Part shown: piece by piece, positions 1-50,210 of the stretch
Layout of the letters: each line of letters starts with the position of its first letter
Position numbering within the stretch: position 1 is the first letter of the stretch
Origin: Nitrospira sp.
GTDB lineage: Bacteria > Nitrospirota > Nitrospiria > Nitrospirales > Nitrospiraceae
Direction of reading: 5' to 3'
Length of the DNA: 50,210 bases
NCBI GenBank assembly: GCA_024330925.1
Contig: JANDJK010000011.1
Location: 1 to 50,210 of the forward strand
Notes under the pieces: generated by a model
What the model was told of the DNA's origin: nothing
Database searches by the model: none
What the model saw: only the letters and a program-made list of their open reading frames with translations
Program-made: the position numbers and the translations under genes

Positions 1-1
1 G

Positions 2-106
2 AGCCGCATGTCGAACTTGGCGGACGTGATTTGGAACGGGGCGCCCAAGAGCATCCTGGATCCATTCCCCAGCCAGGTCAACGCCAACGCCAAAGCCGGC
101 TACTAA
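2..106 (+). CDS. C-terminal fragment of an unrecognised protein (runs in from outside the window)
   Basis: An open frame enters from the left edge (frame beginning at base 2) and stops at TAA 104-106, giving 34 residues that end in Ala-Lys-Ala-Gly-Tyr. An ATG lies at 8-10 but the frame is open before it, so this is most likely the end of a longer gene. The visible tail is rich in Asn, Ala and Pro and has no motif I can assign. A stem-loop at 171-197 could end its transcript. The function is unknown from what is visible. Confidence 0.5.
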   Translation, partial: SRMSNLADVIWNGAPKSILDPFPSQVNANAKAGY

Positions 107-579
107 CATAGAAGGGGCGGTCAGTTGACAGCCCCGTGCCAAAAAGATCCTGTGCTTCTTACAGATGCGGAGGGCTGGCTTGGATCAAGTCAGCCCTCTG
201 AAATTTATATATTCTGGTTTCCCCATACACTTACCCTGCTCATTGTTTCGATTAGCCACGGCCTCTTCGCAAGGCGCCAATCAGGTAATCGCGCTCGTCT
301 GCCTGGCCTTCGTTGCTTTTCAGCTTGTACGGCAGGCTGTACGCTGCTGTTGACGTACCGGTGATGCTCAGTGTCTGCCGGTGGTAGCAAACGGTTGCCT
401 GCGGTGGTGCGGCAGGCTGATGGCTTCGTGCTTGTTTCTTTGCGTCTTCATTGAGAACGGCGCTTCGCCGATAGCTATGAAGAGAATTGGAGTCGGACAG
501 TGATGGAGCTTCGATCCGTCAGATCCCCGTCAGCAAGACCCCTTGACTTTGGAAGAGAGAAGTGAATGTTGTGAATGGT
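107..579. other. Gene-free stretch between the partial gene and tRNA-Met
   Basis: About 470 bases without a convincing gene. Short open frames here overlap each other on both strands and encode low-complexity, Arg/Cys-rich peptides with no ribosome-binding sites. The only structure I see is the stem-loop at 171-197. Confidence 0.6.
171..197 (+). terminator. Terminator-like stem-loop after the partial gene
   Basis: Arms AGGGCTG and CAGCCCT enclose an inner CTTG/CAAG pair around a GAT loop, making an almost continuous 11-bp stem with one mismatch. It is followed by a weakly T-rich stretch (TTTATATATT) rather than a clean T run, so intrinsic termination is plausible but not certain. Confidence 0.45.
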
Positions 580-656
<77 letters not shown>

Positions 657-661
657 GGCCG

Positions 662-691
662 ATGCTAACAGAGGGCGGAAGGTCGAGTCAA
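662..691 (-). promoter_or_regulatory. Putative promoter of the initiator tRNA
   Basis: On the minus strand a TTGACT box (686-691) is followed after 18 bases by TAGCAT (662-667). The same -10 hexamer and spacing occur before tRNA-Val (10820-10849). The -10 box sits only 5 bases from the mature tRNA 5' end, leaving almost no room for a leader. Confidence 0.45.
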
Positions 692-757
692 GTCGATGAA
701 GCGGCGACGGTGACTGCCGCTATTGTCATGCAGTCGAGGCAGTGTTAGAGGCATACC

Positions 758-1705
758 ATGCGAATTGTCTTTATGGGGACACCGGAGTTTGCGGTCCCGT
801 CTCTGGAAGCCTTACTCCGAGCTGGCGATTCTGACGATCATGTCGTTGGTGTGGTGACTCAGCCCGATCGTCCCAAAGGGCGAGGGCAGGTGCTCACGCC
901 GCCTCCCGTCAAGGTGATTGCCGACCAAGCGGGCATTCCTGTAGTGCAACCGTTGAAAATTAGGACACCGGATTTTTTGGAACGTCTGGCTAGCTGGAAG
1001 CCGGATGTGATTGTCGTCGCTGCGTTCGGGCGGATCCTCCATGCGCCAATTCTCAATCTACCTCCTCTCGGCTGTGTCAACGTGCATGGCTCCTTGTTGC
1101 CAAAGTATCGGGGAGCGGCTCCCATTCAATGGGCGTTGATCAACGGAGAGACCGAGACGGGTATTACGACTATGCTGATGGACGAAGGCATGGATACTGG
1201 CCCTATCTTGCTTCAAGAGAAGATTCCTATCTTGCCAGATGATACCACTAGCACGCTCGCTCCCCGTTTAGCGAAGCTAGGCGGAGAATTACTGGTGCAA
1301 ACGATTGCTGGGCTCAAGGCGAGCACGATCCGACCGGTCCCTCAAGATCATAGTCAAGCAACCATGGCCCCGCTCCTCAAAAAAGAGGACGGGGAAATTC
1401 ACTGGACAATGAGCGCCACAGCCTTGGTCAATCGCATTCGAGGGCTGACACCTTGGCCAGGTGCCTATACCTTCCATGGCGCTGATCGGTGGATGATTTG
1501 GAAAGCAGTGGCTGTGCAAGAGCCCGCTACCGGTCAGCCTGGTACAGTGTTAGCCGTCACGAAACAATCGATCAAGGTGGCCACAGGGGAAGGAGTTTTA
1601 GAACTCCTCGAACTGCAAACAGCCAATTCCAAACGGATGACTGTTGGCCAATACCTGGCAGGCCACCGTCTCAGTGTGGGTGAGCGACTGGGGGGCGGTG
1701 CATGA
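758..1705 (+). CDS. fmt: Methionyl-tRNA formyltransferase
   Basis: A 315-residue cytoplasmic enzyme that transfers a formyl group from 10-formyl-tetrahydrofolate to Met-tRNA of the initiator type. The N-terminal formyltransferase fold shows the signature SLLPKYRG (residues 112-119) and the catalytic trio Asn108, His110 and Asp146, at the spacing known from E. coli (106/108/144). The C-terminal third is the tRNA-binding beta-barrel. Length is normal for the family. The ATG at 758 has an AGAGG-like site just upstream. It opens a compact plus-strand operon with rsmB, rpe, pheS and pheT, and faces the initiator tRNA gene divergently. Confidence 0.97.
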   Translation: MRIVFMGTPEFAVPSLEALLRAGDSDDHVVGVVTQPDRPKGRGQVLTPPPVKVIADQAGIPVVQPLKIRTPDFLERLASWKPDVIVVAAFGRILHAPILNLPPLGCVNVHGSLLPKYRGAAPIQWALINGETETGITTMLMDEGMDTGPILLQEKIPILPDDTTSTLAPRLAKLGGELLVQTIAGLKASTIRPVPQDHSQATMAPLLKKEDGEIHWTMSATALVNRIRGLTPWPGAYTFHGADRWMIWKAVAVQEPATGQPGTVLAVTKQSIKVATGEGVLELLELQTANSKRMTVGQYLAGHRLSVGERLGGGA

Positions 1706-1739
1706 TTGTCCTACCTGCGACTGGTCATTCTCGAATCAG

Positions 1740-3230
1740 ATGGCTTCGAACCATTGTTCATCTTTGATCCCCTCTCATGTTTCTCCAGCTCGCGCTATCG
1801 CCTTAGCCGTATTGCTGGCAGTGCAGTCAGACAAGAGGACGGTCGATGAGGCGTTTGAGAGACTGATAACAGTCTATCCGGTGAATGCAAGGGATCGTGC
1901 CCTTGCAATGGAATTGATCTATGGAGTGCTCAGACGGTTGGAGTTTCTTGATTGGCGGTTAGCCGCAATTCTGAACAAACCGCTCTCGCGACTGCCCGTT
2001 GCGGTTCAAATGACGGTACGGATGGGCGCTTATCAACTATTATTTTTGGATCGTATTCCTGCATCGGCAGCCGTCAATGAGTCGGTTCAACTGGCCAAAT
2101 GGTATGCGCCACAATGGGAGTACGATTGGAGTGGATTGGTCAATGCCGTGTTACGTAATCTGCTTCGAAAGCCAGAGCCGCCCCAACCTGCACTCAACCG
2201 AGATCCTGCCGGGGCCTTGTCCATTCGCTATTCAGTGCCCCCTTGGTTGTGTCGCCGGTGGGTCGATCGATTCGGGCGTGAGAAGGCGGAGCAAGCCTGT
2301 GAAGCGGCCAGTTCCCTTCCTCCGCTTACCATTCGGGTGAACCGTTTGCGATTGACCAGAGAACAGTTTCTCGATCAATGTCACCGTTATGGGATCGAGG
2401 CCATGCCCACACATTGTAGCCCGGTTGGAGTTGTGCTTCCGAGCTGCGGAGCGATCACGGCCATCCCTGGCTTTGCCGATGGCGATTTTTATGTGGAGGA
2501 TGAGGCGGCTCAGCTGATTCCTCTGTTGCTAGACCCCCAGCCGGGCGAGTTCATCCTGGATGCGTGTGCGGCCCCTGGTGGCAAGACCACCCACATGGCT
2601 GAACTCATGGACAATCGTGGTCACATCATAGCTGTTGATCGCAAACCGGCTCGACTGAAGCTCCTGCAGGACAATTGTCGTCGATTGGGCATCACGATCG
2701 TGACTGCTCTTCTTGCTGATGTTCGAAAGAGCTGCGAGGCAATCCGAGTGTTCTGCTGTGGCGCAGAAGAAAAAAACTATGCAACACCTGTTAAAGGCCT
2801 CGGCTCGGCAACGTCTGATGCACGAGTTGCCTCTGACGGTCTAGTTGATCGGATCCTCCTTGATGCGCCATGCAGCGGCCTGGGTGTCTTGCGGCGACAT
2901 CCGGAAATCAAGTGTCGAATGAATCCGGCTCGTTTAGTTCGTCATCGTCAACTGCAAGGAGACATTCTGGAGTCTGTAGCGTCTGTCTTGCGGCCCGGTG
3001 GGGTGCTGGTCTATAGTACATGTTCCACGGAACAAGAAGAGACCGAAGAGGTGATTGAGCACTTTTGCCGGCATCATGCCGGGTGGATCCGTGAGTCGGT
3101 AGAGCCCTGGCTCCCTCCCTCTGCCCTTTCCTTTGTGACGGCACAGGGCGCATTTTCGACCATGGGCAATCGGGTTGGAATGGACGGATTCTACGCTGTC
3201 CGCTTAAAACGAGTGTATTCAGGGTCTTGA
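1740..3230 (+). CDS. rsmB: 16S rRNA (cytosine-C5) methyltransferase RsmB
   Basis: A 496-residue protein from the chosen ATG at 1740; a GTG at 1698, overlapping the end of fmt, is an alternative. The N-terminal ~140 residues form a NusB-like RNA-binding domain, followed by a SAM-dependent m5C methyltransferase: SAM loop DACAAPGGK (about 274-282), motif IV DAPCSG (375-380) and motif VI YSTCS (425-429) with the catalytic Cys428. The family modifies 16S rRNA near position 967. An unusual stretch of about 38 residues (about 331-368, Cys/Gly/Ser-rich) sits between the SAM-binding strands and motif IV. Its stop codon overlaps the rpe start (TGATG), which implies translational coupling. Confidence 0.93.
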   Translation: MASNHCSSLIPSHVSPARAIALAVLLAVQSDKRTVDEAFERLITVYPVNARDRALAMELIYGVLRRLEFLDWRLAAILNKPLSRLPVAVQMTVRMGAYQLLFLDRIPASAAVNESVQLAKWYAPQWEYDWSGLVNAVLRNLLRKPEPPQPALNRDPAGALSIRYSVPPWLCRRWVDRFGREKAEQACEAASSLPPLTIRVNRLRLTREQFLDQCHRYGIEAMPTHCSPVGVVLPSCGAITAIPGFADGDFYVEDEAAQLIPLLLDPQPGEFILDACAAPGGKTTHMAELMDNRGHIIAVDRKPARLKLLQDNCRRLGITIVTALLADVRKSCEAIRVFCCGAEEKNYATPVKGLGSATSDARVASDGLVDRILLDAPCSGLGVLRRHPEIKCRMNPARLVRHRQLQGDILESVASVLRPGGVLVYSTCSTEQEETEEVIEHFCRHHAGWIRESVEPWLPPSALSFVTAQGAFSTMGNRVGMDGFYAVRLKRVYSGS

Positions 3231-3925
3231 TGAGACGACCGGCTCTCATTGCCCCTTCCATTCTGGCCGCTGATTTTGCCCGACTGGCCGATGAAGTGGC
3301 GGCGGTTGAACAGGCTGGAGCGGACTTCCTTCACATTGACGTCATGGATGGACATTTTGTGCCGAATCTGACGGTGGGGCCTCCGATCGTGCAGGCGTTA
3401 AAGAAGGAAACCAAACTTCCCCTCGACGTCCATTTAATGATCACGAACGCCGATGCCTTTATTGGAGAATTCGCCAAGGCAGGGGCTGATTACCTGACCG
3501 TGCATGTGGAAGCCTGTCCACATCTGCATCGGACCGTGCAATCGATTAAAGAACAGGGAGTCAAGGCTGGTGTGACGTTGAATCCTGCGACCCCCGTTCA
3601 TTTTCTGGAAGAGATTTTGGCAGATGTGGATCTGGTGCTGATTATGTCGGTCAATCCTGGATTCGGGGGCCAAACGTTCATCCCCTCGAGCCTGTCGAAA
3701 ATACGTGCGGTACGGCAAAGGCTCGACCAACTTGGCAGCGAGGCTTTTTTGGAAGTGGATGGTGGAGTGAAAGTTGAGAATGCTGCTCGGGTGTTAGAAG
3801 CCGGGGCTGATGTTCTGGTTGCCGGCTCGGCGATTTTTTCCAGTTCGGATTATGCGGCAACCATTGCCGCCTTGCGAGGAGCCAAACAACCAGCATCAGC
3901 ACAACCAGCATCAGCTCTCCCTTAG
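3230..3925 (+). CDS. rpe: Ribulose-phosphate 3-epimerase
   Basis: A 231-residue TIM-barrel enzyme interconverting ribulose-5-phosphate and xylulose-5-phosphate in the pentose phosphate and Calvin routes. Visible signatures are APSILAADFARL at the N-terminus, HIDVMDGHFVPNLT (metal and catalytic His/Asp), DVHLMI, VNPGFGGQ and the phosphate-binding VDGGV near the C-terminal third. I start at ATG 3230, which overlaps the rsmB stop; a TTG three bases upstream is possible. The last dozen residues contain a duplicated QPASA unit encoded by a short direct repeat, an ending not typical of the family. Confidence 0.96.
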   Translation: MRRPALIAPSILAADFARLADEVAAVEQAGADFLHIDVMDGHFVPNLTVGPPIVQALKKETKLPLDVHLMITNADAFIGEFAKAGADYLTVHVEACPHLHRTVQSIKEQGVKAGVTLNPATPVHFLEEILADVDLVLIMSVNPGFGGQTFIPSSLSKIRAVRQRLDQLGSEAFLEVDGGVKVENAARVLEAGADVLVAGSAIFSSSDYAATIAALRGAKQPASAQPASALP

Positions 3926-3932
3926 GCATCCG

Positions 3933-5498
3933 GTGGAACCAGTATCCTCCTGCGACAATCTGCACCCCCTCGAAAAGAAAGTCCTCGAAGTCTTTGGGAC
4001 GAATAGGACCGTCTCGGCTCTATCCACTCTCCAGCTTGCTGAAGCGACGGGGCTAGAGTCCTCCCAGCTGAGCATGGCGATCGAATGGCTTGTGGCTAAG
4101 CAGTTGTTGATTACAGTGTCTGAAACGGTAACCCCCATGGTATCTCTGACCCCGAGGGGGAAGGTCTATGTCGAACAGGGGTCGCCGCTTGAGCGGATTC
4201 TGTCCGCTGTGCGAGCGGCCTCAGCGACCGGGAAATGGCTGACGATCGCTGATCTTCAAGGGCGGGAAGATCTGGATCCCTCTGAAGTGAGCAGAGCGAT
4301 AGGACGCCTCAAAAAGGAGGGGGCGCTCCTTGTGATCCAAGGTGGTTGTCTTGAATCCACTGGCAGGCCGAGCCCCTCCGCTGAGGCGATGCGATTGCTG
4401 CTCGGCGAGCTTCATGAGGCGACGCGACCGTTGAATAGTTTTCCGGAGGATCATCGCCTCCTCATTCGTGAGTACGCGGTAAAACGGGGGAGTTCAAGGG
4501 AACCCTTTCGCATTGAGGAGCAAGTCATGCGGTCCTATGCTCTGTCTCCAGCGGGTGCGGTGGCTGTGACTGCCCTTGCGAACCAAGGATACAGCGAGGA
4601 GGTGGCGCAACTCAGCCCCGATTTGTTGAAGGACGGAGCATGGAGAACCAAACGGTTTCGAAAGTACACCATTAGCCTTCGACCTCCTCGGATTGCTATG
4701 GGGAAAAAGCATCCCTATCGAGAATTTTTGGACGCGGTCAAATTCAAATTGGTTGGCATGGGTTTTCAGGAAATGCGAGGCTCGCTGGTCGAGACGGAAT
4801 TTTGGAACATGGACACCCTGTTTATGCCCCAATTCCATCCGGCCCGTGACATTCACGATGTGTATTTCGTGAAAGACCCTACCCATGCTTCGTCGATTGC
4901 TGAACCATTCCTATCGCGCGTTGCTCAGACCCACGAGCAGGGTGGCCCAACCGGCTCCAGTGGCTGGGGATACCGGTTTGATGTAGAACGGGCTAAACGG
5001 CTGGTCTTGCGGAGTCAAGGCACGGCTGTCTCGGCTAGGACTCTGGCTGCTACCCCGTCTGTGCCGGGGAAATATTTCTCGATTGCCCGGTGTTTTCGCT
5101 ACGATCAAGTAGATGCGACCCATGCAACGGATTTTTTTCAAGTCGAGGGAATCGTTTTGGGCAAGGACATCAACTTCCGCACGTTGTTGGGCTTGCTGAA
5201 TCTGTTCGCCCGCGAGGTTGCCCAGGCAAAAGAGGTAAAGTTCGTACCAGCGTATTTCCCGTTCACGGAACCGTCGGTGGAGCTCCACGTTCGTCATCCT
5301 CGGTTAGGTTGGATGGAATTGGGAGGGGCAGGCCTCTTTCGACCCGAAGTGACGCTTCCGCTAGGGGTTGCTGTGCCGGTAATCGCCTGGGGGCTGGGGT
5401 TGGACCGCATGGCCATGGTGGCCCTCGGCATTCACGACATCCGTGACTTGTTCACCGATAATTTGGAACTGATCCGCTCGACGAGGGGACTGTTTTAG
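3933..5498 (+). CDS. pheS: Phenylalanine-tRNA ligase alpha subunit, archaeal/eukaryotic type
   Basis: A 521-residue catalytic subunit from a GTG at 3933 (preceded by TTAGGC); upstream ATGs in the frame lie inside rpe. It begins with LHPLEKKVLEVF, the usual opening of the archaeal/eukaryotic alpha subunit, and carries about 240 residues of winged-helix-like segments before the class II core. Core landmarks are HPARDIHDVYF (302-312), motif 2 around ARCFRYDQVDATH (385-397) with DFFQVEG (400-406), and motif 3 AWGLGLDRMAM (485-495). Ordinary bacterial PheS is about 330-350 residues and lacks this N-terminus. Paired with pheT 6 bases downstream. Confidence 0.93.
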   Translation: MEPVSSCDNLHPLEKKVLEVFGTNRTVSALSTLQLAEATGLESSQLSMAIEWLVAKQLLITVSETVTPMVSLTPRGKVYVEQGSPLERILSAVRAASATGKWLTIADLQGREDLDPSEVSRAIGRLKKEGALLVIQGGCLESTGRPSPSAEAMRLLLGELHEATRPLNSFPEDHRLLIREYAVKRGSSREPFRIEEQVMRSYALSPAGAVAVTALANQGYSEEVAQLSPDLLKDGAWRTKRFRKYTISLRPPRIAMGKKHPYREFLDAVKFKLVGMGFQEMRGSLVETEFWNMDTLFMPQFHPARDIHDVYFVKDPTHASSIAEPFLSRVAQTHEQGGPTGSSGWGYRFDVERAKRLVLRSQGTAVSARTLAATPSVPGKYFSIARCFRYDQVDATHATDFFQVEGIVLGKDINFRTLLGLLNLFAREVAQAKEVKFVPAYFPFTEPSVELHVRHPRLGWMELGGAGLFRPEVTLPLGVAVPVIAWGLGLDRMAMVALGIHDIRDLFTDNLELIRSTRGLF

Positions 5499-5504
5499 AA
5501 ACCG

Positions 5505-7238
5505 ATGCCGACGATTTCGATCTCAAAAAGCGATTTGGAAAGGCTAGTGGCGATGCCTGACAAGCCGCGGACCATTTCGCTCAGTCAGCTCGACGAATGG
5601 TTGACCCTCGTGAAGGGTGAGGTGAAGGGCTATCAAGCAGAGACCGGAGAGCTGCGCATCGAGTTACAAGATAGCAACCGTCCCGATTTATGGTGTTGTG
5701 AAGGTATCGCGCGGCAAATCCGCATCAAGCGAGAGGGGATATTTAAGCCGTATCCGTTTTTGTCCCAACGGCCCCGGCGGCCCAAACGCCTGCTCGTCGA
5801 TCCAGAACTGCAATCCATACGCCCTTATGTCGCTGCCTGTGCGGCAAGAGGCTATCAAGTGACGGAACAGGGATTGGCACAGCTCATTCAAACTCAAGAA
5901 AAGCTGGCGGACATCTTCGGACGTAAGCGGAAGATGGTGTCCGTTGGTCTCTATCGGCTTGAGCCCATTCAGTTTCCTATTACCTATGAAGCAGTCAATC
6001 CGGATGATGTCCGGTTTACTCCTCTGGGGGTAGAGACTGTGATGACACTCTCGGAAATGTTGATGGTCCATCCAAAGGGGGTGGAATATGGCACTCTCTT
6101 GGCTGGCCAGTCCCGTGTGCCGTTCCTGCGGGACGCGGTCCACCAGCCTCTCTCCTTTCCTCCCATCATCAACAGCCGCGAAATTGGCGAAGTGCGGATC
6201 GGTGATGATCAACTCTTGATCGAGGTGACAGGAACCAACATTGCCATGGTTGTGCTGGCCCTCAATATCCTTGCTGCCAATCTGGCGGATCGAGGCGCCG
6301 CCATCGAACCAGTGGCCGTACACTATCCCTATGACACGCCATTGGGCAGACGTGTGGTGACGCCATGTGTCCTGAGCCGGCCGCGATCCATCTCCCTCGA
6401 GACGATTGAGCAAGCGTTGGGTCAGCGGTTCGGAGTCCACACCGTCAAAGAGGCGCTTGAATCCTATGGCTACCAAGTCTCGGTGAAGAGAAAGTCGGCA
6501 ATGGTTCAGGTCCAATTGCCGCCCTACCGACATGATCTCATGCACGCGATGGATGTTGTCGAAGATGTGGCCATGAGTTTAGGCTATGGGACGTTTGCGC
6601 CTGAGATGCCGTCGCAATTTACAGTAGGAGGGCTCTCTCGCCTTGAACAGGTGTCAGATCGGGTACGAGACTTGATGGTAGGGTTGGGATTTCAGGAAAT
6701 CATGTCGAACATTCTCGGCTCCCCCGACGCCTATTGCAACGCCATGCGGTTGGAAGGAACGCCATGGGGGCGTATGGTGGAAGTGGCAAATGTCATGTCT
6801 GCGAACTTTAGTTGTTTACGTCAGTGGATGGTGCCCTCCCTGCTGCGGGTAGAGGCAGCATCGGCCCGTTCGTTTTATCCCCACCGATTGTTTGAGGTTG
6901 GTGAGGTGGCGATTCCAGATCTCACCCATGAACTCGGCAGTCGGACCGAATCGATCCTAGGGGCTCTCATTGCTCACGCTTCGGCTCATTTCTCCGAGCT
7001 CCATTCCTGTTTGGACTCGCTGCTTTATCATGTGGGGATCACGTATGTCCTGGAACCAATTTCGCATCCCTCGTTCCTTGAGGGTCGAGTGGGGAAGATC
7101 GTCGCGTCAAACACAATGCTGGAGCTGGGATTAATCGGCGAGCTACATCCAGAGGTGTTGGAGCGGTGGCAGATTGCTGTACCGGTCACAGCATTCGAAA
7201 TCAACCTTTCTCGACTGGTAGACCTCGAACAATTGTAA
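5505..7238 (+). CDS. pheT: Phenylalanine-tRNA ligase beta subunit, archaeal/eukaryotic type
   Basis: A 577-residue beta subunit, far shorter than the ~800 residues of the usual bacterial form, which also carries an N-terminal EMAP/tRNA-binding domain absent here. The order is an N-terminal segment ending in DSNRPDLW (56-63), a B3/B4 editing-type domain with HPKGVEYG (189-196) and PPIINS (219-224), a B5 domain (about 290-360) and a class-II-like but non-catalytic C-terminal domain. These landmarks match archaeal and eukaryotic beta subunits. It should form an alpha2-beta2 enzyme with PheS charging tRNA-Phe. It ends the fmt operon. Confidence 0.93.
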   Translation: MPTISISKSDLERLVAMPDKPRTISLSQLDEWLTLVKGEVKGYQAETGELRIELQDSNRPDLWCCEGIARQIRIKREGIFKPYPFLSQRPRRPKRLLVDPELQSIRPYVAACAARGYQVTEQGLAQLIQTQEKLADIFGRKRKMVSVGLYRLEPIQFPITYEAVNPDDVRFTPLGVETVMTLSEMLMVHPKGVEYGTLLAGQSRVPFLRDAVHQPLSFPPIINSREIGEVRIGDDQLLIEVTGTNIAMVVLALNILAANLADRGAAIEPVAVHYPYDTPLGRRVVTPCVLSRPRSISLETIEQALGQRFGVHTVKEALESYGYQVSVKRKSAMVQVQLPPYRHDLMHAMDVVEDVAMSLGYGTFAPEMPSQFTVGGLSRLEQVSDRVRDLMVGLGFQEIMSNILGSPDAYCNAMRLEGTPWGRMVEVANVMSANFSCLRQWMVPSLLRVEAASARSFYPHRLFEVGEVAIPDLTHELGSRTESILGALIAHASAHFSELHSCLDSLLYHVGITYVLEPISHPSFLEGRVGKIVASNTMLELGLIGELHPEVLERWQIAVPVTAFEINLSRLVDLEQL

Positions 7239-7303
7239 GAGGATGTGACAATCCTCGCTCGACTCTTCGTACCACCTGTTTCTTATACAGCCTTACGCAC
7301 ACG

Positions 7304-7325
7304 GTTTCTCTTAAGGGCGAGAAAC
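7304..7325. terminator. Stem-loop between convergent pheT and rplT
   Basis: GTTTCTC and GAGAAAC form a perfect 7-bp inverted repeat around an 8-base loop. It lies in the 243-base gap between two convergent operons, where a terminator is expected, but no T run follows on either side. Confidence 0.35.
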
Positions 7326-7481
7326 GGTGTGGACCATGGCCCACCGGTCAACACCGTGGTCACCAGGCTGATCAGGCCTTACCGGCAAGACCCTCTTTGA
7401 GCCTGTGTGATGGCACGAGAGAAGGTGGCATCTGTGGGCTCCCTTCGCTCCCTCATCCAGGCATGGATGGCAAGAGAAAAA

Positions 7482-7850
7482 TTATGGAGAGGCAGGGGCC
7501 AGGTATTGCTTGGCCAGGCCGATAATTTGCTCAAATCCTGCTGTATCCCTGATGGCCATGTCTGAGAGAATTTTCCGATCCAGCGACACGTTAGCCTTTT
7601 TAAGTGCGTTGATAAAACTGCTGTAGGTGAGCCCATGGTTGCGCACCGCGGCACTGATGCGGGTAATCCAGAGACGGCGAAAATGTCCCTTTCGGTCCTT
7701 CCGTCCGACATATGCATAGGTCAATCCTTTGTCCACACTCTCTGTTGCGGTGCGGAACAATCGGCTTCTTCCGCCATATTGTCCTTTGGCTAGTTTGAGC
7801 CGTTTCTTCCGTCGATGCCGAGTTTTTGGTCCACCCTTTGCGCGAGGCAT
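7482..7850 (-). CDS. rplT: 50S ribosomal protein L20
   Basis: A 122-residue, very basic protein of the large ribosomal subunit that binds 23S rRNA early in assembly. It shows the family opening MPRAKGG followed by the basic helix [19 protein letters not shown] and the [16 protein letters not shown] core (here [16 protein letters not shown]). An AAAGGAG ribosome-binding site lies 8 bases before the ATG. It is the last gene of the thrS-infC-rpmI-rplT operon. In several bacteria L20 represses this operon by binding its mRNA; I see no clear leader structure here. Confidence 0.97.
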
Positions 7851-7922
7851 ACTGTACGCTCCTTTCCTTGGTTTTCTTCACCTGCCGTTTTCTCTCTGGG
7901 GAAACGCTAGCCCTCTCGGCGT

Positions 7923-8114
7923 TCAATGAGGGAGGAGTTGTTGCAAAACAGCCGTTGCCCGACCCGTGACGACGGCGGTTCTCCTCAGCCTGCGTTTCCG
8001 ATCACGCTTTTTATGGGATAACAGATGCCGTTTTCCAGCCCTGTGATGGAAGATTTTCCCGCTGCCGCTTTTGGTAAAGCGCTTACTGGCTCCTTTATGT
8101 GTTTTCATTTTCAT
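7923..8114 (-). CDS. rpmI: 50S ribosomal protein L35
   Basis: A 63-residue basic protein with the L35 start KMKTHKGASKRF and the basic core GKIFHHRAGKRHLLSHK. The ATG at 8114 is preferred over an in-frame upstream codon at 8165 because it gives the family length and has GGAGAG six bases upstream. It lies 90 bases after infC and 72 bases before rplT in the conserved infC-rpmI-rplT order. Confidence 0.96.
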   Translation of the reverse strand: MKMKTHKGASKRFTKSGSGKIFHHRAGKRHLLSHKKRDRKRRLRRTAVVTGRATAVLQQLLPH

Positions 8115-8204
8115 AGTGCTCTCCGCCATGCGTCTGATGAAAGATGAAGATGTCTCGTGGCACAATCCTTCTCGGTCCTTGTCCGTTGGTGTCAGGCACG
8201 CCTC

Positions 8205-8714
8205 TCAACTTTTAGGGGCCACAATCATAATCAAATTGCGTCCCTCCATGTGGGGGGGGTGCTCAATGGTGCCGTATGGAGCCAACTGTTCAATGACCGT
8301 ATTCATTACGGCGCGACCCATTTCTGGGTTGGCCATTTCTCGTCCTCGATACGTGAGGGTCACTTTTGTCTTATTGCCGTCTTCCAGAAAACTTTTTATT
8401 TGTCGGATCTTGATCTCTAAGTCATGTTTATCGGTGCGAGGTCGAAGTTTAATTTCCTTAACCTGCGTGGATTTTTGATGGCGCCGGCTCTGGTGTTCTT
8501 TCTTGTTGAGCTCGTATTTATATTTGCCGTAGTCCATGATCCGGCAGACGGGCGGCACTGACGTGGGGGCAACCTCCACAAGATCCAGACCACTTTCTTG
8601 GGCCTGCCGCAGTGCTTCCATGGTGGGCAGAATGCCCAATTGTTCGCCGTCTGGCCCAATCACTCGCACCTCTCGGACACGGATTTCTCGATTTACACGC
8701 AGTTTGGGAACGAT
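8205..8714 (-). CDS. infC: Translation initiation factor IF-3 with an ATC start codon
   Basis: A 169-residue factor that binds the 30S subunit and proofreads the initiator tRNA/start codon match. Starting at the in-frame GTG 8669 would cut off the conserved N-terminal segment. Reading upstream gives VPKLRVNREIRVREVRV, the expected IF-3 N-terminus, beginning at ATC 8712-8714 with a perfect AGGAGG at 8721-8726, six bases away. IF-3 genes are known for rare AUU/AUC starts that let the protein repress its own translation. The core shows IMDYGKYKYE and the C-terminal domain VTLTYRGREMANPEMG. The start lies within the last 22 bases of thrS. Confidence 0.94.
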   Translation of the reverse strand: MVPKLRVNREIRVREVRVIGPDGEQLGILPTMEALRQAQESGLDLVEVAPTSVPPVCRIMDYGKYKYELNKKEHQSRRHQKSTQVKEIKLRPRTDKHDLEIKIRQIKSFLEDGNKTKVTLTYRGREMANPEMGRAVMNTVIEQLAPYGTIEHPPHMEGRNLIMIVAPKS

Positions 8715-10654
8715 AAGCCACCTCCTTGTCTAGATAGATCAGGCTGATAGGCTTGCGCAACTTCGGTGCGCAAGAGGTTGATGACCTCGGAGACCGTTAG
8801 GTTTCCCACATTTGTTCCATTGCGCCTTCTTACTGATACAGTCTTCCCCTGAACTTCTCGGTCTCCTGCTACCAACATGAACGGGACCTTTGCCTTCTCC
8901 GCCTCCCGAATCTTAAACCCGATTTTTTCATTGCGGAGGTCTGTCTCAATGCGAAACCCCGCGGTCTTCAAATCTGCCGCTACGGAGGTCACATAATCGC
9001 GCTGTCGGTCAGTTATGTTCATCACTCTGACTTGTACCGGAGCTAGCCAGGTGGGGAAGGCTCCACCATAATGTTCAATGAGAATTCCAAAAAACCGCTC
9101 AATCGACCCCAACAATGCTCGGTGAATCATAATGGGTTGATGAGCCTTGCCGTCCTCTCCCGTATAGTGCAGTTGAAATCGCTGGGGGTTGTTAAAGTCG
9201 ATCTGGATGGTCGAACATTGCCAGGAACGGCCTAGAGCGTCCTTGATCTTGATGTCAATTTTGGGGCCGTAAAAGGCGCCTCCGCCGTGATCCACGTAAT
9301 AGGTAACCCCTCGCTTCTTGATCGCCGCTTCCAGGGAATTGGTCGCCTGTTCCCAATGTTCGTCACTTCCTACTGACTCCTGCGGCCTGGTCGACAGAAA
9401 TACTTCGAAGTCGGTGAACCCAAATGTTCGCAGTATGAAGAATGTAAAATCGAGAACGTGGCTGACCTCTTCCTCTATTTGATCGGGGAGGCAGAAGATA
9501 TGGGCATCATCCTGCGTGAATCCGCGCACCCGTAGCAAGCCGTGCAGGACACCGGTCCGCTCGTACCGATAGACAGTTCCCAGCTCGCCATATCGCAGGG
9601 GAAGGTCACGATAGCTACGCAGGCGGGATTTATAAATCATAATGTGGTAGGGGCAGTTCATAGGTTTGAGTTGATAATCACTGCCCTCCACCTGCATGGG
9701 AGCAAACATGTTCTCCCGGTAGAAATCAAGGTGGCCACTGGTTTTCCACAGATCGAGTCGCGCCACATGGGGTGAGTAGACCAGCTCGTAGCCAGCGTTG
9801 AGGTGTTGTTCGCGCCAGAAGTTTTCAATCAACAGGCGAACCATGGCACCTTTGGGGTGCCAGAGCACAAGACCTGGCCCGATTTCATCGTGGAAGGAAA
9901 TCAAATCTAAGTCCTTTCCCACCTTACGATGGTCCCGCCGTTTGATTTCTTCGAGGCGAGCCAGGTGCTGCTCCAGTTCCGCTTGTGTGGGGAACGACGT
10001 CCCGTAAATTCGTTGAAGGAGGGGATTTCGTTCGTCTCCGCGCCAGTAGGCGCCAGCAGTGGATAGCAGTTTCAGCGCGCCCACATGTCCCGTCGACGGG
10101 ACATGTGGGCCGCGGCACAGATCGACAAAATCGCCCTGACTATAGATGGAGACCCGTTCTCCTTCGGGAAAGCCCTCAATCAACTCAACCTTGTATTGTT
10201 CTCCTCTGGACTTGAAAAACTCGATCGCCTCTTCCTTGGAGAGTTCGTGCCGCCTGATGGTCAGGTTGCGCGCCAGGATGTCACGAGCTCGCTCCTCAAT
10301 TTTTTCGAGATCCTCTGGGGTAAATGGCCGCTCGTAGGCAAAGTCGTAATAAAAACCGTCCTCGAGAGCAGGGCCAATTGTCAGTTGCGCAGAGGGGAAA
10401 AGTTCCTTCACGGCTTGCGCCATAATATGGGTACTACTGTGTCGGTAGACCTCGCGACCTTCCGGGCTATCAAATCGGAGTGGTTCTACGACGGCGTCAC
10501 CGTGTAACGGCATAGAAAGATCCACCACCCTCCCATTGACCCGTGCTGCCAATATGTCGAGCCCAAGCGAAACCCCCAATGCTTGGAGCGCGTCTGCCAC
10601 GGAGCGGCCTTCTTCCACTTCGCCAGAGGGGCCATCCTTGATCGTGATCTTCAT
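8693..10654 (-). CDS. thrS: Threonine-tRNA ligase
   Basis: A 653-residue class II synthetase. Order: an N-terminal TGS domain (about 1-62), the editing domain with HSSTH and the DLCRGPHVPSTG motif that removes mischarged serine, the catalytic core with zinc-site MNCPYH, motif 2 around TVYRYERTGVLHGLLRVRGFTQDD and motif 3 HRALLGSIERF, then the anticodon-binding domain. I start at ATG 10654, where the TGS domain begins; a GTG at 10693 extends it by 13 residues and cannot be excluded because neither has a perfect ribosome-binding site. The end overlaps the infC start. A tRNA-Val gene lies immediately upstream on the same strand. Confidence 0.95.
   Translation of the reverse strand: MKITIKDGPSGEVEEGRSVADALQALGVSLGLDILAARVNGRVVDLSMPLHGDAVVEPLRFDSPEGREVYRHSSTHIMAQAVKELFPSAQLTIGPALEDGFYYDFAYERPFTPEDLEKIEERARDILARNLTIRRHELSKEEAIEFFKSRGEQYKVELIEGFPEGERVSIYSQGDFVDLCRGPHVPSTGHVGALKLLSTAGAYWRGDERNPLLQRIYGTSFPTQAELEQHLARLEEIKRRDHRKVGKDLDLISFHDEIGPGLVLWHPKGAMVRLLIENFWREQHLNAGYELVYSPHVARLDLWKTSGHLDFYRENMFAPMQVEGSDYQLKPMNCPYHIMIYKSRLRSYRDLPLRYGELGTVYRYERTGVLHGLLRVRGFTQDDAHIFCLPDQIEEEVSHVLDFTFFILRTFGFTDFEVFLSTRPQESVGSDEHWEQATNSLEAAIKKRGVTYYVDHGGGAFYGPKIDIKIKDALGRSWQCSTIQIDFNNPQRFQLHYTGEDGKAHQPIMIHRALLGSIERFFGILIEHYGGAFPTWLAPVQVRVMNITDRQRDYVTSVAADLKTAGFRIETDLRNEKIGFKIREAEKAKVPFMLVAGDREVQGKTVSVRRRNGTNVGNLTVSEVINLLRTEVAQAYQPDLSRQGGGLSFPNCV
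8721..8726 (-). promoter_or_regulatory. Ribosome-binding site that sets the ATC start of infC
   Basis: A perfect AGGAGG on the minus strand, six bases before ATC 8714. It lies inside the thrS coding end. No ATG occurs at a suitable distance, so it supports the non-canonical start. Confidence 0.85.
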
Positions 10655-10728
10655 GAGGTTTGGAACAGAAGTCGTGAAAAACAACAAAGGCACCCCTTCC
10701 GCTTCCCTGGAGTGGGATGCCTCAACCC

Positions 10729-10803
10729 TGGTAGGCGCGGACGGTCTTGAACCGTCGACCTCTACCGTGTCAAGGTAGCGCTCTCCCCCTGAGCTACGCG
10801 CCT
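10729..10803 (-). tRNA. tRNA-Val (GAC)
   Basis: A 75-nt cloverleaf on the minus strand with a fully paired acceptor stem (AGGCGCG with CGCGCCT), anticodon stem CTACC/GGTAG and loop TTGACAC, so the anticodon is GAC. CCA is encoded. It lies 75 bases upstream of the thrS ATG on the same strand, so it may share a transcript with it. Confidence 0.95.
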
Positions 10804-10819
10804 ATCATCAGGCGGTGGC

Positions 10820-10849
10820 ATGCTAATATAGGCTAACCTAACGTGTCAA
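10820..10849 (-). promoter_or_regulatory. Putative promoter for tRNA-Val (and possibly thrS)
   Basis: On the minus strand TTGACA (10844-10849) is followed after 18 bases by TAGCAT (10820-10825), about 17 bases before the tRNA 5' end. The initiator tRNA promoter has the same -10 hexamer and spacing. Confidence 0.5.
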
Positions 10850-11236
10850 GGAAAGCGCGAACATGTCCCCGTGACCTGTGCCCGGTCCACATGTCGCTCC
10901 TTCGTGTGCGAGCGAAAGCTCGAACAGGGGAAGAGGGGGTGCTGTCGGCGGTAGTCGGTACGATCCTCTGATCCTCTCCCTCCTCACACCACCACGTGAG
11001 CGCGCTTCCCATACGAAAGGCATCAAAAGGGGCCGATCAACGGCTGACAAGGGACTCCTTTTTAAAACAGTATTTGCGCGTGTTCGTTTCACATGCCCCT
11101 CACAGGAAGGCACAGCTTGGTCTCGGGAGCGGCACCTCAATGAAAAAACCAATGTGCACCGGCTGACAGGAGCTTCTTCAACAAAGGGGATCCCTCTGGA
11201 GTGTTGAGCTGAGACGTGGCACGCACATTCGACCAC
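10850..11236. other. Gene-free stretch
   Basis: Nearly 400 bases between the tRNA-Val promoter and the regulator gene. Open frames on both strands overlap and look random; none has a ribosome-binding site or recognisable domain. I see nothing else here apart from the nested stem-loop that follows it. Confidence 0.55.
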
Positions 11237-11279
11237 CCCGATGGCGAACCCCACTCCGAGGGGTTGTCAGTGCATCGGG
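11237..11279 (-). terminator. Nested stem-loop after the Fis-type regulator
   Basis: Outer arms CCCGATG/CATCGGG (7 bp) enclose inner arms AACCCC/GGGGTT (6 bp). It begins 2 bases after the stop codon of the minus-strand regulator, the expected place for a terminator, but lacks a T run and so may act as an mRNA-stabilising structure instead. Confidence 0.45.
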
Positions 11280-11280
11280 T

Positions 11281-11910
11281 TCATCGCTGGTGTGTTTTGA
11301 GCCGTTTCAAGGGAATATGTAAGTCGAGAATCTTTTTTCTGAGCGTATTTCGGTTGAGCCCCAGTAACTCGGCAGCTTGAATTTGGTTGCCGTTCGTTTC
11401 CTTCAGGACTGAGGCAATTAAAGGCCGTTCAACCGCGGCAATCAAAATAGGATACAGGTTTTTTGCAGCTCCATTTTTCATGTCTCTCACGAAATCCCCC
11501 ATTTTGGCCTCAAGATAGCTCTGAAGAGAGTCGTCGCGGGTCTTACCGGAGAGTCCGGGCTGTACACTGTGGCGCGCGAGGGATTGAAGAGACTTGATGG
11601 CTTTTTTAAGCACTGTGCGGGAACCTGTGATGACCAATGTCTGGGCAGGATCAATTGCTGTTAGGAGTGACGCCACCTTGCTCAGGCCACTACGTGATTC
11701 TAGTACAACGGCGTCGAGACGGTGCTTGGACACTTCTCGCTGAAAAGCGAGAGTGTCACGCACCACTGTGACTGTTGCATGGTGCAGGATCTGTTTGAGT
11801 TGGACGGGTACCTCTGAATCAGAGGTCAGGACCAGAACAGTGAAGGCTGAAGAGCGCAACGTCATGGAGTACCAAGAGGGAAGCGGATTATTACCAGGAA
11901 CGGTGCTCAT
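11281..11910 (-). CDS. Fis-type helix-turn-helix regulator with a degenerate receiver-like N-terminus
   Basis: A protein of about 209 residues. The C-terminal ~50 residues are a Fis-family DNA-binding domain of the kind found at the end of NtrC-type activators (ETNGNQIQAAELLGLNRNTLRKKI). The N-terminal half reads as alternating strand and helix (FTVLVLTSDSEVPVQLKQIL, then DAVVLES and TLVITGS), like a response-regulator receiver, but the usual paired acidic residues and phosphorylated Asp are not evident; there is no AAA+ domain. Start uncertain: ATG 11910 chosen, ATG 11973 and 11865 are alternatives, none with a good ribosome-binding site. It stands alone, so its target is unknown. Confidence 0.7.
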   Translation of the reverse strand: MSTVPGNNPLPSWYSMTLRSSAFTVLVLTSDSEVPVQLKQILHHATVTVVRDTLAFQREVSKHRLDAVVLESRSGLSKVASLLTAIDPAQTLVITGSRTVLKKAIKSLQSLARHSVQPGLSGKTRDDSLQSYLEAKMGDFVRDMKNGAAKNLYPILIAAVERPLIASVLKETNGNQIQAAELLGLNRNTLRKKILDLHIPLKRLKTHQR

Positions 11911-12088
11911 GTCAATGAGTTTTGCGCAAGACCTGATAACAAAACGAAAGAGGATCTCATACGGTGATGGCATTGTCGTGAGGGGTTATTTGTATAAATA
12001 ATGGCAAAAACTCATAAATTTCTGACAGCAAGAAAAGTGGCGGGGGTAGAAAAAGGTGGCGAGGGCGGAAACGGAGGAGAAGAGGTCC

Positions 12089-12117
12089 TTGACGGGCGAG
12101 AAAAATAGTTGTATATT
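12089..12117 (+). promoter_or_regulatory. Sigma-70-type promoter of the Rrf2/sulfur operon
   Basis: TTGACG (12089-12094), a 17-base spacer and TATATT (12112-12117), about 30 bases before the rrf2 ATG. This is one of the best consensus matches in the window. The -10 box is overlapped by the inverted repeat at 12114-12137. Confidence 0.7.
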
Positions 12118-12137
12118 CCACCTACCATATAGGAATA
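12114..12137 (+). promoter_or_regulatory. Inverted repeat overlapping the -10 box, probable Rrf2 operator
   Basis: TATTCC and GGAATA form a perfect 6-bp inverted repeat separated by 12 bases. It covers most of the -10 box and the predicted transcription start. ATTCC...GGAAT half-sites resemble those reported for CymR, an Rrf2 repressor of sulfur genes, and the next gene encodes an Rrf2 protein, so autorepression is the simplest reading. Confidence 0.55.
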
Positions 12138-12147
12138 CTAGAGAATA

Positions 12148-12597
12148 ATGAAAGTATCCAAACGAGCCCTCTATGGCATTCTCGCGGTTATCGATCTTGC
12201 AATGCACGCGAAAGACATGCCAGTGCGGGCTCGAACCATCGCGAGGCGACAGGCGATTCCCCTTAAATTTTTAGAACAAGTGCTCTCGACGATGAAGAAG
12301 GCGGGGGTGATTCAGAGTGTGCGGGGAGCGCAGGGGGGATATATGTTACTCAAAGAGCCACGTGCCCTATCGGTGGCTGATATTCTACAAGTTCTCGATG
12401 GTCCTGTTGCCGCTCCTGCCTCAACGAATGGGATTGCCTCTCGGCCCCCCTTATCCCAACAGGAGGTCCTTCTGGGACATATCTGGAGACGGGTCGCTCA
12501 AGCTGAACAAGAGGTCCTTCAACAGATTACGGTTGACCAGCTAGTCGAGCGCCAGCGGGAGTTGGAGGAGCATTATGCCCCAATGTATCACATCTAG
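12148..12597 (+). CDS. Rrf2-family transcriptional regulator of the sulfur operon
   Basis: A 149-residue winged-helix protein with the Rrf2 opening MKVSKRALYGILAVIDLA, the recognition region IPLKFLEQVLSTMKKAG and the wing SVRGAQGGYML. It contains no cysteine at all, so unlike IscR or NsrR it cannot bind an iron-sulfur cluster and is closer to CymR, which senses the cysteine synthase state. It lies 82 bases before the sulfite reductase and heads the sulfur-assimilation block, which it probably controls together with its own gene through the repeat at 12114-12137. The effector is unknown. Confidence 0.85.
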   Translation: MKVSKRALYGILAVIDLAMHAKDMPVRARTIARRQAIPLKFLEQVLSTMKKAGVIQSVRGAQGGYMLLKEPRALSVADILQVLDGPVAAPASTNGIASRPPLSQQEVLLGHIWRRVAQAEQEVLQQITVDQLVERQRELEEHYAPMYHI

Positions 12598-12679
12598 CGG
12601 GGACAAGGAGGCATTCTTACATCGTCGCACCCCTTTTCGGTTCTGCGAGTGAGTTATTGATAGACGAGGAGAGACTACG

Positions 12680-15172
12680 ATGAACCCCCAATCTGCCACT
12701 AGCCGTGAGGTTGTCACAACTCCCATTCCACCAGCCATTGCGGAGGAGATTGAAACATTTGAGACGGAGGCGCGTCGGTGTTTATCTGGTGAACTTTCAC
12801 CGGATCTCTTCAAACCCTTTCGTTTGCAGTTCGGCATCTACGGACAACGACAGCCCGGTGTGCAAATGGTGCGAGTCAAAATCCCCTTTGGGGGCATCAC
12901 GGCGAATCAACTGCGCCGCCTTGCAGACCTGGTAGATCGGTATGCGACGGGTGTCGGGCATGTGACGACACGTCAAGACATTCAAATGCATTTTGTGGAA
13001 CTGAAGAATGTGCCGACGATTATGCGGGGATTGGCCGAGGTGGGGCTCACCACGAGGGAAGCCTGTTCCAACACGGTGCGGAATGTTACGGCTTGTCACC
13101 TGGCAGGAGTCTGTCCAAGCGAACTGTTTGATGTGACCCCCTATGCCAAAACGGTGGCCTACCATCTTCTTCGTAACCCACTCAACCAAAGTTTGCCTCG
13201 CAAGTTTAAGATCGCCTTTTCTGGCTGTACCCATGATTGCGCCCTCACGCCCATTCATGACGTTGGGCTCATGGCGGTGAAGCGAGAGGATGGCGCCATC
13301 GGTTTCCGGATGGTGGCTGGTGGGGGGCTGGGGCCCTTGCCTCGGATGGCCAAGGTGTTGCGCGAATTTACGCCTATGGATGAGCTGATCCCGAGCATTG
13401 AGGCGGTGCTCAAAGTCTTTGATGCACTAGGCAATCGGAAAAACCGCCACAAGGCCCGTATGAAATTCGTCATCGACAAGTTGGGATTCGACGAATTCAA
13501 GCGACGATGGGAAGAGGCCTATGTTGCCTTAGGGTACAGCCGGCCTTCGACCCAACCGATTCGCCTGCTCGAGCATCGCGATCAACCAGTGCCACTGATC
13601 ATGCCGACCAGAAACGGAGCTTCTTCTGTTGCCGGCCATTCTACCAATGGGCGGCAGGATGCTGGTCACAACTCTCTTTTTGAAATCTGGAAGCGAAGTA
13701 ACGTGATTCCGCAAAAACAAAAGGGCTATGTTACGGCGGTGATCAGGCTGTGTATGGGGGACATCACAGTGGATCAGATGCGGGCGGTGGCGGATTTAGC
13801 CGAACGGTATTCGAACGGCAACCTTCGCACGACAATCACTCAAAATCTCGTTGTTCGCTGGATTGCGGAGGATCAGATCGAAGCGTTCTATCACGACCTT
13901 GTTGCGTGTGGACTGGCAGAACCCGGAGCCGACCGGGTGGAAGACATCATCGCTTGTCCGGGTACCGATAGCTGTGGCTTGGGTATTACGTCATCGAAGG
14001 GAATGGCCAGAGCATTGGCGGAATTGTTCCCATCTGGTCGGGTGCCGGAGGATCTGATCGGCGTCAACATCAAGATCAGTGGCTGTCACAATTCTTGTGC
14101 CCAGCATCACATCGCAACGATTGGTCTTCACGGTGTCGGCAAGCGGATGGGCGACCACACGGTGCCCATGTACGAACTTCACTTGGGAGGACGAGTGAAT
14201 GGCACGGCGAAGATTGGACAATTGACCGTCAAATTGCCGGCCAAGGCGGTACCGGCCGCCATTGCCCATTTGCTCGCGGTCTATCGGCGGGATCGCAAGA
14301 TCGGTGAGAATTTGCCAACGTTCATCGATCGTGTGGGGAAACATGTTTTGAAAGACGAGCTAATTCCTTACACCATCGTTCCAACATACGAAGAAGACCC
14401 GACGTTTTACTACGATTGGGAGGGGGAAGCACCCTTTGTGCTGGAGGACCATGGGCCGGGTGAGTGCGCAGGTGGTGCGCTGGAGATGATCGAAAACGGC
14501 ATCCTTGAAGCTGAGCAGGAACTCTACGTGGCGAGGCTCCATGTCGAGAAACATCAGTATGCGATGGCGGTCAACAAGTCGTATCGAGCGGTCTTGGCGG
14601 CGGCGAAGGCCCTGTTGGTGACCGAAGGGCTTGATCCTTCTACCGATGCCGAGACGTTCCGTGAGTTCGATAACCGGATTGCCCAGAAAGGTATTGTGCC
14701 GGCCCTCTACCGGAATCTTGCTGGCAAGATTGGCGATCTGGGGAGCAAGGAAAATACGGAGCAGTTTGCGAGAGAGAAAATGGTCTTCGCAAAGGGATTT
14801 GTCGATGTCTGCCGAGCTGTCACGGAACAGATGGGGAAAGACCTCAAGCTGACTCCCCTGGCCTCTGTTGCGGAGACCGTCGTCACGCCCGCGCTTGTGG
14901 CGGAAGAGTCCTTGCCCACGTTGTCGGCTCCAACCAGTGCTCCCGTGTATGATCTGCGAGGGGTTGCCTGTCCCCTGAACTATGTCAAAACCAAGCTTCG
15001 ACTGGAAATGATGGAGGCGGGCGAGCGATTGGAGGTTTGGCTGGATGCCGGAGAACCAATCAGGAATGTGCCAATGAGCTTAAAGAATGATGGGCACAAG
15101 GTGTTATTGCAAGAGCCATTAGAGCCGGAGGCGCTGCACTATCGTGTGGTGGTGGAAAAGGTGGGGGAATAA
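12680..15172 (+). CDS. Siroheme/iron-sulfur sulfite (or nitrite) reductase fused to a helical HEPN-like domain and a TusA domain
   Basis: An 830-residue protein. Residues ~40-560 are the two-fold repeated ferredoxin-type sulfite/nitrite reductase core. The C-terminal half has the siroheme-[4Fe-4S] ligands Cys426/Cys432 (CPGTDSC) and Cys469/Cys473 (CHNSC). The N-terminal half also keeps a complete set, Cys139/Cys145 and Cys183/Cys187, which is usually lost in this family. Residues ~595-720 form a helical HEPN-like region (KSYRAVLAAAKALL). Residues ~755-828 are TusA-like with the DLRGVACP motif (Cys764). Given its neighbours it most likely reduces sulfite to sulfide, and the TusA tail may take up a sulfur intermediate. 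GGAGAG lies 8 bases before the ATG. Confidence 0.9.
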   Translation: MNPQSATSREVVTTPIPPAIAEEIETFETEARRCLSGELSPDLFKPFRLQFGIYGQRQPGVQMVRVKIPFGGITANQLRRLADLVDRYATGVGHVTTRQDIQMHFVELKNVPTIMRGLAEVGLTTREACSNTVRNVTACHLAGVCPSELFDVTPYAKTVAYHLLRNPLNQSLPRKFKIAFSGCTHDCALTPIHDVGLMAVKREDGAIGFRMVAGGGLGPLPRMAKVLREFTPMDELIPSIEAVLKVFDALGNRKNRHKARMKFVIDKLGFDEFKRRWEEAYVALGYSRPSTQPIRLLEHRDQPVPLIMPTRNGASSVAGHSTNGRQDAGHNSLFEIWKRSNVIPQKQKGYVTAVIRLCMGDITVDQMRAVADLAERYSNGNLRTTITQNLVVRWIAEDQIEAFYHDLVACGLAEPGADRVEDIIACPGTDSCGLGITSSKGMARALAELFPSGRVPEDLIGVNIKISGCHNSCAQHHIATIGLHGVGKRMGDHTVPMYELHLGGRVNGTAKIGQLTVKLPAKAVPAAIAHLLAVYRRDRKIGENLPTFIDRVGKHVLKDELIPYTIVPTYEEDPTFYYDWEGEAPFVLEDHGPGECAGGALEMIENGILEAEQELYVARLHVEKHQYAMAVNKSYRAVLAAAKALLVTEGLDPSTDAETFREFDNRIAQKGIVPALYRNLAGKIGDLGSKENTEQFAREKMVFAKGFVDVCRAVTEQMGKDLKLTPLASVAETVVTPALVAEESLPTLSAPTSAPVYDLRGVACPLNYVKTKLRLEMMEAGERLEVWLDAGEPIRNVPMSLKNDGHKVLLQEPLEPEALHYRVVVEKVGE

Positions 15173-15210
15173 TAGGTGTCCCAGGCGCCTAAGAGAAGGA
15201 GAAGGATGCC

Positions 15211-15927
15211 ATGGCGGTGAGTGATCCGGGAACTCTGGTGGCACAGCTCCGATCATGGGGGGAGTCATTCGAATCGAAGACGCCCCAGGACGTGCTCGCT
15301 GCTGTCATCGAGCGGTATGAACCGCGCATTGTGCTCGCCTGTAGTTTTGGGGCGGAAGATGTAGTGTTGGTAGACATGATTCAGCGGATCAATCCTTCCG
15401 TTCCATTGTTTTACCTGGATACAGATTTTCTCTTTCCCGAAACGTACGAAACGAAAGATCGCATCATCAACCGATATCGACTGAAGCCGACACAGGTGAT
15501 TGAGGTGAAGCCGTCGCTGACGCCAGCTCAACAAGAGCAGCGGTACGGAGAGGCCTTATGGAAAAGGGATCCGGATCTTTGTTGCCGATTGCGAAAAGTT
15601 GAACCACTCATCGACGTGCTCAAGTCATTCGATGCGTGGATTACCGGCATTCGCCGCGACCAGGCTCCCTCTCGGGCCCAGGCCGGTCTCATCGAATGGG
15701 ATGCCAAGTTTGGTCTCGTGAAGGTCAATCCGTTAGCACGATGGACGTGGAGCGATGTGTGGACTTACATCACCCTTTATGAAGTTCCCTACAATTCTCT
15801 CCATGATCGAAACTATCCCAGCATCGGATGCGTCCACTGTACCAAGCCAGTGAAGCCGGGCGAAGATTTGCGATCCGGTCGGTGGCAGGGCCTGGCCAAG
15901 ACAGAGTGTGGTCTCCATCAGACGTAG
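15211..15927 (+). CDS. cysH: Adenylyl-sulfate (APS) reductase, iron-sulfur CysH type
   Basis: A 238-residue reductase producing sulfite and AMP. The nucleotide-binding start is SFGAEDVVL (45-53). It has the four-cysteine set Cys124-Cys125 and Cys207/Cys210 that binds a [4Fe-4S] cluster in APS-using enzymes; PAPS-specific E. coli-type CysH lacks it. The catalytic cysteine is Cys233 in the ECGLH ending. APS should therefore be the substrate, making a separate APS kinase step unnecessary. AAGGAG lies upstream of the ATG. It is 38 bases after the sulfite reductase and 2 bases before the next gene. Confidence 0.94.
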   Translation: MAVSDPGTLVAQLRSWGESFESKTPQDVLAAVIERYEPRIVLACSFGAEDVVLVDMIQRINPSVPLFYLDTDFLFPETYETKDRIINRYRLKPTQVIEVKPSLTPAQQEQRYGEALWKRDPDLCCRLRKVEPLIDVLKSFDAWITGIRRDQAPSRAQAGLIEWDAKFGLVKVNPLARWTWSDVWTYITLYEVPYNSLHDRNYPSIGCVHCTKPVKPGEDLRSGRWQGLAKTECGLHQT

Positions 15928-15929
15928 CC

Positions 15930-16991
15930 ATGGCATTTCAGGACATCCTTGCCAAAATTGCCAAAGGGCCCAAAACGTCCAAGGACTTGACGTGGGACGA
16001 AACCAAACAGGTAATCAAGGCTCTGGTCGAGGGGGAGGCGAGTCCCCTTCAGGTGGGGGCTTTTTTGATTGCCATGCGAGTCAAGTCAGAGTCGGTGACA
16101 GAGCTGGCCGGCATGACGGCGGCAGTTCGGCAGTATGTGCCCCCCCTAGCGATTCCGAAAAATCTCGCGGTAGTCGATATTCCGACTTATGCCGGCAAAC
16201 AGGAGACATTCCATGCAATGGTGGCGTCTTCGATTGTCGCTGCCGCCGCGGGAGTCATAGTATTGATGCACGGCTATGACGGAATTCCCGGTAGGTCAGG
16301 CAGTGCCAGTGTACTGAAGGCTCTGGGGATTCCTGTGGACCAGAGCCCGCAGGTTGTCACAGAGGAATTGCTGAGCAAGAACTTTGCGTATCTGGACATT
16401 GGGATCTATCATCCGGCGGTCAATCGATTCTTGGATATGCGGCAGGAGTTGGGGGTTAGAACCGTCTTCCATCCCATTGCCAGACTCCTCAATCCGGCCC
16501 GTGCTTCTGCTCAGGTGGTAGGGCTCTCGCATCCTCCGCATTTTGAAAAAACGGCGGAAGCCTTGCGCATGCTTGGATGCCCAAGGGCGCTAGTTGTTCG
16601 GGGTATTGAGGGGGAACCAGAACTGTCACTTGCCGGAGTCACAAGGGTGTTGGAATTGAGAGACGAACGAATCACGCCCTTGGGGGTGAGCCCCAAGGAT
16701 TTTGGCCTCTCCTTTGGGTCTTCACGAGACATGGCGGGTTTTCCCGCCTCTCAACGAGAGAAGGAGGCAGACTTGTTGCGCCGCATTCTCCTTCATCAGG
16801 TGCAGGGGGGTGCTAAGGAGTGGGTGCTGATGAATGCCGCCATGTTGCTCTACCTAGCCGGGAAGGGACCGTCACTTGCGGCCTGTTACCCGCTAGCGAA
16901 AACGGCCTTGGAAGGAGGGGCTGCGGCCCGCAAATTAGAAGAGTTGATTCAGGAACCGGTAGCTACCAAGGTGGAGAGCGGCCAAACGTGA
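15930..16991 (+). CDS. TrpD2-like glycosyltransferase family 3 protein in the sulfur operon
   Basis: A 353-residue relative of anthranilate phosphoribosyltransferase (TrpD/TrpD2, YbiB group). The N-terminal helical domain ends with [18 protein letters not shown], typical of the family. The glycine-rich phosphoribosyl-pyrophosphate loop region is altered ([17 protein letters not shown] where TrpD has a GTGGD-type loop), while the later [13 protein letters not shown] resembles the family's second conserved block. No other tryptophan genes are nearby. Members of this side branch bind nucleic acids in some bacteria; I infer no specific reaction. ATG 15930 begins 2 bases after the cysH stop, so it is co-translated with sulfate-assimilation genes. 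Confidence 0.8.
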
Positions 16992-17025
16992 GAGAGTTGA
17001 TCGAAACAAGAGAAAGGGCAGAGCG

Positions 17026-17823
17026 GTGAAACATCTGCGTCGGTTGGAAGATCAAAGTGTGTACATCCTACGAGAGGCCTACAAACACTTCGACAATCTC
17101 GCTATGTTGTGGTCGATTGGCAAGGACTCGACCGTCCTCTTGTGGTTGGTTCGGAAAGCGTTTTTCGGCCATGTCCCGTTTCCGCTGATCCATATTGATA
17201 CCAGCTACAAGATTCCCGCCATGATTGAGTACCGCGATCGGTTGGCTCGTGAATGGCGGTTGAATTTAGTCGTGGGGCAAAATAAACAGGCGTTGGCGGC
17301 GGGAATGAACTACACAATGGGACGCGATGTCTGTTGCACTGCGCTCAAGACCCAGGCGTTGAAAGATCTGATTGACGAAAAGGGCTACACTGGCATCATT
17401 CTGGGCGTGCGAGCTGATGAGGATAGCACGAGAGCCAAGGAACGGTACTTCTCTCCGCGTGATAAGCACGGGGATTGGGATTTTCGGGACCAGCCTCCTG
17501 AGCTGTGGGATCAATTCAAGACGACGTTTCCGCCGGGCACTCATATTCGTATCCATCCGCTGCTTGATTGGACCGAAATCAACATCTGGGAGTACATCAA
17601 GATAGAAAATATTCCGTTTATCGATCTCTACTTGGACAAGGGGGATGGCACCCGTTACCGGAGCTTGGGGTGTGCGCCGTGCACAATGCCTGTCAAGTCC
17701 ACTGCCAAGACGGTGGATGACATCATAGAAGAACTGCGGGCGACTACGGTTGCGGAACGGGCCGGTCGGGCTCAGGATGCAGGGCGCGGCATGGAGATGC
17801 TGAGAAAGAAAGGGTATATGTAA
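17026..17823 (+). CDS. cysD: Sulfate adenylyltransferase subunit 2
   Basis: A 265-residue small subunit of ATP sulfurylase, an ATP-pyrophosphatase fold enzyme making APS from sulfate and ATP. The PP-loop is [12 protein letters not shown] (about 30-41), followed by the conserved [28 protein letters not shown] and [15 protein letters not shown]. It is shorter than the ~300 residues of E. coli CysD. The GTG at 17026 overlaps the stop of a 13-codon GTG frame starting at 16988 inside the trpD2-like gene's end, which may couple translation. Its last base overlaps the cysNC start (TAATG). Confidence 0.94.
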
Positions 17824-19694
17824 TGAGCGGGGTGGTAACGACGACAGGCCAGGGCCTGGTTGTTTCCGGGGCGGAAGAACATTTCAACATCGTCATCGTG
17901 GGTCATGTGGATCACGGCAAATCTACATTGGTCGGCCGTCTGTACGCAGAGACGGGGTCGTTGCCGGAGGGCAAACTAGAAAAGGTCCAGGCCATTTGTC
18001 GCCAGCAAGGGAAGGAATTCGAATATGCCTTTCTGTTTGATGCGTTTTTGGAGGAGCAAGAACAGGGCATCACCATCGACACGGCACGGACCTTTTTCAC
18101 CTGGAAGGGACGGCAGTACATCATTATTGATGCGCCGGGCCACAAGGAATTTCTCAAGAACATGATCACGGGAGCAGCAAGGGCCGAGGCAGCGCTTCTG
18201 GTGATTGATGCGTGGGAAGGGGTTAAGGAACAGTCTAAAAAACACGGCTATCTGCTCTCGCTGTTAGGGGTCCGTCAGTTTGCGGTGGTCGTGAACAAGA
18301 TGGATATGGTTGGTTATCGGCAGGATGTCTTTGCTGGTATTGAGAAAGAATATCGGGCGTTCTTGCAACAATTCGGTGCGGTGCCGGAACGGGTCATTCC
18401 GGTCAGTGCCAAGTTCGGCGACAATATCGTCTATCATAGCCAGGCCATGCCGTGGTATGAGGGACCAACCGTTCTGGATCTGCTCAGTTCGTTCAAAAAG
18501 GAGACGGCTTCTGCCGATCAACCGCTGCGATTTCCCGTGCAGGACGTCTATAAGTTCGATGTACGCCGCATCATCGCAGGTCGCTTAACTGCCGGTCGGT
18601 TGCGGGTCGGTGACTCCTTACTCTTTTCTCCTTCCAATAAACGAGCCAATGTCAAATCGATCGAGGCGTTCAATGTCGAACCACCGCCGATGAGCGCCGA
18701 GGCGGGTCAATCTATCGGAATTACTCTGGACGAACAGATTTTTGTGGAGCGGGGAGAAATCGCGACCCACCCCGGCAACCTGCCCCACGTCTCCACATCG
18801 TTTAAAGCCAACATCTTTTGGCTGGGCAAACGGCCGCTGGAGCGGAAACGAAAGTATGGGTTGCGGATTGCTACCAAGGAGGTCGAATGCGAAGTGGTGG
18901 CGATTCATCGCATCATTGACACGACGGATTTGAATCAACAACAGGATGGGACGTCAGTGAACCGGAACCAAGTGGCTGAGCTCACCATCAGGACCAAGTC
19001 TCCCATCGCTTTTGATATCGCTTCGTCGTTCGAAGCCACCGGCCGATTTGTTCTGGTTGATGAGTATGACATTTCGGGTGGCGGTATTGTGACAGAAATG
19101 GTGCCCGATGAACAGGAATCGTTGCGGGAGGAGGCACGCCGGCGAGATTTTTCCTGGGTCAAGGGCGAAGTCAGCGTAGAAGACCGAGCCAAACAGTACG
19201 GACACCGTGCCGCCGTTGTGCTTTTTACTGGGGGGCGGCATACAGGCAAGTCACTGTTGGCTAGAAAATTGGAAGGACGGTTGGTTGCGGAGGGACGGCA
19301 CGCGTATCTCTTGGACGGAGAGAATCTGCGTCGAGGGCTCGATGCCGATTTGAGTGAAGAGGAAAAAGGCCTCACTGCCGAAATGGCTCGTCGGTATGGG
19401 GAGGTTGCAAGACTATTGATTGATACCGGATTGATCGTAGTGTCTACCACGAATCCTTTTGGACTCGCGTACAGGGAAGCGTTAGAGGCCATCAGAACGC
19501 TCGTGCATCCAGCACCAGTGATTGCCGTGCATGTGAGCAAAACTGCCGAGGAGCCTCCGCCTGACACTGATGTCGTGCTGAGTGGACCGGTGGATCTTGA
19601 CGCGGCGATCAAGCAGGTTATGGAGGCACTCAAACATCGGCGTGTATTGGACGAATCGCTTAACGCCAAACCGACCCCGCAATATTCCATTTAA
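17823..19694 (+). CDS. cysNC: Sulfate adenylyltransferase subunit 1 fused to a diverged APS kinase domain (CysNC)
   Basis: A 623-residue fusion. Residues ~20-440 are the GTPase subunit that drives ATP sulfurylase: GHVDHGKS (27-34), DAPGH (103-107) and NKMD (158-161), then the EF-Tu-like beta-barrels. Residues ~465-600 are related to APS kinase: P-loop GGRHTGKS in place of the usual GLSGSGKS, and [11 protein letters not shown] in place of LDGDNVRHGL. The later part is degenerate, with [14 protein letters not shown] where the canonical FISPFR block is expected. As CysH here is the APS-using type, the kinase domain may be inactive or serve another role. It ends the sulfur operon. Confidence 0.92.
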
Positions 19695-19758
19695 CCCCCT
19701 CACTATTCCTCTCCTTGTCATGGAATGGGTAAGGCTCTCAAATCAGATAGCGGATCCG

Positions 19759-19786
19759 CTTCGGCGATTGGCGTGACATGCCGAAG
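19759..19786 (+). terminator. Stem-loop downstream of cysNC
   Basis: CTTCGGC and GCCGAAG form a perfect 7-bp stem around a 14-base loop, 65 bases after the cysNC stop. No T run follows. Confidence 0.3.
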
Positions 19787-20210
19787 ATCGGTTCGCGGCG
19801 GCTGTTTGAAGAGCTGATAGGGGAGCGGTGTTGAAGAAGCCTGAGCACAGGGTGCGCTGCTCCGTACAGTCTGTTGCAACTCAGCGGGGGCTTCTGCAAG
19901 CAAGGTTAGGATAAAGGTTGGGATAGTAGTGCGGACGAAACAAACAGCGGAGATAGCGCCAGGATGGAGAAACAGGGTGGCGGGCTACAGAATGATCCCG
20001 TTGGGGAACGGTGTGAGAAAGAACCGCATATGGCTAATCTCTCGAGGCAACCCCTCGATGCAGAGACGTTTGCATGGATCGATACCGTAAGCTCCAGGAT
20101 GGACAAAGCGCGTCCACGGCTAGTGCTGCCAACTGGACAAGCCTGATCCGCATGTATGAGACGGTGGCCGCATGTCGTGGAGGTATGCTTCTGTTTGTGA
20201 GGAGGCTGGT

Positions 20211-20240
20211 TTGACTCGCCGAAAATCCCCATGTTACGGT
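20211..20240 (+). promoter_or_regulatory. Putative promoter of the zinc-ribbon PCP_red gene
   Basis: TTGACT (20211-20216), 18-base spacer, TACGGT (20235-20240). The transcript would have an untranslated lead of about 125 bases. The -10 box lies inside a perfect palindrome. Confidence 0.4.
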
Positions 20241-20244
20241 AACA
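20232..20244. promoter_or_regulatory. Palindrome covering the -10 box
   Basis: TGTTAC-G-GTAACA is a perfect 13-base palindrome centred on the putative -10 box, the arrangement expected of a repressor operator. No cognate regulator is evident. Confidence 0.4.
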
Positions 20245-20371
20245 AAAGGTAAGCATAGCCTCACCGACTTCTTTGAGCGAGCTTACAAAAGAGGGGAGAG
20301 GGCGGAGAGATGGTGATGTGAAGGGTCATGGGACGGAATCCTCGCTCAACATGTGAGCAAAGGAGCAAGCG

Positions 20372-21055
20372 ATGAAATTTGTTTGCCTGGCCTGTGAAAC
20401 ATATATGACGCTGGAAAAGGTGGAAAAGCCGGAAGAGGGATCGCTCGGTGTTTTTTTTGTTTGCCCCTCCTGCAATGCCAGATTCTCAATGGTTACCAAT
20501 GCTGGCGAAACCAACATGATGAATGTGTTGGGGCTCAAACTGGGTGCCCGTGCCGAGTCGGCGGATCCGACCCTTGCGTCCTTAGCTGACAAAATTCAGA
20601 AGGCCAAAGCAGTGGGCACTGCCGGAGTGTCCAGTGAGGCAAAGACAACCAGTGGCTGTCCATTTTCGGCTATGGTTGCAGAGATGGGGTTGGCCGGATC
20701 GGGCAAGTCGGCCAATGGTGGCGCATCGGAATTCACGTGGACTCCCGATGCCAAAGAAAAACTGGATCGCCTACCTTCCTTTGTCAGACCCATGGTGCAG
20801 AGCAGTGTGGAAGCCTATGCCCGCAAGCAGGGGATCAAGATCATCACGCTACAAGTGATGGACGACTCCAAGCATGATTCCCCGAGTGACCTGGTGTGGT
20901 CCCGCGAGGCTGAACAACGATTAGAGAATATTCCCGATTTCATTCGTCCAATGGCTCGCCGGGAGATTGAACGAGTGGCCCGAGAACGAGGCCTGCAGAC
21001 GGTGACTGCCCAAGTCATGGACGAGGCTAAGGAAAAGTTCCTCAAATTTATGTAG
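20372..21055 (+). CDS. Zinc-ribbon protein with two PCP_red-type repeats
   Basis: A 227-residue soluble protein. Cys5, Cys8, Cys31 and Cys34 form a probable zinc ribbon. A linker with an isolated Cys96 leads to two tandem repeats (about 121-165 and 174-222), each with a [FV]-x-W-[TS]-x-[DE]-A start, a [LI]-P-x-F-[VI]-R-P-M core and a final T-x-Q-V-M-D. This pattern is the C-terminal domain of the light-independent protochlorophyllide reductase B subunit (PCP_red), but no ChlB body or other chlorophyll gene is present. The relative at 35005 carries four repeats. The role is unknown. AGCAAAGGAGCAAGCG upstream holds an AAGGAG ribosome-binding site. Confidence 0.85.
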   Translation: MKFVCLACETYMTLEKVEKPEEGSLGVFFVCPSCNARFSMVTNAGETNMMNVLGLKLGARAESADPTLASLADKIQKAKAVGTAGVSSEAKTTSGCPFSAMVAEMGLAGSGKSANGGASEFTWTPDAKEKLDRLPSFVRPMVQSSVEAYARKQGIKIITLQVMDDSKHDSPSDLVWSREAEQRLENIPDFIRPMARREIERVARERGLQTVTAQVMDEAKEKFLKFM

Positions 21056-21900
21056 GGTAGAGCGTCCGCGACGTCATGCACTCCCCAGAACAGTACCTCT
21101 CAGGGCAGTCTAAGGGGGAGTCTTTGACAATGAGGACGAGAGGGCCGCTTCTTTGATCGGTAGGTAGGGGCGTGATCATCGTATGGATGGGGTCGGTGCT
21201 TCAGGCCGTCGTTCTATTGCTTTTGTGTGCGGTCTCTTCTTGCCTTGTCTTTCATGAGTTGCGGTCTGTGTAGACTGAGCCGATTGCCGCATAGGGAACT
21301 GTCCTCGCAGCAGGCGACAAGGAAACAATCATGATGGGCAATCTTGAGGTGTTGTCGCCATGTTCTGAGGTCACGATTATCAAATGGTCCTACGCGAACA
21401 CTACGAGGTATTGGCGGCGGGCAGGGCAATCAGCGAAGCGCTTTCGTGGTGTGGATAGGAACGCATCTGGCGAGGATAACCCCTGTTCTAGTTTGGGGGT
21501 TCATTGGGGTTCATCGATGGGCTCCTGTTGTTTGCACGTGAGCAGGGCCGTCATCCTGCTGATGGAACAAGCAAACTGCCCCATGCTGACAGAGGAGGGT
21601 GGAAACAGGTACCTCGTTCTCACAGGCGATGGTCCTGTGGGTGACGGAGTCAAAAGAAAGAGGTGAGGACTCCGATGGGCTAGGCTCGTGATGAGCAAGG
21701 GACTTCAGGCGTTTCTTGAGGGCAAGGCAACAGCAGAGTCCTTCCACCGTGACCGGAAGTAAAGTGTCAACCAGGCGCGATTGACTCCTTCCAAACTGCT
21801 GTGCTACCAGTACAAAAGGAGATAGTTTTTTCGTGATATCGCAATTGTCAGACTGGTTTTCAAGAGAAGGCAGAGGGGAACGTCTACAGGGGTAGAAGCC
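21056..21900. other. Long gene-free stretch before yebC
   Basis: About 845 bases, the longest gap in the window. Frames on both strands (for example 21331-21666 plus and 21511-21939 minus) overlap and encode peptides with no recognisable domain. One plus-strand frame has AAGGA before its ATG at 21331, but its composition is unlike the neighbouring genes. The stretch may be decayed sequence or hold an untranslated RNA; I see no clear structure. Confidence 0.5.
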
Positions 21901-22656
21901 ATGGGTGGCCATAGTCATTGGGCAACAATCAAACGACATAAGTCGGCGCAGGATGCCAAGCGTGGCAAGCTTTTCACGCGAATCATTCGAGAGCTAACAA
22001 TTGCCGCTCGTGCGGGCGGTGACCCGGATGGAAACCCACGTCTGCGCCTAGCCATTGCGAAGGCCAAAGATGCCAATATGCCAGGGGAGACGATTAAAAG
22101 AGCCATCCAGCGCGGTACTGGTGAGCTGCCAGGGGCCTCTTACGAAGAGTTTACGCTGGAAGGGTACGGGCCAGGCGGGACGGCTCTGCTTCTTGAAATT
22201 ACCAGCGACAATCGCAACCGTACGGTCGCGGAAATTCGCAGTCTTCTGACAAAAAACAACGGAAGTATGGCGGAGGCTGGGGCAGTGTCGTGGCAGTTCC
22301 AAAAAAAGGGGCTTCTCACGGTCGAGAAGGGGAAGGTGGAGGAGGATACCTTGCTCTCGGTAGCCCTAGAAGCTGGTGCGGATGATGTCAAGAGCGGCGA
22401 GAAGATGTTCGAGATCATTACCTCGCCTCAAGACTTTGAAGCGGTGAAGAAAGCCCTGGCCGATGCGAAGATTGAAACTGCTCTGGCGGAGATTACCTAT
22501 CTTCCTCAAAGTACGGTTCGTCTGGATGAGAAGCCGGCTGAACAAATGCTCAAGTTGATGGAAATCCTGGACGAGCATGACGATGTTCAGAAGGTACACG
22601 CCAACTTCGATATTCCTGATGAGGTAATGGAGAAAGTTGCTATCGCGACAGGGTAG
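21901..22656 (+). CDS. yebC: YebC/PmpR-family protein
   Basis: A 251-residue member of the YebC/TACO1 family. It has the full signature start MGGHSHWATIKRHKSAQDAKRGK, the basic GNPRLRLAIAKAKDANMP segment and the acidic C-terminal lobe with DEHDDVQKVHANFDIPDE. Members act as DNA-binding regulators or assist translation of proline stretches; which applies here cannot be read from the sequence. It is 51 bases upstream of ruvA. The usual yebC-ruvC-ruvA-ruvB order is present except for ruvC. Confidence 0.96.
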   Translation: MGGHSHWATIKRHKSAQDAKRGKLFTRIIRELTIAARAGGDPDGNPRLRLAIAKAKDANMPGETIKRAIQRGTGELPGASYEEFTLEGYGPGGTALLLEITSDNRNRTVAEIRSLLTKNNGSMAEAGAVSWQFQKKGLLTVEKGKVEEDTLLSVALEAGADDVKSGEKMFEIITSPQDFEAVKKALADAKIETALAEITYLPQSTVRLDEKPAEQMLKLMEILDEHDDVQKVHANFDIPDEVMEKVAIATG

Positions 22657-22707
22657 GCTCGCCGAAGATCAAGAACAAGATGACCCTCCCTCTGAGGGCG
22701 AGACGAG

Positions 22708-23316
22708 ATGATCGCTTTTCTGACGGGAAAGCTCACCTTCAAGGCGCCAACCCACGTGACCCTGGACGTGCACGGTGTCGGGTACGAAGTGCATATTCCC
22801 CTGACCACCTACTGCGCACTTCCAAATGTGAACGAGACCACTGCCCTCCACATCCATACCCATCTTCGGGAAGACGCGATTCAACTATTTGGATTTCTCT
22901 CACCCCAAGAAAAGGAGTTGTTTCTCTTACTCATGACGGTCACTGGTATTGGCCCCAAATTGGCACTCACTATCCTCTCGAGTATGCCGCTGGCGGATCT
23001 CCTCCGAGCGATTCGAACTGAGGATGTGGAGAAATTGGTGACCATTCCAGGAATTGGAAAGAAATCGGCAAGCCGCATCGCATTGGAACTGCAAGACAAA
23101 GTTGATAGGATTGCATCAATGGCAGGGGAGCAACCAATGTCGGATCGAGAGGCAACTGACGACCACTTTGAAGACGCTCTGTCCGCGCTGGTCAATCTTG
23201 GTTACCGCTCGCATGATGTGAAAGAGGCCTTGAAAAAAGTTGCGAAGACATCCACATGTCCCCTGCCGTTGACGAACCTCATTCGGGAAGGTCTTAAGGA
23301 ACTGGCGCGTGGCTAA
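22708..23316 (+). CDS. ruvA: Holliday junction branch migration protein RuvA
   Basis: A 202-residue junction-binding protein. It starts with the OB-fold MIAFLTGKL, then the two helix-hairpin-helix motifs TGIGPKLALTILS and IPGIGKKSASRIALEL, and a C-terminal domain that contacts RuvB (ALVNLGYRSHDVKEAL). It forms tetramers on four-way junctions and loads RuvB. ruvB follows after a small secreted protein gene. Confidence 0.97.
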   Translation: MIAFLTGKLTFKAPTHVTLDVHGVGYEVHIPLTTYCALPNVNETTALHIHTHLREDAIQLFGFLSPQEKELFLLLMTVTGIGPKLALTILSSMPLADLLRAIRTEDVEKLVTIPGIGKKSASRIALELQDKVDRIASMAGEQPMSDREATDDHFEDALSALVNLGYRSHDVKEALKKVAKTSTCPLPLTNLIREGLKELARG

Positions 23317-23348
23317 CAAATTGATTCCTCGGAAGCGGGTGTTGTGCA

Positions 23349-23807
23349 GTGGTTGCTGCTAATTGGTGTGGGCGGGGGGTATTGGTCTGGCTGCTGATCT
23401 GCCAGGCTCCATTGTTGGCCCAAGAGATCTCGGGGACTCCTCCAGCTGTTCGGATGACGTGTGGGACGTGTCCTGAGGGGTATGTGATCACAGGGGCGAC
23501 TGACGCACCGGACATTTGCAAAGAGAAAGAGCCCATCCTGCTTCAGTGCACGCCGCTGGGAGCGACCCCTCTGGCGGTCTGTGGTTCTTGTCCCGAGGGG
23601 TATGTGGAAGTTGGCTGGTCATCAGTTCCAAGCCGTTGCGGTGGCACGGACAATGGCCGGTTGACACACTGTCAGTTGCAAAAGATGGAGCCGGTGTTTC
23701 CAGATCCACACCAGGGTATGAAATTCTGCCCTCCAGACTGCGGAACCACCGGGGTGCCGGGCGCGGGGGTGCCCTCACCATCGCCTCGGTATCAACGGAC
23801 CGAGTAG
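23349..23807 (+). CDS. Small secreted cysteine-rich protein between ruvA and ruvB
   Basis: A protein of about 152 residues that I do not recognise. The start is GTG 23349 (frame closed 25 bases upstream); TTG 23382 is an alternative. A hydrophobic segment ([17 protein letters not shown]) looks like a signal peptide cut near Ala-Gln-Glu. The mature part has about ten cysteines and two copies of a C-G-x-C-P-E-G-Y-V unit about 40 residues apart, each followed by a Trp/Thr and a second Cys, so it is likely disulfide-bonded outside the cytoplasm. Its position inside the ruv genes suggests nothing about function. No ribosome-binding site is ideal. Confidence 0.6.
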
Positions 23808-23832
23808 CCAGGCTCAATTGCAGGTGATGAGG

Positions 23833-24837
23833 ATGGTTGAGCGGCTCGTGAGCCATCGAGTGATGGACGAAGAGAAACCAATCGAACAGGCTCTGCGACC
23901 TCGCACACTGAACGACTATATTGGACAAGAGAAGATGAAGGAGTCGCTACGGGTGTGTATCGAAGCGGCCAAGCGACGGGGCGACCCCTTGGACCATGCG
24001 ATCTTCTATGGCCCTCCTGGTTTAGGCAAGACCACGATCGCCCATATCATTGCTCATGAAATGGGGGCATCCTTGCGGTCAACTTCCGGGCTGGTCTTAA
24101 CCCATGCCGGCGACCTCGCTGCGATTCTTGCGAACCTTGAAGAACGCGATGTCCTCTTTATTGACGAGATCCACCGCTTGCCAGCCGCTGTTGAGGAGGC
24201 CCTCTATCCAGCGATGGAGGACTATCAGCTCGATCTAGTCATTGGTCAAGGGCCTGCGACTAGAACGGTGAAACTGGATTTGCCGCCCTTTACCCTGGTG
24301 GGGGCGACGACGAGGGCTGGTGCCTTGACATCGCCGCTCAGAGATCGGTTTGGTCTGGTGTACCGGTTGGAGTTTTACACTCCAGCAGACTTGGAGGCCA
24401 TTGTGACTCGGTCTGCTGGGGTCTTGGGAATTGGAATTGATCGAGACGGGGCGGCTGAGATTGCCAGCCGTTCCCGAGGAACCCCGCGCATTGCGAATCG
24501 ATTGGTCAGGCGAATCAGGGACTATGCCCAGGTCAAGTCAAACGGATATATCACCAAGCAAGTGGCTCAAGAAGGGCTAAACTGGGTTGGGGTGGATGAA
24601 GCAGGGTTTGACGACATGGACCGCAAGATCCTGCTCACCATCATCGACAAGTTTCATGGCGGACCAGTAGGTGTTGAGTCCTTAGCGGCTGCGCTGCAGG
24701 AAGACAAGGCGACCCTCGAAGACGTCTATGAACCCTATTTAATCCAGGCTGGTTATCTCGAGCGAAGCAGTCGCGGCCGTCTGGCTACCAGCCGGGCGTT
24801 TGAACACTTTGGCCGTGCTGTGAATCGGCTACTCTAA
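23833..24837 (+). CDS. ruvB: Holliday junction branch migration helicase RuvB
   Basis: A 334-residue AAA+ motor that drives branch migration with RuvA. Walker A is GPPGLGKTT, Walker B is [11 protein letters not shown], sensor 1 lies in [19 protein letters not shown] and the arginine finger in RDRFG; the C-terminal winged helix ends [14 protein letters not shown]. I start at ATG 23833, giving the family start MVERLVS; ATG 23827 and TTG 23818 are also in frame. The AGGTG at 23822-23826 fits the chosen start. Confidence 0.96.
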
Positions 24838-24851
24838 TCCGATACGCTTTA

Positions 24852-24896
24852 TGATGAGCCGAGGGAGACGGTTCCTTTGTGCTCGTCCTCTCATCA
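24852..24896 (+). terminator. Stem-loop downstream of ruvB
   Basis: TGATGAG and CTCATCA form a perfect outer 7-bp stem, with further short complementary blocks (AGG/CCT, ACG/CGT) inside. It starts 15 bases after the ruvB stop. There is no T run, so it could also be part of the leader before pheA. Confidence 0.35.
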
Positions 24897-24917
24897 GCCG
24901 CGCACAAACGGCTATCC

Positions 24918-24947
24918 TTGCAATGGTTTTCTAGGTTCCTGTAAGAT
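24918..24947 (+). promoter_or_regulatory. Putative promoter of the aromatic operon
   Basis: TTGCAA (24918-24923), 18-base spacer, TAAGAT (24942-24947), about 80 bases before pheA. No T-box, attenuator peptide or other aromatic-amino-acid leader is visible. Confidence 0.4.
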
Positions 24948-25029
24948 ACTCCACTTGCTCATCAAGGACATGGGATCCTCGACGTAGGGGGGCAGTCGTC
25001 GTGTTTCCACTTCCAGGGCAGGTGACCCT

Positions 25030-26106
25030 ATGCCTCAAGACTTACTCGATCATCGCAGGGCAATCGATCGCATTGATGATGAGATCATTCGTCTGCTGAA
25101 TGAGCGCTCCAAGCATGTGATCGAGATTGGGCGACTCAAGAGAGAAAAAGACGCCAATGCGAACCTCCATACGCAGGGCCGAGAAATGGCCATCATCGAG
25201 CGATTGACCAAACAGAACACAGGCCCCTTCCCTACTGAAGCGATCCGCTCTGTCTACCGAGAAATCATGTCGGCCTCCCTGTCTCTGGAGGGACCGCAAA
25301 CCGTCGCCTATCTTGGTCCCAGGGCGACATTCACACACATGGCGGGCATGCAGAAATTTGGTTCCTCTGTCCAGTACGTGGCGGTGCAGAGTATCAAAGA
25401 AGTCTTTAATGAGGTCGAGCGAGGAAGGGCCCATTTTGGAGTGGTGCCGATTGAGAACACGACCGAGGGAGTGGTGAACCATACGCTCGACATGTTCATT
25501 GATTCGAATTTGCTGATTTACGGGGAGATTCTCCAAGAGGTCACGCATCATCTCTTATCGAAATCCACCCGCCTCGAAGACATCAAAAAGATCTACTCCC
25601 ATCCGCATGCCATTGCGCAGTGCCGCAATTGGCTGGAAACCCATCTGCCTCATGTCCCAGCAGTGGAAGTAGCAAGCACCGCGCGAGCGGCTGAGCTGTG
25701 CATTGACGAACCATCGTCTGCCGCCATTGCGTCAGAACTGGCTGGCCAATTGTACGGTCTCAACGTTCTGCGGGCTCGGATCGAGGATAACCTCAATAAT
25801 GTGACGCGGTTTTTGGTTCTCTCGCAAAAGCCATCCGAACGTACTGGTCGTGACAAAACGTCGTTAATGTTGTCGATCAAAGACAAAATTGGGGCCCTCT
25901 ACGAACTCCTCCGCCCATTTGCTTCACACGGGATCAACATGACGAAGATCGAGTCTCGACCCTCGCATCGCAAAGCCTGGGAATACATTTTCTTTGTCGA
26001 TATTGAAGGGCATATGATGGAAGATCGGGTCAGCAGGGCGGTCGAGGAAGTCAAGAGCCGCTGTTTATTTATGAAAATCCTCGGTTCTTATCCAATTTAC
26101 AGTTGA
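25030..26106 (+). CDS. pheA: Bifunctional chorismate mutase/prephenate dehydratase
   Basis: A 358-residue enzyme taking chorismate to phenylpyruvate. The N-terminal AroQ-type mutase (about 1-85) shows HRRAIDRIDDEIIRLLNER and KREKDANANLHTQGREMAIIERL. The prephenate dehydratase domain follows, with YLGPRATFTHMAG, the GVVPIENTTEGVVN motif and NNVTRFLVL. The C-terminal ACT domain has the ESRPSHRKAWEY phenylalanine-sensing motif, so feedback inhibition by Phe is expected. It opens a five-gene aromatic amino acid run with 3 bases to the next start codon. Confidence 0.96.
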   Translation: MPQDLLDHRRAIDRIDDEIIRLLNERSKHVIEIGRLKREKDANANLHTQGREMAIIERLTKQNTGPFPTEAIRSVYREIMSASLSLEGPQTVAYLGPRATFTHMAGMQKFGSSVQYVAVQSIKEVFNEVERGRAHFGVVPIENTTEGVVNHTLDMFIDSNLLIYGEILQEVTHHLLSKSTRLEDIKKIYSHPHAIAQCRNWLETHLPHVPAVEVASTARAAELCIDEPSSAAIASELAGQLYGLNVLRARIEDNLNNVTRFLVLSQKPSERTGRDKTSLMLSIKDKIGALYELLRPFASHGINMTKIESRPSHRKAWEYIFFVDIEGHMMEDRVSRAVEEVKSRCLFMKILGSYPIYS

Positions 26107-26109
26107 TGT

Positions 26110-27198
26110 ATGGCGCTCTCCATCCATCCCGATATTCAATCCCTGACCCCCTATGTTCCCGGAAAACCGATTGAGGAGCTGCAACGAGAGTTGGGGCTTC
26201 AGCGGGTGATCAAACTTGCCTCCAACGAAAACCCTCTGGGGCCGTCTCCTAAAGCGTTGAGGGCGCTGAGTGAGGTGACTCAGAGTGTGCACCGTTATCC
26301 GGATGGAGGAGGCTATCGGCTTCGACAGGCTTTGGCTGAACGATGGAAGGTTTCGATCGAGCATCTCATTCTGGGTAACGGATCTGACGAATTACTCGGG
26401 CTGCTGGCACGGGCATTCTTGGCTCCTGGCGATGAGGCCGTCATGGCGGACCATACCTTTGTTATTTATAAGATGGAGGTGACGGCTGCTCATGGGCGCC
26501 CTGTGGTGGTCCCCTTAAGGAACTGGACGCACGATCTCGATGCCATGGCGCGGGCGATCACACCCCGTACGAGGCTGTTGTTCGTTTGTAATCCAAACAA
26601 TCCAACGGGCACCATGGTGTCGGCTGATGAGGTGACTACCTTGATGGCTTCCGTGCCAGATGATGTCATTGTGGTCTTTGACGAAGCCTATTACGAGTAC
26701 GTCCGCGCGCCCCAGTTTCCGGACACGGTCTCCTATGTTCGGGAAGGCAAGAATGTGGTGGTGCTGCGGACTTTCTCCAAAATTTTTGGACTGGCAGGAT
26801 TACGGATTGGGTATGGAATCACGACACCAGAAATCGTAGGGATCTTGAACCGGATACGGCCTCCGTTCAACGCTAACAGTCTTGCGCAGCATGCTGCCGT
26901 GGCGGCGTTGGGTGATGAAGAACATGTGGCGCGAAGCCGGGCCGTCAATGCCCAGGGGATGGAACAGGTTCGTGAGGGGCTCAAGACGCTGGGGCTGATC
27001 CCGATTCCAAGCCAAACCAATTTTCTCTATTTTGACGTTGGCCGGGACGGGCGCCAGGTGTTTGAAGCTCTGCTGCGACAGGGGATCATTGTGCGACATC
27101 TTGAAGGAACCATGCTCCGCGTGACCATCGGGCAAGTTGACGAAAATGCTGCCTTTCTTGAGGCGTTGAAACGCGTACTGACGGAGAATGAAAGGTAG
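26110..27198 (+). CDS. hisC: Histidinol-phosphate/aromatic aminotransferase
   Basis: A 362-residue class I/II PLP-dependent aminotransferase. HisC landmarks are LASNENPLGPSPKAL, HRYPDGGGYRLRQALA, LGNGSDELL, CNPNNPTGT, the DEAYYEY block and the PLP lysine in RTFSKIFGLAGLRIGYG. The family converts imidazole-acetol phosphate to histidinol phosphate, but HisC enzymes often also transaminate phenylpyruvate and hydroxyphenylpyruvate. Lying between pheA and aroF, with no his genes in the window, it probably supplies that last step for Phe and Tyr. The function split is inference. Confidence 0.9.
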   Translation: MALSIHPDIQSLTPYVPGKPIEELQRELGLQRVIKLASNENPLGPSPKALRALSEVTQSVHRYPDGGGYRLRQALAERWKVSIEHLILGNGSDELLGLLARAFLAPGDEAVMADHTFVIYKMEVTAAHGRPVVVPLRNWTHDLDAMARAITPRTRLLFVCNPNNPTGTMVSADEVTTLMASVPDDVIVVFDEAYYEYVRAPQFPDTVSYVREGKNVVVLRTFSKIFGLAGLRIGYGITTPEIVGILNRIRPPFNANSLAQHAAVAALGDEEHVARSRAVNAQGMEQVREGLKTLGLIPIPSQTNFLYFDVGRDGRQVFEALLRQGIIVRHLEGTMLRVTIGQVDENAAFLEALKRVLTENER

Positions 27199-27229
27199 CA
27201 ACCAGCAATGATGGATCAGCGAGGGGACC

Positions 27230-28243
27230 ATGATTATTGTTCTGAAACCTGATGCCTCCGAAAGCCAAGTAGACCACATCATTGAGCGGCTGCGGGATTT
27301 GGGGTTGAAATCGCAGATCTCCACGGGGCAGGAACGGACGATCATTGGTGTCATTGGTGATGATCGTATCTTGCACAATCAGCCGCTCACGGCTCTTCCG
27401 GGGGTCGAAAGCGTAGTGCCGATCCTGGCTCCCTGGAAACTGGTGAGCCGCGAGTTCAAGAAGGAGTCCACCATCATTGATGTCAACGGTGTCAAGATTG
27501 GCGGGACCAAGATCACGGTAATGGCCGGCCCCTGTGCTGTGGAACGATTGGAATTGACAGTGGGAATTGCCCATGAAGTCAAAGCAGCCGGAGCTTCCAT
27601 TTTGAGGGGAGGTGCCTATAAGCCGAGAACCTCTCCCTATTCCTTTCAAGGGTTGGGACGGGAAGGATTGGATTATTTAGTGGAGGCGAGAAAACAGACC
27701 GGTCTCCCCGTTGTGAGCGAAATTCTCGATACGCGTGATATCGAACTGTTTTTAGAAAAGGCGGACATCATCCAGATCGGCGCACGAAATATGCAGAACT
27801 TCGAGTTGCTTAAGGAGGTTGGCGCCTATGACAAGCCAGTGCTGCTCAAACGCGGCCTCTCGGCGACCATTAGAGAGTTTCTGCTCTCCGCGGAATATAT
27901 TATGTCGCGGGGCAATCAAAACGTCATGCTTTGCGAACGAGGGATTCGCACCTTCGAAACTCAATACCGCAACACACTGGATATTGCCGCCATTCCCACC
28001 TTAAAAGAATTATCGCATCTTCCGGTCATCGTTGACCCCAGTCATGCCACCGGCAAATGGAATCTCGTGGCTCCGATGTCAAAAGCAGCCATCGCTGCCG
28101 GCGCCGATGGGTTGTTGATCGAAGTGCACTCGAATCCCGAGTGTGCGTTGTGCGATGGTGAGGAATCGATCAAGCCGTCGAAGTTCAAGGCTCTTATGCG
28201 TGACCTCCAGAGTCTGGCTCAGGTGATAGGGCGGGAACTCTAA
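27230..28243 (+). CDS. aroF: 3-deoxy-7-phosphoheptulonate synthase, type I-beta with regulatory N-terminus
   Basis: A 337-residue DAHP synthase joining phosphoenolpyruvate and erythrose-4-phosphate, the first shikimate step. The N-terminal ~70 residues (MIIVLKPDAS, then LRDLGLKS) are the ferredoxin-like regulatory domain known from Thermotoga-type enzymes, which binds Tyr or Phe. The barrel follows with VMAGPCAVE, RGGAYKPRTSPYSFQG, IGARNMQNF, LLKRGLSATI and VDPSHATGKW, matching the substrate and metal sites. Length is normal. Confidence 0.95.
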   Translation: MIIVLKPDASESQVDHIIERLRDLGLKSQISTGQERTIIGVIGDDRILHNQPLTALPGVESVVPILAPWKLVSREFKKESTIIDVNGVKIGGTKITVMAGPCAVERLELTVGIAHEVKAAGASILRGGAYKPRTSPYSFQGLGREGLDYLVEARKQTGLPVVSEILDTRDIELFLEKADIIQIGARNMQNFELLKEVGAYDKPVLLKRGLSATIREFLLSAEYIMSRGNQNVMLCERGIRTFETQYRNTLDIAAIPTLKELSHLPVIVDPSHATGKWNLVAPMSKAAIAAGADGLLIEVHSNPECALCDGEESIKPSKFKALMRDLQSLAQVIGREL

Positions 28244-28250
28244 ATAATCC

Positions 28251-29144
28251 ATGGCTGTCCATTTCAAGCAAGCAGCGATCATCGGCGTTGGACTCATCGG
28301 CGGTTCCCTGGGGATGGTGATGCGTAGTAAGGCTCTGGCCGACGAAGTCGTGGGGGTCGGTCGGCGGGAGGACAACCTCAAGGCGGCTATCGAGGTGGGA
28401 GCGATTGACCGCTACGTATCGGATCCCCTGGAGGGTGTGCGGGACGCAGATTTGGTGATTTTGGCTACACCCGTTGACACCTATGAACGCCATCTGAAGG
28501 CGTGGGCCCATTGTTTGCGGCCGGGCACGATCGTCAGCGATGTCGGCAGTGTCAAGGGAGTCTTAGTCGAACGATCCGAGGCTGTGATGCCGGCTGGCGT
28601 GCATTTTGTGGGGGCCCACCCGATCGCCGGTAAAGAGAAAACAGGAGTGGCGGAGGGGTCGGTGCACTTGTTTAAAGGGGCCCGTTGTATTGTAACGCCA
28701 ACTCCCAGGACCGATTCGCAAGCATTGGAACGGATCAAACAGCTCTGGGAAGAAACTGGATCTATCGTGGTGACGATGGATCCTCATCTTCACGATCAGA
28801 TTCTTGGGGCGGTCAGCCATCTACCACATGTGGCTGCCTTTGCTCTGATGATTGCGCTAGCGGATGTGCGGGATCAGCAGCTCCCTGCTTTAGACTTGGC
28901 TTGCCACTCCGGAGGGGGCTTGCGGGATACGACCAGGATCGCGGCCAGCTCTCCTGAAATGTGGCGCGACATTTTTTTGTGGAACCGGGACAATCTCCTG
29001 TCGTTGATCGAGGTATATCAACGGGCGTTGGAAGGCATTAAACACCTCATTGCCGAAGGCAAGGCCGCCGAAATCGAACGAACGCTCGAACGGGCCAAAT
29101 GCGAACGGGAACGACTCAACAACCCCCTTGCTGCTGCGAGATAA
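28251..29144 (+). CDS. tyrA: Prephenate dehydrogenase
   Basis: A 297-residue NAD(P)-dependent enzyme converting prephenate to 4-hydroxyphenylpyruvate (or arogenate to tyrosine). It opens with the nucleotide-binding motif IIGVGLIGGSLG, followed by SDVGSVKG and the active-site stretch HFVGAHPIAGKEKTGV, and later AVSHLPHVAAFAL. There is no chorismate mutase or ACT domain, so chorismate mutase activity comes from pheA. It is 7 bases after aroF and 4 bases before aroA. Confidence 0.95.
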   Translation: MAVHFKQAAIIGVGLIGGSLGMVMRSKALADEVVGVGRREDNLKAAIEVGAIDRYVSDPLEGVRDADLVILATPVDTYERHLKAWAHCLRPGTIVSDVGSVKGVLVERSEAVMPAGVHFVGAHPIAGKEKTGVAEGSVHLFKGARCIVTPTPRTDSQALERIKQLWEETGSIVVTMDPHLHDQILGAVSHLPHVAAFALMIALADVRDQQLPALDLACHSGGGLRDTTRIAASSPEMWRDIFLWNRDNLLSLIEVYQRALEGIKHLIAEGKAAEIERTLERAKCERERLNNPLAAAR

Positions 29145-29148
29145 ACAA

Positions 29149-30498
29149 ATGAAGACTGCCATGACTGTGACGCCCGGTGCTTCGCTGACGGGGACGGTTC
29201 GTGTACCAGGCGATAAGTCTATCACGCATCGGGCGATCATTCTTGCAGCACTGGGAGAAGGGGTCAGTACCATTTCTGGTTACTGCCCGGGGGAAGATTG
29301 CCTGAACACAGCGCGGGCATTCCGTGCGATGGGGCTTTGCATCGAAGAGACGCCGACGCAGCTCATTGTGCACGGGAAGGGGTTACGAGGGCTACGCGAG
29401 CCTGCGGCGCCGATCGATTGCGGCAATTCGGGAACCGGAATTCGCTTGCTGGCCGGATTGCTCGCGGGGCAGGATTTTTTTGCTGTGTTGACGGGTGACG
29501 AATCGATCCGCCGTCGTCCGATGGGACGGGTGGTGAAGCCGCTGCGGGAGATGGGGGCCATGGTTGCTGGGCGGCAAGGAGGCGAGTTGGCTCCACTGGC
29601 CATCACCGGTCAGCGATTACATGGAATTCGCTACGTCTCTCCCGTTGCCAGCGCTCAGGTTAAGTCGGCGTTATTGCTGGCTGGTCTCTTTGCTGAAGGG
29701 ACGACCGAATTTCAGGAGCCCAATTTGTCGCGCGATCACACGGAACGGATGTTTCAGTCCTTTGGTATTCCTCTCAAGAAGAACGGGACAACTGTGACGT
29801 TGCAAGGGGGGGGCAGGGTTGGCGGGAGCAGGATCGGATGGAGCGGACGATCGATCGCCATTCCGGGCGATTTTTCCTCAGCGGCTTTCTTGATCGTCGG
29901 AGCGACCATTCTCCCTCAGTCCGATGTGACGCTCTTAAATGTTGGGGTGAATCCGACCAGAATTGGGTTGATCGAAGTCTTGCAGAGGATGGGAGCTGAT
30001 ATCCGTGTGCTTCGCCAATGGAATGAAGGAGGAGAACCAGTTGCCGACCTCCGTGTGAAGTCAGCACCGTTGACAGGGGTCACCATCGGCCCCGATCTCG
30101 TTCCGCAGACGATCGATGAATTCCCTATTCTCTGTGTGGCGGCAGCGGTTGCAGAGGGTGAAACCGTCATTTCAGGAGCGGAGGAACTGCGCGTCAAGGA
30201 AAGTGATCGCATTGCGACGATGGCGGCCGAGTTGCGGGCTATGGGGGCGCGGGTGTACGAAAAACCAGACGGCCTCGCCATTGACGGGTTGGGGGGAAAG
30301 GGGGAAAACGGCCGTTTGACGGCCTCCACGGTGGTCCACAGTCATGGTGACCATCGGGTCGCCATGTCGTTGGCTATTGGCGGGCTGACAGCCCAGGCTC
30401 CCACGACCATTGTTGACAGTCGGTGCATCGAAACCTCATTTCCAAATTTTGAGTCTTTGTTGACTCGCTTATTGACCGGCGAAGAGGGGAAACTATAA
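29149..30498 (+). CDS. aroA: 3-phosphoshikimate 1-carboxyvinyltransferase (EPSP synthase)
   Basis: A 449-residue enzyme adding an enolpyruvyl group to shikimate-3-phosphate. Landmarks are VPGDKSITHRAIILAALGEG, the DCGNSGTGIRLLAGLLAG motif (an LLAG-type sequence rather than the TAMRPL form), ESDRIATMAAELRAMGA and GDHRVAMSLAIGG. I start at ATG 29149, 4 bases after tyrA; upstream in-frame codons lie within tyrA. The AGT/GSGNAGTAMRP region being NSGTGIRL is the form often seen in glyphosate-insensitive class II enzymes; that assignment is inference. Confidence 0.96.
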   Translation: MKTAMTVTPGASLTGTVRVPGDKSITHRAIILAALGEGVSTISGYCPGEDCLNTARAFRAMGLCIEETPTQLIVHGKGLRGLREPAAPIDCGNSGTGIRLLAGLLAGQDFFAVLTGDESIRRRPMGRVVKPLREMGAMVAGRQGGELAPLAITGQRLHGIRYVSPVASAQVKSALLLAGLFAEGTTEFQEPNLSRDHTERMFQSFGIPLKKNGTTVTLQGGGRVGGSRIGWSGRSIAIPGDFSSAAFLIVGATILPQSDVTLLNVGVNPTRIGLIEVLQRMGADIRVLRQWNEGGEPVADLRVKSAPLTGVTIGPDLVPQTIDEFPILCVAAAVAEGETVISGAEELRVKESDRIATMAAELRAMGARVYEKPDGLAIDGLGGKGENGRLTASTVVHSHGDHRVAMSLAIGGLTAQAPTTIVDSRCIETSFPNFESLLTRLLTGEEGKL

Positions 30499-30543
30499 TT
30501 TAGCAGCAGTTTGAAGGCGGGTGATCAAAAATCTTCAGCAAGC

Positions 30544-31203
30544 ATGATCATTACCATTGATGGACCGGCAGGAGTGGGCAAAAGCACCGTGGCTAAGTTG
30601 CTGGCCGCGAGGCTAGGGTTTCTGTACCTTGATACGGGAGCCCTCTATCGGGCTGTTGCGTGGAAAGTTCTGAAGGCAGGCATCTCGCCCACTGATCAGG
30701 AACGGATCAAGACGCTTCTGGGGACCACTTCTCTGGAGATCCAATTTCACAACAGCGCCATGCGGGTGCTCATTGATGGGCGTGATGTCACTAGCGAGCT
30801 TCGAACACCCGAGGTCTCGGCCACAGCGTCCCACGTTTCTGCCATTCCGGCAGTTCGAGAGTGGTTGCTTCCTATTCAACGTCAGGTTGGTGAGCGGGGA
30901 TCTGTGGTTGCGGAGGGGCGCGATATTGGCACCACGATTTTTCCGACCGCAACCCTGAAATTTTTCCTCGATGCGGATGCCAGAGTGCGGGCGGAGCGTC
31001 GTCATCGAGAACTGGTCGCTGCCGGTCATGTCGGCGCGATCGAAACAACCTATCGGGATCTATCAAGGCGGGATACGCAGGATCGCACCCGCTCGATTGC
31101 ACCGCTAGTTCCCGCTGCCGATGCCCGATCAATCGACACGTCAAACCTTGATGTCGAGCAAGTGGTTGAGCAAATGCTGGCGGTGGTGTCTGCCGTCCTG
31201 TGA
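30544..31203 (+). CDS. cmk: Cytidylate kinase
   Basis: A 219-residue nucleoside monophosphate kinase phosphorylating CMP and dCMP. It shows the P-loop ITIDGPAGVGKSTVAK, the LDTGALYRAVAW motif, the CMP-binding insert with VLIDGRDVTSELRTPEVS, and VAEGRDIGTTIFP. ATG 30544 gives the family start; a TTG at 30511 would add 11 residues. Its stop overlaps the plsC start (GTGA). The cmk-...-rpsA-...-HU/IHF order matches the cmk-rpsA-ihfB arrangement known in proteobacteria, with two insertions. Confidence 0.95.
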   Translation: MIITIDGPAGVGKSTVAKLLAARLGFLYLDTGALYRAVAWKVLKAGISPTDQERIKTLLGTTSLEIQFHNSAMRVLIDGRDVTSELRTPEVSATASHVSAIPAVREWLLPIQRQVGERGSVVAEGRDIGTTIFPTATLKFFLDADARVRAERRHRELVAAGHVGAIETTYRDLSRRDTQDRTRSIAPLVPAADARSIDTSNLDVEQVVEQMLAVVSAVL

Positions 31204-31889
31204 GTGCTCTTGCGTATGGCATTTTATGGGTGCTGATCAGGGTGATCAGCCGAATCTGGTTCCACTACCGGGTGGAAGGAACCGTCCCTGCAACCGGCGG
31301 CCTCTTAGTGGCTGCAAATCACGCTAGCTATCTTGACATCCCGCTGCTTGGGTGCGGGATGAAGCGCCGGGCTTGGTATCTGGGACGCAGTGATTTGTTC
31401 CCCATCCCTGTCGTGAACGCCGTGCTCCGTTCGCTGGGGTGGATCCCCGTTCGCTTGGGGCGGTTCGATCGAGAAGCATTTGGCAAGGCGATCGAGTTAA
31501 TTCAGCAGGGGAAGGTGGTGGTGATATTCCCTGAAGGAGGTCGCAGTCGAGACGGCCGCTTGAGACCACCCAAAGCGGGAATTGGTGTGATTGTCTCAAA
31601 AACCGGATGTCCTGTCGTTCCTGCCTACCTGAAGGGCACATTCGATGTGTTGCCGACGGGGGCCTGGTGGCCAAGACGGCGACCAGTGACGACTCGATTT
31701 GGGACTCCTATTCAGTTTGAGCGCGGGGATCAAGGGGGGAAAAAATCGGAGAGCAAGCAGTTTTATGAGTATGTCAGTCGGACCGTCATTGAGCGTATCG
31801 CGGCTCTAGGTGGCGTGCCTTCTCCTCTCGAAAAGGGTGAGGAGGGGACAGGCTGTACCAGCGCCACTCACCGAAGTTCGCAATGCTGA
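31200..31889 (+). CDS. plsC: 1-acyl-sn-glycerol-3-phosphate acyltransferase
   Basis: A 229-residue membrane-associated acyltransferase making phosphatidic acid. It shows the catalytic NHASYLD box, the GRSDLF segment, FPEGGRSRDG for glycerol-phosphate binding and VPAYLKG. A hydrophobic N-terminal helix (ALAYGILWVLIRVIS) would anchor it to the inner membrane. The GTG start at 31200 overlaps the cmk stop. The C-terminal ~25 residues look like a non-conserved extension. Confidence 0.9.
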   Translation: MSALAYGILWVLIRVISRIWFHYRVEGTVPATGGLLVAANHASYLDIPLLGCGMKRRAWYLGRSDLFPIPVVNAVLRSLGWIPVRLGRFDREAFGKAIELIQQGKVVVIFPEGGRSRDGRLRPPKAGIGVIVSKTGCPVVPAYLKGTFDVLPTGAWWPRRRPVTTRFGTPIQFERGDQGGKKSESKQFYEYVSRTVIERIAALGGVPSPLEKGEEGTGCTSATHRSSQC

Positions 31890-31948
31890 GTGAACTCGGC
31901 GTCGTTTACCATCAGCACCCGACAGATGTCGGAAGAGTAGGATGACAC

Positions 31949-33658
31949 ATGGGGATAGCAGCGAAAGGCAGTGAAGAGCAGTTGGATCGCGACACATTGA
32001 CTGCAATGTACGAGGAAACGTTCCGCAACTTTGAGGAAGGGACCATCACCGAGGGACGGGTCGTTGCTTTGACCAAAGACAAGGTGGTGGTGGATATTGG
32101 TTATAAGTCTGAGGGGATGATTCCCAACGACCAGTTCTCGCCAGAGGAGCTCGCCAATCTCAAGGTCGGTGATAAATTGCAGGTCTACATCGAAGAATGC
32201 GAGGACGCAGAAGGGAATCTTGTGCTCTCAAAAGAAAAAGCTGACAAGATGAAGATCTGGGAGGAACTCGAACGACTCTATAAAGAAGAGAAGAGTATCG
32301 AGGGCAAGGTGATTTCCCGCATTAAAGGCGGCATGATGGTCGATATCGGCGTCAAAGCGTTCCTGCCTGGCTCGCAGATCGATCTTCACCCCGTTCGCGA
32401 CCTCGATGCGCTGGTCGGGAAAACCCTCCAGTTGAAAATTATCAAGATCAATTATCGACGGGGGAACGTTGTGGTGTCTCGGCGTGTGCTGTTGGAGGAA
32501 ACGAGAGATAAAAAACGGCAGATGACGCTGGCAAATCTCAAGGAAGGGCAGCTTATTGAAGGCACAGTCAAGAACATTACCGACTATGGTTCGTTCATCG
32601 ATCTCGGGGGGATCGATGGCTTGCTTCATATTACCGACATGTCGTGGGGACGGATTGGGCACCCATCGGAGATGTTCTCGGTTGGTGATAAGGTGGAAGT
32701 GACCGTGCTCAAGTATGATCGCGAAACGGGTCGCATTTCGCTGGGGCTAAAACAAAAAAGTGCTGATCCCTGGACCAATGTGGCGACCAAATATCCCGTG
32801 GGTAGCCGGGTGCGGGGCCGCGTCGTGAGTCTGACTGACTATGGGGCGTTCGTTGAGCTCGAGCCGGGTGTAGAAGGACTGGTTCACGTCTCTGAGATGT
32901 CGTGGACGCATGAGATTAGGCATCCGTCCAAGGTGGTGGGAGTGGGGGATCAGGTGGAGGCCGCCGTGCTGAATGTTGATCCTGCAAACAGGAAGATTTC
33001 CTTGGGCATGAAACAGACCGCTCCTAATCCGTGGGACATGATCGAGACCAAATACCCCGTCGGCACTAAAATTGAGGGAAAAATCAAAAGCTTGACGGAT
33101 TTCGGCGCCTTTGTGGGGATGGACGAGGGTATCGATGGGTTGATTCACATTTCTGATATGTCATGGACCAAGCACATTAAACATCCCTCTGAACTCTTCA
33201 AAAAGGGGCAACGGGTAGAGGCGGTGGTGTTGCGGATTGACAAGGAAAAGGAGCGGCTGTCACTGGGGTACAAACAATTGACCCGTGATCCGTGGGAAGA
33301 TGCCATCCCCTCTCGCTACCATGTCGGTGATTCAGTGGTCGGCAAGGTCAGCAAGGTCGCCGATTTTGGAATTTTTGTCGAATTGGACGGCGAAGTGGAG
33401 GGATTGATCCATGTCAGCGAGACGGGCTTGGATCCCCATGTTAAACTTGAAGATAAATTCAAGGTGCAAGACAGTGTAACAGCCAAGATCATCAAAATTG
33501 ATCGGGAAGAGCGAAAGATTGCGCTCAGTTTACGGGATCACCAGCTTGATGTTGAGCGTAAGGAGGTTGAGGAGTACCACGCAACCCAAGGCATGCCAGA
33601 TCAAAGTCTGGGCCGGACAGCCAAGCAGAACAGGAAGCAATCACAGGCCGTCGAGTAA
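31949..33658 (+). CDS. rpsA: 30S ribosomal protein S1
   Basis: A 569-residue protein with six S1 RNA-binding repeats, the full length of the proteobacterial-type S1. Repeats 3 to 6 show the strong pattern G-x3-x-LTDYGAFVEL...GLVHVSEMSW...HPS, for example near 32560, 32820, 33090 and 33350. The first two repeats are diverged and contact the ribosome, the rest bind mRNA upstream of start codons. It lies 59 bases after plsC. An imperfectly loopable repeat follows at 33688-33703. Confidence 0.97.
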   Translation: MGIAAKGSEEQLDRDTLTAMYEETFRNFEEGTITEGRVVALTKDKVVVDIGYKSEGMIPNDQFSPEELANLKVGDKLQVYIEECEDAEGNLVLSKEKADKMKIWEELERLYKEEKSIEGKVISRIKGGMMVDIGVKAFLPGSQIDLHPVRDLDALVGKTLQLKIIKINYRRGNVVVSRRVLLEETRDKKRQMTLANLKEGQLIEGTVKNITDYGSFIDLGGIDGLLHITDMSWGRIGHPSEMFSVGDKVEVTVLKYDRETGRISLGLKQKSADPWTNVATKYPVGSRVRGRVVSLTDYGAFVELEPGVEGLVHVSEMSWTHEIRHPSKVVGVGDQVEAAVLNVDPANRKISLGMKQTAPNPWDMIETKYPVGTKIEGKIKSLTDFGAFVGMDEGIDGLIHISDMSWTKHIKHPSELFKKGQRVEAVVLRIDKEKERLSLGYKQLTRDPWEDAIPSRYHVGDSVVGKVSKVADFGIFVELDGEVEGLIHVSETGLDPHVKLEDKFKVQDSVTAKIIKIDREERKIALSLRDHQLDVERKEVEEYHATQGMPDQSLGRTAKQNRKQSQAVE

Positions 33659-33687
33659 GGGGTGAGTACGGCATGAGCAAGGTAATG

Positions 33688-33703
33688 GCCTGACGTGTCA
33701 GGC
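33688..33703 (+). repeat. Inverted repeat between rpsA and sppA
   Basis: GCCTGAC-GT-GTCAGGC is a near-perfect 16-base palindrome in the 76-base gap. Its 2-base loop makes a terminator unlikely; it could be a protein-binding site or a short stable hairpin. Confidence 0.35.
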
Positions 33704-33734
33704 AAGAGGCAGAAGCCCCCATCCTGCTGGAGCT

Positions 33735-34637
33735 ATGGACGAAGAGGGTGACCCGAGAGCAAAACCTCAGCGGCGCCGATGGCTGAGGACCATTGTGCTG
33801 ACGCTGATGGTTGGCGTGGGACTGATGGTGGTCATCAGCGCGCTCTTCCCCGATTTGGATCTTAGCGGAGGGGATCGTATCGCGTTGATTCGAGTGGAGG
33901 GGATTATCCTGGACTCTGAGGAGACCATTGGAGAGTTACGGCGTTTCGGCGAACATCCAGCCGTGAAAGCCATTGTCTTGCGTATCGATAGTCCAGGGGG
34001 GGGAGTGGTTCCTTCACAGGAAATCCATGACGAGATTAAGCGAATTCGTGAGAAAAACAACAAAGCAGTGGTTGCTTCGATGGGGAGTGTGGCGGCGTCG
34101 GGTGGTTATTACATCGCGGTGGCAACGGACCGGATCGTTGCCAATCCCGGCACGTTAACCGGGAGCATTGGGGTGATTATGGAAATGGCCAACATTGAGG
34201 GCTTGCTACAAAAAATCGGTGTGGAAGGAGTTGTGATTAAAAGCGGGAAGTACAAGGATGTCGGCTCCCCGCTCCGGAAGATGAGCGACGAAGAGCGGCA
34301 GTTGCTGCAGAACGTCATGGATGACGTGCATCAACAGTTCATTGAGGCTGTGGCGGAAGGACGAGCCATTGCACTTCCCGATGCCCAAGCCTTAGCGGAC
34401 GGAAGAATTTTTACAGGGCGTCAAGCGAAAGACGCCAAATTGGTTGACGAACTGGGTGATTTGGAAGATGCGATCCAGCTGGCGGCTGAGATGGTCGGCA
34501 TAGAAGGCCCGCCCAAAGTCGTTGAGCCGCGCCGACGGTTTTCATTACGCCAATTGTTGGACTCAAAGACCAACGCGATCTTGCCACCGTTTAATTTCCA
34601 CCCAGGCATTAGTTTGAAGTATTTAATGGTATTCTAG
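33735..34637 (+). CDS. sppA: Signal peptide peptidase SppA-type serine protease
   Basis: A 300-residue membrane protease of the S49 family, the short single-domain form. An N-terminal transmembrane helix follows basic residues (TIVLTLMVGVGLMVVISALF). The ClpP-like fold shows VLRIDSPGGGVVPSQEI, the catalytic serine in SMGSVAASGGYYIA, SIGVIMEMAN and the lysine of the Ser/Lys dyad in KSGKYKDVGSP. It degrades leftover signal peptides in the inner membrane. It sits between rpsA and the HU-like gene. Confidence 0.94.
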   Translation: MDEEGDPRAKPQRRRWLRTIVLTLMVGVGLMVVISALFPDLDLSGGDRIALIRVEGIILDSEETIGELRRFGEHPAVKAIVLRIDSPGGGVVPSQEIHDEIKRIREKNNKAVVASMGSVAASGGYYIAVATDRIVANPGTLTGSIGVIMEMANIEGLLQKIGVEGVVIKSGKYKDVGSPLRKMSDEERQLLQNVMDDVHQQFIEAVAEGRAIALPDAQALADGRIFTGRQAKDAKLVDELGDLEDAIQLAAEMVGIEGPPKVVEPRRRFSLRQLLDSKTNAILPPFNFHPGISLKYLMVF

Positions 34638-34702
34638 CGGCGCGCTGACAGCGTGCGTTGCCGGGCGGCGGACAAACTGTCAATGATCCAAAGGGGGAGG
34701 AC

Positions 34703-34981
34703 ATGACAAAGGCCCAGATCATCGAACAGGTTTCAGAACAGGTCCCCACATTGACGAAACGGCAAGCCGAAGTCGTCGTCAACACGATTTTCGATTGTGT
34801 GCGGGATTCGCTTAAGAATGGGGGAAAGACGGAAATTCGAGGATTCGGCAGCTTCCGACTCCGTGCGCGACGGATGAAAGAGGGCCGTAATCCAAAGACC
34901 GGGGCAACGGTCGCAGTACCGGCCAAACGAGTACCGTTTTTCAAGGCGGGTAAGGAGTTGAAGGAACTCTTGAACAAGTAA
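34703..34981 (+). CDS. HU/IHF-family DNA-bending protein
   Basis: A 92-residue nucleoid protein. It begins MTKAQIIEQVSEQ and has the family signature GKTEIRGFGSFRLRARRMKEGRNPKTG, where the beta arms carry the conserved proline and basic residues that insert in the minor groove. ATG 34703 is preceded by AAGGGGGAGG, an excellent ribosome-binding site. The position after cmk and rpsA is that of ihfB in proteobacteria; I cannot separate HU from IHF-beta by sequence alone. The PCP_red gene follows after 23 bases, likely in the same transcript. Confidence 0.92.
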   Translation: MTKAQIIEQVSEQVPTLTKRQAEVVVNTIFDCVRDSLKNGGKTEIRGFGSFRLRARRMKEGRNPKTGATVAVPAKRVPFFKAGKELKELLNK

Positions 34982-35004
34982 CTGCTGAAGAACAGGGAAG
35001 AGCC

Positions 35005-36009
35005 ATGCCGGATTGGCCACAGACGATGACGACAGACATCAGTTGGACCGCCGATGCCCTGGCACGATTGGAACGGGCTCCAACCTTTCTCCGCGGCATG
35101 GTACGGCGCCTCGCTGAGAAAAAAGCGCGCGAGGCGGGCTATCGTGAGATCACGAGCGCGCTTCTCGATCAGTTTAAAAACGAAATGATGGGAGGTGCAG
35201 GTGGAAACGCTCAAGCGTGGGTGGAGGAGTCGGGCTCAGTGGGGAGAATGCCTGCTCGGCTTCCATGGACAGCTGCTGCGCAAGAACGACTTGCCGAGGT
35301 GCCCGAATTCATGCGCCCGATGATCAAGCAGATCACGGAGGAAATCGCGAAGGAGCGTGGACACCTGGAGGTGAACGTCGAACTCTATGAAAGAGTTGAA
35401 GCGCTGGGGGATTCGTCCGAAAGCGCAGCAACGATGGAGTGGACGGATGGAGCGTTGGCTCTGCTGAACGAAAAGCTCAAACAGACTCCGCCGCTTGCGG
35501 CAGACTTGGTGGCCGATATGTTGAGGCGGGATGCGGAGCAATGGGCCAAGCAGCAACAGAGGGATCGCATCGATGAGACCGTTCTTCGCGCGGCGTGGGA
35601 GGCTCCTCTTCGCCGGATCGCCTGGACCGACGAGGCGTGGAAACGGCTTCAATCTGCACCGGATTTTGTGCGGAGCGGCATTCGGAAGGCAGCGGAGCGA
35701 AGGGCCCGGCAGTTGGGATTGTCGGAAATTGACTCCGCCCACCTGACACTGTTCCGAAATCATGCCATGATGAAAGCGGTCAAACGCATTCGTGCGTTTG
35801 GGTACCGCGAGCTCACCTTTGAGGCGTTTGAAACGGCCTTGCAGAAGACCAAACGACTGCAAGGAAACGAGCAGGCGCAGAAACGGCTGCAGGAGATTCG
35901 CAACCATTTTGCCGATCCTTCGACCAAGAAACCAGAAGGAGAAACATTAGGAGCCGAGTTGATGGCCCGCTTCCGTCAGTATCTCAAGGGAGAGGGGCCA
36001 CTGGAGTGA
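35005..36009 (+). CDS. Protein of four PCP_red-type repeats
   Basis: A 334-residue protein built almost wholly from repeats resembling the C-terminal domain of light-independent protochlorophyllide reductase: about 13-58 (ISWTADALARLERAPTFLRG), 86-130 (LPWTAAAQERLAEVPEFMRP), 144-198 (MEWTDGALALL, diverged) and 204-252 (IAWTDEAWKRLQSAPDFVRS). Repeats 1, 2 and 4 keep the W-T-x-x-A start and the P-x-F-[LMV]-R core. The tail is Lys/Arg-rich. No chlorophyll gene is present. The shorter relative at 20372 adds a zinc ribbon. It is close behind the HU-like gene, so the two may be co-expressed. GGAAGAG precedes ATG 35005. The function is unknown. Confidence 0.82.
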   Translation: MPDWPQTMTTDISWTADALARLERAPTFLRGMVRRLAEKKAREAGYREITSALLDQFKNEMMGGAGGNAQAWVEESGSVGRMPARLPWTAAAQERLAEVPEFMRPMIKQITEEIAKERGHLEVNVELYERVEALGDSSESAATMEWTDGALALLNEKLKQTPPLAADLVADMLRRDAEQWAKQQQRDRIDETVLRAAWEAPLRRIAWTDEAWKRLQSAPDFVRSGIRKAAERRARQLGLSEIDSAHLTLFRNHAMMKAVKRIRAFGYRELTFEAFETALQKTKRLQGNEQAQKRLQEIRNHFADPSTKKPEGETLGAELMARFRQYLKGEGPLE

Positions 36010-36105
36010 CAGGCGGTGTGATGAGACAAGAACGACGTTCTCGTGCTCCTCGGGGAGTTACGCGACCTGTCGGTAGGGAGGATGTAGCGAGAGCGGGATA
36101 ATCGA

Positions 36106-36426
36106 TCAGGGAGCCGTCTGCTGCTTGGGCCAGAATTTGTGTCTGATTTGAGGTAAGGGTTCGTTTTCAAAATTAGGAATGTCATAGAGACAGCGGTCAA
36201 TGGTTGCTACTTCCTCCTCCGTCAACTCTAGAGTGACCTTCTTTTTCCAAAATTGATCGAGAGTGAAGTAATCGCCCGATTGCGGCTTTTCTGCCAAGAG
36301 AGCTTTCATTTTTTGAAAGCCGGGTGTGTCAACGCCACTGATGCGTCCCTTGTTGCGATCGTGGCACCAGCGGAGCACTTCTGCGATTCCATACATGGTG
36401 ATATCGATCTTTACTGTATCGCCCAT
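36106..36426 (-). CDS. Conserved-looking hypothetical protein
   Basis: A 106-residue soluble protein that I do not recognise. It begins MGDTVKIDITMYGIAEVLRWC and has mixed helix/strand character with a charged middle (KKKVTLELTEEEVATIDRC). There are two cysteines. The ATG at 36426 has a strong GGGGAGGA upstream, which makes it a real gene. It converges on the PCP_red gene and diverges from the FG-GAP gene. A short palindrome AGAACG-A-CGTTCT (36029-36041) lies in the convergent gap. Confidence 0.7.
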   Translation of the reverse strand: MGDTVKIDITMYGIAEVLRWCHDRNKGRISGVDTPGFQKMKALLAEKPQSGDYFTLDQFWKKKVTLELTEEEVATIDRCLYDIPNFENEPLPQIRHKFWPKQQTAP

Positions 36427-36610
36427 CGAGATCCTCCCCTTCACCAAAGAAACTATATTATAGCTCAGTCTTGAACTGAAATTCAAAGGCTCCGGTTGCG
36501 TTGTCAGAAACGGGACTCCTCTCGTATACTGCGTTTACGTGATGATGGGAGGAATGGAGCAAACGGGCAAGAGAGTCGGAGGACAAGAGCCAGGAAGGAG
36601 AGGGGAGTGT

Positions 36611-37822
36611 GTGAGACTTCAGTGTCATGCTCGCAAGAGGTCCGTCAGGCAAGCGACCGAAGGTTCGGGGAGATCCTCTGTCCTCAACTGGTTCTGCGCC
36701 ATCACTCTCTTCATACCCACAGGGGGGTGGTTCCTCGGATGTTCGAAGACGGAACCGTATAATCCTCCGGATCTTTTTTACTATTTTGCCAGTTACAAAG
36801 TCGGCAAGAATCCGACCACCATCACGGCGACGGATCTGAACCATGATTCCTTGACGGATCTCATCACGACCAACATTGCAAGCGATACGTTGTCAGTGTT
36901 GTTGGGCAATGGAGACGGAACATTTCAGGAGCAAATTCAGTTGCATGTCTGCCAGGAGCCACGTTCGCTCGTTGTCGGCGATTTCAACCATGACCGTCAT
37001 GAGGATGTCGCCATTGCCTGCTCAGGGGGAGATGAGGTTCAAATTCTCCTCGGTCATGGAAACGGCCGCTTTGCAGAAGGTTTCCGCTATCCAGTCCATC
37101 GCACGCCTGTTTCGGTGGCCAGCGATGACTTAAACGGCGATCAGCACCTTGATTTGGTTGTGGCCTTGCGTAATGACAAGATCAAGGTTTTCCTCGGCGA
37201 GGGGAACGGTGAGTTGCGGCCTGGTGCGCAGTACGAGTATGGGGACACTCCCACGTCTGTCACCCTCTCCGATCTTGATGGAGACGGAAAATTGGATCTG
37301 ATTGTTACCAACGGGGGGCCGATGTCGAAAGGGGTCTCGATTTGGTTGGGCAATGGCGATGGTACCTTTCGAGATCCCAAAGACTATCCGGTTGGCAAGC
37401 GGCCGTTGAATGTCACGCTGGCCGATTTTAACAATGATCATCAAAAGGATCTGCTGGTGATTAACGGAGAAAAAGACAGCATCACGACATTGCTTGGAAA
37501 CGGCAACGCAACGTTCAGGCTGGGAAGCAACTCGGGGGCCAATGCGGGACCGAATTATGGGCTGGCGCGGGACTTCAATGGGGATCACTTCGTAGATGTG
37601 GCTGTCGTCAATCTTCAATCAAACGATCTTTCTATTCTATTCGGAAAAGGAGATGGGACGTTCCATTATCCTCCTCGCAATTACCGTACACAAGCTGGGC
37701 CGTTTGCCGTGACATCGTTCCGTGCGACCACCATGGGAACGGAGGAGCCTGGATTGGCCATCGCTGATAATGGGAGTGGGAGTGTTTCGATTTTCCTCCA
37801 TCGAGGGCTGAAACCGTCGTAA
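36611..37822 (+). CDS. FG-GAP/VCBS repeat lipoprotein, probable beta-propeller
   Basis: A protein of about 403 residues. I start at GTG 36611, ten bases after AAGGAG; in-frame ATGs at 36539-36545 are alternatives. A hydrophobic segment (VLNWFCAITLFIPTGGWFLGC) ends in a possible lipobox cysteine. The body holds about six or seven repeats of roughly 50 residues with a D-[FL]-[ND]-x-D-x-x-x-D-[LV] calcium-binding loop followed by LLGNGDGTF. This is the FG-GAP/VCBS pattern that folds as an integrin-like propeller. It is probably an outer-surface or periplasmic binding protein; the ligand is unknown. Confidence 0.85.
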   Translation: MRLQCHARKRSVRQATEGSGRSSVLNWFCAITLFIPTGGWFLGCSKTEPYNPPDLFYYFASYKVGKNPTTITATDLNHDSLTDLITTNIASDTLSVLLGNGDGTFQEQIQLHVCQEPRSLVVGDFNHDRHEDVAIACSGGDEVQILLGHGNGRFAEGFRYPVHRTPVSVASDDLNGDQHLDLVVALRNDKIKVFLGEGNGELRPGAQYEYGDTPTSVTLSDLDGDGKLDLIVTNGGPMSKGVSIWLGNGDGTFRDPKDYPVGKRPLNVTLADFNNDHQKDLLVINGEKDSITTLLGNGNATFRLGSNSGANAGPNYGLARDFNGDHFVDVAVVNLQSNDLSILFGKGDGTFHYPPRNYRTQAGPFAVTSFRATTMGTEEPGLAIADNGSGSVSIFLHRGLKPS

Positions 37823-37973
37823 CTATCTTTATGCGACCGCATTGAGCATGGAAGAGCGAGGGGGAACAAGTACATGGCTTTGCTGGGCAATCCGTAACCA
37901 TCCCGTTGCTTGACAGTATGGGGTGCCTTGGATAGAGTTCCCAACGGGCTGGCTCATAAGCCACAAGGCGACG

Positions 37974-38180
37974 ATGGCTCTTCGCTCATTCCTGTGGTGG
38001 TTCGTGATGGGGGCATTACTCACCCTCTCTGTCCTAATGGTGCAGGGAGGATTGCGTGATGTGTGGGAGGGGACCCAACGAACCAGCGAGACGAATATGT
38101 TCGTCTATTTGGGCACGACGCTAGTGGGCGGTGGCCTGTTGGCTGGATGCGTTGCACTCATCATGAATCGGCTTCGATAG
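37974..38180 (+). CDS. Small inner-membrane protein with two helices
   Basis: A 68-residue protein from ATG 37974 (AAGGCG upstream); the longer GTG frame from 37923 is less likely. Two hydrophobic helices (FLWWFVMGALLTLSVLMVQGG and MFVYLGTTLVGGGLLAGCVAL) are joined by a polar loop containing a Glu/Thr/Ser stretch. I do not recognise the family. It lies between the FG-GAP gene and a zinc-ribbon gene 18 bases downstream. Confidence 0.55.
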   Translation: MALRSFLWWFVMGALLTLSVLMVQGGLRDVWEGTQRTSETNMFVYLGTTLVGGGLLAGCVALIMNRLR

Positions 38181-38198
38181 CAGTAACAACTTCCCGCC

Positions 38199-38387
38199 AT
38201 GCAATGTTTACGATGTAACGGTTGTATGACGATCGAGCGGCACTATACGCGGCTCACCCGAAGGATTCACGCTCGCTGCATCAACTGTGGATTTTGGATT
38301 GATCTGGCCGATCTGCTGCGGTTCTTTCACAAGGTCATCGACAACGGACTCAAGGGGCAGAAAGTGCAGCAAACCCTGTCGTTGTAA
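38199..38387 (+). CDS. Small zinc-ribbon-like protein
   Basis: A 62-residue protein with two cysteine knuckles, CLRC and a third Cys close by at the N-terminus and CINC near residues 27-30, spaced as in short zinc ribbons. The rest is basic with a helical tail (DLLRFFHKVIDNGLKG). I do not recognise the family. It may be co-transcribed with the 68-residue membrane protein and the carboxypeptidase gene that follows 20 bases later. Confidence 0.55.
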   Translation: MQCLRCNGCMTIERHYTRLTRRIHARCINCGFWIDLADLLRFFHKVIDNGLKGQKVQQTLSL

Positions 38388-38407
38388 GAGGGGCTCTTGA
38401 TGGCGTT

Positions 38408-39355
38408 ATGAAGGAAGGTCTGGCACAAAGATGCTCGTTCTGGGCGTCATGGTGGGTTGGTCATGCCACTGCTCGGCTGAGACCGTCGATAACCAGGGGC
38501 CTCTTGCTCCTGCTGTTGTTGCTGTCTTCTCCGGTAACCCACGCCGGTGAACCTGCTCGTGAGACCAGAGTCTCTGGCTCGGCGGTGTCCTCCCTTGCGC
38601 CGCGAGAATTGCAATGGAGAAAAGTACCGGCCCAGAGTGTGCTTTTGAAAGATTTGAAAACGGGCCGTGTCCTTTATGCATACGAATCAACCAAGCGACT
38701 TTCTCCTGCTAGCCTGACCAAAATCATGTCGGCATTGGTGGTCCTCGAAAAAGGGAATCTGGAGGAGTATGCCACTGTCAGTCGGAATGCTGCGGCTGCA
38801 CCACGGAGTCATCTTGGACTGCGAACGGGTGATGTCTTTCGGGTCAAAGACCTCCTTAAGGCGATGCTCATTGTTTCAGCCAATGACGCTTGTTTGGCGG
38901 CGGTCGAACATGTTGGCGGAGATGAGGCGAAATTCGTTCGTCTGATGAATGCCAAAGCTGTTGATCTGGGACTGACCAACACGCATTTCAGCAATGCCTG
39001 TGGGTTTGACGCGCCCGATCATTATTCCACGGCTGAAGACCTTGCTAAACTGAGCGAAATTGCGATGCAGCATCCGGTGTTTCGAAAACTGGTTGCGGAG
39101 AAACGAGATCTCATCTTCCCGATCAGTGGCCGGCGACCGTACTTGTTGCGCAATACCAATCGTCTGTTGGGACGTGTACCAGGCGTTGAGGGTGTTAAAA
39201 CCGGATTCACGTCAAAAGCAGGGCGATGTTTGATTGCCAAGGTCTCTCAAGATGGCAGTGATCTCCTGGTGGTAATTCTCAATTCCAACCGTCGGTGGGG
39301 CATAGCGAAAGACCTCATCGATTACGGAATCCGCTTCGCCAGCGGGGTTCGATAG
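38408..39355 (+). CDS. D-alanyl-D-alanine carboxypeptidase (DacF/PBP5 group)
   Basis: A 315-residue periplasmic penicillin-binding protein trimming the stem peptide of peptidoglycan. After a signal peptide rich in Leu (about 26-46) come the three active-site motifs SLTK (102-105), SAN (157-159) and KTG (264-266). It ends soon after the catalytic domain, so the beta-rich C-terminal PBP5 domain and amphipathic anchor are missing and it is probably soluble. Translation from ATG 38408 begins 20 bases after the zinc-ribbon gene; its ribosome-binding site is weak. Confidence 0.92.
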   Translation: MKEGLAQRCSFWASWWVGHATARLRPSITRGLLLLLLLLSSPVTHAGEPARETRVSGSAVSSLAPRELQWRKVPAQSVLLKDLKTGRVLYAYESTKRLSPASLTKIMSALVVLEKGNLEEYATVSRNAAAAPRSHLGLRTGDVFRVKDLLKAMLIVSANDACLAAVEHVGGDEAKFVRLMNAKAVDLGLTNTHFSNACGFDAPDHYSTAEDLAKLSEIAMQHPVFRKLVAEKRDLIFPISGRRPYLLRNTNRLLGRVPGVEGVKTGFTSKAGRCLIAKVSQDGSDLLVVILNSNRRWGIAKDLIDYGIRFASGVR

Positions 39356-39729
39356 GGTTGCCGTTTTGGTTTATCCATCGTATCCCCTCGTCAATGCCGA
39401 ACGGTTCATCACATTGTCAGCAGAAGACACAACCAGACGCTGCCGGTGATGGGCCTCCCGTCCTCATCACAGGGTGCTGGTTTTAGTAATCCTGACAGAG
39501 GTGACCAGTGATCAGCAGGAAATAGTTTCTGCAAAGATCGCTGGCGGTTTATCCCATGTGGCAGATCAAGCGCGGTTCTGGGTAGGTGAAGCGGTTCCCC
39601 TGTGATGGCGTAAAATCCACAACCACCATTTTTACGAGGCTGGCGACCGGTTCCTTGGCTCAGTGGCAGACCGGCGAAGGTTCTCGATCTGCGCCCTCTT
39701 CAGGGGCAGAGGGTGCTTCCATGCTGTCG
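39356..39729. other. Gap between convergent genes
   Basis: About 370 bases between the carboxypeptidase and a minus-strand secreted protein. No gene seen. The stem-loop at 39691-39716 lies near its end. Confidence 0.5.
39691..39716. terminator. Stem-loop in the convergent gap
   Basis: GCGCCCTCT pairs with AGAGGGTGC as a 9-bp stem with one G-T pair and an 8-base loop. Placed between two converging genes, 13 bases from the end of the minus-strand gene, it could terminate either; no long T run follows. Confidence 0.4.
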
Positions 39730-40263
39730 TTAACGGGGAAGAGAAAACTCAACGTTGACGTCTTTTCCTAGGTAGTTGACAAGGAATCCTTGCCTGTCAT
39801 AAGCCAGCACCGCGCCCATGACGTTCTCGTCTCCTGAGTCCTCGGGGCCCAACAGCTTCCTAATCTCATCGGGGCTGTCGCTGTTTAGGACGCTGCGGAA
39901 GAAGCCTCTTGTCTTGAAGGCAAAGCGGTTATTGATGAAGATGAGATCGACTTTTCCATCTTGGACGCGCACACCAGCCATCGGTCCAGTTGGTTTGCGT
40001 TGATCAATCAGAAGAATAAAATTGGCTTCCTGCTCTGCTCTCACGCCGGAAATTTTACCGCTCATGAGGAATTCAACGGCTTTGGCCTCGGGGTCACCCA
40101 GTTTGACACCGAACAGTGAGATATCTCTGCTGGAAACGGTTTTGGGCTCTGTGACATCGTCCTGACTGAGTTCATAGGGCTCTGCCTGCGAGACCGACAC
40201 CAATCCAACCATCAGCCCTATGACAATTCCTATGGTCGTCCTCATCACACAATGACTCCCCAT
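39730..40263 (-). CDS. Secreted hypothetical protein
   Basis: A 177-residue protein I do not recognise. It has an N-terminal signal peptide (RTTIGIVIGLMVGLVSVSQA) likely cut after Ala, then a mixed alpha/beta domain with SLFGVKLGDPEAKAVEFL, VQDGKVDLIFINNRF and LAYDRQGFLVNYL. ATG 40263 follows GGAGGA by 8 bases. It stands alone among minus-strand genes. Confidence 0.65.
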   Translation of the reverse strand: MGSHCVMRTTIGIVIGLMVGLVSVSQAEPYELSQDDVTEPKTVSSRDISLFGVKLGDPEAKAVEFLMSGKISGVRAEQEANFILLIDQRKPTGPMAGVRVQDGKVDLIFINNRFAFKTRGFFRSVLNSDSPDEIRKLLGPEDSGDENVMGAVLAYDRQGFLVNYLGKDVNVEFSLPR

Positions 40264-40455
40264 GTGTTCTTTTCCTCCATGTGCTTACCAACCGTTGTGC
40301 TAAAACACAGGTGCAGCGTTTGCTGAAAGGATTGAGCGGCCGTTCTGTCTTCCGTATGACGCTGATTGTAGGCGGGAGAATATTCTGCTGCAAGGCGGTA
40401 GAAGCAAGACAGGTTACGACTCACCCCTCGGGCGCACTTCTTTCGCAAGGCCATC

Positions 40456-40749
40456 CTACCTGGTTGTGGCTGTCTGCAACAGAAGCTCACCGAGTTGGCG
40501 GAGGCGGATAAAGTAGGCTAGAGGGACCGGGTCCAGTTCTTCAATTACCGTAGCGAGCTCTGTCAAACAATCTTTGAGCACCGCGATTCGTCGATCGTCG
40601 AGACCGTCTGGGTTGTCGAGATAATACGTTACACATCCGCTGATCACTGTATCCAACGTCATCAAGTGACCTTGGTGCGGGCTAGAGAAAACCGGCCAGT
40701 CTTCCCGCTGGTGGCGATCCCACGCTGCTTGAATCTCTTGTTTTGTCAT
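40456..40749 (-). CDS. Hypothetical small helical protein
   Basis: A 97-residue, mostly helical and acidic protein with no recognised domain. It starts MTKQEIQAAWDRHQ and ends with a Leu-rich helix (LAYFIRLRQLGELLLQ). A GAGGGA site sits 9 bases before the ATG. It lies 57 bases after the dehydrogenase gene on the same strand and may share its transcript. Confidence 0.65.
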   Translation of the reverse strand: MTKQEIQAAWDRHQREDWPVFSSPHQGHLMTLDTVISGCVTYYLDNPDGLDDRRIAVLKDCLTELATVIEELDPVPLAYFIRLRQLGELLLQTATTR

Positions 40750-40806
40750 AGGGTATTCCCTCTCTGGACGGCATGGAGGCCCCTTGTACCCAACAGACGG
40801 TTGGGA

Positions 40807-42063
40807 TCATGGGTAGAGGCCTCGTTGCAAATGGGCCTGAGCCACTTGATCAATGCCTCTCATGAGTGCTGCCATGCGCATGGAGGTCTTTCGTTGACGG
40901 GATAATTCGAGCGTGCGGTGGAATGCTGAAGTGATCAGGTCGTGCAGCCTCTTCTGGATGTCCTCGGCACTCCAAAAAAACCGCTGTAAATCTTGAACCC
41001 ATTCGAAATAGGACACAATGACTCCTCCGGAATTTGCCAGAATGTCCGGCACAATAAAGACCCCCTTTTCTTCCAAAATACGATCCGCTTCCAGCGTCGT
41101 TGGTCCGTTGGCGCCTTCCACGAGGATTTTACAGCGCAACCGAGATGCGTTCTTTGCAGTGATCTGTTCGGAGAGAGCAGCCGGGACAAGGATGGTACAG
41201 TTCAGTTCCAGGAGCTCCTCGTTGGTAATCACCTCCCCCAACTTGATATCGCACAGGGGTTGCCCTTCCTCTCGATACTGGCGAAGCAATGCGGGAATAT
41301 CGAGCCCCCGAGGATTGTACAACCCGCCGGTCACGTCGCTGACAGCGATGACACGGGCACCCTGTTGCTGCATGATGCGGGCGGTATGTGAGCCAACATT
41401 GCCAAACCCCTGAATCGCTACGGTTGTCCCATCGAGGGGCAATCCTAGGTGGCGGAGCGCTTCCATAGCCACATAGACAACGCCCCGGCCGGTGGCTTCC
41501 TCACGACCAAGGCTGCCGCCCAGTGACAACGGCTTGCCGGTGACGACGCCGGGGACAGCATAGCCAACCTGTTGGCTATAGGTGTCCATAATCCACGCCA
41601 TGACTTGGGCGTCTGTACCGACATCTGGAGCCGGCACATCCTTGTCAGGGCCGAGGAGAGGAAAGATCTCTGCTGCGTATCGCCTGGTCAATCGCTGTAA
41701 TTCTGAGCGCGAGAGGGTTTTCGGCGCCACTCGGATGCCTCCCTTCGCTCCACCATACGGGAGACCAATGAGAGCACACTTCCAGGTCATCCACATGGCC
41801 AGGGCTGCCACCTCGCCGAGGCTCACATCGGGATGGTAACGGATCCCTCCTTTGGAAGGACCCCGTGAGGAGTCGTGTTGAACCCGGTATCCCGTGAAGA
41901 CTTCTACCCGTCCATCGTCCATGCGTACGGGGAGGCTCACGATCAGCGAGCGCTGGGGAAGTTTCAACCGCTCACGCAGATTGGGGTCTAACTGTAGCGC
42001 CTCTGCCGCTTCGTCGAATTGTGCAACAGCTAATCGGAATGTCTGAGTATCAAGTTCCTGCAT
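40807..42063 (-). CDS. gdhA: Glu/Leu/Phe/Val-type dehydrogenase (probable glutamate dehydrogenase)
   Basis: A 418-residue oxidoreductase interconverting 2-oxoglutarate plus ammonia and glutamate. The substrate domain shows GPSKGGIRYH (about 68-77), MTWKCALIGLPYGGAKGGI (92-110) with the catalytic lysines, and PAPDVGTDAQVMAWIMDTY. The nucleotide domain has AIQGFGNVGSHTA. The length and these motifs match the hexameric class with glutamate specificity, but leucine-type enzymes are similar. The first 14 bases overlap the end of lipB. Confidence 0.92.
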   Translation of the reverse strand: MQELDTQTFRLAVAQFDEAAEALQLDPNLRERLKLPQRSLIVSLPVRMDDGRVEVFTGYRVQHDSSRGPSKGGIRYHPDVSLGEVAALAMWMTWKCALIGLPYGGAKGGIRVAPKTLSRSELQRLTRRYAAEIFPLLGPDKDVPAPDVGTDAQVMAWIMDTYSQQVGYAVPGVVTGKPLSLGGSLGREEATGRGVVYVAMEALRHLGLPLDGTTVAIQGFGNVGSHTARIMQQQGARVIAVSDVTGGLYNPRGLDIPALLRQYREEGQPLCDIKLGEVITNEELLELNCTILVPAALSEQITAKNASRLRCKILVEGANGPTTLEADRILEEKGVFIVPDILANSGGVIVSYFEWVQDLQRFFWSAEDIQKRLHDLITSAFHRTLELSRQRKTSMRMAALMRGIDQVAQAHLQRGLYP

Positions 42064-42817
42064 ACTGCTTCTCCATGGGCTTGGGTCTAAACAGCGTTAC
42101 GTGTGATACCGGGTCAGGGGCCATGTGATTGTCCGCCGGGTGCAGGATGGTCGCCCATTCGAGGCCGAATACGTCGCTGAAAAGATTGGCTACGTGGCCT
42201 TTGACTGCTGCGATCGACACAGTGTGTGCCCCCTGAAGACGCATGGTGGTCATGCGACAGTTCGTTATGCCACAGGGATGGATGAGCGCAAATGGTGACA
42301 GGTCCATATCGACGTTTACGGCGCAGCCGTGTAGGCTCACACCTTGTTGAATGCGGATGCCAATAGAGGCGATTTTGGCAAGCTGTGGTGATAGAACCCA
42401 CACGCCAGGTCGCCCAGCCAGGCGGTAGCCTTCGATGTTCCAGCGCGCCAGGAGGCGAAGGACCACTTCTTCCAACATCCAGACCAACCGCCTTGGTCCA
42501 GTCGCGTAGGTGGCTACTTTGAGGAGAGGGTACACAACAAGTTGCCCAGGCCCATGAAAGGTGATGGACCCCCCTCGGTTTACCACCTGCACCTCTGCGC
42601 CAGTTTCTTGAAGGACCTGCTCGCTCTGCGGCAAGTCTGCTGGCTTCGTGGTTCGGCCCAGTGTATAAACAGGGCAATGCTCTAACAGGATGACAGTATC
42701 AGGTCGTTGGTTGAGTACGCGCTCCTGATGAAGCAAGGATTGAAAGACCCATCCTCTCTCATACGAAAGGGGATGATCAAAGATCAGAAGCTCGCCCCGC
42801 TTACGTCCGGTGGTCAT
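42050..42817 (-). CDS. lipB: Lipoate-protein ligase B (octanoyltransferase)
   Basis: A 255-residue enzyme moving octanoyl groups from acyl carrier protein to lipoyl domains. Landmarks are RGGSITFHGPGQLVVYP (81-97), the lysine in LAKIASIGIRI and the acyl-thioester cysteine in the HPCGITN stretch. It ends with an extended tail relative to E. coli LipB. It overlaps gdhA by 14 bases on the same strand. Confidence 0.94.
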   Translation of the reverse strand: MTTGRKRGELLIFDHPLSYERGWVFQSLLHQERVLNQRPDTVILLEHCPVYTLGRTTKPADLPQSEQVLQETGAEVQVVNRGGSITFHGPGQLVVYPLLKVATYATGPRRLVWMLEEVVLRLLARWNIEGYRLAGRPGVWVLSPQLAKIASIGIRIQQGVSLHGCAVNVDMDLSPFALIHPCGITNCRMTTMRLQGAHTVSIAAVKGHVANLFSDVFGLEWATILHPADNHMAPDPVSHVTLFRPKPMEKQYAGT

Positions 42818-42961
42818 GGTAGCATGGTCCTTCCTTCAAAGGGGCACTGTTGAGGAAGACTCGGCGACGCACGACAACCTGTGATCGCCTTGATAGAACC
42901 CATTGTGGCATAACCGTTGTGCAAGGAGAAAGCAGAATCATTCCCGTGGAGAGGCATCCGA

Positions 42962-42980
42962 CCCCCTTATGGAAAGGGGG
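42962..42980 (-). terminator. GC-rich hairpin downstream of the sigma factor gene
   Basis: CCCCCTT and AAGGGGG form a perfect 7-bp stem with a 5-base loop, 50 bases beyond the stop of the minus-strand sigma factor gene. No T run follows. Confidence 0.4.
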
Positions 42981-43030
42981 CAGGATGGCGATCCAATGAC
43001 TTCTTGGATGTTACGTATTTGATGGGGCAG

Positions 43031-44305
43031 CTATTTGATAGCTGCAAACAGTTCGCGAATGGCTGGGGTCTTTAATTTCTTGAGGGCCTTGGCTTCGATC
43101 TGACGAATTCGTTCTCGGGTAACCGAGAGATTCTGTCCGATCTGCTCCAGGGTCTTTGCTTCATCGTACCCGATGCCGAAACGAAGCCGGATCACGGTCT
43201 GTTCTCTCGGCGTCAGAGTACTGAGGATACGATCCAATTGCTTTGTCAACTCGGCTCGATGGACATGGGCATCGGGAGGCGTGGCGAGTTGATCGGGAAT
43301 CAGCTCGCCAAACTGGGTATCCCCCTCTCCAATTGTAGCCTCCAACGCGGCCGGTTCCTGAAACGCCTGCATGGTTTCTTGAAGTCGTTCCGGTCTCATC
43401 CGAAGCGCGTGGGCCACCTCTTCCAGGCGAGCCGGGCGCCCCAACTGCTGTCCAAGATGGCGGGTCACACGGAGAATGCGATGGGAAGCCTCGGTCTGGT
43501 GGACTGGCACCCGGATGGTTCTGGCCTGATCGGCCAAAGCTCGGGTAATGCCTTGCCTGATCCACCAGGTCGCGTAGGTGCTGAACTTGTATCCTTTGCG
43601 GTATTGATAGCGTTCCGCCGCTTTCATCAGGCCGATATTGCCTTCTTGCACCAGATCGAGCAACGCTAACCCTCGTCCGGTATAGTGTTTAGCAATGTCA
43701 ACGACCAAGCGTAAGTTGCACCGTACCAATTCATCCTTTCCTTCTTCTAAAATCACTCGTGCAGCTTTGATCTCCTTAAGCGATGCTCGCAAGGTCTTTT
43801 CCACTGCCGGTGCTCGTTGAGAATCGTGGCTGACCGCCTTGATGACACGTTCTAATGCTCTCTCCGCATCGTTCAGTGCTGTGGCGGATAATCCACTCAA
43901 CCGTTTCACGAGGCACAACCGCTTGAGCGGCTCCGACACTCCTGGTGTGTGCTTTGCTTCTTCAAGGACTTTGACGGCTTGACGCAAAGCTCGTCGAATG
44001 CGACGGGTGCCTTCATCGATGCGTTTGGCAAGGGCAGTTTCCTCCTCCCGGGTCAGCAAGGGCCGTTCACCGAAAGAGCGGAAGTAGAGCGATTCCATGA
44101 AAAACGATCCGCCTGTCCGCTCCTTTTCTTCTTCTTCGCCGCCGTCCAGAGTCTCTGCCTCGCGGACCAACCCCTCTTGGTCTTCCCGACCGATTATTTC
44201 TAACAAGTCACTGGCTCGCCGGTTGTCAGCGTCCAGTTCTGCGTCAACGGTGTCGGGTAAATCATTCCCTGCTATCAGCCCCATCCGCAATGCCTCGTGT
44301 TCCAT
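43031..44305 (-). CDS. Sigma-70 family RNA polymerase sigma factor (RpoD/RpoS-like)
   Basis: A 424-residue sigma factor. ATG 44305 is five bases from GAGGTG; an upstream start at 44341 is less likely. An acidic head (GGEEEEKE) leads into region 1.2/2.1, then the region 2 core NLRLVVDIAKHYTGRGLALLDLVQEGNIGLM and YKFSTYATWWIRQGITRALADQARTIRVPVH, region 3, and region 4 with LTPREQTVIRLRFG and VTRERIRQIEAKALKKLK. Region 1.1 of classical RpoD is missing, so this is probably an alternative group 2 factor (RpoS/SigB-like), not the primary one. It stands alone. Confidence 0.9.
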   Translation of the reverse strand: MEHEALRMGLIAGNDLPDTVDAELDADNRRASDLLEIIGREDQEGLVREAETLDGGEEEEKERTGGSFFMESLYFRSFGERPLLTREEETALAKRIDEGTRRIRRALRQAVKVLEEAKHTPGVSEPLKRLCLVKRLSGLSATALNDAERALERVIKAVSHDSQRAPAVEKTLRASLKEIKAARVILEEGKDELVRCNLRLVVDIAKHYTGRGLALLDLVQEGNIGLMKAAERYQYRKGYKFSTYATWWIRQGITRALADQARTIRVPVHQTEASHRILRVTRHLGQQLGRPARLEEVAHALRMRPERLQETMQAFQEPAALEATIGEGDTQFGELIPDQLATPPDAHVHRAELTKQLDRILSTLTPREQTVIRLRFGIGYDEAKTLEQIGQNLSVTRERIRQIEAKALKKLKTPAIRELFAAIK

Positions 44306-44573
44306 GGCAGCACCTCGTTTTTTGTGTTCATGCACTACCACGCCCTTATCAATTTAGATGCTTCAGTCAGCCGAGAGGATTCAGCCGACTCCAAACTGTT
44401 TTCCCCTTTCCTGAGCAAAAGGGATGCAGGAAAAAAGATGAGAAAGCAGGAATGCCATCGCCTCGGAATTTCAGGACTATTAGACGTGTTTAATGAGGAA
44501 TAAAGGGGGGTGGTTGTGGCGGCTGTGCCTCATTTGTGTCGGATGGACCACGGTGTCGAGAGGAGGGCAGCCG

Positions 44574-45362
44574 TTACGCGTTCTCGTTTTTTTCTCTGCC
44601 TGACAACCCCTTCAAAAAAGGAGCAAGGGTATCCACCGGGATGGGGAAGATCGTCGTCGAATTTTTCTCTGCCGCGATTTCCACCAACGTTTGCAAGTAC
44701 CGGAGCTGCAGGGCAGCCGGGTTTCGGCTGATCACGTCGGCGGCATCCGCCAGCCGTTGGGATGCCTCAAATTCTCCGTCGGCATGGATGATTTTGGCGC
44801 GCCGTTCCCGCTCTGCTTCGGCTTGGCGAGCAATGGCTCGTTGCATTTCTTGAGGAAGATCCACGTTCTTGACCTCGACGGCCGTCACCTTGACGCCCCA
44901 CGGCTCCGTCTGTTGGTCGATGATCCGTTGCAGCTCTGCATTAATTTGCTCCCGTTTGGCTAACAGATCGTCCAGCTGACTTTGGCCCAGCACGCTGCGC
45001 AGGGTGGTCTGAGCCATCATGGAGGTGGCATAGAGATAGTCCTCGACCTGGACAATTGCCCGTTCCGGGTCCACGACACGAAAGTAGATAACGGCGTTAA
45101 CTTTCACCGTGACGTTGTCTTTGGTGATGATATCCTGTGGCGGCACGTCCATCGTGATTGTGCGGAGACTGACTCGTGTCAGCCGATCGATGAACGGCAC
45201 GATGATGACAAGCCCCGGCCCGTTGCCCCCAACCAGCCCGCGCGAGAGACGGCCAAGGCGAAAAATCACTGCCCGTTCATATTCAGGCAGCACGTTGAAG
45301 GTCAACTTGCCCAGTACGATCAAGGCGATGAGTACCAACAAAAGTCCAATGGGGCTGAACAT
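44574..45362 (-). CDS. Slipin/stomatin-like SPFH membrane protein
   Basis: A 262-residue protein from ATG 45362 (AGAGGC upstream). One N-terminal transmembrane helix ([19 protein letters not shown]) precedes an SPFH domain with [31 protein letters not shown] and [17 protein letters not shown], then a long helical arm rich in Glu/Arg/Lys ([12 protein letters not shown]). Slipins are known to pair with NfeD-type proteases; here the two genes are 2 bases apart in that order. Together they likely act on membrane protein quality. Confidence 0.93.
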
Positions 45363-45364
45363 GG

Positions 45365-46720
45365 CTAAGCCTCTTTCTTTTGAAAAACAGGCGTGACGTA
45401 CAGTTTTAATCCTTCTACACGTAGGACCTTCGCGGTGCCCCCCTCTTCCACAGGGCGATCGCTGACGGCGTCCCACAGTTCTCCATGAATCATCAATTTG
45501 CCGTCAGGTTGCAGTGCCGTCTTGGCGATGCCGATGGCACCAATCATGCCTTCGCTGCCGGTGAGCGGTGAGCGGCGCAGCGCACGTACGCCCATGCCGA
45601 CAATGAACAGTGAAATGGCCGCAGTCGCGGCGATCACGGGAATGATGACCGACCAAGAGATTTGAAAAAACTCCGCGTCCGACTTGATCAGCATCAGAGA
45701 ACCGAGCAACATGGACACAACCCCCCCGATAGCCAGTAATCCGTAGCTCGTGACGGTGGCTTCCAAGATAAAGAACACGATCCCCAACAGGAACAGCAAC
45801 ACTCCCGCATAGTTGACCGGTAATGATTGGAGGGAATAAAAAGCCAAGATAAGACTGATGGCGCCAACGATGCCGGGCAGGATCGCGCCGGGGTTGTACA
45901 ATTCGGCGAGGATGCCGATCGTACCCACGGTCATGAGGAGATAGGCGATGTTGGGGTCGCTCAAGGCTTTCAAGAGTTCAAGCCGGAGCCCCATGGGAAA
46001 TTCACGAATCAAGGCTCCCTCGGTGGCGAGGGTAACGGGACCGCCAGGGACTGAGACTGTCCGCCCATGAAGTTGTTTAAGGAGGGTGGCAAGATCATCT
46101 GCAACAAGGTCGATGATTTTCAATTTGAGCGCTTCCTGCTCAGTGACGGACACACTTTTGCGCACCGCGTCTTCGGCCCAGGCTACATTCCGCCCCCGCT
46201 GTTCCGCGATGCTTTTGATGTAGGCAACGGCGTCGTTTTCCACTTTTTCTTTCATCGTTTTATCCATTTCGCCCCCGCCGATGGCGACCGGATGGGCTGC
46301 GCCGATATTTGTCCCCGGCGCCATGGCGGCGATGTGAGCCGCCATGGTGATGAACACGCCGGCCGATGCTGCTCGGCCTCCGGAAGGAGCGACGAAGACA
46401 ATGACGGGGATCGGCGAAGCGGTAATATCTTTCACGATCAGACGCATGGAGGTATCCAACCCTCCGGGAGTGTCGAGTTGGAGGATCACGGCTTGGGCCG
46501 AAGACGATTGGGCAGCAGCCAATGTGTCGTGGAAGTACTCAGCGGCGACAGGGTTAATAACCCCTTCGTAGGTCGCGACAAGCACCTCCCCGGCCTGAGC
46601 GTTGGAAAGGAAAAGTAACAGGGTTGCTGTCCCAAGGGCAACGCGGCACACGGCCGTCGCTGCGCGTTCGAGGAGGAACCAACGCGTGGATTGGTGGCTA
46701 CAGATGGGGACCATCACCAC
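45365..46720 (-). CDS. NfeD-family membrane serine protease
   Basis: A 451-residue protein of the long NfeD type. A signal-like N-terminus ending LSNAQA leads to a ClpP-like protease domain ([11 protein letters not shown], then the catalytic serine in [14 protein letters not shown] and a downstream lysine), a set of about four to five transmembrane helices, and a C-terminal OB-fold domain ([16 protein letters not shown]). It is the usual partner of the slipin encoded 2 bases after it. A GTG at 46720 and ATG 46714 are both possible starts. It is driven by the promoter at 46764-46792. Confidence 0.92.
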
Positions 46721-46763
46721 TATATATCGAGCTCCTAACTATCAGTGAGACAAGATGATTTTG

Positions 46764-46792
46764 ATATTACGGCCCGCTGGCTACCCTGTCAA
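46764..46792 (-). promoter_or_regulatory. Sigma-70-type promoter of the NfeD/slipin operon
   Basis: On the minus strand TTGACA (46787-46792), exactly 17 bases, then TAATAT (46764-46769). This near-consensus match lies about 40 bases before the nfeD start codon. Confidence 0.7.
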
Positions 46793-46857
46793 GAAAGGTG
46801 GTTGGTCACAAGACACTGGTTGCAAACCAGGAGATGAACCACCTAGAATGTTTCGCC

Positions 46858-47724
46858 ATGTCAACGTTTTCCAATAGCGAACGCATTCATTTGGTTGATC
46901 GCAAGGGACGCCAGTATGCAGTGATGCTCAAGGAGGGGGAGGTCTACCAATTCAGCGGCCAGACGATTCCCCATGATGAGATCATTGGTCGAGAGGATGG
47001 AGCAGTGATTGTGCTATCCGGCGGCAAACGGATGCTGGCCATTAAACCTACGTTGAGAGAGTATGTCCTAAAGATGCCTCGGGGTGCGCAAGTTCTGTAC
47101 CCGAAGGACCTTGGGCTTATTCTCATGTGGGCGGATATCTATCCCGGAGCAAGGGTGTTTGAAGCAGGAACCGGTTCTGGGGCGCTCACAATGGCGCTAT
47201 TGCGTGCAGTTGGACCAGGGGGCCTGGTTGTGACGTATGAGGTGCGGGAGGATTTCGCCCGCACCGCGCTGCGCAACATTGACCGTTATCTTGGATCGAC
47301 TCCTAACCTGGTATCCTTGCGCAAGGATGCCTACGAATCCATTGAATTACTGGACGATGGCGTTCCATTCGATCGAGTGGTCTTGGATCTGCCTGAACCG
47401 TGGCGGGTGGTACCCCATGCTGCCAAGGTCCTCCGTTCCGGCGGGATTTATCTGAGTTTTGTCCCGACTGTTCCTCAAGTTATGCAAACGGTTGAGGCGT
47501 TGGAACAAACCGCCATGTTTACCATGGTGGAGACGTTTGAGTCCTTGGTACGAACCTGGTCGGTGCGGGGACGAAGTGTCAGACCAGACCATAGAATGAT
47601 TGCCCATTCGGGGTTTCTAACCGTGGCACGAAAAGTAGAGAAGAGTATGCCGGTTTGGGGCGGAGCGTCTGATGATGCTTGGGCAAGGTCGAATCGCGCA
47701 CTGGATAATGAAATGGGAGAGTAA
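46858..47724 (+). CDS. tRNA (adenine-N1)-methyltransferase, TrmI type
   Basis: A 288-residue Rossmann methyltransferase that makes m1A58 in tRNA in bacteria and archaea. The N-terminal beta domain (SGQTIPHDEIIGREDGAVIV) is followed by the SAM site VFEAGTGSGALTMALL and the motif FDRVVLDLPEPWRVV. The start is uncertain: ATG 46858 chosen, ATG 46834 and GTG 46798 are in frame. It precedes the SDR gene by 5 bases. Divergent from the NfeD operon. Confidence 0.88.
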   Translation: MSTFSNSERIHLVDRKGRQYAVMLKEGEVYQFSGQTIPHDEIIGREDGAVIVLSGGKRMLAIKPTLREYVLKMPRGAQVLYPKDLGLILMWADIYPGARVFEAGTGSGALTMALLRAVGPGGLVVTYEVREDFARTALRNIDRYLGSTPNLVSLRKDAYESIELLDDGVPFDRVVLDLPEPWRVVPHAAKVLRSGGIYLSFVPTVPQVMQTVEALEQTAMFTMVETFESLVRTWSVRGRSVRPDHRMIAHSGFLTVARKVEKSMPVWGGASDDAWARSNRALDNEMGE

Positions 47725-47729
47725 GGAAG

Positions 47730-48491
47730 GTGAGGCGGCTGGAAGGCAAGGTTGCCATCGTGACGGGGGGGAATGCCGGCATCGGTGAGGCAGTAGCGAA
47801 GCGGTTTGCGGCAGAAGGGGCCTCCGTCACGATTACAGGACGTCGGCAAGTGGAACTTGATCGAGTGGCGGCGGCGATTCGTCAAAGTACGGACAGGGTC
47901 CTGACGGTTGCCGGTTCTGTAACCGATGAAGCGCACGTGCAAGAGGTGATGCGGGCCACAATCCATCGTTTTGGCCGAATTGATATCGTGGTCAATAATG
48001 CGGGGATCGGCGATTTTGGCGCACGTCTGCATGAAATCGATGATGAACGGTGGAAGACGGTGTTGGATGTTAACCTAACAGGCGTCTTTCGCGTGACTAG
48101 GGCTGCCCTCCCTCACATGCTCAAGCAGAAATCTGGAGCGATTGTGAATGTCTCCTCCGTCGCTAGCTTGGTTGGTATTCCTGGCTTACCTGCCTATGCC
48201 GCCTCTAAAGGGGCCCTTGATGCCCTTACCAGGTCGGTGGCGATTGACTATGCCCAAGATGGGATCCGCTGCAATGTCGTCAATCCCGCTCTGGTCGATA
48301 CACCTATGGCTGCCCCCTTGATGGCTAATCCCGCCATGCTCCAGGGGATCCTCGCTCAGTATGCCATTCGCCGTGCCGGTACTCCCGAGGAAGTTGCAAG
48401 TCTGGTGTTGTATTTGGCCTCAGATGAGGCGGCATGGGTAACGGGGGGGACCTTTACTATCGATGGAGGCATGACCATTTACAAAGGATAG
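47730..48491 (+). CDS. Short-chain dehydrogenase/reductase
   Basis: A 253-residue classical SDR. The cofactor motif is TGGNAGIGEA (about 12-21), then NNAG (89-92), catalytic Ser142/143 and YAASK (Tyr156/Lys160), with the end TGGTFTIDGGM. The GTG start at 47730 is 5 bases after the TrmI-type gene. The substrate is not evident; FabG-like ketoreductases and other members look alike at this level. It precedes aroE by 41 bases. Confidence 0.88.
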   Translation: MRRLEGKVAIVTGGNAGIGEAVAKRFAAEGASVTITGRRQVELDRVAAAIRQSTDRVLTVAGSVTDEAHVQEVMRATIHRFGRIDIVVNNAGIGDFGARLHEIDDERWKTVLDVNLTGVFRVTRAALPHMLKQKSGAIVNVSSVASLVGIPGLPAYAASKGALDALTRSVAIDYAQDGIRCNVVNPALVDTPMAAPLMANPAMLQGILAQYAIRRAGTPEEVASLVLYLASDEAAWVTGGTFTIDGGMTIYKG

Positions 48492-48532
48492 TTGATAAAG
48501 GGTAGTCCCCGATTTCGTTTCCATCTATCATC

Positions 48533-49393
48533 ATGCCCATGGAGATCGGCACTCGCACGCAGTTCTGCGGGGTTATCGGTAACCCTGTTGACCATTCCTT
48601 GTCACCGGCCCTTCACAATGCGGCCTTTCGAGCGGTGGGCGTTGACTGTGTATATCTGGCGTGGAAAGTGGAAAGAATTGGCGATGCTTTGAAGGGCCTC
48701 AAGGCACTGGGTAATTTTCGCGGAGCGAGTGTGACCATCCCGCACAAGCTGGCAGCTATCCCATTTCTGGACGAAATCGACCCAATCGCCCGTCGGATTG
48801 GAGCGATCAATACGATTGTGGCGGAGGAGGGGCGGCTGGTGGGGTATAACACCGATGCGAGTGGTGCCTTGCGTGCCTTGCGGGAAGGGGGTGTGGTGCT
48901 GACCGGTTGCCGTGTGGTCGTGCTTGGATCGGGAGGAGCCGCAAGGGCGATCGCTTTTGCGCTGGCGGTGGAATCGGACGTGGAAAAGCTTGTTATTCTG
49001 GGTATTGATCGGGATGAACGGACCACATTGGTTAACGACCTGCGATCTCAGACGCCCTTGCCTGTGGAGGATAACGAACTAGACGAAGATACTCTGCGCC
49101 GGGCCTTGCCCGACGCGCACATTCTCATTCACTGTACGCCGGTCGGGATGGTGCCTCGAGTCGATGACACCTGTGTGCCGGCGTCGTTACTCCATCCGAA
49201 GCTGACGGTTATGGACATTGTGTACAACCCGCGGACCACACGATTGCTCCGAGAGGCGCAACAGGTTGGCTGCCGAACGATTTCCGGTCTGGAGATGTTC
49301 CTCCATCAAGCGATGGCGCAATTCGAGTTATGGACTAATCGGTCCGCCCCTGTTGATGTGATGCGGGCGGTGTTGGAATCCCGTTTCTCATGA
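48533..49393 (+). CDS. aroE: Shikimate dehydrogenase
   Basis: A 286-residue enzyme reducing 3-dehydroshikimate with NADPH. Landmarks are IGNPVDHSLSPALHNAAF, SVTIPHKLAAI with the catalytic lysine, NTDASGALRAL and the cofactor motif VLGSGGAARAIAFA; the C-terminus has DIVYNPRTTRLLREA and SGLEMFLHQAMAQFELWT. Its stop overlaps the aroK start (ATGA), so the two shikimate-pathway steps are coupled. The rest of the pathway is at 27230-30498 in this window. Confidence 0.96.
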   Translation: MPMEIGTRTQFCGVIGNPVDHSLSPALHNAAFRAVGVDCVYLAWKVERIGDALKGLKALGNFRGASVTIPHKLAAIPFLDEIDPIARRIGAINTIVAEEGRLVGYNTDASGALRALREGGVVLTGCRVVVLGSGGAARAIAFALAVESDVEKLVILGIDRDERTTLVNDLRSQTPLPVEDNELDEDTLRRALPDAHILIHCTPVGMVPRVDDTCVPASLLHPKLTVMDIVYNPRTTRLLREAQQVGCRTISGLEMFLHQAMAQFELWTNRSAPVDVMRAVLESRFS

Positions 49394-49890
49394 ATGTTGT
49401 GCTGATTGGCTATCGGGGAACCGGTAAAAGCACGGTGGGAAAGGTCGTGGCGTCCCGCTTGGGGAGGACTGTGGTCTCGACCGATGCCGAGGTGATCAAA
49501 CGAGCTGGACGGAGCATCCCTGACATTGTAGCACAGGACGGATGGGAGCACTTTCGTGATCTTGAATCTCAAGTCTGTCGTGAGCTGGCGGGAAGAGATG
49601 GGTTAGTGATTGACACGGGCGGTGGAGCCATCCTGCGTCAAGAGAATGTCGAGCGGTTAAAGCGAAACGGTGTGCTGTTTTGGCTCACGGCATCTGTGGA
49701 GACGATTGCCCGTCGTATCGGTCGTGACAGCCAACGACCGTCGCTGACGGGAACCAAGTCCTTTGTTGACGAAATAGAGGAGGTGTTACGGGAGCGAATG
49801 CCCCTGTATGAGGCTGCAGCTGATCATATTATTCCAACGGATGGACAGTCTATCATGCAAGTCGCGGACGAGATTCTGGCTCGTCTGTAG
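49390..49890 (+). CDS. aroK: Shikimate kinase
   Basis: A 166-residue P-loop kinase phosphorylating shikimate. The P-loop is GYRGTGKS (7-14), followed by STDAEVIKRAG, the substrate-binding Asp/Arg in WEHFRDLE and the DTGGGAI loop, and the lid region RPSLTG. The start overlaps aroE by 4 bases. It is the last protein gene of the window and precedes tRNA-Arg. Confidence 0.96.
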   Translation: MNVVLIGYRGTGKSTVGKVVASRLGRTVVSTDAEVIKRAGRSIPDIVAQDGWEHFRDLESQVCRELAGRDGLVIDTGGGAILRQENVERLKRNGVLFWLTASVETIARRIGRDSQRPSLTGTKSFVDEIEEVLRERMPLYEAAADHIIPTDGQSIMQVADEILARL

Positions 49891-49963
49891 TGGTTGGTGA
49901 CGGATAAACAAGTGGAGCCTGTCCTTGACAAATGTTGTGATGGCGTGCTTCTTGTAGAAACGT

Positions 49964-50040
<77 letters not shown>

Positions 50041-50210
50041 GTCCATCGAGCTCGAATCACTCTCTTGCTCTTCCACAACTTCCAATCGCCACGGTACGAG
50101 TGCGTGATGCCATCTGGTTATCGAGAAAAGCGTTTGTTCATGCAATGCGAGGAATTGCTTTGACAAGAGGGACCCAGAAAGCAATTAAAAGAAGCTGGAC
50201 AGGGGGCGGC

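What the first reader, a model, noticed from the sequence alone, without database searches (positions are those of the whole stretch)
35005..36009. A second protein made of four PCP_red-like repeats, directly behind an HU/IHF-like gene
Repeats at about 13-58, 86-130, 144-198 and 204-252 make nearly the whole protein a PCP_red repeat array, and the tail is very basic. Its place 23 bases after the nucleoid protein gene suggests co-expression and a possible DNA/RNA or complex-scaffold role. Together with 20372 it argues for a lineage-specific expansion of this domain.
Basis: partly seen in the sequence, partly recalled or inferred. Interest (0 to 1): 0.72.

Follow-up and report, generated by a model that had tools for sequence, protein, structure and literature searches.

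The report
Radical-SAM partner array in Nitrospira
Nitrospira-type bacteria carry, right behind a DNA-packaging gene, a protein made of four repeated domains known from a chlorophyll enzyme; in many other bacteria the same protein forms the back half of a radical-SAM enzyme, so it likely works as the detached partner of such an enzyme, perhaps in heme-type cofactor chemistry, rather than on DNA.

Summary
Observation confirmed. Window 35005-36009 encodes 334 aa with four PF08369 (PCP_red) domains (the third weak but significant), 23 bases behind an HU/IHF-like gene. An array match is found in 112 of 113 genomes sampled from its class. All 98 genomes sampled from its order hold 8-14 PCP_red copies, so the lineage expansion is real.

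The HU linkage holds in 122 of 123 loci of the Nitrospira group, but in 0 of 13 loci elsewhere in the class. There, 10 of 13 arrays lie within two genes of another PCP_red gene: radical-SAM/SPASM-PCP_red, tandem universal-stress-protein-PCP_red, or zinc-ribbon-PCP_red. In one Nitrospirota family and in proteobacteria the whole array, tail included, is the C-terminal half of a radical-SAM/SPASM protein. The 'basic tail' is a conserved module. Free arrays are near neutral in charge and nearly all lack cysteine.

Best explanation: a non-catalytic subunit or adaptor of a radical-SAM system whose enzyme is nearest the NirJ2/AhbD heme-modifying families. The partnership is well supported by gene organisation. 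The tetrapyrrole chemistry is inferred, and its most specific form (a replacement heme b synthase) was weakened by my own test.

The parts
35005..36009 (+). PCP_red array gene, 334 aa, no cysteine
35044..35178 (+). PCP_red repeat 1 (residues 14-58)
35266..35394 (+). PCP_red repeat 2 (residues 88-130)
35440..35595 (+). PCP_red repeat 3 (residues 146-197), divergent, with a longer insertion
   Evidence: (E 3.7e-4)
35623..35748 (+). PCP_red repeat 4 (residues 207-248), start of the most conserved core
35761..36006 (+). Conserved helical tail module (residues 253-334), kept in the radical-SAM fusions; no Pfam family reaches its cut-off
34703..34981 (+). HU/IHF-family gene directly upstream (ATG at 34703; the listed ORF begins at TTG 34658)
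33735..34637 (+). sppA-like S49 peptidase gene, part of the conserved neighbourhood
31949..33658 (+). rpsA-like gene, part of the conserved neighbourhood (named from its sequence, not scanned)
20372..21055 (+). Second PCP_red gene of the window: CxxC-type N-terminus plus two PCP_red domains; its relatives lie two genes from the array in families f4, f5 and f7

Best explanation
The gene encodes a free-standing copy of what is, in other bacteria, the C-terminal half of a radical-SAM/SPASM protein (four PCP_red domains plus a conserved tail), and it likely acts in trans as the non-catalytic subunit or adaptor of the radical-SAM system that its genome encodes elsewhere, predicted to serve heme-type (tetrapyrrole) cofactor chemistry. 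Shown: homology to the fused form, gene clustering with and fusion to PCP_red proteins, and conservation of a repeat 4 + tail core. Inferred: physical partnership. The adaptor would dock on the single PCP_red domain of the radical-SAM protein and of the tandem universal-stress-protein (USP) partner through a PCP_red-PCP_red or tail contact, and would hold or present the substrate, as the PCP_red end of protochlorophyllide reductase subunit B belongs to a tetrapyrrole enzyme. Inferred and weakest: that the substrate is a tetrapyrrole. In the order of the window the array gene was probably moved into the cmk-rpsA-HU region and borrows its expression.
For: Rosetta-stone fusion: in family f19 the array is the C-terminal half of radical-SAM/SPASM proteins of 706-730 aa (3 loci, L126-L128). 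A database search with one fusion gave 1830 proteins at E<=1e-20; all 120 listed carry PF08369, and the rows with organism names (19 of 120) include Thiodiazotropha, Sedimenticola, Thiolapillus, Thiothrix and Nitrosomonadales. Array rows of both forms align over their full length at 33-43% identity to the window's protein for the fused ones. Adjacency: of 13 array loci in the class outside the order, 6 read USP-PCP / radical-SAM-PCP / array on one strand, and 4 read DUF420 / Mrp-type ATPase / zinc-PCP / haem-oxygenase-like / array. Module exchange: repeat 4 + tail also ends the USP-PCP protein in f13 and f37 (L124, L125). Core: 35 of the 62 columns conserved in at least 90% of 43 free and fused arrays lie in repeat 4 and the tail. 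Tetrapyrrole hint: the radical-SAM parts score best against NirJ2 and AhbD heme b synthase (303-343 bits in the four proteins that were read for this; 300-319); in f19 a protoporphyrinogen oxidase follows (L126 290.7 bits against a cut-off of 97.85); a two-PCP_red gene lies in a cluster with a cytochrome-bd-like oxidase and DUF420 in 8 of 8 loci.
Against: No protein contact was tested. In the order the array is 15 kb or more, or contigs, away from the radical-SAM gene. Two f8 genomes (G232, G264; 99% and 96% complete) have the array but no AhbD-like radical-SAM match at 1e-40, as have G018 and G187; 3 of 13 class loci outside the order (L139, L157, L158) and the 3 f17 loci show no PCP_red neighbour. 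Scores to NirJ2/AhbD stay below the cut-off of 500, in 0 of 98 genomes above it. The specific idea that this system replaces a missing heme b synthase is weakened: HemF and true HemN are absent from all 64 genomes of the order examined, but the ChdC/HemQ family PF06778 is present in 64 of 64. The fusion model has pTM 0.53 and gives no docking evidence.
Confidence: 0.5

Rival explanations
1. A histone-like partner of HU: the array binds DNA or RNA and shapes the nucleoid, co-expressed with the HU gene.
Confidence: 0.1
2. The array and radical-SAM-PCP protein together form an AhbD-like coproheme decarboxylase, i.e. a replacement heme b synthase.
For: HemF in 6 of 98 and true HemN in 4 of 98 class genomes, none of them among the 64 of the order; an AhbD-like radical-SAM match in 89 of 98; protoporphyrinogen oxidase next door in f19; ahbD is reported to co-localise with hemY/hemH/hemQ (PMC10548856, passages).
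Against: PF06778 (ChdC/HemQ and chlorite dismutases) is found in 89 of 98 class genomes and 64 of 64 of the order, so an ordinary route to heme b exists. Families f4 and f5 keep HemF and/or HemN and still have array and radical-SAM-PCP. 0 of 98 reach the AhbD cut-off.
Confidence: 0.1
3. A general oligomerisation or stress adaptor: PCP_red domains tie USP, radical-SAM and zinc-ribbon proteins together, for a substrate that is not a tetrapyrrole (for example a peptide or lipid).
For: The other PCP_red carriers are diverse (USP, rubredoxin-like, zinc ribbon). The solved structures nearest the radical-SAM half are peptide-modifying SPASM enzymes (SuiB, PqqE, SkfB).
Against: NirJ2 and AhbD profiles outscore every peptide-maturase profile by a wide margin; DUF420, haem-oxygenase-like, bd-like oxidase and protoporphyrinogen oxidase neighbours point to heme.
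Confidence: 0.25

Closest known systems
PCP_red domain, Pfam PF08369 (C-terminal domain of DPOR subunit ChlB/BchB; solved as 2kru and 2l09)
   Different: Four copies plus a conserved tail, and no nitrogenase-type oxidoreductase domain.
Radical-SAM/SPASM proteins with C-terminal PCP_red array (annotated only as 'radical SAM protein')
   Same: The C-terminal half is the same protein: all four repeats and the tail align, 33-43% identity.
   Different: In the window's order the array is a separate gene, and the radical-SAM protein elsewhere keeps its own single PCP_red domain.
NirJ / NirJ2 / AhbD heme-modifying radical-SAM enzymes
   Same: Best-scoring curated families for the partner enzyme.
   Different: Scores of 300-343 bits stay below the cut-off of 500; as recalled, those enzymes carry no PCP_red domain.
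HU/IHF and histone-fold proteins
   Same: Gene neighbour in the order; loosely similar helix arrangement.
   Different: No HU neighbour outside the order in the loci examined; arrays near neutral in charge.

Membership tests
PCP_red domain (PF08369) | Whole-protein score above the curated gathering score | tested here: met
   157.8 against 32.5 bits
PCP_red domain (PF08369) | Each of the four claimed repeats aligns to the domain | tested here: met
   E 1.9e-16, 3.6e-15, 3.7e-4, 1.4e-13; repeat 3 alone scores 20.9 bits, under the whole-protein gathering score
Protochlorophyllide reductase subunit B (BchB/ChlB) | Score above the NCBIfam equivalog cut-off | tested here: not met
   TIGR01278 82.5 against 490.35; NF002789 92.5 against 509
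Protochlorophyllide reductase subunit B (BchB/ChlB) | Nitrogenase component 1-type oxidoreductase domain in the same protein | tested here: not met
   PF08369 is the only Pfam family found at E<=1
Radical-SAM::PCP_red array proteins | Array half homologous over full length | tested here: met
   Array model spans the fused proteins at E 1e-79 to 1e-82; joint tree of 43 rows
Radical-SAM::PCP_red array proteins | Radical-SAM/SPASM domain in the same polypeptide | tested here: not met
   Absent from the window protein; encoded elsewhere in the genome (L012:4145-5509)
AhbD heme b synthase / NirJ2 (partner enzyme) | Score above the curated cut-off of 500 | tested here: not met
   315.1 and 331.5 bits; 0 of 98 class genomes above the AhbD cut-off
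AhbD heme b synthase / NirJ2 (partner enzyme) | Converts a heme precursor | not testable with these tools
   needs biochemistry
Histone-fold / nucleoid proteins | Histone fold | tested here: inconclusive
Histone-fold / nucleoid proteins | Conserved net positive charge | tested here: not met
   24 free arrays: mean -1.0, range -8 to +5

The most novel reading that the evidence does not exclude
PCP_red is a plug-in adaptor with a histone/AAA-lid-like fold that wires one shared, undescribed multi-protein machine of chemolithotrophs: a heme-modifying radical-SAM enzyme, a tandem USP sensor, a zinc/rubredoxin protein and a four-domain array, building or inserting an unrecognised tetrapyrrole or metal cofactor for respiratory oxidases; the Nitrospira array is its detached hub.
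Probability: 0.25. Interest if true: 0.85.

Novelty: new variant of a known kind. Interest (0 to 1): 0.6.

Why it matters
Four-domain PCP_red proteins are named 'PCP reductase family protein' or 'light-independent protochlorophyllide reductase' in databases, although they lack the reductase domain, and PF08369 has been used as a marker of phototrophy (PMC12815261, passage). The gene is among the best conserved uncharacterised genes of nitrite-oxidising Nitrospira (69-92% identity over full length in the 30 rows). Finding that it equals half of a radical-SAM protein gives a first concrete handle on what it does, and on a radical-SAM/USP/PCP_red gene set shared with sulfur, iron and nitrite oxidisers (organism names).

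Tried and rejected
Rejected or weakened: (1) DNA/RNA role from the HU linkage: order-restricted, near-neutral charge. (2) Replacement heme b synthase: HemF/HemN are indeed missing but the ChdC/HemQ family is present. (3) A fifth, half PCP_red repeat in residues 252-284: z 4.5 against repeat 1 but 1.1 against repeat 4 and -0.5 against repeat 3, and no PCP_red match to the tail; not claimed. (4) A haem-oxygenase-like partner in the window's genome: none found with PF14518, though the genome is 90.6% complete. (5) Gene context in proteobacteria: no usable handle, and the plasmid collection held only the radical-SAM half (0 of 132 records with 80% of the query covered). (6) The array model's confidence (pLDDT 68, pTM 0.54) and the fusion's (74.9, 0.53) are too low for surface-charge or docking claims. 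(7) Papers: searches for PCP_red, PF08369, the 57 kD name, 'PCP reductase family', Asr4154, and Nitrospira with 'PCP reductase' or 'protochlorophyllide reductase' found no work on these proteins; that library lacks most subscription papers and preprints. Papers seen as passages only: PMC12815261, PMC13297055, PMC7948495, PMC4157233, PMC4958251, PMC6606698, PMC12342949, PMC10548856; none was read whole. That DUF420 proteins are CtaM-like is recalled; PMC4958251 holds the term once, but the passage was not shown.

Sampling notes: the 30 rows of A1 and the 50 rows of A2 were picked from 120 listed hits each (of 1952 and 1830). L173-L184 were picked from the strongest PF08369 matches with open frames of 454-481 aa, so the 12 of 12 co-location of USP-PCP, radical-SAM-PCP and the CopD-like gene is not a random sample. 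The 123 loci overlap in species between collections. L022 lacks an HU ORF but keeps its last 30 residues upstream of the array. In L191 the PCP_red gene was placed, not by the BLAST. The PPOX-like genes of L127 and L128 were recognised by eye.

Full report
What is there. Window 35005-36009 (+) encodes 334 aa. Pfam PF08369 (PCP_red) matches it at E 6.5e-47 in four stretches; as separate pieces the four score E 1.9e-16, 3.6e-15, 3.7e-4 and 1.4e-13. Repeat 3 is the divergent one. The protein has no cysteine and is net +2. An HU/IHF-family gene ends 23 bases upstream, with no + strand promoter-like or terminator-like site found between them. The closest named record is a Nitrospira MAG at 92% protein identity (L015).

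How conserved. A 30-row alignment is 69-91% identical to the window's protein. Of 295 genomes sampled from the phylum, 128 have a match at E<=1e-10: all 98 of the same order (one split over two contigs), 14 of 15 others of the class (one of these a fragment at a contig end), and 16 of 182 others. PCP_red copies number 8-14 in each of the 98 genomes of the order and 3-13 in the other 15 of the class; 51 of 182 other genomes of the phylum have at least one, mostly 1-3. Among 14 control genomes only Synechococcus elongatus has it.

The window's genome carries PCP_red in five genes: the array; a zinc-ribbon-like protein with two copies (20372-21055); a 700-aa protein with two USP domains, a rubredoxin-like domain and three PCP_red domains; a 454-aa radical-SAM/SPASM protein with one; and a 175-aa protein with two, next to DUF420 and a cytochrome-bd-like oxidase.

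Is HU the clue? In 123 loci (80 named records and 43 from held genomes of the order), an HU gene lies directly upstream in 122; the other, L022, keeps the last 30 residues of HU. The run is aroA-cmk-plsC-rpsA-sppA-HU-array wherever the locus is long enough, with small exceptions in ORF calling. But in 13 array loci from the same class outside the order, none has HU next to the array; L137 holds a 34%-identical HU three genes upstream.

What is the older linkage? Six of these 13 loci (families f6, f9) read USP-PCP / radical-SAM-PCP / array on one strand, with overlaps or gaps of at most about 100 bases between the radical-SAM gene and the array. Four (f4, f5, f7) read DUF420 / Mrp-type ATPase / zinc-PCP / haem-oxygenase-like / array. 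Three (L139, L157, L158) have no PCP_red neighbour. Outside the class, family f19 has the array fused behind the radical-SAM/SPASM domains, after a USP-PCP gene and before a protoporphyrinogen oxidase (L126-L128; L141 shows an array fragment in the same setting); f17 has a lone array. In f13 and f37 the repeat 4 + tail module sits at the end of the USP-PCP protein instead.

How wide is the fusion? A search with the f19 fusion gave 1830 proteins at E<=1e-20. All 120 listed carry PF08369; 19 carry an organism name: 2 Nitrospirota, 16 proteobacteria (mostly sulfur oxidisers) and 1 Polarisedimenticolaceae. In a tree of 24 free and 19 fused arrays, the fused ones lie on one side of a branch (support 99/98), the Nitrospirota fusions next to the free arrays; the root is not known, so I do not say whether the gene split or fused. 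Of 62 columns conserved in at least 90% of the 43 rows, 35 lie in repeat 4 and the tail. So the 'basic tail' is a deeply conserved module.

What does the enzyme do? The radical-SAM parts score best against NirJ2 and AhbD (331.5 and 315.1 bits for the window's genome; 300-343 in the others scanned), below the cut-off of 500. Predicted and solved-structure matches are SPASM enzymes in general (SuiB, PqqE). Neighbours lean to heme and respiration: protoporphyrinogen oxidase (f19), haem-oxygenase-like and DUF420 genes (f4, f5, f7), and bd-like oxidase with DUF420 around the two-copy PCP_red gene in 8 of 8 loci. N. moscoviensis has four such bd-like genes (PMC6606698, passages).

A test that went against the neat version. 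HemF is found in 6 of 98 class genomes and true HemN in 4 of 98, with none in the 64 of the order. That suggested that the radical-SAM system is the missing heme b synthase. But the ChdC/HemQ family is found in 89 of 98, and in 64 of 64 of the order, so heme b has an ordinary route and the substrate stays unknown. Nine of 98 class genomes lack an AhbD-like match at 1e-40; four of these (G018, G187, G232, G264) have a full array, so the pairing is not strict.

Verdict. The array most likely is the detached adaptor or subunit of a radical-SAM/USP/PCP_red system. The partnership rests on fusion, clustering and module exchange. The chemistry is inferred.

Noticed in passing
G000:C118 (L013:5200-12504) and L185-L192: A conserved cluster methyltransferase-like / DUF420 / two-copy PCP_red / membrane protein / cytochrome-bd-like oxidase / two SUMF1-like genes in Nitrospiraceae; the PCP_red gene is found in 53 of 60 genomes at E<=1e-41.
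   Followed up: partly
64 genomes of the order: HemF and true HemN are not found while the ChdC/HemQ family is, which suggests that Nitrospirales make heme by the coproporphyrin-dependent route.
   Followed up: partly
L137:3503-3757: A second, 34%-identical HU-like gene lies upstream of the Mrp / zinc-PCP / haem-oxygenase-like / array genes in family f4.
   Followed up: no
window 12680-19694: A block that looks like sulfite/nitrite reductase and cysH/cysD/cysNC-type sulfate assimilation genes precedes the second PCP_red gene (read by eye).
   Followed up: no
window 36106-36486 (-) and 36539-37822 (+): A small opposite-strand gene and an FG-GAP repeat protein follow the array in the window's family but not in the other families of the order.
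   Followed up: no
P0277: A source names a USP-PCP relative 'nucleotide-binding universal stress UspA family protein/histone H3/H4'.
   Followed up: no
Named carriers of the radical-SAM fusion and of USP-PCP are mostly chemolithotrophs (Thiodiazotropha, Sedimenticola, Mariprofundaceae, Nitrospinota, Sulfuricaulis); only 19 and 14 of 120 listed rows carry an organism name.
   Followed up: no
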